From positions 1-64,000 of the forward strand of contig CAJJBK010000002.1 in the NCBI GenBank assembly GCA_905182415.1: 64,000 nt of DNA, read 5' to 3'. Made by a program: the position numbers and the translations under genes. Positions 1 to 64,000 of the stretch are shown here, one piece after another. Every line of letters starts with the position of its first letter. Position 1 is the first letter of the stretch. Under the pieces are notes generated by a model. That model saw only the letters and a program-made list of their open reading frames with translations, did no database searches and had not been told where the DNA came from. This stretch comes from an uncultured Woeseiaceae bacterium (GTDB lineage: Bacteria; Pseudomonadota; Gammaproteobacteria; Steroidobacterales; Woeseiaceae).

Positions 1-432
1 ATTATATTAACTGGTGGAAAAACTGATAATGAAAAGAATTACGGCACTCATTTATCAAAAATAAATAAGCAATCCATTGTTAATCTAATTGGTAAAACTT
101 CCTTAAAGGAATTGGCGGCGATCATAAGTTTGTCTGAATTAGTAATCTGCCCAGATTCCGGACCTGCTCATATTGCCACAGCGGTCAATACTAAAGTTAT
201 AGGATTATACGCCTCCTCAAACCCTAATCGCACTGGTCCATACCAGAGTGAAAAATATACTGTTAATGCTTATCCAGATGCATGTATTAAATATTTAGGT
301 AAAAAAGCCAACAAAGTAAATTGGGGTCAACGCATAAGAAACCCAGAAGTTATGACAATTATTACCGTCGATATGGTAAAAGAAAAAATTGATGAATTTT
401 TTTCTACTTTAAAAGAAGATAACCGCATATAA
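1..432 (+). CDS. Glycosyltransferase family 9 (heptosyltransferase-like), 5' end cut by window edge
   Basis: The frame is open from base 1, so the start lies outside the window; about 143 C-terminal residues are present. Two GT9 signatures are visible: a GKTSLKELAA stretch, and the donor-site motif PDSGPAHIATAVNTKVIGLY followed by NRTGPY. These match the C-terminal half of ADP-heptose:LPS heptosyltransferases, which add inner-core sugars to lipid A-core at the cytoplasmic face of the inner membrane. The tail (VNWGQRIRNPEVM, ITVDMV) is typical of GT9 proteins that are neither clearly WaaC nor WaaF. It converges on waaF, also a GT9 protein, so this end of the window is an LPS core locus. Acceptor specificity cannot be read. 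Confidence 0.85.
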   Translation: MILTGGKTDNEKNYGTHLSKINKQSIVNLIGKTSLKELAAIISLSELVICPDSGPAHIATAVNTKVIGLYASSNPNRTGPYQSEKYTVNAYPDACIKYLGKKANKVNWGQRIRNPEVMTIITVDMVKEKIDEFFSTLKEDNRI

Positions 433-572
433 AAGACAATGGGTTTATTTAAACGAACTTTTAGGATATTTTTTAAAATTAAATATAAATATTGAATAAT
501 TAGATAAATTTTTCTAGAAGATCGATGCAATTAGAGGTGGTTTATTGTGATATCAAGCTAAGTTAATAAAGA

Positions 573-588
573 AGATAAATATTTATCT
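573..588. terminator. AT-rich perfect palindrome between convergent glycosyltransferase genes
   Basis: A perfect 16-base palindrome (AGATAAAT/ATTTATCT) ends one base before the waaF stop codon, in the 156-base gap between two convergent genes. It could act as a weak bidirectional transcription end, but it lacks a GC-rich stem and a real loop. Similar AT-only palindromes occur at other convergent gene ends in this window. Confidence 0.25.
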
Positions 589-1620
589 CTAAAGATTCTT
601 TTTGATAAAAATCTCTAGCTCATCCAAAACTTCCTCTGGCCTTAAATCAATTAGACTTTTATGATAACCACTTCTTTCGGTTCCCTGCCTATCTCGAATA
701 TAACCAGTAATTTTCCTTAATACTTTGGAATTCTTGCTTAATGGTGGAGTGAATTCCGGGCTGGTTGGTCCATAAAGTGCTATTAGAGGAGTATTGACAG
801 CTGCAGCAATATGCATTAATCCAGAATCGTTTGTTAGTGCAACCTTCGATACTGACAGCAAATCAATCGCATCAAGTAACGTTGTCATTCCAGTTAGATC
901 AAATAATCCATCAGAAATATTTAAGCTAATTGATGATTTTATCTCTGAGGCAACCTCTTTGTCTTTCTGTGAACCCAAAATACAAACATTCCAATTTTTA
1001 GATAAATAAGTTCGCACTACTGTTGAAAAATAATCCGCCGGCCATTGCTTGGCAGGTCCATACTCAGCACCTGGCATGATCGCCATAATCGGCTTCTTTA
1101 AATCCAAGTTCAATTTATTTAGTATTACTTCAATATTTTCACCAGAAACCGATAAGCTCGGTGCCTCAATAGCTGGTAGCTGACTACTCAAAGAACCCAA
1201 AGCCACAAATCTTTTTACAGTTTGATTTAAAGTCTTTGTCTCCAATGAGCGCATGTCATTGATTAAAAAATATCGCATCTCGCCTCTATATCCAGTTCGA
1301 ATAGGAATACCTGCAAACCAGGGAACTAAAGCCGCTTTCCAGCTCCGTGTCATCACTATTGCTTGATCATATTTATTGGGACGAATCCATTCTGACAGCT
1401 GGAATCGTTTCATTATCCCAAATTCTCCATGCTTGAATGAAGATATAATTCCTTTGTTCACCTCAGGCATTCTTTTTGTCAGAGCCAATGACCACTCAGG
1501 TGCAATTACATCTATAAGTGTAGTTGGTGACTGACTTAAGATTGTTTTGAAAAGAGACTGAGCCATCACCATATCCCCCACCCAAGATGGGCCCATAACT
1601 AGTAACTTAGGTTGGCTCAT
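589..1620 (-). CDS. waaF: Lipopolysaccharide heptosyltransferase II
   Basis: Transfers the second L,D-heptose from ADP-heptose to heptose I of the LPS inner core, on the cytoplasmic side of the inner membrane. The 343-residue length matches the family. The N-terminus KLLVMGPSWVGDMVMAQSL is close to enterobacterial WaaF, followed by ALVPWFAGIPIRTGYRGEMR and, near the C-terminus, the GT9 donor motif TNDSGLMHIAAAVNTPLIAL with YGPTSPEFTPP. It starts 4 bases after the stop of hldD, whose product supplies its donor sugar, so the two are almost certainly co-transcribed. The run glnE, zinc-finger gene, hldD, waaF resembles the glnE-waaF neighbourhood of many gammaproteobacteria. Confidence 0.95.
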   Translation of the reverse strand: MSQPKLLVMGPSWVGDMVMAQSLFKTILSQSPTTLIDVIAPEWSLALTKRMPEVNKGIISSFKHGEFGIMKRFQLSEWIRPNKYDQAIVMTRSWKAALVPWFAGIPIRTGYRGEMRYFLINDMRSLETKTLNQTVKRFVALGSLSSQLPAIEAPSLSVSGENIEVILNKLNLDLKKPIMAIMPGAEYGPAKQWPADYFSTVVRTYLSKNWNVCILGSQKDKEVASEIKSSISLNISDGLFDLTGMTTLLDAIDLLSVSKVALTNDSGLMHIAAAVNTPLIALYGPTSPEFTPPLSKNSKVLRKITGYIRDRQGTERSGYHKSLIDLRPEEVLDELEIFIKKNL

Positions 1621-1624
1621 GCAA

Positions 1625-2569
1625 TCACCCGGATAGATGATCTAAATATTGATGAATTCCTTCGTTTATATCTTTAAATTCTATGTCACAACCAGTGTCG
1701 CGAAAATTCTTAAGATCGGCAGAGGTATAGCATTGATATGCGTTCTCCAAATTTTTAGGAAAATCGATATAATTGATAGCTCCTTTTTTATGCCAACTAA
1801 TAATTGCACTAGCAACTGCATTGAATGAAGTTGGCTTGCCCGTACCTAAATTATAAATTCCTGAAATATGTGAATTTGCTAAAAACCATAAATTAACATT
1901 ACAAACATCATCGACATAGATGAAATCTCGTTGCTGCTCCCCATCAGAGTAGCCATGAGAACCTTTAAATAAATTTGCCGTATTTTTTAATTTAATCTGC
2001 TCATTAAAATGATAAGCCACACTGGCCATAGAGCCTTTATGGGACTCCCCAGGTCCATAAACATTAAAATAACGCAGTCCAACGACCTGTTGCTCATTGG
2101 TTAATTTAAGTTTTCTAACATATTGATCAAAAAGTAATTTTGAGTAGCCATAAATATTCAGAGGTTTTTCATTTTTTTTCTGCTCCTTGAAATCCATAGA
2201 AGAGCCATAGACCGCAGCAGAAGAAGCATAAATAAAACGCACATTTTTTTCTAAACACGCATTCAATAATATTTTTGAGAAAGTATAATTATTTTTCATC
2301 ATATAGCGCCCATCCCATTCTGTAGTGTCAGAACAGGCACCCTGATGAAACACACATTTTACATTAGAAAAAAAAGAGTCATCGTTTTTAATGAGAGAAA
2401 GAAACTCATCTTGATCCATATAATCAGCAATAGTTAGGTCTGAAATATTTAGAAATTTTTTACCGTCAGATAAATTATCTACAACCAAGACATCTTCTTT
2501 TGTAAATTTGGTGAGCATGCGAACTAGATTGCTACCAATAAAACCCGCACCACCCGTAACGATATACAT
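1625..2569 (-). CDS. hldD: ADP-L-glycero-D-manno-heptose 6-epimerase
   Basis: Converts ADP-D-glycero-D-manno-heptose to the L,D form used by WaaF and its relatives. It is a 314-residue extended short-chain dehydrogenase. The N-terminal NADP-binding motif VTGGAGFIGSNLVRML, the STTEWDG-like segment (here CSDTTEWDGRYMMKNNY), the catalytic YGYSK tetrad region and the substrate loop RYFNVYGPGESHKGSMASVA are all in place and closely follow the E. coli enzyme. It sits between a small zinc-finger gene (4-base gap) and waaF (4-base gap), which implies one transcript. Confidence 0.96.
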   Translation of the reverse strand: MYIVTGGAGFIGSNLVRMLTKFTKEDVLVVDNLSDGKKFLNISDLTIADYMDQDEFLSLIKNDDSFFSNVKCVFHQGACSDTTEWDGRYMMKNNYTFSKILLNACLEKNVRFIYASSAAVYGSSMDFKEQKKNEKPLNIYGYSKLLFDQYVRKLKLTNEQQVVGLRYFNVYGPGESHKGSMASVAYHFNEQIKLKNTANLFKGSHGYSDGEQQRDFIYVDDVCNVNLWFLANSHISGIYNLGTGKPTSFNAVASAIISWHKKGAINYIDFPKNLENAYQCYTSADLKNFRDTGCDIEFKDINEGIHQYLDHLSG

Positions 2570-2573
2570 AAAC

Positions 2574-2789
2574 TCAACTCTTATTTGTTAAATAATACTC
2601 AGAACCGCAATAAGGGCATTTTGCTTCACCAGTCTCTTCGATTGGCAAGTAAACCTTTGGGTGAGAATTCCATAAATACATTTCCGGCATTGGACAAGAT
2701 AAAGGGATATCATCGATATTTACTTGGTAACGAACCCGAGCATTGGCTTGCTCCAGATTCTCATTCTCTGCACCTTTTTTAATTCTCAT
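2574..2789 (-). CDS. Small CHCC-type zinc-finger domain protein
   Basis: A 71-residue protein with the zf-CHCC layout: a Cys in DDIPLSCPMPEM, a His in LWNSHPKVYLPI, then a CPYCGSEYYL pair at the C-terminus. The same fold occurs in the NDUFS6/complex I accessory subunit, and stand-alone copies are widespread in proteobacteria with no firmly assigned role. The gene lies 59 bases downstream of glnE and 4 bases upstream of hldD on the same strand. It may be a zinc-binding accessory or chaperone-like protein; function is unassigned. Confidence 0.85.
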   Translation of the reverse strand: MRIKKGAENENLEQANARVRYQVNIDDIPLSCPMPEMYLWNSHPKVYLPIEETGEAKCPYCGSEYYLTNKS

Positions 2790-2848
2790 AAATTACCCAT
2801 CTCATCGTTTGATATTCGATTATATCAAGTAAGTATATAAATTTTCTT

Positions 2849-5746
2849 TTATTTTTCTAAAAAATAATACTTCCAGATATCAGTAACTGTATTGATTTCG
2901 GTGGCAAAGATTTCAATATCAACTAGATTTGAACCCTTATCTAGAGATAACAAGTGCACTTTTTTTCGATAGATTTTATATATATCCTGCAACATAATTT
3001 GATACTGCTTGGAGATCAAATCACATGAATACAAGGTATCTAATTGACGAATATTATCAGTATAAGTTACCAATTCTGGATGTAATTGAGCATAAGAAAG
3101 TACGAGAAATTGAACTATAAATTCAATATCACCAATACCACCAGCCCCATTTTTCAAATCAAACTGTCTAATATTTGATAGATCAAGTTGTGATCGCATT
3201 TTTTCTCTCATAGACAATACATCATTTCTCAAAGATTTCTGTTTAATTGACAGCGTCAATACCTCTAGCCTGATGAGTTCAAATGAGTTTTTTATTTCTT
3301 CATTCCCGGCTACTAGCCTAGATCTCAATAATGCTTGATGCTCCCATGTCCATGCTGTATTTTTCTGATAATTCTTAAAAGCATTAATACTGCTGATCAA
3401 AAGTCCAGATTTCCCACTGGGACGCAATCTTGTATCAATATCATAAAGAGCCCCTGTTGCTGTCTGCGTGGTCAATAAAAAAATAAGTTTTTGAGCGAGC
3501 CTGGAGAAGAAAATATCATTTCCAATTGAATTTTTAGAATTGGTTATTTGCTTTTCTCCTTCTGAGTCATGCAAAAAAACTAGATCTAAATCAGAGCCAT
3601 ATGAAAGCTCTAACCCGCCCAATTTTCCATAAGCAACAACGCCAAAATTGGCTTTTTTTCTTCTCCCATCAATTGAATATTCTGGCTCGCCAAACTTAAT
3701 GGAAAGCTCTTGATAGGCTAATTTTAATGCTTGGCTGATAGTAATTTCAGCGACTCGAGTTAATTTATCGCTAACCTTCATAATAGGAATATTTCCATCG
3801 AGATCCGCTATAGCCAAATGAAAAATTGCGTTTCGTTGAAAACGACTAATTAGTTCAATTTTATTTTCAGCTCCTTCATTACATTGAACTTTAATATTTT
3901 TTGTTAGTTCGCTATTTATTTCCTCAAGATCATCTTCAGAAGGGTTGAGTATCTCATCTAAGAGTAACGGCGCTCTGGCGATCATTTCTGTCAGATATAT
4001 ACTTCTTTCACAAAAAAATATTAATCGTATAAGTGCCGCATTATTCTCATTAAGAAAAGCAATATAAGCACTACGTCTTAATATTTGATAAAGAATAATT
4101 ACAATTCGCTCTAAAATTAAATCTGACTGTTGATGTTTAATCACTATAGAAAGTATTTGAGGGAGTAGTTGCTCCAATCTTTGTTGTGTCGTTTTGTCTA
4201 TTTTTTGAAGTTTCAAAAAAGATAGGAAATCAAAAATTACTTTAGATAAATTATTGGTTTCTAGGGCACCTTTTTTGATCAATATTTCCCTCCACTCGTC
4301 ATGGGATGAATCATTTTTTATCAAATATTTAAATTCGTGAGTTAATTTATTTGACTGTGCTTCATCTTGGCCGCGAAATACTATTGCAGAGAATTGCTCA
4401 CTAATAAATTCTTTATGTTTTATATGGTCCGATATTACCTCTTCCCAACATTTATAACCCATCATCAAAGCAAGCTGTAATTGCCGTTCTTTAGATTCAG
4501 GTATTTTATGTGTCTGTTGATCTTTTATACATTGAATATAGTTTTCTAAACGCCTCAAAAAAATATAGGCTAGGTATAATTTTTCTCCCATTTTTTGATC
4601 CAAGTCACGCTCCTTGATGGCCTGATCAAGAGCCTGCTTTAAACCTGGTTGCCTCAACAAGGGAGAGTTACCTCCTCGAATAATCTGAATAGATTGTACA
4701 ATAAATTCAATCTCACGAATTCCACCTGGTCCTAATTTAATATCTTCAGATAATTTCTTTCTTAGGACTTCTTTTGAGATTATTTGTTTAAGTTCTCTTA
4801 AAGATTCTAAAATCCCATAATCTAAATATTTACGAAATACAAAAGGTTTAATCACAGAATCGATAATGCTATTTGTTTGCTTTATTTCTTCACCAACGTA
4901 TACCAATCTGGCTTTAACATAAGCATATCGCTCCCATGCTCTTCCATGATTCATTAAATAATTCTCAAATGCGGCATAGGAATGAACCAGGTGACCACTA
5001 TCTCCAAACGGCCTAAGTCGAGTATCAACTCGATAAACAAAACCATCTTCAAGATTATCATTTAGGGTTGATACGATCTTTCTTGCTATCCGTAAAAAAT
5101 ATTCATCACTAGAAAGTTTATCTTTTCCATTACTTTGACCATTTTCAGGATATAAAAATATCAAATCAACATCTGACGAAAAATTCAGTTCATTTCCGCC
5201 TAATTTACCCATCGCAAGAATATTGATTGACATTTTATCCCCTTGAAAAGGGATAAAACCATAACGAGATTCGATTACTGTTGATGCGTATCTTGTGGCC
5301 GATGTTATACAAAAATCAGCCAGTAATGATAATGAACTAAGAGTCTCACTAAGATCGCAACCACAAATTATGTCCCTCCAGAGAATATGTAGGAGGCATC
5401 GATTTCTTATTCTTCGTATGTTCTTATTGTAGATAAGGTCTGTGATATCTACTTTATCTATTTGTGAAAATAGATTTTTTAATATTTTCTCATTGAGCGG
5501 ATTATTGATTTTTTTTTGATTAATCTGATCAATAAACCATTCCCAGTTATCTATCGCACTCTTAGCAGCAAACTCACTGCATAATAATAATTTAATTACA
5601 GATGATAAATATTGATCATTACAACTTGGAATTAATTCATTAGGCGCATATTGTTGCTCCAGAAGACTTATGTAATTTAAAAATTGATCATGCAGTTCCG
5701 CCGGGAAACTCTGAAGATAACGATTAAGCTTATCTTGATCATTCAT
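2849..5746 (-). CDS. glnE: Bifunctional glutamine synthetase adenylyltransferase/adenylyl-removing enzyme
   Basis: Adenylylates and deadenylylates glutamine synthetase in response to PII and glutamine, the main post-translational switch of ammonia assimilation. The 965-residue protein has the expected duplicated nucleotidyltransferase layout: an N-terminal adenylyl-removase domain with GKLGGNELNFSSDVDLIF near residue 180, its helical follow-on (GPGGIREIEFIVQ), and a C-terminal adenylyltransferase domain with YGKLGGLELSYGSDLDLVF near residue 700 and GAGGIGDIEFIVQ. Both Asp-containing nucleotidyltransferase signatures are intact, so both activities are expected. It is the first gene of the minus-strand run leading to waaF and is divergent from the flavodoxin-like gene. 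Confidence 0.96.
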   Translation of the reverse strand: MNDQDKLNRYLQSFPAELHDQFLNYISLLEQQYAPNELIPSCNDQYLSSVIKLLLCSEFAAKSAIDNWEWFIDQINQKKINNPLNEKILKNLFSQIDKVDITDLIYNKNIRRIRNRCLLHILWRDIICGCDLSETLSSLSLLADFCITSATRYASTVIESRYGFIPFQGDKMSINILAMGKLGGNELNFSSDVDLIFLYPENGQSNGKDKLSSDEYFLRIARKIVSTLNDNLEDGFVYRVDTRLRPFGDSGHLVHSYAAFENYLMNHGRAWERYAYVKARLVYVGEEIKQTNSIIDSVIKPFVFRKYLDYGILESLRELKQIISKEVLRKKLSEDIKLGPGGIREIEFIVQSIQIIRGGNSPLLRQPGLKQALDQAIKERDLDQKMGEKLYLAYIFLRRLENYIQCIKDQQTHKIPESKERQLQLALMMGYKCWEEVISDHIKHKEFISEQFSAIVFRGQDEAQSNKLTHEFKYLIKNDSSHDEWREILIKKGALETNNLSKVIFDFLSFLKLQKIDKTTQQRLEQLLPQILSIVIKHQQSDLILERIVIILYQILRRSAYIAFLNENNAALIRLIFFCERSIYLTEMIARAPLLLDEILNPSEDDLEEINSELTKNIKVQCNEGAENKIELISRFQRNAIFHLAIADLDGNIPIMKVSDKLTRVAEITISQALKLAYQELSIKFGEPEYSIDGRRKKANFGVVAYGKLGGLELSYGSDLDLVFLHDSEGEKQITNSKNSIGNDIFFSRLAQKLIFLLTTQTATGALYDIDTRLRPSGKSGLLISSINAFKNYQKNTAWTWEHQALLRSRLVAGNEEIKNSFELIRLEVLTLSIKQKSLRNDVLSMREKMRSQLDLSNIRQFDLKNGAGGIGDIEFIVQFLVLSYAQLHPELVTYTDNIRQLDTLYSCDLISKQYQIMLQDIYKIYRKKVHLLSLDKGSNLVDIEIFATEINTVTDIWKYYFLEK

Positions 5747-5830
5747 GAGCGTAAAACTTCTTATTGGTTTTTCTAATTAACAAAATTATCCATGTAATAT
5801 ATTTAATAACTTAAGTGATATTATCTATTT

Positions 5831-6292
5831 ATGCATACAAGTAAAAATCTACTTATTGTCCATCATACGCAATCGGGCGATACAAAAAAAATGACTGATG
5901 CAATAATTCGTGGATCTGAGCATAAAAATCTCAATATTCGCTCACTTTCAGCACTAAAAGCTAATTCGAATGATTTGCTTTGGTCAGATGGGGTTTTATT
6001 TGGAACACCCGAAAATTTTGGCTATATGAGCGGTGCAATGAAATTTTTCTTTGATGAAATCTATTATGAATGCTTAGAGAAAGTCAGTGGGAAGCCATAT
6101 TCGGTATACATCAAAGCTGGTAATGATGGTAACGGTGCGAAAAATAGCATTGAAAAAATTGTATCTGGCTTAGGATTAAAGAAAATCCAAGAACCAATCA
6201 TTATTAGTGGGGTGTTATGTGAAAGCGCATTGATAGAATGCGAAGAATTAGGAAAATTAATGGCTATTGGTTTAACTGAATCAATATTTTAA
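5831..6292 (+). CDS. Flavodoxin-like / NAD(P)H-dependent FMN reductase family protein
   Basis: A 153-residue single-domain protein with a flavodoxin-type start (LLIVHHTQSGDTKKM, the FMN phosphate loop) and the second flavin-contact segment GVLFGTPENFGYMSGAMKFF. These are diagnostic for small flavodoxin-fold proteins that bind FMN and carry electrons or reduce quinones or small molecules in the cytoplasm. No partner gene is adjacent: glnE is divergent upstream and dacB convergent downstream. The substrate is not predictable from sequence. Confidence 0.85.
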   Translation: MHTSKNLLIVHHTQSGDTKKMTDAIIRGSEHKNLNIRSLSALKANSNDLLWSDGVLFGTPENFGYMSGAMKFFFDEIYYECLEKVSGKPYSVYIKAGNDGNGAKNSIEKIVSGLGLKKIQEPIIISGVLCESALIECEELGKLMAIGLTESIF

Positions 6293-6309
6293 TTTATATT
6301 AAATAAATT
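6291..6309. terminator. AT-rich stem-loop between convergent genes
   Basis: AATTTAT and ATAAATT form a perfect 7-base stem with a 5-base loop, lying exactly in the 17-base gap between the stop codons of the convergent flavodoxin-like gene and dacB. A weak bidirectional terminator is plausible; stability is low because every pair is A:T. Confidence 0.25.
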
Positions 6310-7752
6310 TCAATTATCGTATAACCATCGTATTAAAGTTTCTTGCACTTCCTCACCATAACCCCTATGTATATCATTAAAGTTTTGAATGATTGCGAAG
6401 GAAAATCGTTTTCCATCTTTTGAATACAAATAACCGGCTATCGAGCTAACATGATTGATCATACCTGTCTTGACATGCAGCTTGCCAGTAAGCTCTCCGT
6501 CGGAGAATCGCTCTAGCATTGTTCCATCTAGTCCTGATAGTGAGAGTGAGGCCATAAATTCTGGCATGAAAGGACCTTTATATACATCCAGGAGAATTTC
6601 GACTATCTGTTCCGCTGTTAATCTTGAGTGACGTGACAAACCGGCCCCATTATCATAATCAAAGCCAGCTCTATTCAAAGCTTTATCCTCCAACCATTCA
6701 TCAATAACCATGCGACCTTTTTTTTGTGTGGCAGGTAGCGGATACCTCTCTGCTGCAAGGGTTAAGAGTAAATTTCTAGTCATGGCATTATTACTATGTT
6801 TATTAATATTAGAAATTACCTGAGCCAAAGTTTCAGAATCATGCGAAAAAAAAGGTTCATCCAGTGCCTCAAATTTAATATTTCGCCAATTTCCCGAAAA
6901 CTCTCCTCCAACTTGATGCCAAATATCTTTAAACAGGGCATAAGCATATTCATTGTGAGAAAGCATAGATCGATACAAACTAAAATCTTTGCAGGCATCA
7001 GGAAAAGTGCCCGTAAAAGTCAGTTTATTAAATACTTTGTTTGGTACTATTCTTATGCCTCGTTGAAATCCTTCACAATCCCCTTCAATGGGAATTAATT
7101 TATTTATGATACTTAAATTTTCGAGTTTTGGGTCTTGAGTAATATTGACACGATTATTTTTTATATCTACTTCTACATGAAATTCTATCGCTTTAAAATT
7201 AAACATTAGGGCATTAGGTCCCACATTGTAGGTTCTCAGTGGTTCATTATCGAATACACCGGGAGCGTAACTAGGGTGAGAGAAATGACTATCATCAAGT
7301 AATAAATCTCCAGTAATATTTCTAACTCCTCTTTTACGAAAATCCTTTAACATCCCCCAAATTTTTTCAGCAGTTAAATATGGGTCACCAAATCCTTTAA
7401 TAATGAGATCCCCATCCAATGTCTCATTGTCAAGTGAACCATTTAAATAAAAATCAGTATGCCATCGATATGTTGGACCTAGCCTGTCAAGTGCCACAGC
7501 GGTAGTTAATATTTTCATGACTGAAGCAGGGTTCATTGGTGTTGAGGAGTTCCAGGATAATATAACCTCATTAGTATCAATATTAACCGCATAGACACTC
7601 AGTGAGTTAGATGGCAAATCCCTGAGATCGAGAATAGCTCGAGTCCCCTTTGGTAATATTTTAATAGCATCATTCGCCCATAAGACATTGATGAAAATTG
7701 ATGAAAAATTTACAGCAATAATGAAAAATAAAGTTCTTAGTTTTTTTGGCAT
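6310..7752 (-). CDS. dacB: D-alanyl-D-alanine carboxypeptidase/endopeptidase (PBP4)
   Basis: Periplasmic penicillin-binding protein that trims or cleaves peptidoglycan cross-links. An N-terminal hydrophobic signal segment (residues about 6-25) is followed by the three serine-DD-peptidase motifs in order: SxxK as PASVMKILT (Ser77-Lys80), SxN as HSNNAM, and KTG in GKLHVKTGM near the C-terminus. The 480-residue length, with a long insertion between SxxK and SxN, fits the DacB/PBP4 (peptidase S13) family. It is a single gene, divergent from the MATE transporter. Confidence 0.94.
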   Translation of the reverse strand: MPKKLRTLFFIIAVNFSSIFINVLWANDAIKILPKGTRAILDLRDLPSNSLSVYAVNIDTNEVILSWNSSTPMNPASVMKILTTAVALDRLGPTYRWHTDFYLNGSLDNETLDGDLIIKGFGDPYLTAEKIWGMLKDFRKRGVRNITGDLLLDDSHFSHPSYAPGVFDNEPLRTYNVGPNALMFNFKAIEFHVEVDIKNNRVNITQDPKLENLSIINKLIPIEGDCEGFQRGIRIVPNKVFNKLTFTGTFPDACKDFSLYRSMLSHNEYAYALFKDIWHQVGGEFSGNWRNIKFEALDEPFFSHDSETLAQVISNINKHSNNAMTRNLLLTLAAERYPLPATQKKGRMVIDEWLEDKALNRAGFDYDNGAGLSRHSRLTAEQIVEILLDVYKGPFMPEFMASLSLSGLDGTMLERFSDGELTGKLHVKTGMINHVSSIAGYLYSKDGKRFSFAIIQNFNDIHRGYGEEVQETLIRWLYDN

Positions 7753-7947
7753 TGTTACTGTTTATCCATAAATATAATAAATTTCAACTTTTTCTGTGTA
7801 ACTAATAAATCTAATACCAATAATTATTACTACAAAAATGTTCCATAGTCTGGCTATCATCTTGCAATAAAGTCTACTTCATTACATGATTAATTTTTAA
7901 GCTTTATAGTAAAATATGACCCCCTTAATAAAATATTAATCTTGATA

Positions 7948-9366
7948 ATGAGCGATATAGAAAAAAAATTTAATAAACGATACCCAAGATGGTTATCAAT
8001 TTTCATTCACTCCTTACGAGATAACGATGAAGACTTCACTAAAGCTCCACTAAGGATTGCTCTTCCCCTCCTAGCCATTCCTATGATGATAGAACTCAGT
8101 ATGGAAGCTATCTTTGCTGTGGTGGATATTACTTTCGTCTCTTTTTTAGGAACTGATGCAGTCGCGGCAGTTGGAATCACTGAAGCTCTAATAACAGTTG
8201 TTTATGCTATTTGCATGGGTATTGGGGTGACTGTTACTGCCATGGTAGCAAGAAGAATTGGCGCCAATAAACCTAAAGAAGCTGCAGAAATTACTGGACA
8301 GATAATTTGGATTGCTGGTGTTATATCAATAATAGTTGGATTAATTGGCTATTCTTTTGCTGCAGATTTACTTAAGTTACTTGGGGCCAGTAATGACGTT
8401 ATTAATATCGGCACCAGTTATACCGCCATCATATTTGGTGGATCGGCTAGTATCACGTACTTATTTTTACTGAATGCAGCTTTTCGTGGTGCTGGTGATG
8501 CCTCGATAGCATTTAAGGCCTTAGCACTCTCTAATGCAATAAATATTATTCTCGATCCTTGTCTTATTTTTGGACTGGGACCATTCCCAGAACTGGGAAT
8601 TACCGGTGCAGCAATTGCGACAACCATTGGTCGATCTATGGGCGTTCTTTATTTGGCACACACAATATTCAATGCTAATAATCGCCTACAACTTAGCGCC
8701 AACGATCTAGTAATTAAAATTAAAAATATAAAAATAATAATCCGCACATCGCTCTATGGAATTAGCCAATTTCTCATCTCAACATCGAGCTGGCTCATTC
8801 TTATCAAAATCATTGCTTTATTTGGAACAGCCCCTGTTGCGGCCTATACCATCGCCATGAGACTAATGGAATTTGTATGGTTACCTGTATGGGGATTAGG
8901 TAATGCAGCTGCCACATTAGTCGGCCAAAATATGGGAGCAAACCAACCTCAACGAGCCATAAGATCAGTTCAACTGACCATGAAATATGGATTGATCTTT
9001 ATGGTTGTTATTGGTGTTTTGCAATTTATCTTTGCCCATCAGATTATCAATTTACTAAGCAACGATGCTGAAGTCATTTATTATGGAGTTAACTGTCTCA
9101 GAATCATTGCTATTGGCTATCCAGCATTAGCGATTGGTATGATTATTGTGCAGTCATTAAATGGCGCTGGAGACTTAAAGTCACCTGCAATCATAAATTT
9201 CTTATGTTACTGGGTTTTACAAATTCCATTGGCTTATTGGCTTTCAACCAATACTGAATTAGAAGTTAATGGTGTATTCATTGGTTTACTGATTGCTGAA
9301 GTCACATTAACTATAATGGCATATGCAGTTTTCAAAAAAGGACACTGGCAAAAAATAAGTATTTAA
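7948..9366 (+). CDS. MATE family efflux transporter
   Basis: About 472 residues with twelve hydrophobic segments arranged as two similar halves, as in MATE cation/drug antiporters. Conserved pieces include PMMIELSMEAIFAVVDITFV in helix 1, MVARRIGANKPKEA between helices 2 and 3, and the matching LVGQNMGANQPQRA in the second half. ATG at 7948 is preferred over an in-frame TTG six bases upstream; neither has a strong ribosome-binding site. The next gene (ABC ATPase) begins 14 bases after the stop, so the pair is probably co-transcribed. The export substrate is unknown; multidrug or metabolite extrusion is the family role. Confidence 0.92.
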   Translation: MSDIEKKFNKRYPRWLSIFIHSLRDNDEDFTKAPLRIALPLLAIPMMIELSMEAIFAVVDITFVSFLGTDAVAAVGITEALITVVYAICMGIGVTVTAMVARRIGANKPKEAAEITGQIIWIAGVISIIVGLIGYSFAADLLKLLGASNDVINIGTSYTAIIFGGSASITYLFLLNAAFRGAGDASIAFKALALSNAINIILDPCLIFGLGPFPELGITGAAIATTIGRSMGVLYLAHTIFNANNRLQLSANDLVIKIKNIKIIIRTSLYGISQFLISTSSWLILIKIIALFGTAPVAAYTIAMRLMEFVWLPVWGLGNAAATLVGQNMGANQPQRAIRSVQLTMKYGLIFMVVIGVLQFIFAHQIINLLSNDAEVIYYGVNCLRIIAIGYPALAIGMIIVQSLNGAGDLKSPAIINFLCYWVLQIPLAYWLSTNTELEVNGVFIGLLIAEVTLTIMAYAVFKKGHWQKISI

Positions 9367-9380
9367 GGGTTTATTCATAA

Positions 9381-10178
9381 ATGTCGTTAGAAAATCTTTT
9401 TGAAGCTCATCAAGTTGATCTCTATCGCGATCAATATCAAGTATTTAAAAACTTAACACTCGCAATAAAAAAAAATGAATCTGTGGCCATTCTAGGCGCT
9501 AATGGTTCAGGCAAAACCACCCTTTTAAAAGCTCTAAATAAAGAAATTTATCCTGCCTCTAAACCTAATTCCTGGTTAAAAATATACGGGAAAGAAAACT
9601 GGAATGTCTGGCAACTAAGATCGATGATTGGTTATGTTTCAGATGATATATATAAAGCTTATACTCCTGAAGTGAGAGGGTTAGAAATCATTCTCTCTGG
9701 TTTTCATTCAAGCATAGGAGTTCATGGATCTATTCAACAAAAGATAACTGATGAGCAACTAAAAAAAACAAAAGAAATCATGCTTGAATTAAATCTTTTA
9801 AGTTTGATCGATAAGCCTTTATTTAAAATGTCAACGGGACAGCAAAGAAGATGTTTACTTGCCAGAGCGTTAGTAAATGATCCTCAAACATTATTATTGG
9901 ATGAACCCACTACCGGGTTGGATATAATCAGCACATTTCATTATTTAAAACTGCTAACAAAAATTAAGAATAGAGGCCGTAATATAATTTTAGTTACTCA
10001 TAATCTCCAAGAAATCAATAAAGACATTGATCGAGTTATATTATTACGTAAAGGAATTGTTATTGCTGATGGACCTCGAGAAAAGATAATCACAGCTAAA
10101 AATATTTCGCTGGCTTATGGGATTAATATTGGCCTATCAATGGTTGATGGAAAATATTTACCCTATGCTAAAGGCTAG
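9381..10178 (+). CDS. ABC transporter ATP-binding protein without an adjacent permease
   Basis: A 265-residue single-domain ABC ATPase. Walker A is GANGSGKTT, the signature motif is MSTGQQRRCLLARAL, Walker B is TLLLDEPTTGLD, and the switch His is in LVTHN. It resembles the ATPases related to ModF and iron-complex uptake proteins. No permease or binding-protein gene is nearby; the upstream neighbour is a MATE transporter that does not use ATP. It therefore either serves a permease encoded elsewhere or has a non-transport role. Its stop codon overlaps the 3' end of the convergent GIY-YIG gene by 11 bases. Confidence 0.9.
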   Translation: MSLENLFEAHQVDLYRDQYQVFKNLTLAIKKNESVAILGANGSGKTTLLKALNKEIYPASKPNSWLKIYGKENWNVWQLRSMIGYVSDDIYKAYTPEVRGLEIILSGFHSSIGVHGSIQQKITDEQLKKTKEIMLELNLLSLIDKPLFKMSTGQQRRCLLARALVNDPQTLLLDEPTTGLDIISTFHYLKLLTKIKNRGRNIILVTHNLQEINKDIDRVILLRKGIVIADGPREKIITAKNISLAYGINIGLSMVDGKYLPYAKG

Positions 10179-10467
10179 CCTCCTTCGCAACCGACATGAG
10201 ATTATTAAGTTGTTTGGGGTTTAAAATTAATAATTCTTTTTCTTTTTTTGTTAATTTTTTAACACAATTCTCTAACTTAAGAGCGTCACTCTTTTCACCC
10301 ACAACCATAGAAAGAACCAATTTTAAAGGTCCTTTTCCTTGTAGATATTTTGCCCCTCTCTTGCTACTAGAAGCGTGTTCACTGATTCGTCTATTAACAT
10401 CTATGGTGATGCCAGTATAAAGGCTATTGTCCTTGCAACGGACGAGGTAGATATTCCATTTTTTCAT
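10168..10467 (-). CDS. GIY-YIG nuclease superfamily protein (YhbQ-like)
   Basis: A 99-residue protein consisting of one GIY-YIG domain: NIYLVRCKDNSLYTGIT supplies the two tyrosine-containing strands, followed by the conserved Arg in DVNRRISEHASS and the GPLKLV segment. The C-terminal part (ALKLENCVKKLTKKEKELL) matches the UPF0213/YhbQ family, small stand-alone nuclease-like proteins proposed to act in DNA processing. The start codon overlaps the stop of the upstream acyltransferase gene by four bases (ATGA), which suggests translational coupling. Confidence 0.9.
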   Translation of the reverse strand: MKKWNIYLVRCKDNSLYTGITIDVNRRISEHASSSKRGAKYLQGKGPLKLVLSMVVGEKSDALKLENCVKKLTKKEKELLILNPKQLNNLMSVAKEASL

Positions 10468-11375
10468 TCTAAAGTCAGAATATTATTAGATAATAGATCG
10501 CCGCGCTTCATTTTTGTTATTTTAGCTTCCTTGATCTTCCATAATTCAGATAACCATAACTGAAAACGCTTTCTATCCTCGATGCAATTATCATAATCAC
10601 CAGCAATCATCCATTTCTCAATGGGTTTCTTCACAACATCGACCGCAACTGAATCAAATTTACCGCAAAGCATATCCCAAAAACTAACAATTCCTTTTGG
10701 GTAAACAATTGTGACATCAAGAATTTTATCAAACATATCGCCCATAGCAGATATTGCCATAGCAATACCTCCAGCCTTAGGTTTTAGTAAATTATGATAA
10801 GGAGATTTGGTGGTTAATTTTTTAGATTCAGTAAAACGAGTTCCTTCCACAAAATTAATTACACTAGTAGGCACATTACGAAATTTACGGCATGCTTTTT
10901 TCGTGGCTTCTACGTCCTGACCTTTTTTTGAGGGATTCTTTTCTAAAAATTCCTTAGAGTATCGTTTCATAAACGGCATATCTAAGGCCCACCAAGATAA
11001 TCCTAGAAACGGCAGCCAAACTAATTCTCGTTTAATGAAAAATTTAAGGAAAGGGATTCGGCCATTAAATACGGTCTGCAAAACAATAACGTCTACCCAT
11101 GACAGATGATTAACCAATAATAAGTACCAATCTTTTTCATCCAAGTGATCAATACCACTTACATTCCAATGTGTTTTGTTAATAGTGGAAAAAATAAAGG
11201 AATTACAACTAATCCAAAATGAAGCCATTTTTGAGGGTAATTTTGTAAATAATTTTTTTAGATAATCTCCGGGCAAAAATGCACGAATCATCGCAAATAG
11301 AATTAATGGCACAAACCAAATAATTGTATTTACAATCAAAAGCATGAGGACAACAATGCCTTGTAAGTTTTTCAT
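10464..11375 (-). CDS. PlsC-type acyltransferase (YihG-like)
   Basis: A 303-residue inner-membrane acyltransferase with a hydrophobic N-terminus. The HX4D catalytic motif is NHLSWVD, followed by the acceptor-site block (PFLKFFIKRELVWLPFLG) and VNFVEGTRFT. The long form with WWALDMPFMKRYSKEFL matches the YihG/YihG-like subgroup, which acylates lysophospholipids with unsaturated chains. The C-terminal segment lacks further domains. It shares a four-base overlap with the GIY-YIG gene downstream. Confidence 0.9.
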   Translation of the reverse strand: MKNLQGIVVLMLLIVNTIIWFVPLILFAMIRAFLPGDYLKKLFTKLPSKMASFWISCNSFIFSTINKTHWNVSGIDHLDEKDWYLLLVNHLSWVDVIVLQTVFNGRIPFLKFFIKRELVWLPFLGLSWWALDMPFMKRYSKEFLEKNPSKKGQDVEATKKACRKFRNVPTSVINFVEGTRFTESKKLTTKSPYHNLLKPKAGGIAMAISAMGDMFDKILDVTIVYPKGIVSFWDMLCGKFDSVAVDVVKKPIEKWMIAGDYDNCIEDRKRFQLWLSELWKIKEAKITKMKRGDLLSNNILTLE

Positions 11376-11433
11376 AATATAAGTGACAAATTAAACACTA
11401 TGTCGCCAAAATAAAAGCATTAAAATGATTCAT

Positions 11434-11715
11434 TTAATCTGTTCTACTAGTTACTTCTAGTAAATGGTAACCAAATTGAGTCTTTACAGGTCCCTGCACA
11501 GAACTCACTTCAGCGCTAAATACCACTTTATCAAATTCTGGTACCATCATGCCTGGTCCAAATTCACCAAGATCTCCGCCTTGATTTCCTGAAGGGCATG
11601 AAGAATGTTGTTTCGCCAAATCAGAAAATTCAGCACCTTCAATAATTTGTTTTTTTAGTGATATACACTGCTCTTCTGAATCTACCAAAATATGTCTTGC
11701 TGTTGCCTTTGCCAT
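11434..11715 (-). CDS. ppiC: Parvulin-type peptidyl-prolyl cis-trans isomerase
   Basis: Cytoplasmic prolyl isomerase of the parvulin class. The 93-residue protein is a single catalytic domain: ARHILVDSEEQC, SSCPSGNQGGDLGEF, MVPEFDKVVFS and TQFGYHLLEV closely match E. coli PpiC, including the active-site His and Phe/Tyr positions. There is no signal peptide, so it is not a SurA- or PpiD-type periplasmic chaperone. An AAAAGG ribosome-binding site lies at suitable distance upstream of the ATG. Confidence 0.95.
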   Translation of the reverse strand: MAKATARHILVDSEEQCISLKKQIIEGAEFSDLAKQHSSCPSGNQGGDLGEFGPGMMVPEFDKVVFSAEVSSVQGPVKTQFGYHLLEVTSRTD

Positions 11716-11776
11716 AATTATTACCTTTTTAAATTGTGTTTAAATAAATCATACATCCTGTCTTCTCCGAAGTCGC

Positions 11777-12415
11777 TTATGACACCCAGACTGTCTCAAT
11801 TACTTGATTAAGTCCGCTTTTTCTAAACTTCGGTGAACTATTCTCAATATCATTATATGAATCTTTTTCTATAAGATCAGACCAATAAGATAACATCTCA
11901 ACAGGTTTTATTGAATATGGTGGCCCTTCAACAAAACCTTCTGCATATTCCAGTGATATTATAAATTTATAAGCTTCTTGCCCTAACAAAGATTTCATAT
12001 GATGAACATAACTAGATCTTATTTCAGGTCTTATGGCAACGATTGAGCCTCTGTCATACAATGCTTCTGCATCACACAAATCATAATCAAAATAATCTCC
12101 ACAATAAATAGAAATCTGAATATTGATCGCTTCAAAGATTTTTAAATTCTTATACGTACTCTCTTTGTAGATTAAATTATTTTCTAAAAAGAAGGCTCTA
12201 GCGCCAATTTCTGATACTTCTATACCAATCACACGATGCCCAAGATTGGCCAACCAAACCAGATCTTTTGATTTTCCACAAAGCGGCACCAATACAGTGC
12301 AACTTCTATTAACCGGTGACCAATGTTTCTTTAAAGAGGCATTACCTAGTTCTTGATGCCAGCCAATCCGATTATCTTGCCATCTATCTCTCCATTCTCT
12401 AAGCAATAATTTCAC
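11777..12415 (-). CDS. tpm: Thiopurine S-methyltransferase
   Basis: SAM-dependent methyltransferase of the TPMT family; bacterial members also methylate selenium and tellurium oxyanions. The 212-residue length fits. It starts with the family hallmark WRDRWQDNRIGWHQE and continues with the SAM-binding block VLVPLCGKSKDLVWLANLGH and IGIEVSEIGARAFF. A DRGSIVAI motif corresponds to the conserved acidic post-motif. It lies 61 bases upstream of ppiC on the same strand and is divergent from folD. Confidence 0.93.
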   Translation of the reverse strand: MKLLLREWRDRWQDNRIGWHQELGNASLKKHWSPVNRSCTVLVPLCGKSKDLVWLANLGHRVIGIEVSEIGARAFFLENNLIYKESTYKNLKIFEAINIQISIYCGDYFDYDLCDAEALYDRGSIVAIRPEIRSSYVHHMKSLLGQEAYKFIISLEYAEGFVEGPPYSIKPVEMLSYWSDLIEKDSYNDIENSSPKFRKSGLNQVIETVWVS

Positions 12416-12495
12416 CCAATAAGTATATTAAAAATATTTTTGCTTTTATTTCTAATCTTTCAAAAAAAATATATTTAGCTAAAACATGAAATCAG

Positions 12496-12545
12496 TATAA
12501 TAGCTCACAATTCATCCGCATAATTAAACCTCAGATATATCTGAG
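12496..12545 (+). promoter_or_regulatory. Candidate folD promoter element and leader palindrome
   Basis: A perfect TATAAT hexamer lies at 12496-12501 with a poor -35 partner (TTTAGC, 16-base spacer). Downstream, in the presumptive leader, CTCAGATA/TATCTGAG at 12530-12545 is a perfect 16-base palindrome. The ribosome-binding site AAGGA at 12554-12558 and the folD ATG at 12567 follow. The palindrome could be an operator or an RNA hairpin; no known riboswitch is recognised. Confidence 0.4.
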
Positions 12546-12566
12546 AATAAATCAAGGAATAAAAAA

Positions 12567-13448
12567 ATGTCAACAGCCGCATTAATCAATGGAAAACAAA
12601 AAGCACAGGAATTGACAGTAACAATCAAAGAAGCGACTTTAAGATTAAAGCAAGAAGGTATTATTCCAGGACTTGCAGTTGTTATTATTGGAGAAGATCC
12701 AGCCAGCCAGGTCTATGTAAGAAATAAAAAAAGGACTGCTGAGGAGTGTGGTTTTTCATCAACCCAACATTCTTTGGGTAAGGATGTTAGCGAACAAGAG
12801 GTTTTAAATTTAATCAAAACCCTCAATGAAGATTCAGCGGTTCATGGTATTTTAGTTCAACTGCCGTTACCTAGAAATTTAAATGAAGAATTAATCACAC
12901 AATCTATTGTTCCTGAAAAAGATGTTGACGGATTTCATTATATCAATATTGGTAAATTAGCAGCGGGAGATTTAGAAAATGCTTTTGTACCCTGCACTCC
13001 TGCTGGCTGTATGTTAATGATTGAAGATCATCTGGGCAAAGATCTATCAGGCTTACATGCGACTGTCATTGGGCGGTCTAATATAGTTGGAAAACCCATG
13101 GCAAGTTTATTGCTCCAAGCCAACGCGACAGTCACAATCTGCCACAAAGCAACTATAGATGTCCCCGGTATCGTGAAACAATCAGATATTGTAGTTGCTG
13201 CTGTTGGACGGCCAGATATGATCAAAGGAAATTGGATTAAACCAGGAGCTGTAGTGATTGACGTAGGTATCAACAGAATCGAGGTTGAAGAAAATGGTGA
13301 AATGAAATCAAAATTAACTGGAGATGTTGATTTTGATGAAGTGGTAAAAGTTGCAAGCGCCATTACTCCTGTCCCTGGTGGTGTTGGACCGATGACTATC
13401 GCTATGCTTATGTTTAATACTCTGAGTTCAGCTAAAAACAGTCAATAA
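12567..13448 (+). CDS. folD: Bifunctional methylenetetrahydrofolate dehydrogenase/methenyltetrahydrofolate cyclohydrolase
   Basis: Interconverts 5,10-methylene-, methenyl- and 10-formyl-tetrahydrofolate in the cytosol, feeding purine and formyl-Met synthesis. The 293-residue protein shows the catalytic [13 protein letters not shown] segment (Tyr and Lys), [17 protein letters not shown], the PCTPAGCM loop, the NADP site [16 protein letters not shown] and the C-terminal [16 protein letters not shown] clear AAGGA ribosome-binding site precedes the ATG by 8 bases. The following oxygenase gene starts 3 bases after the folD stop, so the two are likely translated together. Confidence 0.97.
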
Positions 13449-13451
13449 AAA

Positions 13452-14423
13452 ATGAAATACTTAAACTCAGAAAATATTCCCTGTATTAATCTTAGTCATC
13501 TTCAAGAGGACTCGCCAGAATATAATGCAGCTATCCTTAAAATTAAAACAAGCTGCCTTAATCCTGGATTTTTTTGCCTAGAGAATTTATCCTCAGATAC
13601 GGAAAAAATGATTGATGTAACAGCTAGTCACATGGAATATTTGTTTTCAATGGAAGAAGATAACCCTGTAAAACAAGATATTAATGTAACCGGAAAATCC
13701 AATACCTATGGCTGGATGCCAATGTTTCAAGAACCTGCATATGAGCCTGGAACAATTGCACATCTTGAATCATTTGATTTCGGAAGAAGTGAAAAAGAAA
13801 TAGAATCAGAAAACTTCACCAAAAATCAGTGGCCAAATATAACTGATTTCAGAAAGGATATTCGATCAATTTGGAGCGAATATACAAATGTAGGCATGCT
13901 TACCTTAAAAGCAATCGCTAAAAGTCTTAACTTACCTATAGACTTTCTCGCTGAATCCTGTAAATCACAAGATCTCAGTACCATGCGACTTCTTAATTAT
14001 CCTGCTGTTGATTCATCTGCCATTGATAAAAATAATGTTGGTATATCCGCTCATACTGATTTTGAATGCATAACCCTAATCTCACAAACCGCCCCTGGTT
14101 TAGAGCTTTTAGGCACTAATGGTGATTGGTACAAAGCTTCTTCAGATAATAAAAAAATTATCGTAATTATTGGCAAAATGTTAGAGACTTGGACGAACGG
14201 ATTAATTCAAGCTACCAAGCATCGAGTCCACAATAGAGAATGGCAAAGATACAGTATGGTTCTTTTTTTTGGAGTAAATGATGAAATAATTATCAAGCCA
14301 CTACAAGAATTTTTACAAAAAGATCAACCGTCTAAATATACTCCGATTTCGCAACGTGAGCATATAAAAAATGAATTATCGATGGCGGAAAAGAACCGGG
14401 ATGATATATCTAAAGGATCATAA
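13452..14423 (+). CDS. Isopenicillin N synthase-like 2-oxoglutarate/Fe(II) oxygenase
   Basis: A 323-residue non-heme iron oxygenase. The jelly-roll iron ligands are visible as HTD (His201, Asp203) in SAHTDFECITLI and the distal His257 in KHRVHN, followed by the 2-oxoglutarate-binding pair in RYSMVLFF (Arg266, Ser268). Family members use O2 and usually 2-oxoglutarate to hydroxylate or desaturate small molecules. The gene starts 3 bases after folD. It converges on a threonine-dehydratase-like and an aminotransferase gene, so an amino-acid-like substrate is plausible but unproven. Confidence 0.88.
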   Translation: MKYLNSENIPCINLSHLQEDSPEYNAAILKIKTSCLNPGFFCLENLSSDTEKMIDVTASHMEYLFSMEEDNPVKQDINVTGKSNTYGWMPMFQEPAYEPGTIAHLESFDFGRSEKEIESENFTKNQWPNITDFRKDIRSIWSEYTNVGMLTLKAIAKSLNLPIDFLAESCKSQDLSTMRLLNYPAVDSSAIDKNNVGISAHTDFECITLISQTAPGLELLGTNGDWYKASSDNKKIIVIIGKMLETWTNGLIQATKHRVHNREWQRYSMVLFFGVNDEIIIKPLQEFLQKDQPSKYTPISQREHIKNELSMAEKNRDDISKGS

Positions 14424-14427
14424 AAGA

Positions 14428-15402
14428 CTATATTACTGACGCCAAGGTCTTCCTAGAAATATTTCCACCGCAAACCACAATAGCGACATTCTTTCCTTTA
14501 TAAAGATCTTTTCTAGCAAGGAAACCAGCAAGTGCAACACCAGCGGCTCCCTCGATCAACATTCGATGAACATCAATAAATGTTTGCATACTTTCTTTGA
14601 TTTGTTGTTCAGAAACCAATTCATAATGATCAACATATTTCTGGCAAAGATCGAATGTAATCGCACCCTCTTCGATCCCTCCTGCAGTTCCATCTGATAA
14701 GGTAGGATCACTGATCATATCAATGATCTTGCCTGACTTAATAGAATGAGTCATTACTGCTGAGGCAGATGGCTGGCAGCCAATCACTTGAATATCAGGC
14801 AATAAAGATTTCATATAGGCTGCAACACCCGAGATTAAGCCACCGCCGCCTATCGCGACGAATACTGCATCGCATTGAGGTAATTGGGAAACAATCTCTT
14901 TACCGCAAGTACCTTGGCCAGATATAACTTCTTCATCATTATAAGGAGACAAAAATGTTAACTTATTTTCTGCTGCATATCGACGTGCATAATTCTCAGT
15001 ATCTACTCCATCCTTTCCAAAAAATCGTACCTCACAGCCAGATCTTTTAATTGCATCAACCTTAATACTTGAGGTGCCTTCAGGAACAAAAACAAGACCA
15101 GCAATGCCCAATTCTTTCATGGCATAAGCTGATGCAGCACCATGATTACCGCTTGACGCAGTAACGCAACCACCCCTCTTTTGTTGCTCACTCAAAAGAA
15201 GCACTTTATTGAATGCACCACGAGCTTTAAATGAACCCGTTATTTGAAGATTTTCTAGTTTCAGCCATACCTTTGAACCACTCATATCACTATAATATGG
15301 CGAGAATTCCAAAGGAGTTTTTCTGATATGATTTTCAATCCGATTTGCAGCATCTGTAATATTTTGAGGTAGTATTTTTATTTCCATATTCATTTCACCC
15401 AA
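14428..15402 (-). CDS. PLP-dependent threonine/serine dehydratase-like enzyme
   Basis: A 324-residue fold-type II PLP enzyme. The Schiff-base lysine is Lys59 in TGSFKARGAFN; the substrate loop TASSGNHGAASAYA and the phosphate-binding glycine loop AIGGGGLISGVA are intact, and the C-terminal VVCGGNIS matches the family. It lacks the ACT regulatory domains of biosynthetic IlvA, which is encoded separately at the right edge. It is therefore of the catabolic, threo-3-hydroxyaspartate or serine-racemase-like type. An alternative in-frame ATG 12 bases downstream would only shorten the N-terminus. It lies 25 bases downstream of an aminotransferase gene on the same strand. Confidence 0.88.
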   Translation of the reverse strand: MGEMNMEIKILPQNITDAANRIENHIRKTPLEFSPYYSDMSGSKVWLKLENLQITGSFKARGAFNKVLLLSEQQKRGGCVTASSGNHGAASAYAMKELGIAGLVFVPEGTSSIKVDAIKRSGCEVRFFGKDGVDTENYARRYAAENKLTFLSPYNDEEVISGQGTCGKEIVSQLPQCDAVFVAIGGGGLISGVAAYMKSLLPDIQVIGCQPSASAVMTHSIKSGKIIDMISDPTLSDGTAGGIEEGAITFDLCQKYVDHYELVSEQQIKESMQTFIDVHRMLIEGAAGVALAGFLARKDLYKGKNVAIVVCGGNISRKTLASVI

Positions 15403-15427
15403 ATTAAAAAATCAATATTTTTAGTGT

Positions 15428-16609
15428 CTAGATGCACTCAGAGAGTATCTTCATGTCATTATCGAAAGAATCTGCCTCTAATGGCCCAAAAGAAAAACGA
15501 ATAAACTTATCCAATGGACTCGCTGACACGCCGTCACGTTGCATATCACATAAGTAACCAGGCAAGATACCAGCATCATGCTTAAATAAACGTTCATTAA
15601 ACTCATCCGCGGTCAGATTATTCGGAAGCAGTCCCCAGTGATAAAAACCTCCACACCCAGTGAAAAGCTCAAAGCCGAGCTCTAGAAGCCCTGTCTGATA
15701 TCTTTCTCGTTGCGATTTATAAAAATCACAGACTGCTTGACGAGCATGAGCAACGCGACTTTTTTCAAGTAATTCTGTAACGTATAATTGAGAGGGTCTC
15801 GAAATTCCTCCCATTCCGAAAGAGGAGTAATTCCTAAATAATTCAATATGTTTTTCAGCGGCAATGACCCACCCTACTCTCATTCCAGGAACCTGGAGCC
15901 CCTTAGTGGCGGCCCCCACTATAAAGATATCTGTATTATCGATATCTTTCACATAACTAATTGCACTCATCGGTTTCGGGTCATTATAAAACTCATAGGC
16001 TTCATCAAAGATAGCTCCACGACCAGGTTGACTGTATTTCTCAACCATATTTTTTAGTCTATTTGGAGAAAGGGCAACTCCCGTGGGATTACATGGATTA
16101 CTCTTAAGTAACAATACTCTTTTACTACCTTCCACGGGATCTATATCATAATCACTATCGCTTGGCCTAAATTCATTGCTAATATTACTGGGAATAATAT
16201 GTACTTTTTTATTTAAAAGTCTCAACATGTCCCAATATGGAGTATATTCAGTCTCTTCAAGAGCCACGCATACATCTGATTCAAGAAAAGCTAAATTAGC
16301 TAAAAGACCAGGCCTTCCTCCAGCAAAAACCCCAACATGATCAGGAGTAATGTTCGCAGAATAATAATCATTGTAATAATCAGCTATTGCTGACCTTAAC
16401 TCTATCTCACCGGTTGCCTTCGGATATTTTAAATCTAAATTATTCAAAGCAATCGAATCAGGTAATGAAGGGCCGCCTGGTAATTGTGAAGTCAATGGAT
16501 AACCCTGAGCCCAAGGATGAGTTCCATGATCGCCCATATATTTTGAGGTGGCATCTGCAAATTTGAATAATGTTTCATATACGCCCATCGGCGGGAATTG
16601 AACTAACAT
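15428..16609 (-). CDS. Class I/II PLP-dependent aminotransferase
   Basis: A 393-residue fold-type I aminotransferase, cytosolic. Visible landmarks are NPCNPTG (171-177), the PLP-pyridine Asp in FDEAYEFY (201-208), the Schiff-base Lys236 in GAATKGLQVPGMRVGW and the substrate carboxylate Arg in FIRFSFGP. An unusual feature is the N-terminal DHGTHPWAQGYPL block in place of the more common short glycine loop. Specificity is not assignable. It is followed 25 bases later by the threonine-dehydratase-like gene; the pair probably works on one hydroxy-amino acid. It is divergent from the RND efflux genes across a 214-base spacer. Confidence 0.88.
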   Translation of the reverse strand: MLVQFPPMGVYETLFKFADATSKYMGDHGTHPWAQGYPLTSQLPGGPSLPDSIALNNLDLKYPKATGEIELRSAIADYYNDYYSANITPDHVGVFAGGRPGLLANLAFLESDVCVALEETEYTPYWDMLRLLNKKVHIIPSNISNEFRPSDSDYDIDPVEGSKRVLLLKSNPCNPTGVALSPNRLKNMVEKYSQPGRGAIFDEAYEFYNDPKPMSAISYVKDIDNTDIFIVGAATKGLQVPGMRVGWVIAAEKHIELFRNYSSFGMGGISRPSQLYVTELLEKSRVAHARQAVCDFYKSQRERYQTGLLELGFELFTGCGGFYHWGLLPNNLTADEFNERLFKHDAGILPGYLCDMQRDGVSASPLDKFIRFSFGPLEADSFDNDMKILSECI

Positions 16610-16823
16610 AATTTATTTCCTATTCTAAAATATTTATCATAATCAAAACTTCAAAACCAAACGATACAGTTGTATAAATAATAATTCTAGAATTTTTGAC
16701 AATCTTTAAAATATACTTCAATACAAAACGTTACATTTCTTAACATTAATTAACTGGATTATAGGAAATAGCTTGTTATCATTCGAGCCCTTAATTCATC
16801 TACAATGATTATATAAATATCAA

Positions 16824-17951
16824 ATGTTTAGCTTCAGTTTAGAAAAATTCAAATCCTGGTATTTACCTTTTGGTATTTTCTTTACCATCGTTCTTTGGTT
16901 GCTAAGCGGAATCTCTCAAACCGAAAATACTGTTTCAACTCAGGAATCAAAGAAAATCAATGCGCAACCATTGATTAGCGTAAGAGTACGCGATCAAATA
17001 GCTAAAAACATTACTCGAAATCTAACCATTAACGGAAGAACAGCTCCGTCGAGAATAGTAACGATAAAAGCTGAAACAGATGGTAGAGTGATGAAAATAG
17101 GTGCTAAACGTGGAGAGAAGATCTCCATGGGCAGCCTGTTAGTTCAATTAAGTGAGCGTGATCGTTTTGCAAACCTTGCGGAATCAGAAGCCATTGTAAA
17201 ACAAAGAGAGGTCGAATTTTTAGGACAAAAAAAATTAGCCAATGATAATTTAGTTTCAGAAATAAAACTCCAAGAAGCTGTCAGTAATCTTGAGAAGGCG
17301 AAAACACAGTTAATAAGGGCATCTTTGGATATTGATTTCATGAATATAAAATCGCCTTTCGAAGGGTCACTTCAAGATCGATACGTCGAAATTGGTGATT
17401 TCGTAAAATCTGGTGATAATATTGCCACCATAATTGATGATAAGACACTAATAGTAAAGGCTGAAATTTCAGAAAATGATGTCAAATTCTTAAAAGTCGG
17501 TGATCTTGGGTTAGCCAAATTATCTACAGGGCAAGAAATTCAAGGAATCATAAGATACATTGCACCAGCCGCTCAAGAATCTACAAGAACATTTAATATA
17601 GAACTAAAATTGAAAAATGATAAGGGAGCTCTCAGAGCTGGAGTTTCTACTCAATTAATTATTTCTGCAGAAGAAGTAACAGCGCACCTCGTATCCCCAG
17701 CATTACTTAGTCTTAACGATGAAGGAATCATTGGTATCAAAATCATTGAAGAAAAAAATAAAGTAAAATTTATCCCCGCGGATATAGTGTTAGCTTCCGA
17801 TGAAGGGGTATACATTGCAGGACTACCCTTTACCTCGACCATTATTACTGTTGGCCAAGGTTATGTTAAATCGGGTATGCGAGTAAATCTGATATCTGAA
17901 AGCGATACTGAAGCAACATTAGCTGCTCAGAGAGAAAAACAAGGTCAATAA
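16824..17951 (+). CDS. RND efflux pump periplasmic adaptor (membrane fusion protein)
   Basis: A 375-residue HlyD/AcrA-type adaptor. A membrane-spanning N-terminus (residues about 12-30) is followed by the lipoyl half-motif around GRVMKIGAKRGEKIS, a short helical hairpin (residues about 110-165), a second lipoyl half (NIKSPFEGSLQDRYVEIGDF) and the beta-barrel region. It links the inner-membrane pump to an outer-membrane channel; no TolC-like gene lies in the window. Its stop is immediately followed by the permease ATG (zero-base gap). No repressor gene is adjacent. Confidence 0.93.
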   Translation: MFSFSLEKFKSWYLPFGIFFTIVLWLLSGISQTENTVSTQESKKINAQPLISVRVRDQIAKNITRNLTINGRTAPSRIVTIKAETDGRVMKIGAKRGEKISMGSLLVQLSERDRFANLAESEAIVKQREVEFLGQKKLANDNLVSEIKLQEAVSNLEKAKTQLIRASLDIDFMNIKSPFEGSLQDRYVEIGDFVKSGDNIATIIDDKTLIVKAEISENDVKFLKVGDLGLAKLSTGQEIQGIIRYIAPAAQESTRTFNIELKLKNDKGALRAGVSTQLIISAEEVTAHLVSPALLSLNDEGIIGIKIIEEKNKVKFIPADIVLASDEGVYIAGLPFTSTIITVGQGYVKSGMRVNLISESDTEATLAAQREKQGQ

Positions 17952-20900
17952 ATGCAGATTATTAATGCTGCTTTGTCACGTTCTAGAACCTCAATTCTTT
18001 TCTTGATTGTTATTCTCGTGGCTGGAATGACGACCTATATAAATACGCCAAAAGAAGCTGAGCCTGATATTGAAATACCGAATATATATATAAGTATCAC
18101 TCATGAAGGAATCTCCCCAGAAGATTCAGAGCGACTATTAATAAGGCCAATAGAACAAGAGATTCGCTCTATTGCTGGAATCAAACAAATAGATGCAGAT
18201 GCTTATGAAGGTGGTGCGAATATACAATTAGAATTTTATGCTGGCACTAATACCAATGCTGCACTTCAAGAAACTAGAGCAAAAGTTGATTTAGCAAGGG
18301 CAAAACTACCAAAAGAAACAGAGGAGCCTTCGGTTAATGAAGTTAAGTTCTCTCGCTTCGACCCAATGTTGGTAATTAATATTGCTGGAGAAGTTCCAGA
18401 AAGAACACTTTCATATCTAGCAAAAGACCTAAAAGAAAAAATAGAAGCAAATAAAGGGGTCTTAGAAGCCGTTTTAGTCGGTGATCGTGAGGAAGTAATG
18501 GAGATTATTATTGATCCATTAGCTATGGAGAGTTATGGGTTAAATCCATTTGATATCCTAAATTTAGTCAATGCAAATAATCGACTCGTTTCAGCAGGAG
18601 CAATGCAAAACACCAAAGGAAGATCTCCAGTTAAAATATCAGGAGTATTCGAATCCGCCACAGATGTTCTAGAAATGCCTATAAAAGTAGACGGCAATCG
18701 TATAGTTCATTTTGGAGATGTTGCCTCAGTCCAAAGAACATATAAAGATGCTCAAACACTCGCCCGTCTCAATGGCGAGTCTGCTCTTGCGATTGAAGTT
18801 ATTCAACGCTCTGGAGCTAATGTTATTTCCACCGTTGATGAAATTAAAGAACTCATAAAAATCGAACAACAATATTGGCCTGAAAATATAAATATCGTGG
18901 CATCCAGAGACAAGTCTAAGGAAGTCAAAACAATGCTAAGCGATCTTCAAAATAGCGTCATTTCAGCTGTGGTACTCGTGTTTATTATTATCATTGGAAT
19001 ACTCGGTTTACGTTCAGCGATTTTAGTTGGAATAGCCATTCCAGGTAGCTTCCTTCTAGGTATTTTATTAATATCAATGGCGGGTATAACAATCAATATG
19101 ATGGTTCTTTTTGCCCTAATTATGGCAGTTGGTATGCTCGTTGATGGAGCAATCGTAGTCACTGAGTTAGCAGATAGAAGAATGAGTGAGGGTGACAGCA
19201 AGAAAGTAGCATACTCCGCCGCAGCCAGAAGAATGTCATGGCCAATTATTGCATCAACCTGCACTACATTAACTGCATTTATTCCTCTTGCATTTTGGCC
19301 AGATATGATCGGAGAGTTTATGAAATTTCTCCCCATCACACTCATTGCAGTTCTCTCTTCGTCCTTAGTAATGGCATTAATCTTCATCCCTACACTGGGC
19401 TCTCTATTTGGTAAGGCTGGTTCGGCAGATCAAAAAATGATTCACAATCTTTCAGCAGCAGAAAAAGGGGACATCAATTCCGTAACTGGTCTTACGGGTA
19501 AATACATTAAATTCCTAAGAAAAGCCCTACAACGTCCGTCAATCAATATATTCTTTGTCTCCATGCTATTAGTTGTAATTTATCTTACCTTTTTCTTTTT
19601 CGGGCGAGGGGTAGAACTATTTCCAGAAACAGAGCCTGAATTTGCGAATATTGAAATCTATGCTCGAGGTGACTTATCGATCACTGAAAAAGATAATCTA
19701 GTTAAACAAATAGAAAGTTTTGTAATTAATTCTTCAGAAACAGAAAGCATTTATGTAAAAGTTGGCTCTTCTAGTTCTGGTGGAGGTCGTCCAGGAGGAA
19801 GTGGCGCGTCACAAGATTTAATTGGCACTATTTCATTAAACCTAAAAGAATGGGACCAAAGACGGCCAGTTGATGAAATTCTTAATGATATTCGTGAATC
19901 TTTAACGGGAATAGTGGGTATAAAACTAGCAACAAGAAAACCTGAGAATGGACCCCCCTCAGGAAAACCAATTTCTATAGAAATCTCCTCAAGAAATCCA
20001 GAACTTCTCTATGGGTCTGTGGAAAAAATAAGTAATGCTCTTGGATCTATCGATGGAATTATTAATTTACAAGATGACCGACCGTTACCTGGAATAGAAT
20101 GGCAAATCAAAGTGGATCGAGCTGAAGCAGCCCGTTTTGGTGCTGATATAACGGTGATTGGAACAATGATTCAACTGGTAACCAATGGAATAAAACTCGG
20201 AGAGTACCGCCCTGATGACGCAGATGATGAACTGGATATTCGTGTTCGTTTTCCACCCAACAAAAGAAATTTAGATGAAATTGACAAATTAAGAATCTCT
20301 TCAAATGAGGGTTTAATACCAATTTCTAATTTTATAACTCGAGTTCCAGAGCAAAAAGTCAGCACTATTCATAGAACTGACCTTAGAAGAACAATGAAAG
20401 TTGAGGCTGATGTTGCATCGGGCTATTTAGATTCAGAAATTGTTAAAGATATGATGGGCATATTGCCATCTCTAGATATTCACCCTCAAGTGAATGTTAA
20501 ATTCAGAGGTGGTAGTGAAGATCAAGAAGAAGCAATGAATTTTCTTACAAAAGCTCTGGTAATTTCACTCGCGATTATGTTTATTATTCTAGTTACACAA
20601 TTTAATAGTCTTTTTCAGGCTTTTTTAATTTTAACTGCAGTTGTCTTTTCCACTGGTGGTGTCTTATTAAGTAACTTAATTACCGGAGAGCCTTTCAGCA
20701 TCATAATGAGTGGTGTAGGTGTTATTACTTTAGCTGGCATTGTTGTAAATAATAATATTGTTCTGATCGATACCTATAATGTACTAAGATCTAGGGGTGA
20801 AAAACCCATAGAAGCAATTATTAGAACATGCGCGGTTCGCCTAAGACCAGTAATTTTAACTACGGTAACAACGATAATGGGTTTAATGCCAATGGCATTA

Positions 20901-21101
20901 AGTATGAATATTAATTTTCTTTCTCGGGACGTTTCATTCGGCGCTCCAAGCACACAAATGTGGGTTCAATTATCGTCTGCTGTAGCTGTTGGACTCGCTT
21001 TTGCAACAATCTTAACATTGCTTCTTACTCCAAGTTTTCTTATGCTTCAAGCAAATGCACTTAATTACTATTCAAAAAGATTCAAAGCTTCTAGTATTTA
21101 A
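17952..21101 (+). CDS. RND efflux transporter permease subunit
   Basis: A 1049-residue inner-membrane proton-driven pump of the AcrB superfamily, with an N-terminal helix, two large periplasmic loops and two six-helix bundles. The helix-4 motif reads GMLVDGAIVVTELADRRM: Asp398 is kept but the second proton-relay Asp of AcrB is Gly399. In helix 10, the AcrB lysine is replaced by Asn933 in GIVVNNNIVLIDTY, while the helix-11 Arg in VRLRP is kept. A glycine/serine-rich patch (SSSSGGGRPGG, about residue 610) lies in the second periplasmic loop. It belongs to an RND subgroup distinct from classical AcrB; the substrate is unknown. Confidence 0.94.
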   Translation: MQIINAALSRSRTSILFLIVILVAGMTTYINTPKEAEPDIEIPNIYISITHEGISPEDSERLLIRPIEQEIRSIAGIKQIDADAYEGGANIQLEFYAGTNTNAALQETRAKVDLARAKLPKETEEPSVNEVKFSRFDPMLVINIAGEVPERTLSYLAKDLKEKIEANKGVLEAVLVGDREEVMEIIIDPLAMESYGLNPFDILNLVNANNRLVSAGAMQNTKGRSPVKISGVFESATDVLEMPIKVDGNRIVHFGDVASVQRTYKDAQTLARLNGESALAIEVIQRSGANVISTVDEIKELIKIEQQYWPENINIVASRDKSKEVKTMLSDLQNSVISAVVLVFIIIIGILGLRSAILVGIAIPGSFLLGILLISMAGITINMMVLFALIMAVGMLVDGAIVVTELADRRMSEGDSKKVAYSAAARRMSWPIIASTCTTLTAFIPLAFWPDMIGEFMKFLPITLIAVLSSSLVMALIFIPTLGSLFGKAGSADQKMIHNLSAAEKGDINSVTGLTGKYIKFLRKALQRPSINIFFVSMLLVVIYLTFFFFGRGVELFPETEPEFANIEIYARGDLSITEKDNLVKQIESFVINSSETESIYVKVGSSSSGGGRPGGSGASQDLIGTISLNLKEWDQRRPVDEILNDIRESLTGIVGIKLATRKPENGPPSGKPISIEISSRNPELLYGSVEKISNALGSIDGIINLQDDRPLPGIEWQIKVDRAEAARFGADITVIGTMIQLVTNGIKLGEYRPDDADDELDIRVRFPPNKRNLDEIDKLRISSNEGLIPISNFITRVPEQKVSTIHRTDLRRTMKVEADVASGYLDSEIVKDMMGILPSLDIHPQVNVKFRGGSEDQEEAMNFLTKALVISLAIMFIILVTQFNSLFQAFLILTAVVFSTGGVLLSNLITGEPFSIIMSGVGVITLAGIVVNNNIVLIDTYNVLRSRGEKPIEAIIRTCAVRLRPVILTTVTTIMGLMPMALSMNINFLSRDVSFGAPSTQMWVQLSSAVAVGLAFATILTLLLTPSFLMLQANALNYYSKRFKASSI

Positions 21102-21243
21102 TTATTAAAAATTAGTGCCAAATTTCTTGCCCGAAGTGAATCTTTCTCTTTGATTAATTGACTTAAGTAAGCTGATATTTATTAATAATTCTATCGATTA
21201 TTTTAAATCATCCATCAAAAAATAATGATACTTAGAGTATAAA

Positions 21244-22200
21244 ATGAAAAAAATAACAACAAATAGTGATTCATTTAGACTGGCTTTAGGTTTTCTAATG
21301 ATCGGTCAGTTTTGCGGTTTATCGCTTGATATTCTGGCCAAACATTTACTTGAGGAATATTCCCTATCACAGTTCATATTTGCAAGAAGTCTATTTGCTT
21401 TAATTATTTTCTCTTTTATTGCTCCTTGGTATGGTGGTCTTGAGAGCATTAAAACAAAAAGATGGAAATGGCATTTTTTAAGAGCAGTTCTATCTATTGT
21501 AGCTATGTTCGGATTTTTTTATGGAATTACCTTAATGCCCCTGGTTAACGCATTAACCTTGGCCTATATTGCTCCCCTCATCGTTACCGCATTATCTGGA
21601 CCCCTCTTAAGAGAGTCCGTCGGATGGCGGCGTTGGGTAGCGGTATTAATTGGATTTTTAGGGGTTTTGATTATTCTTAGGCCTGGATCGAATATGTTTT
21701 CATTGGCTTCGGTATCTGTACTTGCAGCAGCCATTAGCTATGCGCTATTGGCTATAACCGCACGTAAATTAGCCACTACTGAATCAACAATCTCAATGTC
21801 TGTATATGTTTTAGTCGGTCCTTTTGTAGCCTCTCTCTTCTTCTTACCCAATAACTACACTACCCCGACAATTTCTGCTTGGTTAATTTTTTTTCTTGCT
21901 GGTCTTTTTTCAGTTGGGACTTGGATTGGATTTATCAATGCCTACAAAAAATCTTCACCCGTAATTTTAGCGCCATTTGAATATATAGCTCTTATCGGAG
22001 CAGCATTTGCTGGGTATTGGATATGGCAAGAAATTCCTGATCGTTTTGTTATTATTGGAGCATTTATTATTATCAGCAGTGGCTTATTTGTGGCTTATCG
22101 AGAGATGAATAAATCTCAGCCCACACTTTATTTACGTGGCTTCAGATCCACTGGAGTGGATCTTATTAAGCGTAAATTAACTCGAAAAAGAAATATTTAA
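21244..22200 (+). CDS. EamA/DMT superfamily transporter
   Basis: A 318-residue inner-membrane protein with ten hydrophobic segments in two EamA repeats; the first repeat ends in the typical GFLGVLIILRPG, the second in IGAFIIISSGLFVAYRE. Family members export amino acids, nucleobases or other small metabolites, and some import. It is a single gene after the RND pump (142-base gap), convergent with the M28 peptidase gene at only five bases distance. Specificity cannot be read. Confidence 0.9.
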   Translation: MKKITTNSDSFRLALGFLMIGQFCGLSLDILAKHLLEEYSLSQFIFARSLFALIIFSFIAPWYGGLESIKTKRWKWHFLRAVLSIVAMFGFFYGITLMPLVNALTLAYIAPLIVTALSGPLLRESVGWRRWVAVLIGFLGVLIILRPGSNMFSLASVSVLAAAISYALLAITARKLATTESTISMSVYVLVGPFVASLFFLPNNYTTPTISAWLIFFLAGLFSVGTWIGFINAYKKSSPVILAPFEYIALIGAAFAGYWIWQEIPDRFVIIGAFIIISSGLFVAYREMNKSQPTLYLRGFRSTGVDLIKRKLTRKRNI

Positions 22201-22205
22201 GTCAT

Positions 22206-24422
22206 TTACTTTAGTAATTCCACAATGACATCAATTCTTGCTGTTATATTCTCAATTACTTCGGCAGATAGCATAATTTGTTTTTCAACTTGATCGTATT
22301 CACGCTCCTCAATTGCTTCTCTTACCGCAGGAATTGTTTTTACACCATAACCAGTATAAAAACCGGGTGCATAAATATAATGCTTATACCATTCACGCTT
22401 TGGTAAACCTTCATCTCGAATCATCAATCGCTCAACGGTATATAACAAATTATTAAGCTCTTTTGTTGATTTTTTGTTGATTTGACCCACAGTTTCGAAA
22501 TTAGTGGCAGATTCCTTTAATTCTGCCAATGCATTTTTCAATGGTGAAAAATTAAAGTAAGGAACGCTATCCTTTATTGTTGGCGGTGAAATAGTTTTTG
22601 TCGGGTCCAGTGCTGCAGTATAAGTACCATCAATAATCATACTATTTTTATCTTTAGTATCGACTCGCATGGAATCTGCTAGCTCTTCTAACTCACCAAT
22701 ATAAAGATCAATGTTGTCAGCGAAGCCCTTAAATTCAAATGGAAGTCGCTCGGAATTAGCCAGTCGAAGTGTTGCTCTACCCGCAACCTGAGCCAGTGAA
22801 ACACCATATATTAAGTTAGGATCACGCCACGTTGTATAATGTTCATAGGTATCATAAAGCGTATGATAACTTCCATCCCTTGCTTCTCCGCCAAAGCTAA
22901 TATTAGCTGAAGAAATACCAAGATGTTGCAAGAAAGGGGTGTAATCGGAGCCTGAGCCCAGAGGATTAATGCGAATATCTGATCTTTTTTCAGCATCTTT
23001 TCGTTTTTGCGCTGAATTATTATTTAATTTTAAATCTGCTCGTTTTCTCTCCTTGAGAGAAATATCCATTAGAGGATCACGAACCTCTTCAATGATCTGA
23101 TTGAAAAAACGCTCTAGAACATGACTGCCACCAATATTTACGAACCCACGTGAATTGCCATCAGTATTTAAATAGGCAACAACATGCTCCTTTAGTTCAT
23201 CAGCATGTTCTTCAGCCCACTCTGTTGATCCTATCAAGCCTACTTCTTCAGCATCCCAAGCAGCATATATTATTGTTCTCGCTGGTCGTTTACCTGATTT
23301 TGCCAATTTAGCTACCGATTTGGCTTCGGCTAACAATGCAACCATGCCTGATATAGGATCAGCAGCGCCATGATTCCAACCATCATGATGGTTACCACGA
23401 ATGACCCATTCATCTGGATATAGAGATCCATTAAGCTTTGCGATCACATTATAGGCAGTGGTTGTTTGCCAATTAAACTTAAGATTTAATTTTACTTTAG
23501 CGGGCCCAGGTCCAAGATGATAAGTAATAGGGAGACCACCCCTCCACTCTTTAGGAACTGCAGGGCCTCCCATGGCACTTAATAGCGGTAATGCATCTCG
23601 ATAAGAAATAGGCAATACAGGAATTTTTGTAATAGTTGTCGCTTCTTCAAAACTTAATCTTTCGGCTGTTTTTGTAGCGCCAATGCCTGGTGTCAATACA
23701 TCACCGGGATACGTTGGCATGTCCATTACTGAACCACGCTGCACTGCGCTGTCATTTTTAAAGGGGCCTTTTGGATATACATCACCCATCCCATAACCAT
23801 CATCGGCAGGATCTGAATAAATAATAGTAGCAATCGCACCTTTCTCACCTGCGAGTTTTGGTTTAATACCTCGCCAGGATTTACCATACTTAGCGATGGC
23901 AATCTTTCCTTTAACATCAATTCCATAACGATCTAGAATTTCATAGTCTTGTGGCATACCATAATTTACGAACACCAATTCACCTTCGACTTTTCCGTCA
24001 ATTGAAAATGCATTATAGGGGGGCAATAAATTCTCACGTACAAATGTACTGGGGTCTTCAACTAACGAATCCTCAGTCAGGGTTGCTTTGTATGTCGTTG
24101 GAGAAATTAAGCTGAGTTCACGTATCATTGGTGTCGGTATAAGGACGTAGTATTCTTCTATCTCTACATCAAAACCCCATGATTCAAACAATTGAGCAAT
24201 ATATTCTGCATTCTCTTTTCCTGCCAAGGAACCGACATGATGCGGCTCCTTAGATAAATATTTCATCCATTTATCCATCTCCAAGGCATTAAGACTCCGA
24301 TCATAATCTGTTTCAATTTGTTTTTGATATAAACTCCCTTCCTCACTAAAGCCAATAATAGTTTCTGCATTGAGTTGCTGCTGCATACATATAAAAAATA
24401 AGGCTAAGGCAAAATTTCTCAT
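22206..24422 (-). CDS. Secreted M28 family metallopeptidase (glutamate carboxypeptidase II-like)
   Basis: A 738-residue exported zinc aminopeptidase/carboxypeptidase. A signal peptide (residues 1-19, ending LNA) is followed by a protease-associated region, then the M28 zinc ligands: GNHHDGWNHGAADP (His and bridging Asp), AAWDAEEVGLIGS (catalytic Glu pair), NTDGN (Asp) and YHTLYDTYEHY (last His). The C-terminus is a transferrin-receptor-like helical dimerisation domain. This matches PSMA/NAALADase-type enzymes that release terminal acidic amino acids from peptides in the periplasm. A GGAG ribosome-binding site precedes the ATG. It lies 22 bases downstream of the DUF3014 gene. Confidence 0.94.
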   Translation of the reverse strand: MRNFALALFFICMQQQLNAETIIGFSEEGSLYQKQIETDYDRSLNALEMDKWMKYLSKEPHHVGSLAGKENAEYIAQLFESWGFDVEIEEYYVLIPTPMIRELSLISPTTYKATLTEDSLVEDPSTFVRENLLPPYNAFSIDGKVEGELVFVNYGMPQDYEILDRYGIDVKGKIAIAKYGKSWRGIKPKLAGEKGAIATIIYSDPADDGYGMGDVYPKGPFKNDSAVQRGSVMDMPTYPGDVLTPGIGATKTAERLSFEEATTITKIPVLPISYRDALPLLSAMGGPAVPKEWRGGLPITYHLGPGPAKVKLNLKFNWQTTTAYNVIAKLNGSLYPDEWVIRGNHHDGWNHGAADPISGMVALLAEAKSVAKLAKSGKRPARTIIYAAWDAEEVGLIGSTEWAEEHADELKEHVVAYLNTDGNSRGFVNIGGSHVLERFFNQIIEEVRDPLMDISLKERKRADLKLNNNSAQKRKDAEKRSDIRINPLGSGSDYTPFLQHLGISSANISFGGEARDGSYHTLYDTYEHYTTWRDPNLIYGVSLAQVAGRATLRLANSERLPFEFKGFADNIDLYIGELEELADSMRVDTKDKNSMIIDGTYTAALDPTKTISPPTIKDSVPYFNFSPLKNALAELKESATNFETVGQINKKSTKELNNLLYTVERLMIRDEGLPKREWYKHYIYAPGFYTGYGVKTIPAVREAIEEREYDQVEKQIMLSAEVIENITARIDVIVELLK

Positions 24423-24444
24423 TCATTTTCTCCGTAAGTAATCA

Positions 24445-25248
24445 TTATGAAATTAATGCTTTAAACTCAATAAGAAATTGTTTCACTTTTATAGAGTTTC
24501 TAGAGCCAAGTCGTATTAGTATTTTTTGACCGCTCGATAAAGCTTCTAGTTCGGGGTGTATAAATTCATACAAAACATGTGGTCTATGTAAAATAATTGG
24601 ATCATTAACTTCAGGTGTAGCGATTAAATGATTTATAACATCGATCATCCGGTCATTAAAATAAGCGTTTGGATAACCTAAATCTTCATAAGCTTCCTGA
24701 AAAAGAGGATAAAAACGAAGATAAATATCTGCTAAATCATTCGCACCAATTATTGCCAATTGATCCACTAAGAATGCATATCTATCATAACTTTTATTAC
24801 TTAAGATAAAGCCATTACCGCTAGGTGACCTCTCAGCAAGAAAAGAATCCTCGATAGCGGCAATAGGACGCATCCGTTCAGCCATATATTTTCTAGATAG
24901 ATTATCAATTGTTGCCACAACCTTCTCAATTAATCTAGTTTGAGATAGTAATTTAGCAATCCCATCATTGAGAGTTTCCGATAAAGCCAAATGTAAGTAT
25001 TGATCACTCTGATTCAGAGCTGGCAGAGCCATCAAGTCAGGTCTTTGAATCCTATCAACTGTTGCTACTGGTAACGGAAATCTCGGCCCTTCTGAAGTGT
25101 TAGCCTTGATTGATTCTGATGGAATGACGGTTTTATCAATATTAAATATAAAATCATCATTAGATTTCATTTTAAAATACAGAAAACTCACCATACAAAT
25201 AAATATCAGCGCAATTGAGTAATTCAGATAAGGGTTAAATCTTTTCAT
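24445..25248 (-). CDS. DUF3014 domain protein, membrane-anchored
   Basis: A 267-residue protein with one N-terminal transmembrane helix (residues about 9-26) and a periplasmic domain. The block LPALNQSDQYLHLAL, the ATIDNLSRKY segment, RYAFLVDQL, YLRFYPLFQEAYEDLGYPNA, NDRMIDVINHLIATP and SGQKILIRLG are the conserved signatures of DUF3014. The molecular role of this family is not established. It sits directly upstream of the M28 peptidase on the same strand and divergent from the DUF885 lipoprotein. Confidence 0.85.
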   Translation of the reverse strand: MKRFNPYLNYSIALIFICMVSFLYFKMKSNDDFIFNIDKTVIPSESIKANTSEGPRFPLPVATVDRIQRPDLMALPALNQSDQYLHLALSETLNDGIAKLLSQTRLIEKVVATIDNLSRKYMAERMRPIAAIEDSFLAERSPSGNGFILSNKSYDRYAFLVDQLAIIGANDLADIYLRFYPLFQEAYEDLGYPNAYFNDRMIDVINHLIATPEVNDPIILHRPHVLYEFIHPELEALSSGQKILIRLGSRNSIKVKQFLIEFKALIS

Positions 25249-25387
25249 TGCATAATAACGAAACTAATCGGCTCCTAATGATACAATATTAATGGATCTC
25301 ATTATCTAAAACTATAATACTTAAATTAATGATTTTAAATATATTTCTCTCACTTAGCCCTTTCAAATAAAGAATAAACTTTTACTT

Positions 25388-26677
25388 ATGTTCAAAAAAT
25401 ATCTAATTATCCTAATTTTCATTCTCCAAGCTTGCGTCAATCCACAAGATACACAAGTAAATTCCAATGAAAAAATCGAAACAATTATCCAAGAGTACCT
25501 TTTACTTGAATTGAGCATGGGAATTCACCACCAAGATCATGTCGATGCCTATTTTGGTCCAGATCATTTCAAACATTTAGCACTAGAAACAAAATTAACT
25601 CTAAATCAAATTCATGAGAAAGCAGAAATTCTATCCGCACAATTAAAAAATCTAACTCATAGCTCAACAATGCCGATCCAGAGAAACAGAAACCTTGAAG
25701 CAAGACTTCGCGCCCTAAAAACAAGAATTAAAATTTTTAGAGGGGAATTAATTTCTTTTGATAATGAAACACAAGAACTATTTAGTGTGGTAGCCCCCAA
25801 TAACGATATTGAATATTTTGACATTGTACTTACTGAGATTGATGCTTTGATTCCTGGAAAGGATGAATTGTCCACTCGTGTTAATAAATTCAAACAACAA
25901 TTTATTATACAGCCTCAATATCTTGAAACAGTCTTCAATGCTGCCATCGAGGAATGTCGTCGTCGTACTTTGCAATATATTAAATTACCTGAAAATGAAA
26001 ACTTCACCATTGAATATGTCCAGAATAAGCCTTGGTCTGGTTACAATTGGTATCAAGGTAATTCTCATAGCATCATACAAATAAATACCGATCTTCCTAT
26101 CATGATCAATCGGGCAGTTGATCTTGGCTGTCACGAGGGTTACCCCGGACATCATACCTATAACTCCCTAATCGAAACTAATTTAGTAGTGCAAAAAAAC
26201 TGGCAGGAATATTCACTCTATCCATTATTTGGGCCGCAATCATTAATTGCTGAAGGAAGTGCTAACTATGGAATTCAACTGGCCTTTCCAAATACCGAAA
26301 GGATGGATTTTGAAAAAAATACTTTATTTAAACTAGCTAAATTGAAGGTTACCGATGTAGATCGTTATTACCAATTGCTGGCTCTCCAGGATGAATTAAA
26401 ATATGCTGGTAACGAGGTGGCAAGACGTTATCTTGATAAAGAAATATCACGCGATCAAGCCATTGAATGGCTCATTAAATATACTCTGACATCAAAAGAA
26501 GGTGCAAAAAAGAGCACGGAATTCTACGATAAATATCGAAGTTATGTCATTAACTATAATCTTGGAAAAGATATAGTTAAACAATACATTGAAACCTCAA
26601 GCATCAGTCATAACGTAAGATGGGAAAATTTTGAGCGGTTATTATCAGAGCCCATGCTACCAATTGATTTAAACTAA
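25388..26677 (+). CDS. DUF885 family lipoprotein (putative metallohydrolase)
   Basis: A 429-residue protein starting with a lipoprotein signal (lipobox ending at Cys16 in ILQAC), so it is probably anchored to a membrane facing the periplasm. The DUF885 hallmark HEGYPGHHTYN lies near residue 250, a likely metal-binding/catalytic site shared with M3/M32-like peptidase folds, and the second conserved block LIAEGSANYGIQL follows. It is shorter than the ~600-residue members of the family. A LysE exporter gene follows after 19 bases. A peptidase or amidohydrolase role is plausible; the substrate is unknown. Confidence 0.85.
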   Translation: MFKKYLIILIFILQACVNPQDTQVNSNEKIETIIQEYLLLELSMGIHHQDHVDAYFGPDHFKHLALETKLTLNQIHEKAEILSAQLKNLTHSSTMPIQRNRNLEARLRALKTRIKIFRGELISFDNETQELFSVVAPNNDIEYFDIVLTEIDALIPGKDELSTRVNKFKQQFIIQPQYLETVFNAAIEECRRRTLQYIKLPENENFTIEYVQNKPWSGYNWYQGNSHSIIQINTDLPIMINRAVDLGCHEGYPGHHTYNSLIETNLVVQKNWQEYSLYPLFGPQSLIAEGSANYGIQLAFPNTERMDFEKNTLFKLAKLKVTDVDRYYQLLALQDELKYAGNEVARRYLDKEISRDQAIEWLIKYTLTSKEGAKKSTEFYDKYRSYVINYNLGKDIVKQYIETSSISHNVRWENFERLLSEPMLPIDLN

Positions 26678-26696
26678 TCCAGGGCACCATTATAAA

Positions 26697-27320
26697 ATGA
26701 TCAATACAACCCTACTCATAAGTCTTATCAGCCTTACTTTTTTAAGTATTATTACACCCGGCCCATCAAATTTGATTGTTATGTCATCTTCAGCCTTATT
26801 TGGATGGCGGAGAACCATTCCTATGTTTTTGGGAATATCCACTGGTTCTGCTCTTATGGTGTCTGCTTCTGTTTATGGATTAGGGGCAATTATTGAGTCA
26901 TGGCCATGGCTATTAGTAGCCATTAAATTACTTGGTGCAGCATGGCTGACAAATATGTCCATACAGTTTTTAAAAAAAGGACTGTCTAATAACTCTGAAA
27001 CGCAAGGTAAAAATCAATCTAATTCAATCAGACCCTTTCGTTTTTACGAAGGGATTTTTATGCAATGGGCCAACCCAAAAGCAATCATTGTTGCATTAAC
27101 TATTGCGGCTTCATTTATTGATATTTCAGAAACACCTTTTCAAAGTTTAATTATTATTTTAGGGATTTTTATAACTGTAGGAATCCCTACAGCAAGCGTT
27201 TGGTTATTTCTTGGTAACCTAGTAAATAAAATGGTAACTGACGAGAAATATGCTAAAAAATTCAACTTAATCATGGGCGGGTCAATCTTGTTAACCGCAA
27301 TAATGATTTTATTGGCTTGA
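26697..27320 (+). CDS. LysE/RhtB family amino-acid exporter
   Basis: A 207-residue inner-membrane protein with six hydrophobic segments. The N-terminal TPGPSNLIVMSSSALFGWRR is the RhtB/LysE signature, and MQWANPKAIIVAL marks the second conserved block before helix 4. Family members export neutral or basic amino acids and homoserine-lactone-like compounds. It starts 19 bases after the DUF885 gene, which suggests that products of extracytoplasmic hydrolysis or their metabolic surplus are exported. Confidence 0.92.
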   Translation: MINTTLLISLISLTFLSIITPGPSNLIVMSSSALFGWRRTIPMFLGISTGSALMVSASVYGLGAIIESWPWLLVAIKLLGAAWLTNMSIQFLKKGLSNNSETQGKNQSNSIRPFRFYEGIFMQWANPKAIIVALTIAASFIDISETPFQSLIIILGIFITVGIPTASVWLFLGNLVNKMVTDEKYAKKFNLIMGGSILLTAIMILLA

Positions 27321-27414
27321 ATATTGTCCTTCTGACTAGATTGTTACAATATGCAATAGAATACTTTTTAATATTTTAGGTATAATATAATCTTAAAAAG
27401 CAAAGGGGATGGGC

Positions 27415-28932
27415 ATGGCTCAAGCTATAGACATACTAAGTCAAAATATATTTCTAAATCGTCTCAATGAAATGCGTGCCGCCGGTGGTAAAGCAATTAC
27501 AACCGGTATCAATGATGAAACCCTTAAAGAATTTTTAACCCATGACTTAGATCTTCAAAATGCTATTCATCATGGTTTCTCGAATTTCCAATCTCTCAAG
27601 CTCAAACAACCAGCATTAATTGAAGCTTCAGAAAAAAAACAAATAAGCATCACCCAAGAAAGCATTGTGAATTTTTATGCACAAGATATGGTAAACCCCT
27701 ATGTAGCCATAAGCGCTGCCGGCCCATGGATCGTGACCCTTAAAGGTGCGGTTATCTATGATTGTGGTGGTTACGGAATGCTTGGACTAGGACATACACC
27801 AGATATAGCACTTGATGCGATGAACCAACTGCATGTTATGGCCAATATTATGACTCCCTCAGTCAGTCAAATGAAATTTATTCAAACGCTCAAAATGGAG
27901 ATAGGTCACTCTAGAAAAAATAGTATAAATTTCACTGATTTTTGTTGTTTAAATAGTGGCTCCGAATCGGTTTCAATTGCGGCAAGATTAGCTGATGTAA
28001 ATGCAAAAGCATTAACATCAAAAGGTGCCATTCATGAAGGAAAAACCATCGGACGCTTAACCCTCAAAGGAAGCTTCCACGGTCGTACTGACAGACCAGC
28101 ACAATTTTCACATTCAACTCAAAAAAGCTACCAAGAACATTTAAAATCTTTTGAAAATAGTACCCTGATGACTGTGACACCAAATGATATTAATGAGTTG
28201 GAATCTATATTTAAAACTGCAGAAAAAGAAAATATTTTTATCGAAGCTTTCTTTATGGAGCCAGTAATGGGTGAAGGAAATCCCGGACAAGCTATTACTC
28301 CTGAGTTCTATAAAAAAGCCAGAGAGCTAACAAAAAATTATGGGACATTACTGCTGATTGATTCTATACAGGCGGGGCTTCGAGCTCATGGTGTTTTATC
28401 AATCATCGATTATCCTGGATTTCAGGAATTAGATTGTCCAGATATGGAAACATATTCAAAGGCATTGAATGCAGGTCAATATCCATTATCCGTTCTTGCT
28501 ATGACTGGCCAGGCTGCTAACCTATACAGATCTGGAATTTATGGAAATACCATGACTAGTAATCCTAGAGCCTTGGATGTAGCAGTGGCTGTAATTGAAA
28601 ATTTATCCCCTGAAATTAGAAAGAATATTCAAGATCGTGGCAATGAATTAGTCTCTAAGTTACATTCACTAACCATAGAGTTGGATGGGGACATTACTAA
28701 TGTCCAAGGTACCGGCCTTCTGGCAAGTTGTGAGTTAAACTCCCAATTCAAATGTTCAGGCTCAGAGAGTACTGAAGAATATTTAAGAAAAAATGGTCTT
28801 GGTGTAATCCATGGTGGTATCAACTCATTACGTTACACACCTCACTTTAATATGACCTCTGAAGAAGTTGATTTGGTCGTCATGCTCACTAAAGATGCTC
28901 TTTTAAATGGACCTAAAAAAGCTATTAATTAA
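27415..28932 (+). CDS. Class III PLP-dependent aminotransferase with N-terminal extension
   Basis: A fold-type I omega-aminotransferase of about 505 residues, longer than the usual 420-460. The extra roughly 90 residues at the N-terminus (from IDILSQNIFLNRLNEM to VNFYAQDM) precede the core, which begins near VIYDCGGYGMLGLGH. The core shows SGSESVSIAARLA, GSFHGRTDRPAQ, the PLP-ring Asp in LLLIDSIQAGLRAHG and the Schiff-base Lys349 in TYSKALNAGQYPLSV. ATG 27415 is chosen over an ATG six bases upstream because AGGGG sits at proper distance. Two overlapping TATAAT hexamers lie at 27381-27391. The amino donor is not assignable; the cytochrome c gene overlaps its 3' end. Confidence 0.88.
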   Translation: MAQAIDILSQNIFLNRLNEMRAAGGKAITTGINDETLKEFLTHDLDLQNAIHHGFSNFQSLKLKQPALIEASEKKQISITQESIVNFYAQDMVNPYVAISAAGPWIVTLKGAVIYDCGGYGMLGLGHTPDIALDAMNQLHVMANIMTPSVSQMKFIQTLKMEIGHSRKNSINFTDFCCLNSGSESVSIAARLADVNAKALTSKGAIHEGKTIGRLTLKGSFHGRTDRPAQFSHSTQKSYQEHLKSFENSTLMTVTPNDINELESIFKTAEKENIFIEAFFMEPVMGEGNPGQAITPEFYKKARELTKNYGTLLLIDSIQAGLRAHGVLSIIDYPGFQELDCPDMETYSKALNAGQYPLSVLAMTGQAANLYRSGIYGNTMTSNPRALDVAVAVIENLSPEIRKNIQDRGNELVSKLHSLTIELDGDITNVQGTGLLASCELNSQFKCSGSESTEEYLRKNGLGVIHGGINSLRYTPHFNMTSEEVDLVVMLTKDALLNGPKKAIN

Positions 28933-29332
28933 TAGATTAAGCGGTTTTAATCGGACTTTTTTACTCTTATTAGCGTTAAGTCTCGCTGGTCTTTCTTTTG
29001 CGGATGATGCTCCTTCAACCAATGACAAGATATACTCAAAAAAACAGGCAAAAACTGGAGAAGCCCTTTACAAAAATAATTGCTTAATTTGTCATAACAA
29101 AAAGTATTTTCGACCAGTATTTAAAACGTGGGAGAATCAATCCTTAGGCACATTTTTTTTAGTAATGAGCTCATCCATGCCAGAGAATAATCCTGGCTCC
29201 TTGGTTCACCAAGAATATATCGATATATTGGCTTATATATTGTCACTCAACCGATACTCTTCAGGGAAAGAAGAATTATCTAATTCTGTTGATGATCTTA
29301 ATTTAATTACTATACAGCCAAGAAAAAAATAA
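28907..29332 (+). CDS. Periplasmic monoheme cytochrome c
   Basis: A 141-residue protein with a signal peptide (hydrophobic TFLLLLALSLAGLSFA, cleavage before DD) and one covalent heme site, CLICH. The probable axial Met lies in MSSSMPENNPGSL, followed by YIDILAYILSLN. This short c-type domain with MPxxNPGSL...YxDILAYIL closely resembles the cytochromes that accept electrons from PQQ-dependent alcohol/sugar dehydrogenases, and one such dehydrogenase is encoded 8 kb downstream. The gene overlaps the aminotransferase by 26 bases in another frame; no ribosome-binding site is obvious, so it may be translated by coupling. Confidence 0.9.
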   Translation: MDLKKLLINRLSGFNRTFLLLLALSLAGLSFADDAPSTNDKIYSKKQAKTGEALYKNNCLICHNKKYFRPVFKTWENQSLGTFFLVMSSSMPENNPGSLVHQEYIDILAYILSLNRYSSGKEELSNSVDDLNLITIQPRKK

Positions 29333-29507
29333 ATATTACCTATTAGATATCTATTAATCTCGGTGAATGTAACAAAATACAAGATAAATTAGATCTATTG
29401 GTAATTATGAATAAATAATTTGTTAAGCATTACAAAGAAATGTTAAGGTCATGCTATAAGTATTTATTAATTAAGATTCAAATAAAATCAAAGTATATGG
29501 GGTGGAA

Positions 29508-30854
29508 ATGAGTAAATTAATTCAATTAGACAGAAGATCTTTTCTAAAAAGCGCTAGCCTGACTGCTGTTGGTGGATCATTAGCGAGCGTTACTAGTATT
29601 GGATCTGCTGCAGAAACGGGTCGTGGTGGCATCAAAAATGGTAAATTTAATTTCGATGAAATTTATGATCGTGATGGCACTGGCAATATTAAATGGGATT
29701 CGCAATACGCAAGATTTGGAGCGGAAAATATTGATGTTGGAATGGGTATTGCTGATATGGATTTTCGTGGCTCTCCTGCTATCAAAGAAGCTCTCGATAA
29801 AAGAATTCAACACAATAACTGGGGTTATGAAGATCTTAGAAAATCTTATATCGAATCTATTGTTCAATGGAATAGCGAGCGACATGGCTACGAATTAGAT
29901 CCAGCGACAGTTAAAATATCATCGGGCGTCCATACCCCATTGATTGCAGCTTTGAATGCAGTTACCAAACCAAATACGAAAGTTCTATTAAATACTCCTA
30001 CCTATAATGGCTTTTATGGCGATCTTCGCTGGAGTAGAACCCAAATTAATGACAGTGAAATGTACAAGGATGATGATGGCGTCTATCACATTGATTGGGA
30101 TGATTTTGAAGCAAAAATGACACCTGATACTTACGCTTTTATCTTGTGTAACCCCCAAAACCCAACCGGGAACATGTGGTCGGAAGAAGATTTATTAAAA
30201 ATGGGTGAGCTCTGCCTTAAAAAAGGTATTGTTGTCCTCGCTGATGAGATCCATTGCGATTTTGTAATGAAAGGTCAAAAATACATACCATTTGCAAGCT
30301 TACCGGATAAGGCAATTGTGAATAATAGTGTCACTATGAAAGCAATCAGCAAAACCTTTAGCCTTGCTTCTATGAAAAGTGCTTATTACTTCTCAACCAA
30401 TCCAGTGCTTTTAGATAGAGTAAATTATATGCATCGTGCTGATATAAATTCACTCGGTATAGTAGCCAATGAAGCAGCTTATCGATATGGCGCAGAATGG
30501 TTTGATCAACTTCTACCGTATATCGATGAAAATCATAATTTTGCTGAAGCTTACATAAAAGAAAAATTACCACTTGTAAAATATAAAAAAGCACAAGGCA
30601 CCTACCTTGCTTGGCTTGACGTAAGCGCTGTCGGAGAGGCTATCGATGCCGAAAAACATGCCAGTGACGAAGGAATGAAAAGCGATACTCACTATCTCGA
30701 AAAATGGTTTGTTGATAATGCAAAAGTTCAACTTAACCCAGGTATTGGTTATGGAACAGGCGGCAATGGTCACATGAGAATGAATCTTGGTACGCCAAGA
30801 CCATTGATCAAACAGGCAATTGATAACCTGGCTGATGCATTAAGTAACGTTTAG
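29508..30854 (+). CDS. Tat-exported aminotransferase / C-S lyase (PatB/MalY-like)
   Basis: A fold-type I PLP enzyme of 448 residues that begins with a twin-arginine signal: DRRSFLKSA at residues 8-16, a hydrophobic stretch and a GSAAE cleavage region. The core carries SSGVHTPL, NPQNPTG, LADEIHCDFV (pyridine Asp) and the Schiff-base Lys282 in AISKTFSLASMKSAY, as in PatB/MalY cystathionine-beta-lyase-like enzymes. Export through Tat would let it fold with PLP before translocation. ATG 29508 is preferred to GTG 29502 because GGGG lies 5 bases upstream. A strong terminator follows. Periplasmic location is predicted, not shown; substrate unknown. Confidence 0.9.
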   Translation: MSKLIQLDRRSFLKSASLTAVGGSLASVTSIGSAAETGRGGIKNGKFNFDEIYDRDGTGNIKWDSQYARFGAENIDVGMGIADMDFRGSPAIKEALDKRIQHNNWGYEDLRKSYIESIVQWNSERHGYELDPATVKISSGVHTPLIAALNAVTKPNTKVLLNTPTYNGFYGDLRWSRTQINDSEMYKDDDGVYHIDWDDFEAKMTPDTYAFILCNPQNPTGNMWSEEDLLKMGELCLKKGIVVLADEIHCDFVMKGQKYIPFASLPDKAIVNNSVTMKAISKTFSLASMKSAYYFSTNPVLLDRVNYMHRADINSLGIVANEAAYRYGAEWFDQLLPYIDENHNFAEAYIKEKLPLVKYKKAQGTYLAWLDVSAVGEAIDAEKHASDEGMKSDTHYLEKWFVDNAKVQLNPGIGYGTGGNGHMRMNLGTPRPLIKQAIDNLADALSNV

Positions 30855-30874
30855 AAACTTTTAATCGTTGTTTC

Positions 30875-30907
30875 AAAAAAGCACTTGCCTTTGGCAGGTG
30901 CTTTTTT
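30875..30907. terminator. Bidirectional rho-independent terminator
   Basis: AAAAAAGCACTTGCC, a TTT loop and GGCAGGTGCTTTTTT form a nine-pair stem (one G:T) flanked by A and T tracts on both sides. It lies between the convergent Tat-exported aminotransferase and the M20-like gene, and overlaps the latter's stop codon. It should terminate transcription from both directions. Confidence 0.92.
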
Positions 30908-32261
30908 ATTTGGACCATCCTTGTACGGTGTCTATAAGGACAGCCGTCAATTTAACCAAGTCGTCTATATCAACCCACTCATTAGGGCCATAGAAATTAC
31001 CTGCCAATGAACCAATACCGTAAGCAGGAACATTAAGTAACCGAATTGGATAACGAATGTCTCCTGCATAATGATTTGGATAAGATTTTGGCTCTTGACC
31101 TGTAATGCTTGCTATTGAATCTCTCAATATAATACTTTCAGGTCCTTGCCATTCAGCTTCACCAGGATTCGTCCGATAACCCTTAGCTATTACACTCACT
31201 TCAAATTTTTCTGTATCCGGAGAAATATCTTTAATAAAATTTTCCGCTTCAACTGTTATCTGTTTTAATAATGCCGACCAATTATTTTTACCTGTAAATT
31301 TCAATCTCACATTTGCTATCGCTTTATCTGCTACCGAACCAATACGGTCACCACCAGATATTCTTCCAAGATTAACTTCAGTATCAGTTAAAATGTTCGA
31401 CCTCAAATGGTTTAAAAGTTCTACGCAAGCATTAATCGCATTGCCTCCTTCATCCCAAGCAGCTGAATCAATAGATCCAATTTCCATGGACCTACCTCGC
31501 CAGCCCTCCACCTTGATTTCAAGATCAAATACCCCTTGAACTGCATTTTTAATATCTTCTAAGCCTCTCCCTGTTTCTGCTGGATGTGCGTAAAGTACTG
31601 CTTTTATATTATGGTCAGATTTCCTAATCCTTTCGAAAATCGGGAGACTACCTCGACTGCCACCCCCTTTTCCATGCAAACTCATCACGACTGGCAGCGG
31701 ACCATTATTTTCACTTAATACTTTTGCAGCTATGAGCATAGCTGCCACACCACCTTTATCATCTGCTGTACCTAAACCGTACATTCGATTATTTTTAACA
31801 ACTGGCTTATACGGATCAGTATCCCATCCATCTTCCACTGTATGAGTATCTATATGTGAAAAAATAGCACAATCATTAGACTTTTCTTGCTCTGGCCAGC
31901 CTACAATATTGACAAATGGACCGTCGCTCGGTGGATTTGGAGTCATGTATTCATCATGGTGTTGATATTTACTTGGCCTGTCTTCAGATTGTTCAACTCT
32001 ATAGGGAAGCTTGCTCAGATAATTTTTAACCAATTTTTGTGCCACTTCAGCTGATTCGCCGGTTTGACTCCTAATACTTACTAATTGACTCATTAATTCA
32101 ATTAATTCTGATCGTTTTGCTTCTGCAAAATTTAATGCAGCTGGGGTTGCAGAAAATACATTGGTTTGATTTAAGGCAGCGAAGCCAAGTGTCGCACTGG
32201 TCCCTATTACGAAATTCCGACGGGAAGTTTTGTTGTCATTCAATGGTTCATCTTGATTCAT
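30906..32261 (-). CDS. Tat-exported M20-fold hydrolase with altered metal-site residues
   Basis: A 451-residue protein with a twin-arginine signal (SRRNFVIG, Arg14-Arg15) and an M20/ArgE-DapE fold. The first metal motif SHIDTH (His136, Asp138) and the bridging-Asp motif GTADDKGG (Asp168) are kept. The position of the catalytic Glu-Glu pair reads HGKGGGSRGS (Gly199-Gly200), the next ligand segment reads VLYAHPAE with His226 in place of the acidic residue, and the C-terminal His position reads GNFYGPNEWV with Tyr424. It may therefore use a different metal arrangement, a different reaction, or be a non-catalytic binding protein. It is the last gene of the hydantoinase operon, 19 bases after the racemase gene. 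Confidence 0.85.
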   Translation of the reverse strand: MNQDEPLNDNKTSRRNFVIGTSATLGFAALNQTNVFSATPAALNFAEAKRSELIELMSQLVSIRSQTGESAEVAQKLVKNYLSKLPYRVEQSEDRPSKYQHHDEYMTPNPPSDGPFVNIVGWPEQEKSNDCAIFSHIDTHTVEDGWDTDPYKPVVKNNRMYGLGTADDKGGVAAMLIAAKVLSENNGPLPVVMSLHGKGGGSRGSLPIFERIRKSDHNIKAVLYAHPAETGRGLEDIKNAVQGVFDLEIKVEGWRGRSMEIGSIDSAAWDEGGNAINACVELLNHLRSNILTDTEVNLGRISGGDRIGSVADKAIANVRLKFTGKNNWSALLKQITVEAENFIKDISPDTEKFEVSVIAKGYRTNPGEAEWQGPESIILRDSIASITGQEPKSYPNHYAGDIRYPIRLLNVPAYGIGSLAGNFYGPNEWVDIDDLVKLTAVLIDTVQGWSK

Positions 32262-32280
32262 TTATCTTCCTTGCTATCTA

Positions 32281-32931
32281 TTAATTAATTAAATTATCAA
32301 CCGCAACCTCAACCGAGGTTTGAACAGGATCAATTACTTTGACTCCCAACTCTCTTTCAACAGCAGCTCGATGTTTTGCCAGTCCTGCACAGCCAAGGAT
32401 AATCATTTCTACCCTTTGTTTTTCTATTAAATCACGTCCCGATATTATGATCTTACTAAACGTACTTTTGTCACTTACCGCTTCATTGACGCTTATATTT
32501 AATGCGTTCTCCCCAATATAATAAGACTCTAAATTAAGTCCTTTAATATAATTTATATGCCTTTGTATCGACTCATCACCGAGCGCTATGACACCAAAGT
32601 TATGTCTCAATTTAGTACAAAATTTAACTGATGTTTCATGAATACCATAGATGGGTTTTTTAAATGTTTGTGTTGCCTCATTTAGTCCTGGATCAGAGTA
32701 ACAAGCAATAACAAAAGCATCATATTCACCAAGCTCATCTGAAATTTTATTAATAATTAAAGGCTCAACAAACTTAATATCCGCGTCAGTCTCTATGCCA
32801 AAAGGCGCTCCACTTAATGTAATAAAATCAACGCCAACACTTCCATTAGGACTATGATTATCAAATGAATCTTGCATCTTTTCAGTAACCAAGACATTAG
32901 AGTTTGGATTAATTACTAAAATTTTATGCAT
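32281..32931 (-). CDS. Asp/Glu/hydantoin racemase family protein
   Basis: A 216-residue cofactor-independent racemase, cytosolic. The two catalytic cysteines are in ACYSDPG (Cys77) and LGCAGLA (Cys181), the spacing and context of hydantoin/allantoin racemases (HyuE family), with the N-terminal INPNSN typical of that group. It starts by a TAATG one-base overlap with the stop of the hydantoinase gene, giving tight coupling. It probably racemises the five- or six-membered cyclic amide handled by that enzyme. Asp/Glu-type substrates are an alternative but less likely in this context. Confidence 0.9.
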   Translation of the reverse strand: MHKILVINPNSNVLVTEKMQDSFDNHSPNGSVGVDFITLSGAPFGIETDADIKFVEPLIINKISDELGEYDAFVIACYSDPGLNEATQTFKKPIYGIHETSVKFCTKLRHNFGVIALGDESIQRHINYIKGLNLESYYIGENALNISVNEAVSDKSTFSKIIISGRDLIEKQRVEMIILGCAGLAKHRAAVERELGVKVIDPVQTSVEVAVDNLIN

Positions 32932-34397
32932 TAAATTTCAATCTTTGTGCCAAAATTTTCTGTTGTATTTAACTCAGGTGCAAGTCTTCCTGGCATACCC
33001 GTACAATCAATTTTCTTTCGATGTATAAATTGCCCATCACCACGATCTGCTTTTAGCTTGTTATCCTCAATAATGATATTCCCTCTTTGAATTATCGTTT
33101 CAGGCCAACCAGTAACTTGCATGCCTTCATAAGGAGTAAAGTCCATATTGTCATGAATATCCTCTGCTGTGATTGTTTTTTTAATCTCAGGATTCCAAAT
33201 TGCGATGTCTGCATCCTTACCTTCAGTAATTGATCCTTTGCAATGATCCAAGCCATAAATTTTAGAGACATTGGTAGCTGCAAGAGCAACAAAATGATTA
33301 AGAGTAATCCGTTTCTTTATATACCCTTCTGAAAATAATAAAGGCAGTCTAGTTTCAATACCCGGTAAGCCATTTGCAATTTTAGTGAATGGTGGCTTTT
33401 CTCCAGCATGTAATTTACCCGTCTCATCAAAACGATAGGGGGCGTGATCTGATGAATAAACTTGAAATGTTCCATTTTGCAAACAACGCCATATCTCTTC
33501 TTGTGATGCCCTGTCTCTTAAGGGTGGGCTGCAACAAAATTGTGCTCCTTGCATATCAGGAAGATCCATAGTTTGGGCATTAAGAAACATATATTGAGGA
33601 CAAGTTTCACCAAAAACTTTTTGGCCATCATATCTAGCTTTAGCTATTATTCTAGCTCCAGCCTCAGTGGATACATGCACAATTAAAATTGGTGTATCAA
33701 TAAAACTCGATAATGCTATCGCTCGATTAATAGCTTCAGACTCAGCGGTACGCGGATGACTTAATGCGTGATACTTTGGTTCTTGGTGCGATCCTTCGAT
33801 TAGTTTTTCACTCATCCAATTTATCATGGCATTGTTTTCTGCATGAATCATAGTAAGCGCGCCCAATCTCTTAGCCGCTGACATAATATTTAACATTTGT
33901 TGATCATCTACTATCAATTTATCGTAAGTCATATAGATCTTAAATGAAGTGATACCTTGCTCAATAACAAGAGGTAATTCGTCGTTAATTACCTCATCTG
34001 TAGGATCCGATATGATGAGATGAAACGAATAGTCGATAACTGACTTTGGTTTTGCTCTTGAATGATAAAGCTCTAAGACATCTTGTAATTTTTGACCACG
34101 ATGCTGAGCTGCAAAAGGAATCAGGCAGGTATTACCTCCGAAAGCAGCAGAGACACTGCCTGAATAATAATCATCTGAGGTCATAACTCCACCAGACGAT
34201 TCTTGTTCTATATGGCAATGCGCTTCGATCCCACCCGGCAACACTAATTTCCCAGCAGCATCAATTTCTTTTTTGGCATCACCAATATTTTTTCCTATTG
34301 TTGTAATTAAGCCATCTTTGATGCCTATATCTGCATGAAATGTTTCGGTAGCATTTGCTACTGTGCCATTGGTTATCTTTAAATCAAATAAGTCCAT
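32931..34397 (-). CDS. D-hydantoinase/dihydropyrimidinase family amidohydrolase
   Basis: A 488-residue cytosolic zinc amidohydrolase that opens cyclic diamides such as hydantoins or dihydrouracil. All metal ligands of the family can be placed: His60 and His62 in EAHCHIE, carboxylated Lys153 in TSFKIYMTYD, His185 in MIHAENN, His241 in LIVHVSTEAG and Asp317 in SSDHAPY. Tyr158 of MTYD corresponds to the substrate-contact tyrosine. It is preceded 48 bases upstream by a DapA-like gene and overlaps the racemase start. The real substrate is not fixed: hydantoin derivatives, dihydropyrimidines and allantoin-like ureides are all possible. Confidence 0.92.
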   Translation of the reverse strand: MDLFDLKITNGTVANATETFHADIGIKDGLITTIGKNIGDAKKEIDAAGKLVLPGGIEAHCHIEQESSGGVMTSDDYYSGSVSAAFGGNTCLIPFAAQHRGQKLQDVLELYHSRAKPKSVIDYSFHLIISDPTDEVINDELPLVIEQGITSFKIYMTYDKLIVDDQQMLNIMSAAKRLGALTMIHAENNAMINWMSEKLIEGSHQEPKYHALSHPRTAESEAINRAIALSSFIDTPILIVHVSTEAGARIIAKARYDGQKVFGETCPQYMFLNAQTMDLPDMQGAQFCCSPPLRDRASQEEIWRCLQNGTFQVYSSDHAPYRFDETGKLHAGEKPPFTKIANGLPGIETRLPLLFSEGYIKKRITLNHFVALAATNVSKIYGLDHCKGSITEGKDADIAIWNPEIKKTITAEDIHDNMDFTPYEGMQVTGWPETIIQRGNIIIEDNKLKADRGDGQFIHRKKIDCTGMPGRLAPELNTTENFGTKIEI

Positions 34398-34445
34398 AAC
34401 AAGTAATATCCTCGATTCTTTCTAATAATTAACTAATCTTAATAT

Positions 34446-35381
34446 TCAATTAGTACCTAGATTTCTCTCGACACGTCCAATTATTCGGGATAATTCAGTA
34501 AGATCTTTGTCACTCATACGAGGTCCTGGATCCCTTACTTTCGAACAATCAATAGCGCCACGGCGAAATAATATCTCTTTTCTGATAGCTAAACCAAAAC
34601 CAGGTTGCTGCTCATATCGTACTAAAGGTAAATAGGTATCAAACAAATCTTCTGCAGCGTCGATTTTCCCTTTTTTGTGTAAATTATAGACTTCTACCAA
34701 CATTTCCGGATAAGCAAAACCCGTCATTGCACCATCTGCGCCTCGTTGTAATTCCTGAGGAAGATACAAACCACCATTACCTGTTAATACAGAAATCGGG
34801 CGAATGCCTCCATCTTGAATCGATGCTTTAACTTTAGATAGTTTATCTAAACCAGGCCACTCTTCATGCTTTAACATAACCAGTTGATTAAAATCATTGA
34901 CTAATCGATTAAATGTTTCTAATGAAATTTCTGATTTTGTTAGAAACGGATAATCCTGATAACACACGGGGATATCATCGCCTAGTGCATTAAATACATT
35001 CGAAAAATAGTTATATATTTTTGTTTCAGTGCCAAGACCCATGGGTGGGGCCACCATCACACCTGCAGCTCCCATCTCCATACTCATATTGGACAATTTC
35101 GCTAAATTACCAAGTCCTGCATTGGAAACACCGACAATTACCGGCACCTGTTGATTTACTTGCTTTAAAACAGTACTGATAAATAATTCAGACTCGCCTG
35201 GAGTAAGTTTAGGCGCTTCACCCATTACACCCAGAATAGTAATTCCATGAACTCCCTTCTCTATATAAAAATCAATGAGTTTTTTTGTGCTCTCTGTATC
35301 AAGTGCTCCAGATTCTTTAAAAGGTGTAGCTGAAATAATAAATACACCTTCGGCTGTTTCATCAAGCTTGTTATATAACAT
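34446..35381 (-). CDS. DapA/N-acetylneuraminate lyase family aldolase
   Basis: A 311-residue class I aldolase/dehydratase of the dihydrodipicolinate synthase superfamily. The pyruvate-type phosphate loop is GVMGEAPKLTPGE, the conserved tyrosine lies in VCYQDYP (Tyr141) and the Schiff-base Lys171 in VMLKHEEWPG. The sequence context (KHEEWPG, YQDYP) differs from true DapA, so a catabolic aldolase or hydratase is more likely than lysine synthesis. An AAGGATAA ribosome-binding site precedes the ATG. Its place between symporter and hydantoinase genes suggests it processes the carbon skeleton of the same imported compound. Confidence 0.88.
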   Translation of the reverse strand: MLYNKLDETAEGVFIISATPFKESGALDTESTKKLIDFYIEKGVHGITILGVMGEAPKLTPGESELFISTVLKQVNQQVPVIVGVSNAGLGNLAKLSNMSMEMGAAGVMVAPPMGLGTETKIYNYFSNVFNALGDDIPVCYQDYPFLTKSEISLETFNRLVNDFNQLVMLKHEEWPGLDKLSKVKASIQDGGIRPISVLTGNGGLYLPQELQRGADGAMTGFAYPEMLVEVYNLHKKGKIDAAEDLFDTYLPLVRYEQQPGFGLAIRKEILFRRGAIDCSKVRDPGPRMSDKDLTELSRIIGRVERNLGTN

Positions 35382-35412
35382 TTAAAATTATCCTTAATAT
35401 TTATAAGTTAAA

Positions 35413-36822
35413 TTATTCAGCAATCTTTATATATTGCTTATTTTTATCAGTCAATTTGGTCGCATATTTATTCTCACCAGACATATAGTCACGCATTAAT
35501 TTAAGAAATACACCAATCAGAAATAACAATGCCACTAGATTAGGCAAGGCACTTAATGCGACTGAAATATTTGCCAGCATCCATAACTGATCAACATTAC
35601 TGATACCGGCAAATACAATCCCAGGTAAAAAATACAACCACTTAATAATGTTGAATATTTTTTTATTAAATAAATCGACCAAAGCGGTTTCAAAATATAC
35701 AAAAAAACCAATTTGCGTCGATAAACAAAAAGTCACAATAGCAATCGAGATAATCGCATTTGCAATCAACGGAGAATAATATGTGGCATATCCTTCCAAT
35801 AATAACTCAATACCCGAGCTGCCATTTTCGAGCACACCAGAACAAAGAATAATTAATGCCGTAATTGTGCAGACAACAGTGGTATCTATAAATACCTCTG
35901 CAGAACCCCATAGTCCCTGTAAAAATGGATGCTCAGTTTCTGCATTTGCATGCACCATAGGCGCCGTTCCTAAACCTGCCTCATTGGATAACATACCTCT
36001 TGCCATGCCCATTTGAATGGCTGACATAACAGCTGCTCCCGCAAAACCCCCCACCGCCGGAGCTGGAGCAAAAGCAAAGTGAAATATTTGAGAAAAAGCT
36101 TCAGGTATAGAAGAATAATTTGCCAATACAATAAAAAAACCACTCAATAAATAAATCAATGTCATTAATGGCACCAAAGCTTCACATACTTTTCCAATTC
36201 TTTGGATACCACCAACTGCAACAGTCAGTGTAATTAAACCCATTAAAGATGTAGCCAGATATGGATTGATATCATAACTTGCTTCTAAGGCACGACCGAC
36301 CGTATGAGCTTGCAGTAGCGATGAAGTAAAAATACAATTAACAATAATCCCGATACTAAAAAACGTCGCCAAAACCTTCCAACCCAACGCTTTTTTAATA
36401 TAGTACATAGGTCCGCCACGAATATTCCCACTGCCATCAACCTCTCTATAATGCACAGCAAGAGTGATCTCTGCCGCTTTTGTAATCATGCCAAAAAAAG
36501 CCATCACCCACATCCAAAAAATAGCTCCTGGACCACCTATTGATAAGGCGGTAGCAACACCTGCCATATTTCCCATGCCGACAGTACCAGCCAAGGAGGC
36601 AGTTGTAGCTTGAAAAGGTGAAATGCTCTTTTTTGATGTTTGTTTCTTTTCGTGAAAGATACGTCCCAATGTTTTACTAAAAATTAACTTGAAATAACGA
36701 ATTTGAAAAAAACGGGTTTTTACCGTTAAATAAATCGAAACAAAAGCAATAAAAGCCATCGTCCATGGGCCCCACAACCATTCACTCAATTGTCCGATAA
36801 ACTGTAAAAAATAATCAAACAT
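35413..36822 (-). CDS. AGCS family alanine/glycine:cation symporter
   Basis: A roughly 469-residue sodium symporter. Diagnostic blocks are GTVGMGNMAGVATAL in helix 3, GGPMYYIKKALGWK and the conserved EAGLGTAPMVHA loop; about eleven hydrophobic segments are present. ATG at 36822 is chosen because AAGGAA sits about 8 bases upstream; an in-frame ATG 30 bases earlier lacks such a site. As first gene of the five-gene minus-strand cluster it probably imports the amino acid or amino-acid-like substrate of the downstream enzymes. Confidence 0.93.
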   Translation of the reverse strand: MFDYFLQFIGQLSEWLWGPWTMAFIAFVSIYLTVKTRFFQIRYFKLIFSKTLGRIFHEKKQTSKKSISPFQATTASLAGTVGMGNMAGVATALSIGGPGAIFWMWVMAFFGMITKAAEITLAVHYREVDGSGNIRGGPMYYIKKALGWKVLATFFSIGIIVNCIFTSSLLQAHTVGRALEASYDINPYLATSLMGLITLTVAVGGIQRIGKVCEALVPLMTLIYLLSGFFIVLANYSSIPEAFSQIFHFAFAPAPAVGGFAGAAVMSAIQMGMARGMLSNEAGLGTAPMVHANAETEHPFLQGLWGSAEVFIDTTVVCTITALIILCSGVLENGSSGIELLLEGYATYYSPLIANAIISIAIVTFCLSTQIGFFVYFETALVDLFNKKIFNIIKWLYFLPGIVFAGISNVDQLWMLANISVALSALPNLVALLFLIGVFLKLMRDYMSGENKYATKLTDKNKQYIKIAE

Positions 36823-37070
36823 AGATTTATTCCTTAAATAGATATGTATCACACCTTAAGTTAAAAATTATTACAATCCAAATAAATAGAGTTTATAAAA
36901 AATAATACGTTAATTAGATATAGTGATAAATACACTTTACATATTGAAATTATATTAGTTAAGGTTTAATTTTTAGCCAGTTGGGGTAGACTCAATGTAG
37001 TATAAATAAATTTAAAATAAATTAGTAATCATTCCAAATGGACCTTTGAAACTGTATTAGGGGAAATAAT

Positions 37071-39140
37071 ATGAAACTTGTCATAAAAAATAGAACGTTA
37101 ACTTTGCTTAGTAGAATTCTTGCCTATTGCTTTATTACCCTTGGTATTATCGCTTGCTCTGAAAACTCAGAGATAAATCAATCCATCGGCGCAGTTACTT
37201 CAGGACAAGGTACATTGGAGGGCCAATGGGAGTATCTTGGCGGTGATGCAGCTCACACACGTTACTCACCAGCAAACCAAATAAACACAGATAATTTTGA
37301 AGATTTAGAAGAAACCTGGACATGGGATGGAGCAAGCTTTAATGCACAAAGTGGAAGATCTACTCCAAGTTATATAAATGGTACGTTATATACTGTGGCA
37401 GGTGCGCGTAGATATGTTACTGCACTTAACCCTGAAACAGGTGAGTTAATATGGTCATATGGCGAGCCAAAAACGGGTCGTTATGAATACTCCATGAGAA
37501 AAGACTACGGCAAAGGTGTTGCTTATGCTGAAATTGATGGTAGAGGTGTAATCTATATTAGTTCACCCGCATTTTTTTTAACGGCTTTGGATGCAAAAAC
37601 TGGTCAGCCGCTAGAAAACTGGGGAACACCTGTACCAATCGAAGGTTTTCCTGAAAGTGGGGTTGTAGATATGCTCGCTGATCTAGGTCATGATTATGAT
37701 CCTTATGATGGATTACCTCTAGAGACAGGTTATATCACCACATCCTCACCACCCATTGTCGTAAATGGTGTCATTATTGTTGGCAATTCTCATGAACAAG
37801 GTTATTACCAATCAAGAATAGAAAATGTCCCTGGCGATATTTTGGGTTATGACGCCAGAACAGGAGAGTTTCTCTGGAAATTCAATGTAATCCCTCAACC
37901 AGGTGAAGTAGGTCATGAAACTTGGGAGAATGATGCGTGGAAATATACTGGTGATATATCTTCTTGGGCGCCGATGTCAGCTGATTTAGAAAGAGGTATT
38001 GTTTACATACCTACGAATGGAGTAACAATCGATTATTATGGTGGATTTAGTCCGGGTGATAATTTATTTTCAACCAGCTTAATTGCCTTGGATGCTAAAA
38101 CAGGTGAACGAGTCTGGCATGCACAATTAGTCAAACATGATATTTGGAATTATGACACACCTACAGCACCAATCCTTTTGGATGTCACCATTGATGGTGT
38201 GGAAGTCCCTATAGTAGCCCAAACAACAAAACAAAATTTTGTCTATACCTTTAATAGGGAAACCGGTGAACCAATTTGGCCTTTTGTAGACACTCCAGTT
38301 CCTGCTTCTGATGTTCCTGGAGAAAAACTCTCTGAAACTCAACCCTTCCCAACTAAGCCATTGGCATATGGTATGCAAGGATTGGTTCACGAAGATCTTA
38401 TTGATTACACTCCAGACCTCCGCGCAAGAGCAATTGATGCTCTAAAAAATCATAAAATCGGACCTTTATTCAATCCACCTTTGCACCGAGATAATGATCA
38501 AGGTTATCGTGCTGCACTCTGGTGCCCTGGAGACGGTGGAGGTACAAATATTGATGGTCCAAGTGTTGCAGATCCAACTACTGGAATTCTTTATGTATCA
38601 ACTAGGAAGGCTTGCACAGGAAGAATTATTGTTTCAGGAGAGGAGCGGGATAAAAATATCAAACTTCCCACTGGAGCTAAATTTTCTGACTTTGCTTCAC
38701 TAAGATATGACAATGTAAAAGGCCCAGATGACCTGCCATTATTTAAACCTCCTTATAGTCATATCACTGCAATTGATATGAATACGGGCGATCATCTTTG
38801 GCAACTTCCTATTGGTGAGACTCCTGAAAGAGTTCTCAATCATCCAGATCTTCAAGATATGGATATCCCTACCACTGGAACCGGAAGCAATGCTGCAATG
38901 GGAGTCACAGAAACAGTGTTCATGTACGCATCAATGGCGAGCGATGGAACGAATATGCTCTATTTCGTGGATAAAGTATCAGGCGAACAACTCGGTGGAG
39001 TGGAGATGGAAGATCGCACTGATTATGGTTTGATGAATTATGTACACAAAGGCAAGCAATACATAATTTTACAGACGGGACCAAAATTAACTGCCATGGC
39101 GCTCTATGACGAGGATGCGGAAAGCGGTGATGACTACTGA
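37071..39140 (+). CDS. PQQ-dependent dehydrogenase, lipoprotein
   Basis: A 689-residue quinoprotein of the methanol/ethanol/glucose dehydrogenase superfamily. A lipoprotein-type signal (ending IIAC, Cys29) implies membrane anchoring on the periplasmic side. The propeller starts with GGDAAHTRYSPANQI and has repeated tryptophan-docking segments such as ALNPETGELIWSYG, ALDAKTGERVWHA and AIDMNTGDHLWQLP. No cytochrome c domain is fused, so electrons must pass to a separate carrier, possibly the cytochrome encoded at 28.9 kb. An AGGGGA ribosome-binding site precedes the ATG by 6 bases. No PQQ biosynthesis genes lie in the window. Substrate unknown. Confidence 0.92.
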   Translation: MKLVIKNRTLTLLSRILAYCFITLGIIACSENSEINQSIGAVTSGQGTLEGQWEYLGGDAAHTRYSPANQINTDNFEDLEETWTWDGASFNAQSGRSTPSYINGTLYTVAGARRYVTALNPETGELIWSYGEPKTGRYEYSMRKDYGKGVAYAEIDGRGVIYISSPAFFLTALDAKTGQPLENWGTPVPIEGFPESGVVDMLADLGHDYDPYDGLPLETGYITTSSPPIVVNGVIIVGNSHEQGYYQSRIENVPGDILGYDARTGEFLWKFNVIPQPGEVGHETWENDAWKYTGDISSWAPMSADLERGIVYIPTNGVTIDYYGGFSPGDNLFSTSLIALDAKTGERVWHAQLVKHDIWNYDTPTAPILLDVTIDGVEVPIVAQTTKQNFVYTFNRETGEPIWPFVDTPVPASDVPGEKLSETQPFPTKPLAYGMQGLVHEDLIDYTPDLRARAIDALKNHKIGPLFNPPLHRDNDQGYRAALWCPGDGGGTNIDGPSVADPTTGILYVSTRKACTGRIIVSGEERDKNIKLPTGAKFSDFASLRYDNVKGPDDLPLFKPPYSHITAIDMNTGDHLWQLPIGETPERVLNHPDLQDMDIPTTGTGSNAAMGVTETVFMYASMASDGTNMLYFVDKVSGEQLGGVEMEDRTDYGLMNYVHKGKQYIILQTGPKLTAMALYDEDAESGDDY

Positions 39141-39148
39141 TAATAATC

Positions 39149-39178
39149 AGGGGCTCGTAATGTAAGAGAGCCCCTTTT
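39149..39178. terminator. Rho-independent terminator after the PQQ dehydrogenase gene
   Basis: GGGGCTC (39150-39156) pairs perfectly with GAGCCCC (39168-39174) across an 11-base loop and is followed by TTTT. It lies 9 bases after the dehydrogenase stop. It also lies in the gap before the convergent acylase gene end, though the T tract favours the plus strand. Confidence 0.9.
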
Positions 39179-39193
39179 ATTAATCCTATTGAA

Positions 39194-41392
39194 TTATTGG
39201 CCTGGACTATATTGTCGAATAGCTCGACTCATAACGTCTTCATTGTAATAGGCGACATCTTTAAATTTTACATCTTTGTAACCGACTGCTTGATCATAAA
39301 AATGAGGTGAATCAGGATCGCCACTTTGCCCACCTGCCAAAATGCTTTTTGCTTTCACCTTATCGCCAAATTCAACCACAGCCACGAAGCTGTTTCCACG
39401 ATAACCATAAATTCGTTTTGTATTTGGATATTGCGTTGCTCCAAATGCTGCTAATGCCCCCCATTTTCCAGAAGCCATACCAATAGCAAGGCTCGGTGCA
39501 TCATCATCATGAGGTTGATCAATATCTCCAGTAATTCTTTGTAATCTATTTACCTCTCCCCACGGAACATTCCATCCACCAAAGTCCTCTTCAAGAGCAG
39601 CGATCGTTTTTTCAAAAATAGCTATCTTTTCACTATTGGGTGAATCAGAACCAAAATAGATTATTCGATCATTACCTCTAAGTAATTCTGGATTTTTTCC
39701 CTGGGCTAAATAATGCAATCCATAAAAATGAGCAATCGTCATAGCAATGGAATCGCTTGCTGTTTTATAATTCCACTCTCTTAGAACATTAATTGCTGCA
39801 CCATGACTTTTATTGTCAGAATTTAGCTGGTCAAAAGCGCTAATTAATCCAGGTAGTAAAGCTTCAAATGCAGGAAGATAGGGATCGTATGCCATCGTGA
39901 TTAAATCATCTAGCGTTAAGTTAGACATATTACTCAATAAATCAACCGCATGTAGACCCCTGAAATTTTCTAAATCTGGTGCCATGTAAACTGCATAATC
40001 TTCAGGATTAGGGCTAAATTTTCCGGCTGCTGTGAATGGAGTTGAATTACAATTCTGTAACCACCCATTTTCAGGATTCAAAAGAGTAACTATCTCATCC
40101 ACCTCATGAATGCCTTGCCAATCAGTTTCAGGATTACTGCCATCAACAGGTTGAGTGAAATCAAATTTTGTATTTCTTTTGGGCACAAAATTACCATGAT
40201 AATAGGCTATATTTCCTTCTGAATCAGCATATACGGTATTGTTTGATGAGTTGGTACGAATATCCATCATCTCTCTGAAGCCCTGATGTCCTTTGTTTTT
40301 TGTCCTTATAAAAGATTGCTTCAATGCATTAACAGGATCCCAGTTAATTTTTGTTGCGACCCACTTGCCGTCGATTTTATGTGTTACTGGTCCGTGATGG
40401 GTGCGGTAGATGGGAAAAGTCCGTTCCGCCATATTCTCACCGTCTTTATATCTAAGCGTTACTTCTTTGGTCGTAACTGGACGATAATCAGAGCCATAAC
40501 GATAGACTAGGTTTCCATCAATTTTATCGATATCCTCAATAAACTCATCCATAAAATCTAATCGTGTTGAAGTATGCATCCAACCAGTATTCTCATTAAA
40601 ACCCTGATAAACAAAAAATTGGCCCCAAGTCACCGCTCCATATGCATTCAGCCCTTCTTCACTTACAACATGAACTTCACCACGGAAATAAAATGAGGTA
40701 TGCGGGTTTATCAATAACATGGAATTTCCTGAAGCCGTATGTTCTCCCGATATAGCAAAGCCATTAGATCCTTTGGGCTCAATAAAATCAGAAACAGCTG
40801 TTTTTGAGGTATCTTTAACAACAAAATTTTCATCGGCACCATAGAATGATTCGATACCAGCTAAAGGAATTTGTTCTATATCACCTCCGATAGACCCCTC
40901 AAAGAAAAACATAGGCATCCAAGGCTCAAAGTGTGTAATTAGTTTTGGGGTAACTTCCGGGTTTGAGGCTAGATAATAATTAAGTCCATCTGCAAATGAT
41001 TGGCATAATAATTGTAACCATTCGGGAGCAGAGGCATAGGCCATTTTAGCTTCTTCTGTAGTCATAAAGAGCCGCGCTCGTAAATCACTGTAAATAGCTT
41101 GCTCACCTTCTATCTCTGCAAGTCTTCCAATAGCCCAAATATAATTTCTCTCGATTCTTGGAAAATCATCTTCAGCTTGAGCGTACAATAAACCAAAAAC
41201 AGCATCTGCATCTGTATTGCCATAAATATGTGGAACGCCATAATCGTCCCTTACAATATTAATACTCTTAGCTATTGAAGATAACCTCTCAAATTCTATA
41301 CTCGCCTCATTTTGAGTTGAGCAGGAAACCAAAGAAAGGATAATGGCTACCCTAAAAGCCCTTAATAAAAAAATCTGTATATCTTTTCTCAT
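39194..41392 (-). CDS. Penicillin acylase family lipoprotein (N-acyl amino acid / AHL acylase-like)
   Basis: A roughly 732-residue Ntn-hydrolase precursor. A lipoprotein signal ends at Cys24 (SLVSC). The N-terminal motif NIVRDDYGVPHIYG and the autocatalytic processing site KGSNGFAISG (new N-terminal Ser near residue 210) are typical; NPHTSF and the later TRTHHGP-like segment (YRTHHGPV) follow. Mature alpha and beta chains would form by self-cleavage in the periplasm. ATG 41392 is chosen because GAGGG lies upstream; a longer frame would overlap the permease gene. It follows an APC permease and a gamma-lyase-type gene, suggesting deacylation of N-acyl amino acids; acyl-homoserine lactones are an alternative. 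Confidence 0.9.
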   Translation of the reverse strand: MRKDIQIFLLRAFRVAIILSLVSCSTQNEASIEFERLSSIAKSINIVRDDYGVPHIYGNTDADAVFGLLYAQAEDDFPRIERNYIWAIGRLAEIEGEQAIYSDLRARLFMTTEEAKMAYASAPEWLQLLCQSFADGLNYYLASNPEVTPKLITHFEPWMPMFFFEGSIGGDIEQIPLAGIESFYGADENFVVKDTSKTAVSDFIEPKGSNGFAISGEHTASGNSMLLINPHTSFYFRGEVHVVSEEGLNAYGAVTWGQFFVYQGFNENTGWMHTSTRLDFMDEFIEDIDKIDGNLVYRYGSDYRPVTTKEVTLRYKDGENMAERTFPIYRTHHGPVTHKIDGKWVATKINWDPVNALKQSFIRTKNKGHQGFREMMDIRTNSSNNTVYADSEGNIAYYHGNFVPKRNTKFDFTQPVDGSNPETDWQGIHEVDEIVTLLNPENGWLQNCNSTPFTAAGKFSPNPEDYAVYMAPDLENFRGLHAVDLLSNMSNLTLDDLITMAYDPYLPAFEALLPGLISAFDQLNSDNKSHGAAINVLREWNYKTASDSIAMTIAHFYGLHYLAQGKNPELLRGNDRIIYFGSDSPNSEKIAIFEKTIAALEEDFGGWNVPWGEVNRLQRITGDIDQPHDDDAPSLAIGMASGKWGALAAFGATQYPNTKRIYGYRGNSFVAVVEFGDKVKAKSILAGGQSGDPDSPHFYDQAVGYKDVKFKDVAYYNEDVMSRAIRQYSPGQ

Positions 41393-41417
41393 AACTAAAC
41401 CCTCAAGATAATTTATT

Positions 41418-42740
41418 TCATTTTTCACTTATCGCTTGACGCGAAGCTCGCTCATTATAAGGAGCCCGATACTTAATATAAATCAAGACCAGCAATATGT
41501 ATGCAAGTACCAAAATCCAGCCACTTTTGTCTATATCAGAAAAAGACAGCGCACCTTGTCCAATTAAGATACATACACCAACAACACTGATTATCTTAAC
41601 CTTTGTTTCAGACAATCGCATGGTTGCTTTATTAAATAAATCTGGTAATTTCTTTGAAAATTGATAAGCAGCCACCAAGGGTATTAAATCATATATAAAT
41701 ACGAGTCCTCCACCCAACATAATGATGTAACGCAAATCTTTTCCAGCCAGAATTGGAGTCAAGCCAAATAATAAAATAACTGTCAATAGAATATGGGGAG
41801 TATTGTATCTTTGATTCACTTTCGCGAGACTTTGAGGCAACCAACCGTCTTGGCATGCAATCAATAATGATTTTGTGGCCCAAGAAAAAGTGGAGTTAAT
41901 ACTGGTCGCTAATGCGAATAATCCAGCACCGACGATAAAAGCCACATATACAGTGGGTGGCAAAATAGCTTGAGCCACTTCTGCAAGAGGTTTTCCTGCA
42001 GTTTGCTCTATGGGCAATATTCCGACTGCCACAATAGATACCAGTGCAAAGAATACTGCGGCAATAACGGTACTGTATATAATTGCTCTTGGCAGATCAT
42101 GTTGGGGATTTTTCATTTCTCCACCTAGCTCTGAAATATACTGAGCGCCGCCTGTTGAAAATGAAAGCACCACACAAGCCAAACCAAAACCATACCAACC
42201 CTGAGGAAATAATTTTTCTGTATCTTTAAAATTAGTATAGTCAACTTCCAAGATGCCAAAAAATATTAATGAGGATAATCCACATAGTAAAAAAACAATC
42301 ATTATTTTTTGGATAAATGCTGCCTGCTTAACTCCAAATAAATTTATTATATAGAATAAAAGCATAATACCAATCGCGGTTAAATTTGCATTGAGCTGTG
42401 GTACTAAAGCTATGGCGTATTGTGAAAAACCCAACGCAAATAATGCTATTAAAATATGCGTAAAAGTTAATATAGCCAGGTAGAAGAAGCCAACTTTTGG
42501 TCCAAGGATACGCTTACAGTAGACATATAAACCACCTGTAGCAGGCATAGCAGAACCCATAAATGCAATCGGCAATTGTTTAATTATGGATAATATAGCT
42601 GATAGTATGAACGCAAAAGGTATCGCGTAAGCAGTAAAACCTATGCCAATACCAATCAACACCATAATACCGGAACCCACAACTTGGCCCATTGCAATAG
42701 CAAAAACATCCCAAAATGTTAATGATCGTTTAAGTTCCAT
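41418..42740 (-). CDS. APC family amino-acid permease
   Basis: A 440-residue inner-membrane transporter with about twelve hydrophobic segments. The first helix carries AIAMGQVVGSGIMVLIGIG, the unwound substrate-binding stretch of APC permeases, and STGGAQYISELGGEMKNPQHDLPRAI is the conserved segment after helix 6. It lies 25 bases after the gamma-lyase-type gene and 25 bases before the acylase start, so the three form a tight minus-strand set. It probably imports or exchanges the amino acid made or used by its neighbours. Confidence 0.92.
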   Translation of the reverse strand: MELKRSLTFWDVFAIAMGQVVGSGIMVLIGIGIGFTAYAIPFAFILSAILSIIKQLPIAFMGSAMPATGGLYVYCKRILGPKVGFFYLAILTFTHILIALFALGFSQYAIALVPQLNANLTAIGIMLLFYIINLFGVKQAAFIQKIMIVFLLCGLSSLIFFGILEVDYTNFKDTEKLFPQGWYGFGLACVVLSFSTGGAQYISELGGEMKNPQHDLPRAIIYSTVIAAVFFALVSIVAVGILPIEQTAGKPLAEVAQAILPPTVYVAFIVGAGLFALATSINSTFSWATKSLLIACQDGWLPQSLAKVNQRYNTPHILLTVILLFGLTPILAGKDLRYIIMLGGGLVFIYDLIPLVAAYQFSKKLPDLFNKATMRLSETKVKIISVVGVCILIGQGALSFSDIDKSGWILVLAYILLVLIYIKYRAPYNERASRQAISEK

Positions 42741-42765
42741 TATTTACTTACCTAAAACCTCAAAA

Positions 42766-43965
42766 TCAAACTAAAGCTAAAGCTGACTCAAAATCAGCAA
42801 TCAAGTCATCCGCATCTTCGAGGCCGGTCGAGACTCTAATCATCCCTCTATAGATACCCATCTCTTGTCGCTCTTCTTCAGGTATATCCAAAAAAGCCAT
42901 CGTAGCTGGAATTTGTGTGGTTGTTCTGACGCCACCCAAACTAGCAGCAAAACACGCTAACTCCAAACTATCAAGCACAGTCAAAGCTTTATCTCCATCA
43001 CTCACCTCAAAGGTTAGCATACCGCCATATTTAGGCATTTGTTTTTTTGCTAATGCATGCTGAGGATGGTTTTCCAAGCCAGGATACCAAACACTCTTCA
43101 CTTTGGGATGCTTAGAAAAATATTTTGCTAATTTCATTGCCGTTTGACATTGTCGCTCTAATCTCACTGATAATGTTTGAATACCTCGCAGTAAAACCCA
43201 GGCATTAAAAGGTGAAAGAGGTGACCCCCATTTAACCATCGTATTCCAACGTATTTGCTCCATAAAATCAGCTGGTAATATGCTTGATTTCATGGCAATA
43301 ACGCCCCCAAGAGCATCGTTATGACCACCAATAAATTTAGTAGCGCTTTCAATTACAATATCGACACCCCATTCAAGTGGCCTAACTACATAAGGGCTTG
43401 CAAAGGTATTATCGCAAACCACGACAATACTTTTCTCGTGAGCAATGGCAACCAGTCCATCAAAATCAGGCACCTTCATTGATGGGTTAGCAATAGATTC
43501 AAAATAAAGGACTTTTGTATTTTCCTGTATGGCGTTTCGCACAGCATCAAGATCTGCGGTATCCACAAAAGTTGTAGTAATACCATAATCAGTTAAACGA
43601 TGATCCAGCATTTCATGGGTTGAGCTATAGGTAGTCCAATCGCAAACGATATGATCTCCGCTTTTTAAAAGGCCAAATAAAGTAACTGAGATTGCAGCCA
43701 TTCCAGAGGCAGTAGCTAAACAAGCATCCGCACCTTCGATCATCATCATTTGTTCTTCAAACTGATATTCGTTTGGATTGCCGCATCGACCATAAATATT
43801 AACGGACTTCCTTTCCCCATCTACCACTTTCTTATAGACCTCAGCACCATAGTGAAAACTTGATGACATAAATATCGGAGCACCAATCGAGCTTGAGCCT
43901 TCATCAGGCGCATAATAAACTGCTCTACTATCGAAGTTTAAATTTTTTCTTTTTTCTTCTTTCAC
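42766..43965 (-). CDS. Cys/Met metabolism PLP enzyme (cystathionine gamma-synthase / methionine gamma-lyase family)
   Basis: A 399-residue fold-type I PLP enzyme. Landmarks are the phosphate-contact Tyr/Arg in IYGRCGNPNEYQFE (Tyr58, Arg60), the ring-stacking Tyr113 in DWTTYSSTH, the pyridine Asp in VCDNTFASP and the Schiff-base Lys210 in ESATKFIGGHND. The usual YSR.xNPT block is YGRCGNPN here, a small departure. The start is GTG with AAGGAATT upstream. It could act as a gamma-lyase, cystathionine gamma-lyase or O-acetylhomoserine-type enzyme. Its link to a permease and an acylase favours a degradative role on a sulfur amino acid, but this is inference. Confidence 0.88.
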   Translation of the reverse strand: MKEEKRKNLNFDSRAVYYAPDEGSSSIGAPIFMSSSFHYGAEVYKKVVDGERKSVNIYGRCGNPNEYQFEEQMMMIEGADACLATASGMAAISVTLFGLLKSGDHIVCDWTTYSSTHEMLDHRLTDYGITTTFVDTADLDAVRNAIQENTKVLYFESIANPSMKVPDFDGLVAIAHEKSIVVVCDNTFASPYVVRPLEWGVDIVIESATKFIGGHNDALGGVIAMKSSILPADFMEQIRWNTMVKWGSPLSPFNAWVLLRGIQTLSVRLERQCQTAMKLAKYFSKHPKVKSVWYPGLENHPQHALAKKQMPKYGGMLTFEVSDGDKALTVLDSLELACFAASLGGVRTTTQIPATMAFLDIPEEERQEMGIYRGMIRVSTGLEDADDLIADFESALALV

Positions 43966-44114
43966 TAGAATTCCTTTTTAAATGATTTAGATGACACCCT
44001 ACCTAAGGCAAATATAATGTAGCTCTTTATATTTTTTTTATAAAGATAATTTTAACCATACTTAAAAAATAATAAAAAATAATTACAATTATTTTAGATA
44101 ATAGTGTATTTTAC

Positions 44115-44144
44115 TAACATATGTTAATAAAATAAACATAAGTT
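44115..44144. promoter_or_regulatory. Twin near-palindromic sites directly upstream of psuK
   Basis: AACATATGTT at 44116-44125 (inside a perfect 12-base palindrome TAACAT/ATGTTA) recurs with one mismatch as AACATAAGTT at 44135-44144, ending at the psuK ATG. Their starts are 19 bases apart, about two helical turns. Because PsuK itself carries a helix-turn-helix, an autoregulatory operator is a natural hypothesis. The sites would block transcription or translation start of psuK. Confidence 0.45.
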
Positions 44145-45248
44145 ATGAATATTACTAAACGAGAACAAGAGATACTGACAGAAATCGAATCGAATCCTCA
44201 AGTATCTCAGAAATATCTATCAGAAAAATTAGGCATTACTAGGTCTGCTATCGCTGTACATATAATGAATCTAAGTGCCAAGGGCTTGATAAAAGGTCGA
44301 GGTTATATTTTAAGCACGCAACCGCTAATCTCAATAATTGGTGGGGCAAATATTGATATACATGGAATATCTTTGCGAAGAATAAAACCAAGAGATTCTA
44401 ATCCAGGAAATCTTTTTAGTTCTCCTGGTGGGGTGGCCAGAAATATTGCTGAAAATATTGCTCGATTAGGGCTCCCTTGCAGATTGATCACCGCTCTTGG
44501 GCAAGATCAAAATGGGGATATGTTAGTTAAAAATTGCCAAGAACTAGGAATAGACACTCGCTATATACTAAGACACGGAGAAATGCAGACTTCCACTTAT
44601 CTATCAATTATCGATAGCTCAGGTGAGATGCTTAATGCTATTTCTGATATGAAGGTTATTAATGCGATTACGCCTTCTTATATCAAATCAATTGAGAAAA
44701 CACTCATTCAATCTGAACTAATTGTTTTAGACACAAATCTTGAGACCGCCACACTTAAATACGTCATGAATAAATTTAATCGTATACCTATTTTTATAGA
44801 TACGGTCTCAACAATAAAAGCAAAAAAAATACTGCCCTTTTTAGATAAAATAAATACCTTGAAACCAAATCTCATGGAGGCAGAGTCAATATCAGGAATA
44901 AAAATCAAAGATCTAAGCAAACTGCCATTAATAGCAAATTGGTTTCACGACAAAGGATTGAAAAGATTATTTATTACGCTTGGTGAAAAAGGCATTTTCT
45001 ATAGTGCACCAGGAGAATCTGGCATCGAAACTTTACCTTTACAGAAAAACAAAATTGTAAACGTTTCGGGTGCCGGAGATGCATCAATGGCAGGCCTCGT
45101 TCATGCTTGGAAGGAACAATACAGCGCAAAAGAATCAGCAAAAAAAGCATTGATTGCCGCTCAGATAGCACTTACGAACACCGATACAATCAATCCCTCT
45201 ATGTCCCTCAAACATCTTGAAGACAAATACAATGAACAGTATGCATAA
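44145..45248 (+). CDS. psuK: Pseudouridine kinase (PfkB family) with N-terminal helix-turn-helix
   Basis: A 367-residue protein. Residues 1-60 form a winged helix-turn-helix (QKYLSEKLGITRSAIAVHI, then GLIKGRGYIL), as in the YeiI/PsuK-type fusion. The rest is a ribokinase-fold PfkB kinase: IIGGANIDIHG at the N-terminus, GGVARNIAENIARLG, and the catalytic GAGD (Asp312) in VSGAGDASMAG. It would phosphorylate pseudouridine at the 5' position. The identity is supported by the directly following psuG gene, which overlaps its 3' end. The HTH suggests the protein also senses or regulates its own operon. Confidence 0.92.
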   Translation: MNITKREQEILTEIESNPQVSQKYLSEKLGITRSAIAVHIMNLSAKGLIKGRGYILSTQPLISIIGGANIDIHGISLRRIKPRDSNPGNLFSSPGGVARNIAENIARLGLPCRLITALGQDQNGDMLVKNCQELGIDTRYILRHGEMQTSTYLSIIDSSGEMLNAISDMKVINAITPSYIKSIEKTLIQSELIVLDTNLETATLKYVMNKFNRIPIFIDTVSTIKAKKILPFLDKINTLKPNLMEAESISGIKIKDLSKLPLIANWFHDKGLKRLFITLGEKGIFYSAPGESGIETLPLQKNKIVNVSGAGDASMAGLVHAWKEQYSAKESAKKALIAAQIALTNTDTINPSMSLKHLEDKYNEQYA

Positions 45249-46173
45249 TAATCACATATCTGAAAATTTAGTTATCAATCCTGACATACAAATAGCACTC
45301 AAAGATGGGAGGCCTATTGTTGCATTAGAGTCGACTATTATTTGCCATGGAATGCCCTATCCGCAAAATATTGAAACTGCAAAAGCAGTTGAAAAAATCG
45401 TCACTGATAATGGTGCAATACCGGCAACTATCGCCATAATAAATGGTCACCTAAAAGTAGGTTTAACTTCAGATGAAATGGAATATCTAGCAATAAATGG
45501 AGAAAAAATAAAAAAAGTAAGCCGACGTGATCTCCCCTTCATCCTTTCTCAAAAGAAAGATGGCGCTACAACTGTAGCTGCCACCATGATTATTGCTTCT
45601 ATGGCAAAAATTAACATATTTGCAACGGGTGGTATAGGCGGTGTTCATAGAGACATTAACGATTCTCTGGATATTTCGGCAGATTTACAGGAACTTGCAA
45701 AAACCAATGTTGCAGTTGTCTGTTCAGGGGTTAAATCTATTTTGGATATTCCACGCACACTTGAATATTTAGAGACTCATGGTGTTCCAGTTATAGGTTA
45801 TAGAACCAATAATATGCCAGCATTTTACACAAGCGCTAGTGGCTCTTCAGTGGATTATAATATCGAATCGTGCGCAGAAATAGCAAAAGTTATGAAAATG
45901 AAATGGGAAATGAACTTTGAAGGAGGCATGGTCATAGCAAATCCCATCCCAAAAAAATATTCACTCCCAGCCAAAGAAATAAATAAGGTGATTGATCTTG
46001 CCTTAATAGAAATGAAAGAAAGAAAAATTATTGGCAAAAAAACTACCCCCTTTCTTCTGTCTAAGATTGCAGAAAAAACCGGAGGAAAAAGCTTATCATC
46101 AAATATTCAACTTGTTTTTAATAATGCCGCCCTAGCTGCAAAAATTGCTATAAATTTCACTCAAATTAAATAA
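45232..46173 (+). CDS. psuG: Pseudouridine-5'-phosphate glycosidase
   Basis: Cleaves the C-C glycosidic bond of pseudouridine 5'-phosphate to uracil and ribose 5-phosphate. About 313 residues with the family blocks VALESTIICHGMPYPQN, NGAIPATIAIINGHLKVGL, VSRRDLPF, GATTVAATMIIA and FATGGIGGVHRD, plus NPIPKKYSLP near the C-terminus. The start is uncertain: ATG 45232 is chosen; ATG 45241 and TTG 45217 are in-frame alternatives and none has a clear ribosome-binding site. It overlaps the psuK end by 17 bases, so translation is probably coupled. A 2-oxoglutarate oxygenase gene follows after 11 bases. Confidence 0.94.
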   Translation: MNSMHNNHISENLVINPDIQIALKDGRPIVALESTIICHGMPYPQNIETAKAVEKIVTDNGAIPATIAIINGHLKVGLTSDEMEYLAINGEKIKKVSRRDLPFILSQKKDGATTVAATMIIASMAKINIFATGGIGGVHRDINDSLDISADLQELAKTNVAVVCSGVKSILDIPRTLEYLETHGVPVIGYRTNNMPAFYTSASGSSVDYNIESCAEIAKVMKMKWEMNFEGGMVIANPIPKKYSLPAKEINKVIDLALIEMKERKIIGKKTTPFLLSKIAEKTGGKSLSSNIQLVFNNAALAAKIAINFTQIK

Positions 46174-46184
46174 GTATTGAAACT

Positions 46185-47168
46185 ATGGAAAATCAAAAAA
46201 ATATTCCCTCAATTGATCTTGGTTTATTTAATTCCGATACCGCCAGATCTAGAATTGAAACAGGTCAATTGGTCGATGACATCTGTCGTCACATAGGTTT
46301 TCTAAAAATAAAAAATCATGGTATACCTAAAGTGGTCATCGATAATGCATGGAATGCTGCTGAGAATTTCTTTTCTCTACCTGAAAAGGAGAAAAATAAA
46401 TGCAAACCTAGGATTGCGAATTCCCCCAGAGGTTATTTTCCTATGCAATCCGAAACTTTAACAAAATCCAGAGGAGTTGAAACACCACCCGATCTTAAAG
46501 AGGCATTTAGTTGTGGCTCAGAAGGTATTCAACAAAATAAGAAAGACAATTTAGATTTTTTTTATGGTAACAATATATGGCCAAATGAACCAAAAAACTT
46601 TAAAGATGTTTGGCAGCAATATTATCAAGCTATGGAAAAACTAAGTCTGAATATTATGGGGTTGTTTGCTGTATCACTAGGACTTAAATCAAACTATTTT
46701 GATGAGTTTTATACTAATCATATTAGTGCATTAAGAGCATTAAATTACCCATCGACAAAAAATATTCTTTTACCAGGTCAACAACGTGCAGGTGCACATA
46801 CAGATTATGGTAGTTTGACTATCCTTCTTCCTGATCATAATGTGGGTGGGCTTGAAGTGAAGCATCCAAATGAAGAATGGATACCAATAGAGGCAGATGA
46901 AGATACTTTCATAATCAATATTGGCGATATGATGGCTCAATGGACAAATGATCGATGGGTATCAACACTTCATCGTGTTGTAACACCCAATACCCCTGAG
47001 AAAAAAATCACGGCAAGAAGACAGTCAATTGCCTTTTTTCAAAACCCAAATTTTGATGCAAAAATTAATTGCCTCCCAACCTGTTTAGAAGAAAGTGCCA
47101 CACCAAAATATTCATGTATCGAAGCTGGTCAATATTTAATGGATCGCTTTCACGCAACCATAAAATAA
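46185..47168 (+). CDS. Isopenicillin N synthase-like 2-oxoglutarate/Fe(II) oxygenase linked to psuKG
   Basis: A 327-residue non-heme iron oxygenase. The N-terminal DIOX_N region (IPSIDLGLF, GFLKIKNHGIP) precedes the jelly-roll core with iron ligands His205 and Asp207 in GAHTDYGSLT, distal His263 in TLHRVV, and the 2-oxoglutarate-binding Arg279/Ser281 in RRQSIAFF. All catalytic residues are present. It starts 11 bases after psuG, so it is part of the pseudouridine operon. Fungal thymine 7-hydroxylase belongs to the same superfamily, which makes a pyrimidine base a candidate substrate, but this is inference only. It is only distantly similar to the oxygenase at 13.5 kb. Confidence 0.9.
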   Translation: MENQKNIPSIDLGLFNSDTARSRIETGQLVDDICRHIGFLKIKNHGIPKVVIDNAWNAAENFFSLPEKEKNKCKPRIANSPRGYFPMQSETLTKSRGVETPPDLKEAFSCGSEGIQQNKKDNLDFFYGNNIWPNEPKNFKDVWQQYYQAMEKLSLNIMGLFAVSLGLKSNYFDEFYTNHISALRALNYPSTKNILLPGQQRAGAHTDYGSLTILLPDHNVGGLEVKHPNEEWIPIEADEDTFIINIGDMMAQWTNDRWVSTLHRVVTPNTPEKKITARRQSIAFFQNPNFDAKINCLPTCLEESATPKYSCIEAGQYLMDRFHATIK

Positions 47169-47183
47169 AGAAACAATTTTAAT

Positions 47184-47201
47184 GTATAAATAAATTTATA
47201 C
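47184..47201. terminator. AT-rich inverted repeat between convergent genes
   Basis: GTATAAAT and ATTTATAC form a perfect 8-base inverted repeat with a 2-base spacer, in the 40-base gap between the convergent oxygenase and MFS genes. It could be a weak bidirectional terminator; the two-base spacer makes a stable RNA hairpin of full length unlikely. Confidence 0.25.
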
Positions 47202-47208
47202 CATGTAT

Positions 47209-48387
47209 CTAAGCTGGGTTGGTCAGTATTTTTGGGGCATACAAACTCAATCTTTTATACATAAATAGGTATACAAGAACGCTTAATGCCGTTGTTAATG
47301 CACACATCAGAAATACGCCACTGTATCCATACTGTGCACCCAATATTGAAGCCGCTATATTGGGACCAACAATTTGCCCTAAACCTTGCGCACCGACAAT
47401 TAATGCCGCAAACGATCCTTTATTATCAATTGTGGCAACTGTTGACATCTGAAACACGTCATTAAATATCCACAAAAAGTTAAACATAAAGACACTTACC
47501 AGGAGATTTATGCTGGTTATTCCATTTACGAGCATACCAACAATTACAATCATCATTAACTGAGCACCAATTAATGGTTTCACTAAACCATATTTTTTAC
47601 TAAAAAATGCTGCAAACACGCACCCAACCAATGTTAACAATGATGCCCAAAATAATACTCCGCCCGTCCATGATTCTGAAATTCCATAGCTCAAGCTGGC
47701 TAATTCTATATAAACCCAATAGGCGCCAATATTAATATAACTAATAAAAATAGCCGCCATACACAACCATAAAATATAAACAGGAATAAGTGTTTCTTTT
47801 TTAGATGAAGTTATGGTGTTGTTGTCATGATTATCAACTTTATAAGGCACTATCCATTGAATAAATAGCAAGGTGATTAAAAAACATCCAATAAAAAACC
47901 AATAAATTCCATCCATCGATAACTGGGGCAAAACCCTTACCTCCATTGCCTGAGAAAAAGCAAAGGCAAATAGCATAAAATTATAAGCACGTGTTGGTTT
48001 AATCGTAGCGCCAAGTGCTGCCACTGCTACCGCTGTATAAATACCATTACCAACTCCTGAAAGGGCTCTAAGCCACAATACAACTTCATAATGGTCGTAG
48101 ATTGTGCATAAATAGTTCGCAACAATCGTAAGAAAGATTCCTATTAATACTAGATGTCTGCGATTCATTCTTGAAATAATCAGAGCAGTGATAATGGCAC
48201 CAATTGATAAGCCGCCCAAATCAGCTCCTGCAACTCGACCCACTTGCTCAGCGGTAAATCCGAGTTTTCCTGCCCACGCAGTACTAATCACTGGTATACC
48301 AACCATGACGCCATAGCCAACAATTGCCATATATAAAGATAAAGAAATGGATTGCCAGCTATCAAATTCTGTCTTGGCATTCTTCAT
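47209..48387 (-). CDS. MFS transporter
   Basis: A 392-residue protein with about twelve hydrophobic segments and the MFS pattern: a helix 2-3 loop SRMNRRHLVLIG preceded by GADLGGLSIGAIITALI, RALSGVGNGIYTAVAVAAL in helix 4, and the central charged loop around residue 190 (KVDNHDNNTITSSKKE). It resembles small-solute or sugar-type MFS members without a clear subfamily. It converges on the psuK-psuG-oxygenase operon and may bring in the relevant nucleoside, but convergent orientation gives only weak support. It ends the plus/minus junction before the tRNA. Confidence 0.88.
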   Translation of the reverse strand: MKNAKTEFDSWQSISLSLYMAIVGYGVMVGIPVISTAWAGKLGFTAEQVGRVAGADLGGLSIGAIITALIISRMNRRHLVLIGIFLTIVANYLCTIYDHYEVVLWLRALSGVGNGIYTAVAVAALGATIKPTRAYNFMLFAFAFSQAMEVRVLPQLSMDGIYWFFIGCFLITLLFIQWIVPYKVDNHDNNTITSSKKETLIPVYILWLCMAAIFISYINIGAYWVYIELASLSYGISESWTGGVLFWASLLTLVGCVFAAFFSKKYGLVKPLIGAQLMMIVIVGMLVNGITSINLLVSVFMFNFLWIFNDVFQMSTVATIDNKGSFAALIVGAQGLGQIVGPNIAASILGAQYGYSGVFLMCALTTALSVLVYLFMYKRLSLYAPKILTNPA

Positions 48388-48419
48388 TTAAAATTTCCCT
48401 TATTTTTTATAAGATAAAA

Positions 48420-48496
48420 TGGCGCGCCCGGAGAGATTCGAACTCCCGACCACCTGGTTCGAAGCCAGGTACTCTATCCAGCTGAGCTACGGGCGC
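48420..48496 (-). tRNA. tRNA-Arg (anticodon UCG)
   Basis: Reading the minus strand, acceptor arms GCGCCCG and CGGGCGC pair fully, the D arm contains AGCTGGATA, the anticodon arm is CCTGG-CTTCGAA-CCAGG with anticodon TCG, and the T arm contains TTCGAAT. Discriminator G and the CCA end are encoded. The length is 77 bases. The acceptor and D arm closely resemble gammaproteobacterial tRNA-Arg. It lies between the MFS and methyltransferase-like genes, both on the same strand. Confidence 0.97.
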
Positions 48497-48545
48497 TTTT
48501 TACTTCCAATCTAGGATTTTTAACTGAGAAACAGTATACAGTAAA

Positions 48546-49940
48546 TTAAATGCCTTTCTTGGAAACTACAAAACTCTCATCATTGAACCAAAGGCCATTG
48601 TATTTCTTTAGTATTTTTGCAGTTACCTCTAGATACCCGGCCGATTGAATAATCGGTTCTATCCGTTGGTCTTCAATTTGATTTACATAGACAGCGGCAT
48701 TCCATGCAGCAAATAAAGTTGAAGTGCCAATACCATGCTCCAAATCATTAGGCATCACATGCATATTATATCGAATCAAGGATTTAGTATCTGAACCTGT
48801 TAAAAAGTTATAATTTCGACTCTCTCTCCCTAGCTCATTTTTTAAAGCCCTGACAAGATCATGCCTATCAACTCCAAAAGGTCTTTCATCCGGCCAGATT
48901 AGATTAATTAATTCTTGTGCTGGATCTGAGCCAGACGATTGAACTGCCAGTAATCTTCCATGAGGAGCAAGTGCTTTAACCAATGGCGCTAATACTCTCT
49001 TGGCTTTGAATTTAGCACTTGTTTTTGCTCGCCATGGTTGAGAGGCGATAATAAAATCATAGTTGCCAAACACCTGGCCCGGTTTAGGAATAACATCATT
49101 TAATAAAAACGAATGATCTTTCCTATACAAGACAAGAACTGAGGGTCTTGTGTATACTGGATTTCCCGTTAATTCGCTGGATTTTACCTGCCAACCATCC
49201 ACCAACATTGGGTCTAATTCTGTTAATTGTTCACCGTACTGGTGTGAACAATTGCCTTCTAGAGCTACCTCATGCCAATTTAAAGCAGCGGCTAGATCAA
49301 TGTTATTAGGCCTTAACCAAGGAGCTTCAGCATAATGCATATTAGTCACAACCATTACAGTTGCTGGGTGTTCCATAAAACGATCAGATAATTTTTTTAG
49401 AGATAATCTAACATCCTCAAGACTAATTTCTTTTGCGACTATAAAGAAAGGCATAATTGGGTTACGCCTATGCAGAGCCCTCATTAGATGAGTCAAAATC
49501 GAAGCGTCGCCCATACCAGCATCAAATAATCTCAACGCTGGTGGATTTGGCTTTAGATGAGTTAATTCTTTTGCGGCACGTTCAGCCACTTTCCATTTTT
49601 CATTTGTAGTATTGATAAATGATAAGTAGTTTTGTCGATTATCATAGAAACGAAGTGGTCCTTTTTTAGGAGTTTCTTCATTCTTATTTGAATTAGAGCT
49701 TGTCACTGATGTTTGATCGGCAGCATCATTAAGCGCATTTAATGACTTAGTATTTTGCTGCTGATTTATAAAGTCTCTAATTCTGGTACTCGTGGATAAA
49801 GTAACATCCTTGCCACTTTTTAACCGAGAACAAAGTTTTCCGTCATTGATCGCTAATCTGCCAAACGTAGATTCAGCCATATTATTTTTACTGCAAAATA
49901 AGATGATTTCTTTCAATAAAGTTTCAGAGGCAGCTGGCAT
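48546..49940 (-). CDS. Putative SAM-dependent methyltransferase-like protein with N-terminal HTH-like region
   Basis: A 464-residue protein of unassigned function. Residues about 1-60 (AESTFGRLAINDGKLCSRLKSG, then a short helix) look like a small HTH-type DNA-binding module. A polar linker rich in Asn/Ser (residues about 63-95) leads to a Rossmann-like core with LRLFDAGMGDASILTHLMRAL, a good match to a methyltransferase motif I, and YDFIIASQPWRA as a possible motif IV. Similar two-part proteins are more familiar from alphaproteobacteria. It lies upstream of the tRNA on the same strand, and its own upstream region carries long-range inverted repeats. Substrate (protein, lipid or small molecule) unknown. 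Confidence 0.6.
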   Translation of the reverse strand: MPAASETLLKEIILFCSKNNMAESTFGRLAINDGKLCSRLKSGKDVTLSTSTRIRDFINQQQNTKSLNALNDAADQTSVTSSNSNKNEETPKKGPLRFYDNRQNYLSFINTTNEKWKVAERAAKELTHLKPNPPALRLFDAGMGDASILTHLMRALHRRNPIMPFFIVAKEISLEDVRLSLKKLSDRFMEHPATVMVVTNMHYAEAPWLRPNNIDLAAALNWHEVALEGNCSHQYGEQLTELDPMLVDGWQVKSSELTGNPVYTRPSVLVLYRKDHSFLLNDVIPKPGQVFGNYDFIIASQPWRAKTSAKFKAKRVLAPLVKALAPHGRLLAVQSSGSDPAQELINLIWPDERPFGVDRHDLVRALKNELGRESRNYNFLTGSDTKSLIRYNMHVMPNDLEHGIGTSTLFAAWNAAVYVNQIEDQRIEPIIQSAGYLEVTAKILKKYNGLWFNDESFVVSKKGI

Positions 49941-50004
49941 ATTTAGATTATCAATAAGTTAAATTTTGATCATACATTATATAAGCATATTTTCTATATT
50001 TAAT

Positions 50005-50130
50005 AGTGGGCAATTTACTATTTTAATATCCTTAAACTATCAAAGTAAACTAGTAAATAGTAAATATACCATATTTTAAACTATTGTTTTATATGATTTA
50101 AATTAATAATTACGATCTATATTGCCCACT
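50005..50130. repeat. Nested inverted repeats in the 271-base spacer upstream of the methyltransferase-like gene
   Basis: AGTGGGCAAT at 50005-50014 and its exact complement ATTGCCCACT at 50121-50130 bracket 106 bases; the similarity extends to TTAATA(A)GTGGGCAAT(T/A)TA on each side. Inside, ATTTACTATTT (50013-50023) has an exact inverted copy AAATAGTAAAT (50055-50065). The spacer contains no gene. It may be a pair of operators for the divergent or downstream genes, or the ends of a tiny non-coding mobile element. No target-site duplication was evident. Confidence 0.55.
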
Positions 50131-50211
50131 TATTAAGGTCACAGTTATTAACGAAGATTAAGCCCTAAATATAATTATTATAATGTTAGATTGTTAGAGA
50201 ATTTTCAAAAA

Positions 50212-50991
50212 TTAGCCGGCTGCTGCAACCATTCCTCCATCCACTACAATGGTTTGTCCGCATATCCAGGATGATGCTTTTGAGCTCAAATAAATTGCCG
50301 CACCAGCAATATCCTCGGGTTTCCCCATTCGTCTTATGGGTATTTTATTCAAAACCATCCTAGTCATTTCTTCATCATGCTCAATGAATGAAGTCATTTT
50401 ACTGGGGAAATATCCCGGCGCTATCCCATTTATATTTATATTTTCTCTAGCGAGATCGGCACCCATATGTTTTGTTAAATGTATAACCGCAGCTTTGCTT
50501 GATGAATAAGAATAGGTTGGCATATTGGGGTGAGTAATCCCATTGATTGAGGCAATATTAATGACTCTTGATGGATCTTCTTTATTTCCCGCTGATTTAA
50601 GTAAAGGCAATAATTGCTGTGTTAAAAAAAATACAGATTTAAGATTAATATCCATCACCTTATCCCAACCATGTTCTGGGAATCCATCAATAGGTGCACT
50701 CCAACTGGTACCAGCATTATTTACAAGAATATCCATACTGTCCTCGAGTTTACCGATGGTATTAACAAAATCGATAATCCCTTTGTTACTTGATAAGTCT
50801 GACTGTAAAGCAATACATTCACCATAATTCGAAAACTCTTTGGCTTTTTCTTCTAAAGTATTTTGTTTTCTTGAGGTAATATATGTTTTTACACCATTCT
50901 CGACAAACGACTTTGCAATCATCGCACCAATTCCGGAGCTGCCTCCCGTAATGACAGCCGTTTTACCATTTAATGAAAAAAGATTATTCAT
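50212..50991 (-). CDS. Short-chain dehydrogenase/reductase (SDR)
   Basis: A 259-residue classical SDR. The cofactor motif is TGGSSGIG, followed by LVNNAGTSW, the catalytic Ser in NIASINGIT, and the YSSSK pair (Tyr-Ser-Ser-Ser-Lys) in TYSYSSSKAAVIHL; the C-terminus WICGQTIVVDGGMV is typical. It is cytosolic and uses NAD(P). A GAGGAT ribosome-binding site precedes the ATG. It follows the cysteine-desulfurase-like gene by 14 bases, so the two probably belong to one pathway. The alcohol or ketone substrate is unknown. Confidence 0.92.
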   Translation of the reverse strand: MNNLFSLNGKTAVITGGSSGIGAMIAKSFVENGVKTYITSRKQNTLEEKAKEFSNYGECIALQSDLSSNKGIIDFVNTIGKLEDSMDILVNNAGTSWSAPIDGFPEHGWDKVMDINLKSVFFLTQQLLPLLKSAGNKEDPSRVINIASINGITHPNMPTYSYSSSKAAVIHLTKHMGADLARENININGIAPGYFPSKMTSFIEHDEEMTRMVLNKIPIRRMGKPEDIAGAAIYLSSKASSWICGQTIVVDGGMVAAAG

Positions 50992-51005
50992 AATTACATC
51001 CTCAA

Positions 51006-52280
51006 TTATTTTGCACTAAGTACTTTTTCTAATATTTTTATAAAATCTTTAATTTCTTCAGTACTGTTGTAATGTACAGGCCCAATTCTCACAACCCCAC
51101 CAGTATCATATAAATCTAAAGTTTTCATTATCTCTAATGCGTAACTATGGCCGCTCCACACAAAAATATTCTCCCTGGCTAAAGCTGCTGCAATATCTGG
51201 AGATTTTTTTCCTTTGATTGTAAATGCCACTGTAGGCAACCTTCTTTCTAGAGCCTCTTTTTTAGTAATTCCTTGAATTGTTAAATGATTAATCGTTTGC
51301 AATCCCTCAATAAGACAATCTGTCAAGATAGTTTCATATTCAAATAAATAATTTAAAGCAGCATGAATAGACCTAGTCTGTGGCCTGATATCTTGATTAT
51401 TATCTGTATATTCTTTGGCATATTTATCGCCAACCCAGGCAAAATAATTTACAGCAGCTGAAATTCCTGCCATACCCTCATGACTCTGAGTACCGGTTTC
51501 AAAACAACTTGGAAGCTCACTAGTTGCCGGTCTGACCTTATAAGGCTCTAGAGATTTTAGTACTTCTCTTTTTCCCCATAAAATCCCCTGATGAGGACCA
51601 AAAAATTTATACGCAGAGCATATTAGAAAATCACACTCAATATCTTGAACATTTATAGCCACATGAGGAGCGAGCTGAACCGCATCTATATAACTAAGAA
51701 CCCCCATACTAGTGGCTTTTTGACAGATAGATTTTATATTATTAATTGTCCCAAGTAAGTTACTTGCACCTCCCACACAAATAAGCTTAGTCTTTTCGGT
51801 CATTAATGTATCCAGTTCACTCAAATCAAACTCAAACGTTTCTTTGTTAAATGACAGCCATTTTATTTTTAAATTCAAATCTTTCGCCAATAATAACCAT
51901 GGTGAAATATTCGCATCATGGCACATTCTAGATAAGATAATTTCATCTCCAGAAGACAGAGTTTTTCCTATTGATCGTGACATATGCAATGTAATTGTGG
52001 TCATATTTTGACCAAAAATAATTTCATCGCTAGAACGAGCATTTAGAAAATTAGTCATAGCATTGCGTGCATCAGATAGAACCTGATCGGCACGATTTGA
52101 AGTTTCAAAACCACCCAAGATATTTGCATTGGAGTAGATCAAGCAATCACTCATTGCTTCTACAACTTTTTGACTGACTTGAGTTCCTGCTGGATTATCA
52201 AAATATATTCTTCTCTTACCTTCATCTTTAACCGATAATGCAGGAAACATGCTTCGAATTTCGTCAAGATTATAATTCAT
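51006..52280 (-). CDS. Cysteine desulfurase-like class V aminotransferase
   Basis: A 424-residue fold-type I PLP enzyme of the class V group. It shows the opening YFDNPAGTQVSQKV, the pyridine Asp in YIDAVQLAPH (Asp199), the Schiff-base Lys225 in CSAYKFFGPHQG and the loop IFVWSGHSYAL. The catalytic-cysteine loop of true IscS/SufS is absent, so it is not an iron-sulfur sulfur donor. It matches the cysteine-desulfurase-like family typified by uncharacterised proteins of vibrios. An AAGGTAAAA ribosome-binding site precedes the ATG. An SDR gene follows 14 bases downstream. Reaction unknown: lyase or transaminase. Confidence 0.87.
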   Translation of the reverse strand: MNYNLDEIRSMFPALSVKDEGKRRIYFDNPAGTQVSQKVVEAMSDCLIYSNANILGGFETSNRADQVLSDARNAMTNFLNARSSDEIIFGQNMTTITLHMSRSIGKTLSSGDEIILSRMCHDANISPWLLLAKDLNLKIKWLSFNKETFEFDLSELDTLMTEKTKLICVGGASNLLGTINNIKSICQKATSMGVLSYIDAVQLAPHVAINVQDIECDFLICSAYKFFGPHQGILWGKREVLKSLEPYKVRPATSELPSCFETGTQSHEGMAGISAAVNYFAWVGDKYAKEYTDNNQDIRPQTRSIHAALNYLFEYETILTDCLIEGLQTINHLTIQGITKKEALERRLPTVAFTIKGKKSPDIAAALARENIFVWSGHSYALEIMKTLDLYDTGGVVRIGPVHYNSTEEIKDFIKILEKVLSAK

Positions 52281-52316
52281 GATTTTACCTTTGAATTGAA
52301 TTTAAAATAAAACCAT

Positions 52317-52520
52317 TCAATCATTACTGCCGCCCCATAATTCACTCTGGAAATTATCGGCTTGTTGTCGAATACGTGAATGTCGTTTATTTAGATTTAA
52401 TGAATCTGGATCACATACCTTAGCTCTTAATAGCCCAAGATCAATGGCTGCATCAAAAGGATTAGCATACCAACTTCTCCATTTGGGTAAAATTATTTCG
52501 ACTTGTTCACGTAATGTCAT
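52317..52520 (-). CDS. Small hypothetical protein, 67 residues
   Basis: A short frame with a plausible soluble sequence: TLREQVEIILPKWRSWYANP at the N-terminus, then charged segments ending in SELWGGSND. ATG 52520 is preferred; an in-frame GTG six bases upstream is an alternative. A TATAAA stretch lies about 12 bases before the start and no ribosome-binding site is visible. It sits in the same-strand gap between the lipoprotein and cysteine-desulfurase-like genes, without overlapping a better frame. No family is recognised. Confidence 0.55.
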   Translation of the reverse strand: MTLREQVEIILPKWRSWYANPFDAAIDLGLLRAKVCDPDSLNLNKRHSRIRQQADNFQSELWGGSND

Positions 52521-52598
52521 TAGCACAATTTATAGTAGGGAGAGAAGCGACACAATAGTTATTATTTAAATAAATCTTAACTTAAAATCGAAGAATAA

Positions 52599-53444
52599 CT
52601 AATCATTACAGTAATCTAGATCCGTAACTCCAAGAGTCATGAAGTCCATGTAAGTCGATGAAGCTAACGTCGCAAAAGCAGGCACACCAGACCTATTATG
52701 CGTGTCTGTAAATATTGCATGCTCAACATACATACTATATTTCTGACCCAATTCAAGGGTATCTGCTGGGACAATAAATTGTGATGCTCGATAAGTTAAA
52801 TATCCATTTTTTTCAAACGGACGGCCGCTATGAACAATATCTTCAATTTTACAGCTATCGATTGCTACGAAAATAGGATCATCAAGTAAACCATTTTTAT
52901 CAGCCTTACCTTCAGTAAATTTTGGCCACGTAATAATCAATTCTTTTGTAGAATCAATTTCATCAATAGCTATTTTGTTATTATCTTGTTTGAAGATGAT
53001 TATGGGATGGGTAGGAAATGTTCTGTTTTTATAGCTCACTATACTGTTTTTAACATCGCCTTCAGATGTCATGAAACTAAAAGCATAATCACCCATCGGA
53101 TATTTTTCTTCTAGATCTTCATAGCTCTCAGTAAGGCCACTCAAATACATAACATCACCAATTTCATCCGATTCAGAATAACGATATTTAAGTTCTTCAA
53201 TCGTTCCATTCATTCCAGGAAACTTAATCGTGGCATTTTTAACTGAGCCACCGTCTGTTATAAATATCTCAGCAAAAAAGAGAGGTTCTAATCGTTCTAG
53301 AGATGCACTTTTAGTTTGCTGGTATCGAGATACTTTTCCTGTACCAAAAAAAGTAACATCTTTTTGTGACAATTGACTAGCATCAAAACCACAAGCAACT
53401 AGCAAACTTGCTGCAAAAGAAGTTACTAGTAATAAACGTAACAA
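52599..53444 (-). CDS. Hypothetical lipoprotein in the 2-oxoacid oxidoreductase operon
   Basis: A 281-residue protein with a clear lipoprotein signal: hydrophobic residues 3-17 and a lipobox LLVAC ending at Cys18. The mature part is rich in beta-strand-like segments and acidic residues, with isolated cysteines (one in DSCKIEDI, one in the terminal DLDYCND). No known domain is recognised. It begins 11 bases after korB, so it is likely co-transcribed, though a functional link between a periplasm-facing lipoprotein and a cytosolic oxidoreductase is not obvious. Confidence 0.75.
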   Translation of the reverse strand: MLRLLLVTSFAASLLVACGFDASQLSQKDVTFFGTGKVSRYQQTKSASLERLEPLFFAEIFITDGGSVKNATIKFPGMNGTIEELKYRYSESDEIGDVMYLSGLTESYEDLEEKYPMGDYAFSFMTSEGDVKNSIVSYKNRTFPTHPIIIFKQDNNKIAIDEIDSTKELIITWPKFTEGKADKNGLLDDPIFVAIDSCKIEDIVHSGRPFEKNGYLTYRASQFIVPADTLELGQKYSMYVEHAIFTDTHNRSGVPAFATLASSTYMDFMTLGVTDLDYCND

Positions 53445-53455
53445 ATTAATTCCTT

Positions 53456-54511
53456 TTACCTGAAGCGATTCATTATATTTGCTAATTCTTCGCTGCCAGG
53501 AGCGAGTTCATCATAAGGTATTTTTGATAAAGGACAATCAGAAGTTTGTGCAATTTCATGCATGTCATCGCACTCTTTATCAATATATAAAAGACCCGTA
53601 GTTACTTCTTGTTTCTTTATACTTTCTCTCAAATAGGCATAAGCTCCAGCTCGATCGGTAGGATCATATTGTTTATCAACTCTTCGAAATACAATTTTAC
53701 TGCCATCATGTAAATGTATTGGCATGGCTTCTCCTTTTTTATATTTCGCTTTAATTTCTTCGGCGGGAGGTACAAAATCAGTATCAATAACTTGATGGTA
53801 GAATTTTCTAACATGAGAATAGCTTTTTGTAGATTCTTTGTTGTCATTAAAAGTCACGCAAGGACTGATGATATCCAACAACCCAAACCCTTTATGCCTT
53901 ATCGCAGCTTTTATTAATGGAACTAATTGTTCTTTATCGCCAGAAAAACCTCGCGCTACAAAAGTTGCACCCAAGGCAATTCCCATACTCACAGGATCAA
54001 TTGGCTTTTGCTGATTAGCTGGACCTTTTTTAGCTTTACTACCAATATCAGCTGAAGCGGAATACTGACCTTTTGTTAAACCATAAACTCCATTATTTTC
54101 AATAATATAGGTCATATTAAGATTGCGACGAATAACATGAGCAAATTGCCCCATTCCAATAGACAATGAATCACCATCGCCCGAAACACCTATGTAGGTT
54201 AAGTCACGATTAGCCGCATTGGCCCCAGTTGTCACCGAAGGCATTCTTCCATGCACAGAATTAAAACCATGTGATTGGCTAACAAAATAGGCGGGAGTTT
54301 TTGAAGAGCAACCAATGCCAGACATTTTGCCTAATGTATGTGGCTTAATATCGAGCTCAAATACAGCTTGTATGATTGCTGCAGTTACAGAATCATGGCC
54401 ACAACCCGCACATAAAGTTGACACTACTCCTTCATAATCTCGCTTAGTAAGACCAATAGAGTTCTTCGTTGCTTTTGGGTGTGATATTTTTGGTTTACCA
54501 ATATAACTCAT
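53456..54511 (-). CDS. korB: 2-oxoacid:ferredoxin oxidoreductase, beta subunit
   Basis: A 351-residue thiamine-diphosphate-binding subunit of the 2-oxoacid:acceptor oxidoreductase family. CAGCGHDS near residue 34 and a further Cys in SGIGCSSKTP supply iron-sulfur ligands; the ThDP/Mg motif is GDGDSLSIGMGQF followed by NNGVYGLTKGQ. This pattern is that of 2-oxoglutarate-type (KorB) rather than pyruvate enzymes. It oxidatively decarboxylates a 2-oxoacid to the acyl-CoA with ferredoxin as electron acceptor. A GAGGAGAT ribosome-binding site precedes the ATG. It starts 16 bases after the alpha subunit gene. Confidence 0.93.
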   Translation of the reverse strand: MSYIGKPKISHPKATKNSIGLTKRDYEGVVSTLCAGCGHDSVTAAIIQAVFELDIKPHTLGKMSGIGCSSKTPAYFVSQSHGFNSVHGRMPSVTTGANAANRDLTYIGVSGDGDSLSIGMGQFAHVIRRNLNMTYIIENNGVYGLTKGQYSASADIGSKAKKGPANQQKPIDPVSMGIALGATFVARGFSGDKEQLVPLIKAAIRHKGFGLLDIISPCVTFNDNKESTKSYSHVRKFYHQVIDTDFVPPAEEIKAKYKKGEAMPIHLHDGSKIVFRRVDKQYDPTDRAGAYAYLRESIKKQEVTTGLLYIDKECDDMHEIAQTSDCPLSKIPYDELAPGSEELANIMNRFR

Positions 54512-54527
54512 TTTGATCTCCTCAAGT

Positions 54528-56336
54528 TTAAGCTACATCACTTTTTTCATTTTTTATTATTTCTTCGCTAATAAAATTAGCGTAGATGGGATTACCATTA
54601 TAGTGCAACACTGATTTTATTTTTGCCGGATTTACTTCTAAATCTAAAACCAACAATGAACGCAGCTGAGCGTCCCTATTTTGTTCTACAAGGAATATTA
54701 TTTCATGCTTATTGATAAATTCTTTTATAGCTTCACCAAATGGAAAAGATTTAATACAACAATAATTATAATTTTTGCCTTGATGCTGCAATTGATTAAG
54801 AGCTTCTTCACAAGCCCCATGACTACTTCCATATGAAAGGATGGCCTTGGTATTTGACTTAGAATAACTAATAACAGGTTCAGGCATCATCTTTCTGGCC
54901 GTTTCCCATTTAATTAGTAATCTATCTACAACATCCTGGTATTCTTGACTGTCTTCCGTGTAGCCACCAAATTTATTATGCCCAGAACCTCGCGTAAAAA
55001 AGGACCCTTTTGCATGTTCTCCTGGTAATGTTCTGTATGTAATACCATCACCATCGACATCAAGATATCGATAAAACTTATCCATAGCATCAAGTTGCTC
55101 AGCATTAAGCAACTTCCCTCTTTTTGGTTGGTAATTTTTATCCCATTGTAAATCGGGGCAGACCCAATCATTCATACCTATATCTAAATCCGACATAACA
55201 AAAATTGGTGTTTGTAATTCATCCGCCAAATCAAATGCAGCCAATGTCATATAAAAACATTCTTCAGGATTAGTTGGAAATAACAATGGATGCTTTGTAT
55301 CTCCATGAGAAGCGAAAGCGCAAATCATCAGATCGCATTGCTGTGTCCTTGTGGGCATTCCTGTTGATGGACCTGTTCGTTGAATATCAAAAATTACTGC
55401 TGGTAATTCTGAATAATAAGCAAATCCTATAAACTCACTCATTAATGAAATCCCTGGACCACTTGTTGGAGTAAAAGCCCGCGCACCATTCCAGCTGGCA
55501 CCTAATACCATTCCAATAGCCGCTAATTCATCTTCGGCTTGAATAATGCAAAAATTATTTTTTTGTGTTTTTTTGCATTGTCTATGTTGTTGGCAAAAAG
55601 CTTGAAATGCATCCATTAAGGAAGTTGAAGGAGTTATAGGGTACCATGCGCCAACCGTTGCACCCGCATAGACACAACCTAAACCAGCGGCAGTATTGCC
55701 ATCAATTATCACGTGATTCTTAGTTTTATTCAGAGCTTTCACAGTTAATGGTAATGGATAGCTAAAATTATTCACGACAAAATCATAGCCCAACATAATC
55801 GCTTCTAAATTTGAAGCCGCCAGATGTTTTTTTGTGGCGAAAGTTTCATTCAACAATTCTTTTATAATATTTAAATCTATTTTTAATAAAGCTACCAATG
55901 TTCCTACATAGGCAATATTCTTCATTAATATTCGTGATCGAACTCCATCAAATTTTTCATTACACAATTTAGAAAATGGAATACCGATGACTGTAATATC
56001 CTCCCGATCTAGCAATTTACTTCGAGGCCATGTTGAGTCATATATCAACCAACCGCCAGGCTCTACTGTTGATAAATCTTTTTGGTAGGTTTGTGCATTC
56101 ATAGCAACGATAATATCAATCTGATTTGATGCTGATTGATACCCATCGCCAGTAACTCGAATTTCATACCAGGTAGGTAATCCCTGGATATTAGATGGAA
56201 AATAATTTTTACCAACCACAGGAATGCCCATTCGAAAAATTGATTTCATCAAGAGGCCGTTGGCACTGGCTGAACCTGTTCCATTTACAGTTGCTATCTT
56301 AATGACAAGATCATTAACTCTTGACAAAGATTTCAT
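54528..56336 (-). CDS. korA: 2-oxoacid:ferredoxin oxidoreductase, fused gamma/alpha subunit
   Basis: A 602-residue subunit that joins a gamma domain (residues about 10-190, starting VIKIATVNGTGSASANGLLM) to the alpha domain. The alpha domain starts near GNTAAGLGCVYAGATVGAWYPITPSTSLM, with AEDELAAIGMVLGASWNGAR and TSGPGISLMSEFIG as conserved core. The C-terminal piece (SYGSSHGACEEAL, LVEQNRDAQL) is the coenzyme-A-side domain. The gamma-alpha fusion is typical of KorA. It works with the beta subunit encoded next and probably with the flavoprotein encoded 24 bases upstream. A 2-oxoglutarate preference is likely but not proven. Confidence 0.93.
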   Translation of the reverse strand: MKSLSRVNDLVIKIATVNGTGSASANGLLMKSIFRMGIPVVGKNYFPSNIQGLPTWYEIRVTGDGYQSASNQIDIIVAMNAQTYQKDLSTVEPGGWLIYDSTWPRSKLLDREDITVIGIPFSKLCNEKFDGVRSRILMKNIAYVGTLVALLKIDLNIIKELLNETFATKKHLAASNLEAIMLGYDFVVNNFSYPLPLTVKALNKTKNHVIIDGNTAAGLGCVYAGATVGAWYPITPSTSLMDAFQAFCQQHRQCKKTQKNNFCIIQAEDELAAIGMVLGASWNGARAFTPTSGPGISLMSEFIGFAYYSELPAVIFDIQRTGPSTGMPTRTQQCDLMICAFASHGDTKHPLLFPTNPEECFYMTLAAFDLADELQTPIFVMSDLDIGMNDWVCPDLQWDKNYQPKRGKLLNAEQLDAMDKFYRYLDVDGDGITYRTLPGEHAKGSFFTRGSGHNKFGGYTEDSQEYQDVVDRLLIKWETARKMMPEPVISYSKSNTKAILSYGSSHGACEEALNQLQHQGKNYNYCCIKSFPFGEAIKEFINKHEIIFLVEQNRDAQLRSLLVLDLEVNPAKIKSVLHYNGNPIYANFISEEIIKNEKSDVA

Positions 56337-56360
56337 CTTCTTATTGATTACTTCTACCTC

Positions 56361-58172
56361 TTAATTATTGCTATTTTTGCTAACGACATTCGAAATCAAC
56401 TCATCTTTAGCATAGGGCAATAATATTGTCGATTTTTGCATATCCCAAGCTCCTGTCGGGCAGCGTTCTGCGCATAAACTACAGTGAACACATAAATCCT
56501 CATCTTTAATCATTACTTTAGCAGTCTGAGGAAGGGCCTCAGAAACGTATAAGTCTTGTTTTGTGTTTTCAGCTGGCATCGTTAGTTTACTGCGTAATTT
56601 ATCTTCGTCATCATTATCCGTTATAGTAAGACAATCCACCGGACAAATATCGATACAAGCATCGCATTCGATACAGAGATTTGCGGTAAAAACTGTCTGA
56701 ATATCACAATTTAAACATCGTTCAACTTCGGTAACTGTCTGTTCCAGGGTAAAACCAAGCTCAACCTCGATATTGAGTTGCTTAAAGCGTTCCTTGAGAT
56801 CAACATGAGGCATCAAACGTCTTTCTGACTCATCATAGTCATTGGAAAAACTCCACTCATGCATCCCCATTTTCTGACTAGCAAGATTCATACCTGGAGG
56901 CAATCGATGGTTTAAATCTTCTTTAGAGCAATATTTATGAATTGAAATAGCTGCTTCATGTCCATGAGCTACTCCCCAAATAATATTCTTTGGTCCAAAT
57001 GCCGCATCGCCGCCAAAGAATATCCCTTTTCGAGAAGACATCATTGTAGTTTCGTCAACCACCGGACAATCCCATTTATCAAAATCGATACCAATATCTC
57101 TTTCGATCCATGGAAATGCATTATCCTGTCCAATAGCAAGTATTACATCATCACAGTAAATAATTTTTTCACGAATCACTTTTCCACGATCAATATTACC
57201 TTTATCGTCTATTTGGTATTCCATCTCCTCGAATAACATACCTACTAATTTATGACCCTCAACGACGAATGCTTTTGGTGAATGATTAACGATAATCTCA
57301 ATATTTTCTTCTTCAGCATCCTCCAATTCCCATTCGGATGCTTTAAAAAAGCCTCTAGGCTTTCTAGCCATAACCTTAACTTCTTTAGCTCCAATTCTTA
57401 GAGACGATCTACAACAATCCATCGCCGTATTACCGACACCAATAATTAATACTTTCTTGCCAATTGATTCCACATGTTCAAAAGCAACTGATTCCAACCA
57501 TTCGATCCCTATGTGTACATTATTTGATTCAAAGCGTCCCGGTAGATCTAGTTCCTTACCTTTAGGTGCTCCAGTACCCACAAAAACTGCATCGAACTCC
57601 TGTTTATCAAGAAATTCATTGAAACTATTTATACGGTGATTAAGTTTCAGATCTACGCCCATATCAAGAATATACTGAATCTCCTCATCAAGGGTCTCAG
57701 GCGGAAGACGAAATTGCGGGATATTAGTGCGCATTAAGCCGCCTGTCGTATTTAAGGCTTCAAAAATTGTAATATCATAACCAAGTGGCAATAGATCATT
57801 AGCTACCGCTAAAGAGGCACAACCAGCCCCAATTAGGGCAATCTTAAAACCATTTTTTTTGGTGGGAATTTTTGGAAGTCTGTCAGTTATGTCATCACGG
57901 TGATCGGCAGCCACTCTTTTTAACCTACAAATTGCAACGGATTTATCCTCAACCCTATTTCTTCTGCAAGCAGGCTCACAAGGTCTATCGCAAACTCTTC
58001 CTAAAATTCCTGGGAAGATATTCGACTCACGATTCACCATATAGGCATCGGTAAAACGCCCTTGCGCAATCATACGAATATATCTTGGGACGTCAGTATG
58101 CGCAGGGCACGCCCATTGGCAGTCAACGACCTTATGAAAATAATTTGGATCTTCGATATTTGTTGGCTTCAT
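56361..58172 (-). CDS. GltD-like NAD(P)-linked flavoprotein with two ferredoxin-type iron-sulfur motifs
   Basis: A 603-residue protein. The N-terminal Cys-rich helical domain (CQWACPAHTDVPRYI, GRVCDRPCEPACRRNR) is that of the glutamate synthase small subunit, followed by an FAD site (IALIGAGCASLAVANDL) and an NAD(P) site (VLIIGVGNTAMDCCR). The C-terminal part adds two 4Fe-4S motifs, CIECDACIDICPVDC and CVHCSLCAERCP. It lies just upstream of korA and korB, so it probably passes electrons between ferredoxin-level centres and NAD(P). No gltB-like large subunit or PreA-like partner is present in the window, which argues against glutamate synthase or dihydropyrimidine dehydrogenase. Confidence 0.88.
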   Translation of the reverse strand: MKPTNIEDPNYFHKVVDCQWACPAHTDVPRYIRMIAQGRFTDAYMVNRESNIFPGILGRVCDRPCEPACRRNRVEDKSVAICRLKRVAADHRDDITDRLPKIPTKKNGFKIALIGAGCASLAVANDLLPLGYDITIFEALNTTGGLMRTNIPQFRLPPETLDEEIQYILDMGVDLKLNHRINSFNEFLDKQEFDAVFVGTGAPKGKELDLPGRFESNNVHIGIEWLESVAFEHVESIGKKVLIIGVGNTAMDCCRSSLRIGAKEVKVMARKPRGFFKASEWELEDAEEENIEIIVNHSPKAFVVEGHKLVGMLFEEMEYQIDDKGNIDRGKVIREKIIYCDDVILAIGQDNAFPWIERDIGIDFDKWDCPVVDETTMMSSRKGIFFGGDAAFGPKNIIWGVAHGHEAAISIHKYCSKEDLNHRLPPGMNLASQKMGMHEWSFSNDYDESERRLMPHVDLKERFKQLNIEVELGFTLEQTVTEVERCLNCDIQTVFTANLCIECDACIDICPVDCLTITDNDDEDKLRSKLTMPAENTKQDLYVSEALPQTAKVMIKDEDLCVHCSLCAERCPTGAWDMQKSTILLPYAKDELISNVVSKNSNN

Positions 58173-58282
58173 TCAATTATTCTTTGCATTCCTGCAATAA
58201 TATAAATTTTGCTAGTGGTTCAACAAACTAATCCTTCCTCTGTAAGCTTAATGGTATCCCGCACAAAGTAAACCATTTTTTA

Positions 58283-59623
58283 TTACCTAGATCGGTTATA
58301 TGTCATTCGTTTCCCTGTAATCGCCCCAGTGAGAATACCGTCTTCATAAACAATTGTTCCATTCACAATTGTAGTGTCTATAGTTGAATTAAAAATATGA
58401 CCTTCAAAAGGTGACCAACCACATTTATAAAGAATATTTTCTTTATTTACTGCATAGGGTTTCTTCATATCTACGAGTACAAGATCAGCATAATATCCTT
58501 CCCTGATATATCCACGATCTTCGACACCAAATAAATCCGCAGGTGCATGACAGGCTCGGTCAACCACTATTTCATGAGTTAAAATACCCTGGTCAACTAA
58601 ATCAAAAAGCGCTGGCACAGCATGCTGAACCAGAGGGAGTCCCGCTGGGGCATCAAAGTAAGTGGCTAGTTTTTCTTCACTAGTATGAGGGGCATGATCC
58701 GTGGCAATAACATCAATTCTACCTTCTCTTAGCGCCTCTTGAAGGGCCAATTTATCTGCCTTAGATTTAATGGCTGGATTACATTTTATGTTTGTACCAT
58801 GTTTCTCATAATCACTTTCTTCAAACCAAAGATGATGCAAACAAACTTCTGCAGTAATTCGTTTTTCTGATCGATGTTTATCAGAGAACAGAGCCATTTC
58901 TTTCTCTGAAGTTAAATGTAAAACATGTAACAAGGCATCGTATTTTTTTGCCAGTCCTATCGCGTAACTGGATGATTTATAGCAAGCCAAATCAGAGCGA
59001 ATATATGGATGTTCGGACATTGGCACTTCTAGACCATATTTTTCTTTTGCCGCAGCTTCATTTTCCCATATTGTAGGTGAGTCTTCGCAATGTGTTACTA
59101 CCATAATTGGCGCGTGCTCAAACAATAATTCTAACGCTTGCGGGTCATTAACTAACATATTGCCAGTTGAGGCACCTAAAAAAGCTTTTATGCCACAAGC
59201 ATCATTAAGTTGTAATGATTTTACAACTTCAATATTTGTATTAGTTGCCCCTAAATAAAATCCATAATTAGTTCGACAGCGATCCTTTGCTCTTAAGTAC
59301 TTATCATCGAGTGCTTTTTTATTTGTTGTTTTGGGTTCAACATTAGGCATTTCCATGAAACTAGTGATGCCACCAGCAATTGCAGCGCAGGATTCTGTTA
59401 CTAAATCTGCTTTATGAGTCAAGCCAGGTTCTCGGCAATGAACTTGATCATCTATCATGCCAGGCATAAGATATCGGCCATCAGCATCAATGGCGCACAC
59501 CTTGTTATCGACTGAGATATTTGGGGCAATTCTCTCTATTCTCTCTCCATCAACTAAAATATCTGCCTCAAAGATGCTTCCCTCATTTATTATTTTTGCA
59601 TTTCGGATTATTATCTTACTCAC
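58283..59623 (-). CDS. Dihydroorotase-type cyclic amidohydrolase
   Basis: A 446-residue zinc amidohydrolase. Ligands can be placed: QVHCREPG (His, His-equivalent region of HxH), carboxylated Lys in GIKAFLGASTGN, HCEDSP, HVLHLTSEKEM and DHAPHTSEEK. The reading HCREPG, GASTGN and DHAPHT is that of class I/III dihydroorotases (pyrC-like), though allantoinase and hydantoinase relatives are close. It starts with GTG. It lies 110 bases upstream of the GltD-like gene on the same strand and is divergent from the M16 peptidase gene. If a dihydroorotase, it makes or opens dihydroorotate in pyrimidine metabolism. Confidence 0.87.
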   Translation of the reverse strand: MSKIIIRNAKIINEGSIFEADILVDGERIERIAPNISVDNKVCAIDADGRYLMPGMIDDQVHCREPGLTHKADLVTESCAAIAGGITSFMEMPNVEPKTTNKKALDDKYLRAKDRCRTNYGFYLGATNTNIEVVKSLQLNDACGIKAFLGASTGNMLVNDPQALELLFEHAPIMVVTHCEDSPTIWENEAAAKEKYGLEVPMSEHPYIRSDLACYKSSSYAIGLAKKYDALLHVLHLTSEKEMALFSDKHRSEKRITAEVCLHHLWFEESDYEKHGTNIKCNPAIKSKADKLALQEALREGRIDVIATDHAPHTSEEKLATYFDAPAGLPLVQHAVPALFDLVDQGILTHEIVVDRACHAPADLFGVEDRGYIREGYYADLVLVDMKKPYAVNKENILYKCGWSPFEGHIFNSTIDTTIVNGTIVYEDGILTGAITGKRMTYNRSR

Positions 59624-59782
59624 GGTATTTTTCTCTGTATTTATTTAAAATTTAATGTATTAATTATTTTTATTTAATAAGGCGAATAAAATGCCATTAT
59701 TTTTTACTGCATTTACAATTAGTTTGTATGATCTAAAATTATAGTCAATAAAAAAATAGATTAAATATCAAGGCCAAAAATT

Positions 59783-62518
59783 ATGATAAGAAAATTACTC
59801 AATGTTCTACTTGCTTGCATATTCATTTCAGTACCTGCATTTGCAGAATCCGAAATTGAAATTAATTACGAAGAATTCACCTTAGATAATGGACTAAGAC
59901 TCATTGTTCATGAAGACAATAAAGCGCCAATAGTAGCAATTAATCTCTGGTATCACGTTGGGTCAAAGAATGAAGTCAAAGGAAAAACCGGCTTTGCTCA
60001 TTTGTTTGAACATCTAATGTTTAATGGAAGTGAAAATTATAACGATGAATATTTCAAACCATTTGAACGGGTTGGTGCTACTAATATGAATGGTACAACT
60101 TACTTTGATCGTACCAATTATTTTGAAAATGTTCCAAATACCGCTTTAGATATGGCGTTATGGATGGAATCAGATCGCATGGGACATATGTTAGGTGCTA
60201 TCACGCAAGAACGATTAGATGAACAACGAGGCGTAGTTCAAAATGAAAAAAGACAGGGAGATAATCAACCTTATGGAATGGCTGAATATCATATCTTAGA
60301 AGGAATATTTCCCAGTTCTCACCCATATTCATGGAGCACCATTGGCTCAATGGAAGATCTGGATGCAGCGAGTCTGGATGATGTTCATGCTTGGTTTAAA
60401 AAATATTATGGCCCTAATAACGCAGTAATTACTATTGCAGGCGACGTAAAGCCTTCTGCTGTATTTGAAAAAGTGCAAAAATATTTTGGTGACATACCAG
60501 CTGCGCCCCCTACAGAAAAAATGCTAGATTGGTCGGTTAGACTGGATACCGATAAAAGAGAAATCATAAAGGACGATGTTCCTCAAATTCGTTTATATAA
60601 GGCTTGGGGTGGACCGGCATTTCGTAACCTCGATTCAGACTTCTTACAACTTGCAGATATTATTCTGACGTCCGGCAAAACTTCACGTCTATACAATCGA
60701 CTTGTTTATAAAGATCAAATTGCAACAAATGTTAGTTCCTATCAATTTGCTGGTGACATCGGAGGATTCTATTACATAGAAACGACCGTCCAACCCAATG
60801 GAGACCCAGAAGCAATTAAAATTGCTATAGAAGAGGAATTGTCACGCTTTCTTAAGGATGGACCGACAAAAGCAGAATTAAAACGCGCTAAAATGAAATT
60901 AAAATCTAGCTTCGTCCGAGGTCTCGAAAAAGTAGGTGGTTTTGGCGGTAAATCAGATATTTTAGCTCAAAATACTGTGTATACAGGTAATCCTGGACAC
61001 TACAAAAAATCATTGAATGCACTAGATAATGCTACTCCAAAGAAAATACTTGAAACTGCAAAAACTTGGCTAAAAAAAGGATCATATAATTTAGAGATAC
61101 ATCCAACTCAATCTTATGATGTGATTACCGGAGGAGCTGATAGATCTAAACTTCCTGAAACAACGGAGTTTCCTAAAGCTAAATTTATAGATTTTGAACA
61201 AACTACATTATCAAATGGATTGAAACTAACTGTTGCTCATCAACCAAGCGTACCAGTGGTAAATTTTAATTTATTATTGGATGCAGGTTTTGCCGCTGAT
61301 CAATTCTCAGAGCCCGGCACCTCAAGTCTCGCAATGGCCATGCTAGACGAAGGAACCACAAAGTTAAGTGCTCTTGAAATAAGTGACACTGCTGCAAATA
61401 TCGGAGCAATCATTGGTGCCAGTGCTGGTATTGACAGTTCAACAGTCTCACTAAGTGCTCTCAAAGAAAATATAGATAATTCACTTAAACTCTATGCTGA
61501 TATTATACTAAATCCAAGTTTTCCTAATAATGAATTGGAGCGCTTGAGAAAACAAAGATTGGCACAAATTCAACAAGAAAAAAATCAACCCTTTGGTATA
61601 GCATTGAGAATTCTTCCTAGATTATTGTATGGTGAGGATCATGCTTATTCGCTCCCATTAACAGGCTCGGGAACAGAAGTCTCTGTAAGAAATATCACCC
61701 AAGACTCATTAATAAAGTTTCACCAAGATTGGTTTAAACCAAATAATGCTTCGATGATTGTCGTTGGTGATACCACTATGCAAGAGATAAAACCAAAACT
61801 AGAAAAGTATTTCAAAAATTGGAGTGCCGGTTCATTACAGCAAAAAAATATTCCTCCTGTAGAAATTCAAAAAGAAGAAACTATATACTTAATTGATCGT
61901 CCAGGAGCCCAGCAATCTATTGTTTTAGCGGCCAATATTGCACCTAGTCCTTCTGACTCAGATGAACTTGCCGTTGAGTCCATGAATGAGGTAATTGGTG
62001 GTTCATTCACTTCCCGCATTAACATGAACCTTCGAGAGGATAAAGGTTGGGCTTATGGGGCGCGAACCCTCATCCTTCAGACAAAAGAACAACGGCCATT
62101 CATTGCCTATGCACCTGTCCAAACCGATAAAACAGCTGAGTCCATCACCGAAATAAAAAGAGAGCTCATGGAATATCTTGCTAGTAATCCGGTAACTGAG
62201 GAAGAGCTAGATAAAGTTAAAGACAACACCACATTGAGCCTCCCTGGTCGCTGGGAAACTATAAGAGCTATATCCAATGATCTCAGTGAAATAATTACCT
62301 ATGGTTTAGCCGATGATTATTGGGACCAATATTCAAATAATGTTCGTAATCTGACTCGCGAGCGCCTCATTGATGCAGCAGCATCCACTATTAAACCAGA
62401 ACATCTCATATGGGTTATCGTGGGTGATCGCAGTAAAATCGAAGATTCAATCAGCGCGCTATCTATCCATGACATAAAAATTCTAGATAGAAATGGGCAA
62501 GAAATTACTCTGCCTTAA
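59783..62518 (+). CDS. M16 family zinc metallopeptidase, secreted
   Basis: A 911-residue two-unit peptidase. A signal peptide (residues 1-21, ending AFA) is followed by an active N-terminal half with the inverted zinc motif HLFEHLMFNGS (His73, Glu76, His77) and the downstream Glu in QNEKRQGDNQP. The C-terminal half is the inactive M16 unit, with RPGAQQSIVLAAN and the NMNLREDKGWAYGA segment typical of the family. Located in the periplasm, it would degrade peptides inside a clam-shell cavity. An AAGG ribosome-binding site precedes the ATG by about 10 bases. It is followed by ilvA in the same direction. Confidence 0.94.
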   Translation: MIRKLLNVLLACIFISVPAFAESEIEINYEEFTLDNGLRLIVHEDNKAPIVAINLWYHVGSKNEVKGKTGFAHLFEHLMFNGSENYNDEYFKPFERVGATNMNGTTYFDRTNYFENVPNTALDMALWMESDRMGHMLGAITQERLDEQRGVVQNEKRQGDNQPYGMAEYHILEGIFPSSHPYSWSTIGSMEDLDAASLDDVHAWFKKYYGPNNAVITIAGDVKPSAVFEKVQKYFGDIPAAPPTEKMLDWSVRLDTDKREIIKDDVPQIRLYKAWGGPAFRNLDSDFLQLADIILTSGKTSRLYNRLVYKDQIATNVSSYQFAGDIGGFYYIETTVQPNGDPEAIKIAIEEELSRFLKDGPTKAELKRAKMKLKSSFVRGLEKVGGFGGKSDILAQNTVYTGNPGHYKKSLNALDNATPKKILETAKTWLKKGSYNLEIHPTQSYDVITGGADRSKLPETTEFPKAKFIDFEQTTLSNGLKLTVAHQPSVPVVNFNLLLDAGFAADQFSEPGTSSLAMAMLDEGTTKLSALEISDTAANIGAIIGASAGIDSSTVSLSALKENIDNSLKLYADIILNPSFPNNELERLRKQRLAQIQQEKNQPFGIALRILPRLLYGEDHAYSLPLTGSGTEVSVRNITQDSLIKFHQDWFKPNNASMIVVGDTTMQEIKPKLEKYFKNWSAGSLQQKNIPPVEIQKEETIYLIDRPGAQQSIVLAANIAPSPSDSDELAVESMNEVIGGSFTSRINMNLREDKGWAYGARTLILQTKEQRPFIAYAPVQTDKTAESITEIKRELMEYLASNPVTEEELDKVKDNTTLSLPGRWETIRAISNDLSEIITYGLADDYWDQYSNNVRNLTRERLIDAAASTIKPEHLIWVIVGDRSKIEDSISALSIHDIKILDRNGQEITLP

Positions 62519-62559
62519 TTTTCAGAGTATACTAATTCAACCTATAAGAGCTACGCCAA

Positions 62560-64000
62560 TTGAATAAAATAAATTACCTAGAATTAATAAAAACAGCCGA
62601 TGTTTATTCGGTGGCTGAAGTATCGCCTCTTGATTATGCCAAGCTAATTTCAGCAAACTTAAATAATAAGATCTTTTTAAAAAGAGAGGATCTGCAAACC
62701 ACCTTCTCTTTCAAAATAAGAGGCGCGGTCAATAAAATAAAAAATCTCGATGAAAAAGCTTTAAAAAATGGAGTCATATGCAGTTCAGCAGGTAATCATG
62801 CTCAAGGAGTAGCACTCGCATCTAAACTTAACAAGAATCGAGCAGTCATTGTTATGCCCCAAACTACACCGAGTATCAAAATTGAGGCAGTAAAAGCTTT
62901 GGGTGCTGAGATTATCTTGCATGGGGATAACTATGATGAAGCCTTTAGCAAGGCCAAGGAAATTGAACAATCAGAGTCGTTAACGTTTATACATGCTTTT
63001 GATGATCCCTATGTAATCGCAGGACAAGGCACTATAGGAATCGAAATTTTAGAGCAGCTTAATGAAACTATTGATGCGATTTTTGTACCTATAGGTGGAG
63101 GCGGCCTCATCTCAGGAATTGCTACTTATGTCAAAGAAGTCCAACCAAATATTAAAATAATTGGTGTCGAACCTGAAGATTCCGCTAGCATGAAAGCATC
63201 GCTCGCCGCTAATAAACAAATTACTCTTGATCATGTGGGAATATTTGCTGATGGGGTGGCTGTTAAAAGAGTGGGCGATATTCCATTTCTCTTATGCAAG
63301 AAATATATAGATGAAATTATCACTGTTAATACAGATGAAATTTGTGCAGCAATTCAAGCAATATATGAAGAAACGCGATCTATTGTCGAGCCGTCTGGTG
63401 CATTATCTTTAGCTGGTATCACAAAATATATCGAATTAAATTTAAATCAAAATAACACCTTTGTTGGTATTAATTGTGGAGCAAATGTAAATTTTGATCG
63501 TTTAAGGCACATTGCAGAAAGAGCCGCTGTAGGGAAAAAAAGTGAGATATTACTTGCAGTTGAAATCGAAGAGAAGCCCGGCAGTTTTAAAAATTTCTGT
63601 AAAGCCATAGGAAAACGAAACATAACAGAGTTCAACTATCGTTATCGTGATGATGGTAGTGCAAGAATTTTTGTTGGGATCGAATTAATGAATAGTTCGA
63701 ATGCTCATCAAGAAGTAATAAAAGAAATTAATGATCTTGGCTACTCGGTGGTAGATTTAAGTCAAAATGAAATGGCAAAGATTCATATACGTCATATGGT
63801 CGGTGGAAGAGCCTCGATTAAAAATGAGCGGTTACTTAGATTTGAGTTCCCAGAAAGGCCTGGTGCGCTCTTAGAATTCCTGGACGCCATTGGAACAGAA
63901 CGGAATATTACTTTATTTCATTATCGCAATCATGGTTCTGATTTTGGACGAATTCTTACTGGAATTCAGGCTTCTCATGATGAAACTAATCAACTAGAAG
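62560..64000 (+). CDS. ilvA: Biosynthetic threonine ammonia-lyase, 3' end cut by window edge
   Basis: The frame stays open to the last base, giving 480 residues; the family is about 510 residues long, so only the end of the second ACT domain is missing. The PLP lysine lies in TTFSFKIRGAVNK, the substrate loop is SSAGNHAQGVALAS, the phosphate loop is PIGGGGLISGIA, and EPSGALSLAG and GANVNFDRLRHI follow. Two ACT-like regulatory regions begin near LLAVEIEEKPGSFK and LRFEFPERPGALLEF, so feedback control by isoleucine is expected. It converts threonine to 2-oxobutanoate. The start is TTG at 62560, with an AAGAG stretch upstream. No ilv operon partners are visible. Confidence 0.95.
   Translation, partial: MNKINYLELIKTADVYSVAEVSPLDYAKLISANLNNKIFLKREDLQTTFSFKIRGAVNKIKNLDEKALKNGVICSSAGNHAQGVALASKLNKNRAVIVMPQTTPSIKIEAVKALGAEIILHGDNYDEAFSKAKEIEQSESLTFIHAFDDPYVIAGQGTIGIEILEQLNETIDAIFVPIGGGGLISGIATYVKEVQPNIKIIGVEPEDSASMKASLAANKQITLDHVGIFADGVAVKRVGDIPFLLCKKYIDEIITVNTDEICAAIQAIYEETRSIVEPSGALSLAGITKYIELNLNQNNTFVGINCGANVNFDRLRHIAERAAVGKKSEILLAVEIEEKPGSFKNFCKAIGKRNITEFNYRYRDDGSARIFVGIELMNSSNAHQEVIKEINDLGYSVVDLSQNEMAKIHIRHMVGGRASIKNERLLRFEFPERPGALLEFLDAIGTERNITLFHYRNHGSDFGRILTGIQASHDETNQLE

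Follow-up and report, generated by a model that had tools for sequence, protein, structure and literature searches.

The M20 peptidases form a very large family, whose members are named metallopeptidases or deacylases by annotation pipelines on the fold alone. The window (the whole stretch of 64,000 nt of Woeseiaceae DNA analysed here) encodes at 30906-32261 a protein of this fold in which the majority of the catalytic residues have been exchanged, and the question raised by this locus is whether such a protein is still a metal-dependent peptidase or deacylase, a different enzyme, or a protein that only binds its ligand.

The open reading frame at 30906-32261 had been taken as a real one in the original prediction, and it is, with the strand corrected to minus; it starts with ATG and encodes 451 aa. 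In the comparison with Pfam, both Peptidase_M20 (PF01546, 1.3e-20) and M20_dimer (PF07687, 6e-7) were found over their cut-offs, hence a catalytic M20 domain with an inserted dimerisation domain, which places the protein in M20 at the level of fold or superfamily. Among the NCBIfam M20 models the protein was well under every listed cut-off, the top one being TIGR01910 with 101.6 bits against a cut-off of 217.6, and it thus fell outside the DapE/ArgE deacylases as defined by TIGR01910 and the DapE equivalogs at their curated cut-offs. The AlphaFold2 model had a mean pLDDT of 76.7 and a pTM of 0.76, with low confidence for residues 1-38 and pLDDT <50 for the active-site loops 395-397 and 418-423. 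A fold search with this model returned DapE with Z 33.9 over 358 residues, nearly the whole chain, and also, over a near-complete chain, carboxypeptidase G2 (CPG2) with Z 32.4 and 5-nitroanthranilate aminohydrolase with Z 30.4. By sequence profile and by model, the protein shares the M20 (DapE/CPG2) fold, as had been claimed.

The active-site residues were mapped by a profile alignment to Haemophilus DapE (HiDapE, E 2.8e-16) and by hhalign against 29 DapE-like sequences (E 2.5e-18); the two alignments agree, and the key loop is aligned without gaps. All the positions that follow are on the minus strand. The HxD motif is kept as H136-I-D138 (31848-31856), invariant and aligned to that of HiDapE, with His136 as ligand of metal site 1. 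The bridging Asp had been numbered 168, which was off by one: in both alignments D167, in the invariant pair D167-D168 (31758-31763), falls in the column of HiDapE D100, and D168 is a second, extra Asp. In place of the DEE motif there is the loop H196-GKGGGSRG-S205 (31647-31676), which is glycine-rich, basic and, from the secondary structure of the model, at the N-terminus of a helix. The DEE column reads H196-G197-K198, i.e. the catalytic base E134 is replaced by G197 and the site-2 ligand E135 by K198. H226, in the stretch H226-P-A-E229 (31575-31586), stands at the site-1 ligand Glu (HiDapE E163), and Y424 (30990-30992) stands at the C-terminal ligand His (HiDapE H349), both invariant; the rebuilt Glu-Glu site and these two substitutions were all read correctly in the original prediction. 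The stretch H397-Y-A-G-D401-I-R403 (31053-31073) is a family-specific form of the GGTSDGRF loop of DapE. A further change, beyond those listed before, is the loss of the dimer-domain His (H194 in DapE): no conserved His was present at or near this site, and the adjoining loop is shortened. An active-site role of this His has been discussed for DapE and aminoacylase-1 (PMC4012986).

With respect to DapE/ArgE deacylases and CPG2 (PDB 7lgp, 4ppz, 1cg2), the protein is therefore alike in the whole-chain fold (Z 32-34), the HxD motif, the bridging Asp, the dimerisation domain and the Asp-x-Arg of the SDGR/GDIR loop, whereas it differs in having HGK for DEE, His226 for the site-1 Glu, Tyr424 for the site-2 His, no dimer-domain His, a Tat-type signal and scores under all the listed NCBIfam cut-offs. 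As regards the catalytic definition of M20, the HxD motif and the bridging Asp are present (H136, D138, D167); the Glu-Glu pair (G197-K198 in 20 of 20 sequences), the acidic site-1 ligand and the C-terminal His (H226 and Y424) and the active-site His of the dimerisation domain are absent. Since the fold is shared but the catalytic definition fails, current evidence does not justify an annotation as metallopeptidase or deacylase, and for a clade in which Glu-Glu, site-1 ligand, C-terminal His and dimer-domain His are exchanged, names given by fold can be wrong. Because most catalytic residues are replaced by another set, identical in every member, the family probably does a different job from that of the two-zinc peptidases.

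As a conservation set we considered 20 distinct sequences, represented by that of the window and homologues 50-98% identical from Woeseiaceae, Bacteroidota and one alphaproteobacterial record. Homologues came from the genus of the window, from other Woeseiaceae, from one alphaproteobacterial MAG and from records with the labels Cyclobacteriaceae, Flammeovirgaceae, Cytophagales and Maribacter; from the sequences, this is a small family with predicted export, scattered among bacteria. The loop H-G-K-G-G-G-[SG]-R-G-S and the same replacements were present in all 20, in which H136, D138, D167, D168, H196, G197, K198, G199-G201, R203, H226, H397, D401, R403 and Y424 are invariant. GKGGGSRG had been proposed as a family hallmark and proved to be one, S202 being its sole variable position (18 S, 2 G). 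In fact, 135 of the 407 positions past residue 45, about one third, are invariant in the family alignment, so the invariance of any single position is unremarkable; the telling part is that the replaced catalytic positions never reverted. The values of dN/dS between family pairs were about 0.02-0.19, with dS saturated in several pairs, and by this measure the family is under purifying selection. The possibility of a frameshift, already dismissed in the original prediction, and those of decay or assembly error are ruled out by changes common to 20 distinct sequences and by the low dN/dS.

In the tree the family is one clade (support 0.81) on a long stem of length 1.18, and every canonical DapE-like M20 protein that the class yielded had DEE, with the Glu and the His. 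As the rebuilt site is invariant in 20 sequences while the canonical M20 proteins of the class show DEE, we considered it a family hallmark rather than the outcome of chance or of a frameshift. Homologues in which this site still has a normal Glu-Glu motif would have spoken against a rebuilt site and were sought between the clade and DapE: there was none in 369 genomes of the class, for each of which the first 4 candidates were scored, and none in 398 genomes of the phylum searched at 1e-20. With the same profile, the best non-family match in the 369 genomes reached 55.6 bits versus about 725-815 for members. The family is rare: it is carried by 13 of 107 Woeseiaceae genomes, and in the 398-genome draw of the phylum the window's own genome was the sole carrier (1e-20). 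Matches on plasmids were 23-27% identical and mostly ArgE/DapE by annotation, and no family homologues were found in viral contigs. The string HGKGGGSRGS was found in none of the papers searched.

Residues 1-38 (32148-32261, minus strand), which are those of low confidence in the model, form a Tat-type signal, represented by SRRNFV and a hydrophobic stretch. R14, R15 and F17 are invariant in the 17 family sequences that were aligned here, and the source genome encodes TatC; a twin arginine followed by a hydrophobic stretch, in a genome with a Tat system, is what is considered a Tat substrate, which bears out the signal called at first. The protein is predicted from this to be exported via Tat, and it is plausible that a putative cofactor is loaded inside, before export.

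The M20-fold gene is the last of a cluster on the minus strand, with intergenic gaps no longer than about 50 bases, whose order is: an AgcS-type Na+/amino-acid symporter (35413-36852; TIGR00835, 403 bits, cut-off 273), a DHDPS/aldolase-family protein (34446-35381; PF00701, 1.6e-30) with a candidate Schiff-base Lys in LKHE, a D-hydantoinase/dihydropyrimidinase with intact metal-site motifs (32931-34397; TIGR02033, 547 bits, cut-off 393) and an Asp/Glu/hydantoin racemase with both catalytic Cys motifs, ACYSDPG and LGCAG, intact (32281-32931; PF01177, 5.8e-41). From this arrangement the genes would be co-transcribed; in the promoter and terminator scan, counts were lower than in shuffles. The cluster was identical in all the five loci of the window's genus that were examined (L003-L007). 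Beyond this genus the M20-fold gene is without adjoining hydantoinase genes and its neighbours vary, hence the operon may be a poor guide to the ancestral role. Three distant loci have, within a few kb of the gene, M24-family peptidases whose N-termini are signal-like (L010:1092-2513, L015:7382-8863, L018:2256-3749 and 7843-9348), the copies of L010 and L015 being 65% identical. DUF885 proteins lie near the gene in L009 and L018, and L008 and L013 contain homologous proteins; hydrolases of the M24 and DUF885 types with N-terminal signal-like stretches accompany the gene in several distant loci.

Our preferred reading, to which we assign a probability of about 0.5, is that of a one-metal enzyme on the M20 fold, exported by Tat, whose substrate would be a small N-substituted amino acid or peptide; Lys198 and Tyr424 would replace the ligands of the second metal, and the loop would hold an anion. 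In VcDapE the Zn1 ligands are H68, D101 and E164, and those of Zn2 are D101, E136 and one His (PMC4012986). One metal is proposed because the Zn1 set is kept (with Glu changed to His) and both private Zn2 ligands are lost, so a two-metal peptidase centre would have been converted to a one-metal centre in a distinct, conserved clade. Precisely, the His, the bridging Asp and the Glu of DapE site 1 would persist as His136/Asp167/His226 and site 2 would be gone; with Lys198 in the place of its Glu and Tyr424 in that of its His, ammonium and phenol groups would occupy the positions of the second metal's ligands. The GKGGGSRG turn at the helix start could hold the carboxylate of the substrate or another anion. 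As the Glu base and the dimer-domain His are both lacking, another base would be needed for the activated water, and the candidates are H196, H397, D168 and E229, all invariant. Most likely the substrate, probably an amino-acid derivative, would be hydrolysed or otherwise cleaved outside the cytoplasm; in the genus of the window, the AgcS symporter would take up the product, which would then pass to the hydantoinase, racemase and aldolase-like enzymes.

This one-metal reading is supported by the full-length fold match to DapE and CPG2, the 20/20 replacements, the dN/dS range, the invariant Tat-type motif, the tight cluster, in which the hydantoinase and racemase motifs are intact and which is kept in five loci of the genus, and the M24/DUF885-type hydrolases in several distant loci. 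We also counted as support the fold match to 5-nitroanthranilate aminohydrolase, a non-peptidase on the M20 fold. This enzyme works with a single labile metal. We compared it by fold and sequence score only (PDB 5k8m-5k8p, Z 29-30), and the sequence relation is weak (E 0.16), with no reason to expect the same substrate. A bolder extension, which we advance tentatively, would be a new activity on the M20 scaffold, namely a Tat-exported one-metal hydrolase or lyase using a lysine ammonium for the second metal, in marine Gammaproteobacteria and Bacteroidota, with a substrate linked to the use of hydantoins or amino-acid derivatives.

The losses of the base Glu, of the metal ligand pair and of the dimer-domain His are also pseudoenzyme-like and count against the preferred reading. 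The main rival is in fact a pseudoenzyme or solute-binding protein in which hydrolysis is lost and the GKGGGSRG loop binds an anionic ligand in the periplasm (an amino-acid derivative, a peptide or a hydantoin product), to deliver it to AgcS or to sense it. This is possible though rather doubtful: replacement of the base Glu, of both site-2 residues and of the dimer-domain His, a glycine-rich basic loop at a helix N-terminus and a gene that closes a cluster opened by a transporter gene all agree with it, but a pure binding protein need not keep the invariant site-1 set H136/D167/H226 plus D138, many further pocket residues are invariant, and AgcS symporters are not known to need binding proteins. 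A review of metallopeptidase pseudoenzymes describes no M20 family case. The clade is a natural test case for how a binding protein or a one-metal enzyme may arise from a two-metal hydrolase. A conventional binuclear M20 peptidase with H196, E229, H397 and D168 as substitute ligands or base appears very unlikely: all four are invariant, and the alignment places them close to the pocket, but both private site-2 positions are occupied, in a gap-free alignment, by Lys and Tyr, which are non-ligands. The alignment suggests that only the DapE Zn1 site still has its full ligand set, and for this reason the loss of the second metal fits better than a new two-metal site.

A marine Woeseiaceae genus with a hydantoinase operon also raises the question of whether N-carbamoyl amino acids are cleaved there, and by which enzyme. 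The family models used detected no recognised N-carbamoyl-amino-acid hydrolase in the window's own genome, despite its hydantoinase and hydantoin racemase, and the M20-fold protein might be a stand-in for HyuC on the hydantoinase product. The gene occupies the place of HyuC in a hyu-like operon, the genome, 99.4% complete, lacks an M20C carbamoylase (no TIGR01879 match), and the three free-standing nitrilase-family proteins scanned resembled AguB, deaminated glutathione amidase and Nit6803, although AguB could be promiscuous. The M20C amidases (the N-carbamoyl-L-amino-acid hydrolase HyuC and allantoate amidohydrolase; TIGR01879) share the M20 fold (Z about 26), are cytoplasmic and have a His at the site-1 Glu position, but keep the Glu-Glu motif and the C-terminal His (aligned L079 sequence) and, with an hhalign probability of 0.3%, have no profile relationship closer than the general fold, so that M20C membership was ruled out. 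Moreover, the M20-fold protein carries an export signal and the hydantoinase does not, and its homologues outside the genus lie away from hydantoinases, several of those genomes also having M20C enzymes; we consider this role unlikely.

Other genes around the family were also observed. At 29502-30854 (plus strand), convergent with the M20-fold gene, there is a class I/II PLP aminotransferase or PatB C-S lyase-like gene (TIGR04350, 338.8 bits, cut-off 340); its product has a twin-arginine signal too, and the gene occupies the same position in L003-L007. Also conserved in these loci is the gene of a small c-type cytochrome whose N-terminus is signal-like (28907-29332, plus strand), overlapping the last part of the gene for a class III aminotransferase. 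Three Woeseiaceae loci, L008, L009 and L013, share two neighbours of the M20-fold gene, a DUF885-like protein (76-78% identity) and one resembling alpha/beta-hydrolases. L020-L022, considered as candidate members, were rejected as distant M20 proteins. The planctomycete proteins L020:4585-6237 and L021:2097-3341 (plus strand) have AHDLHEAPWGLG at the DEE site and keep the C-terminal His (GQHT.NEWVD), and represent another non-standard M20 active site.
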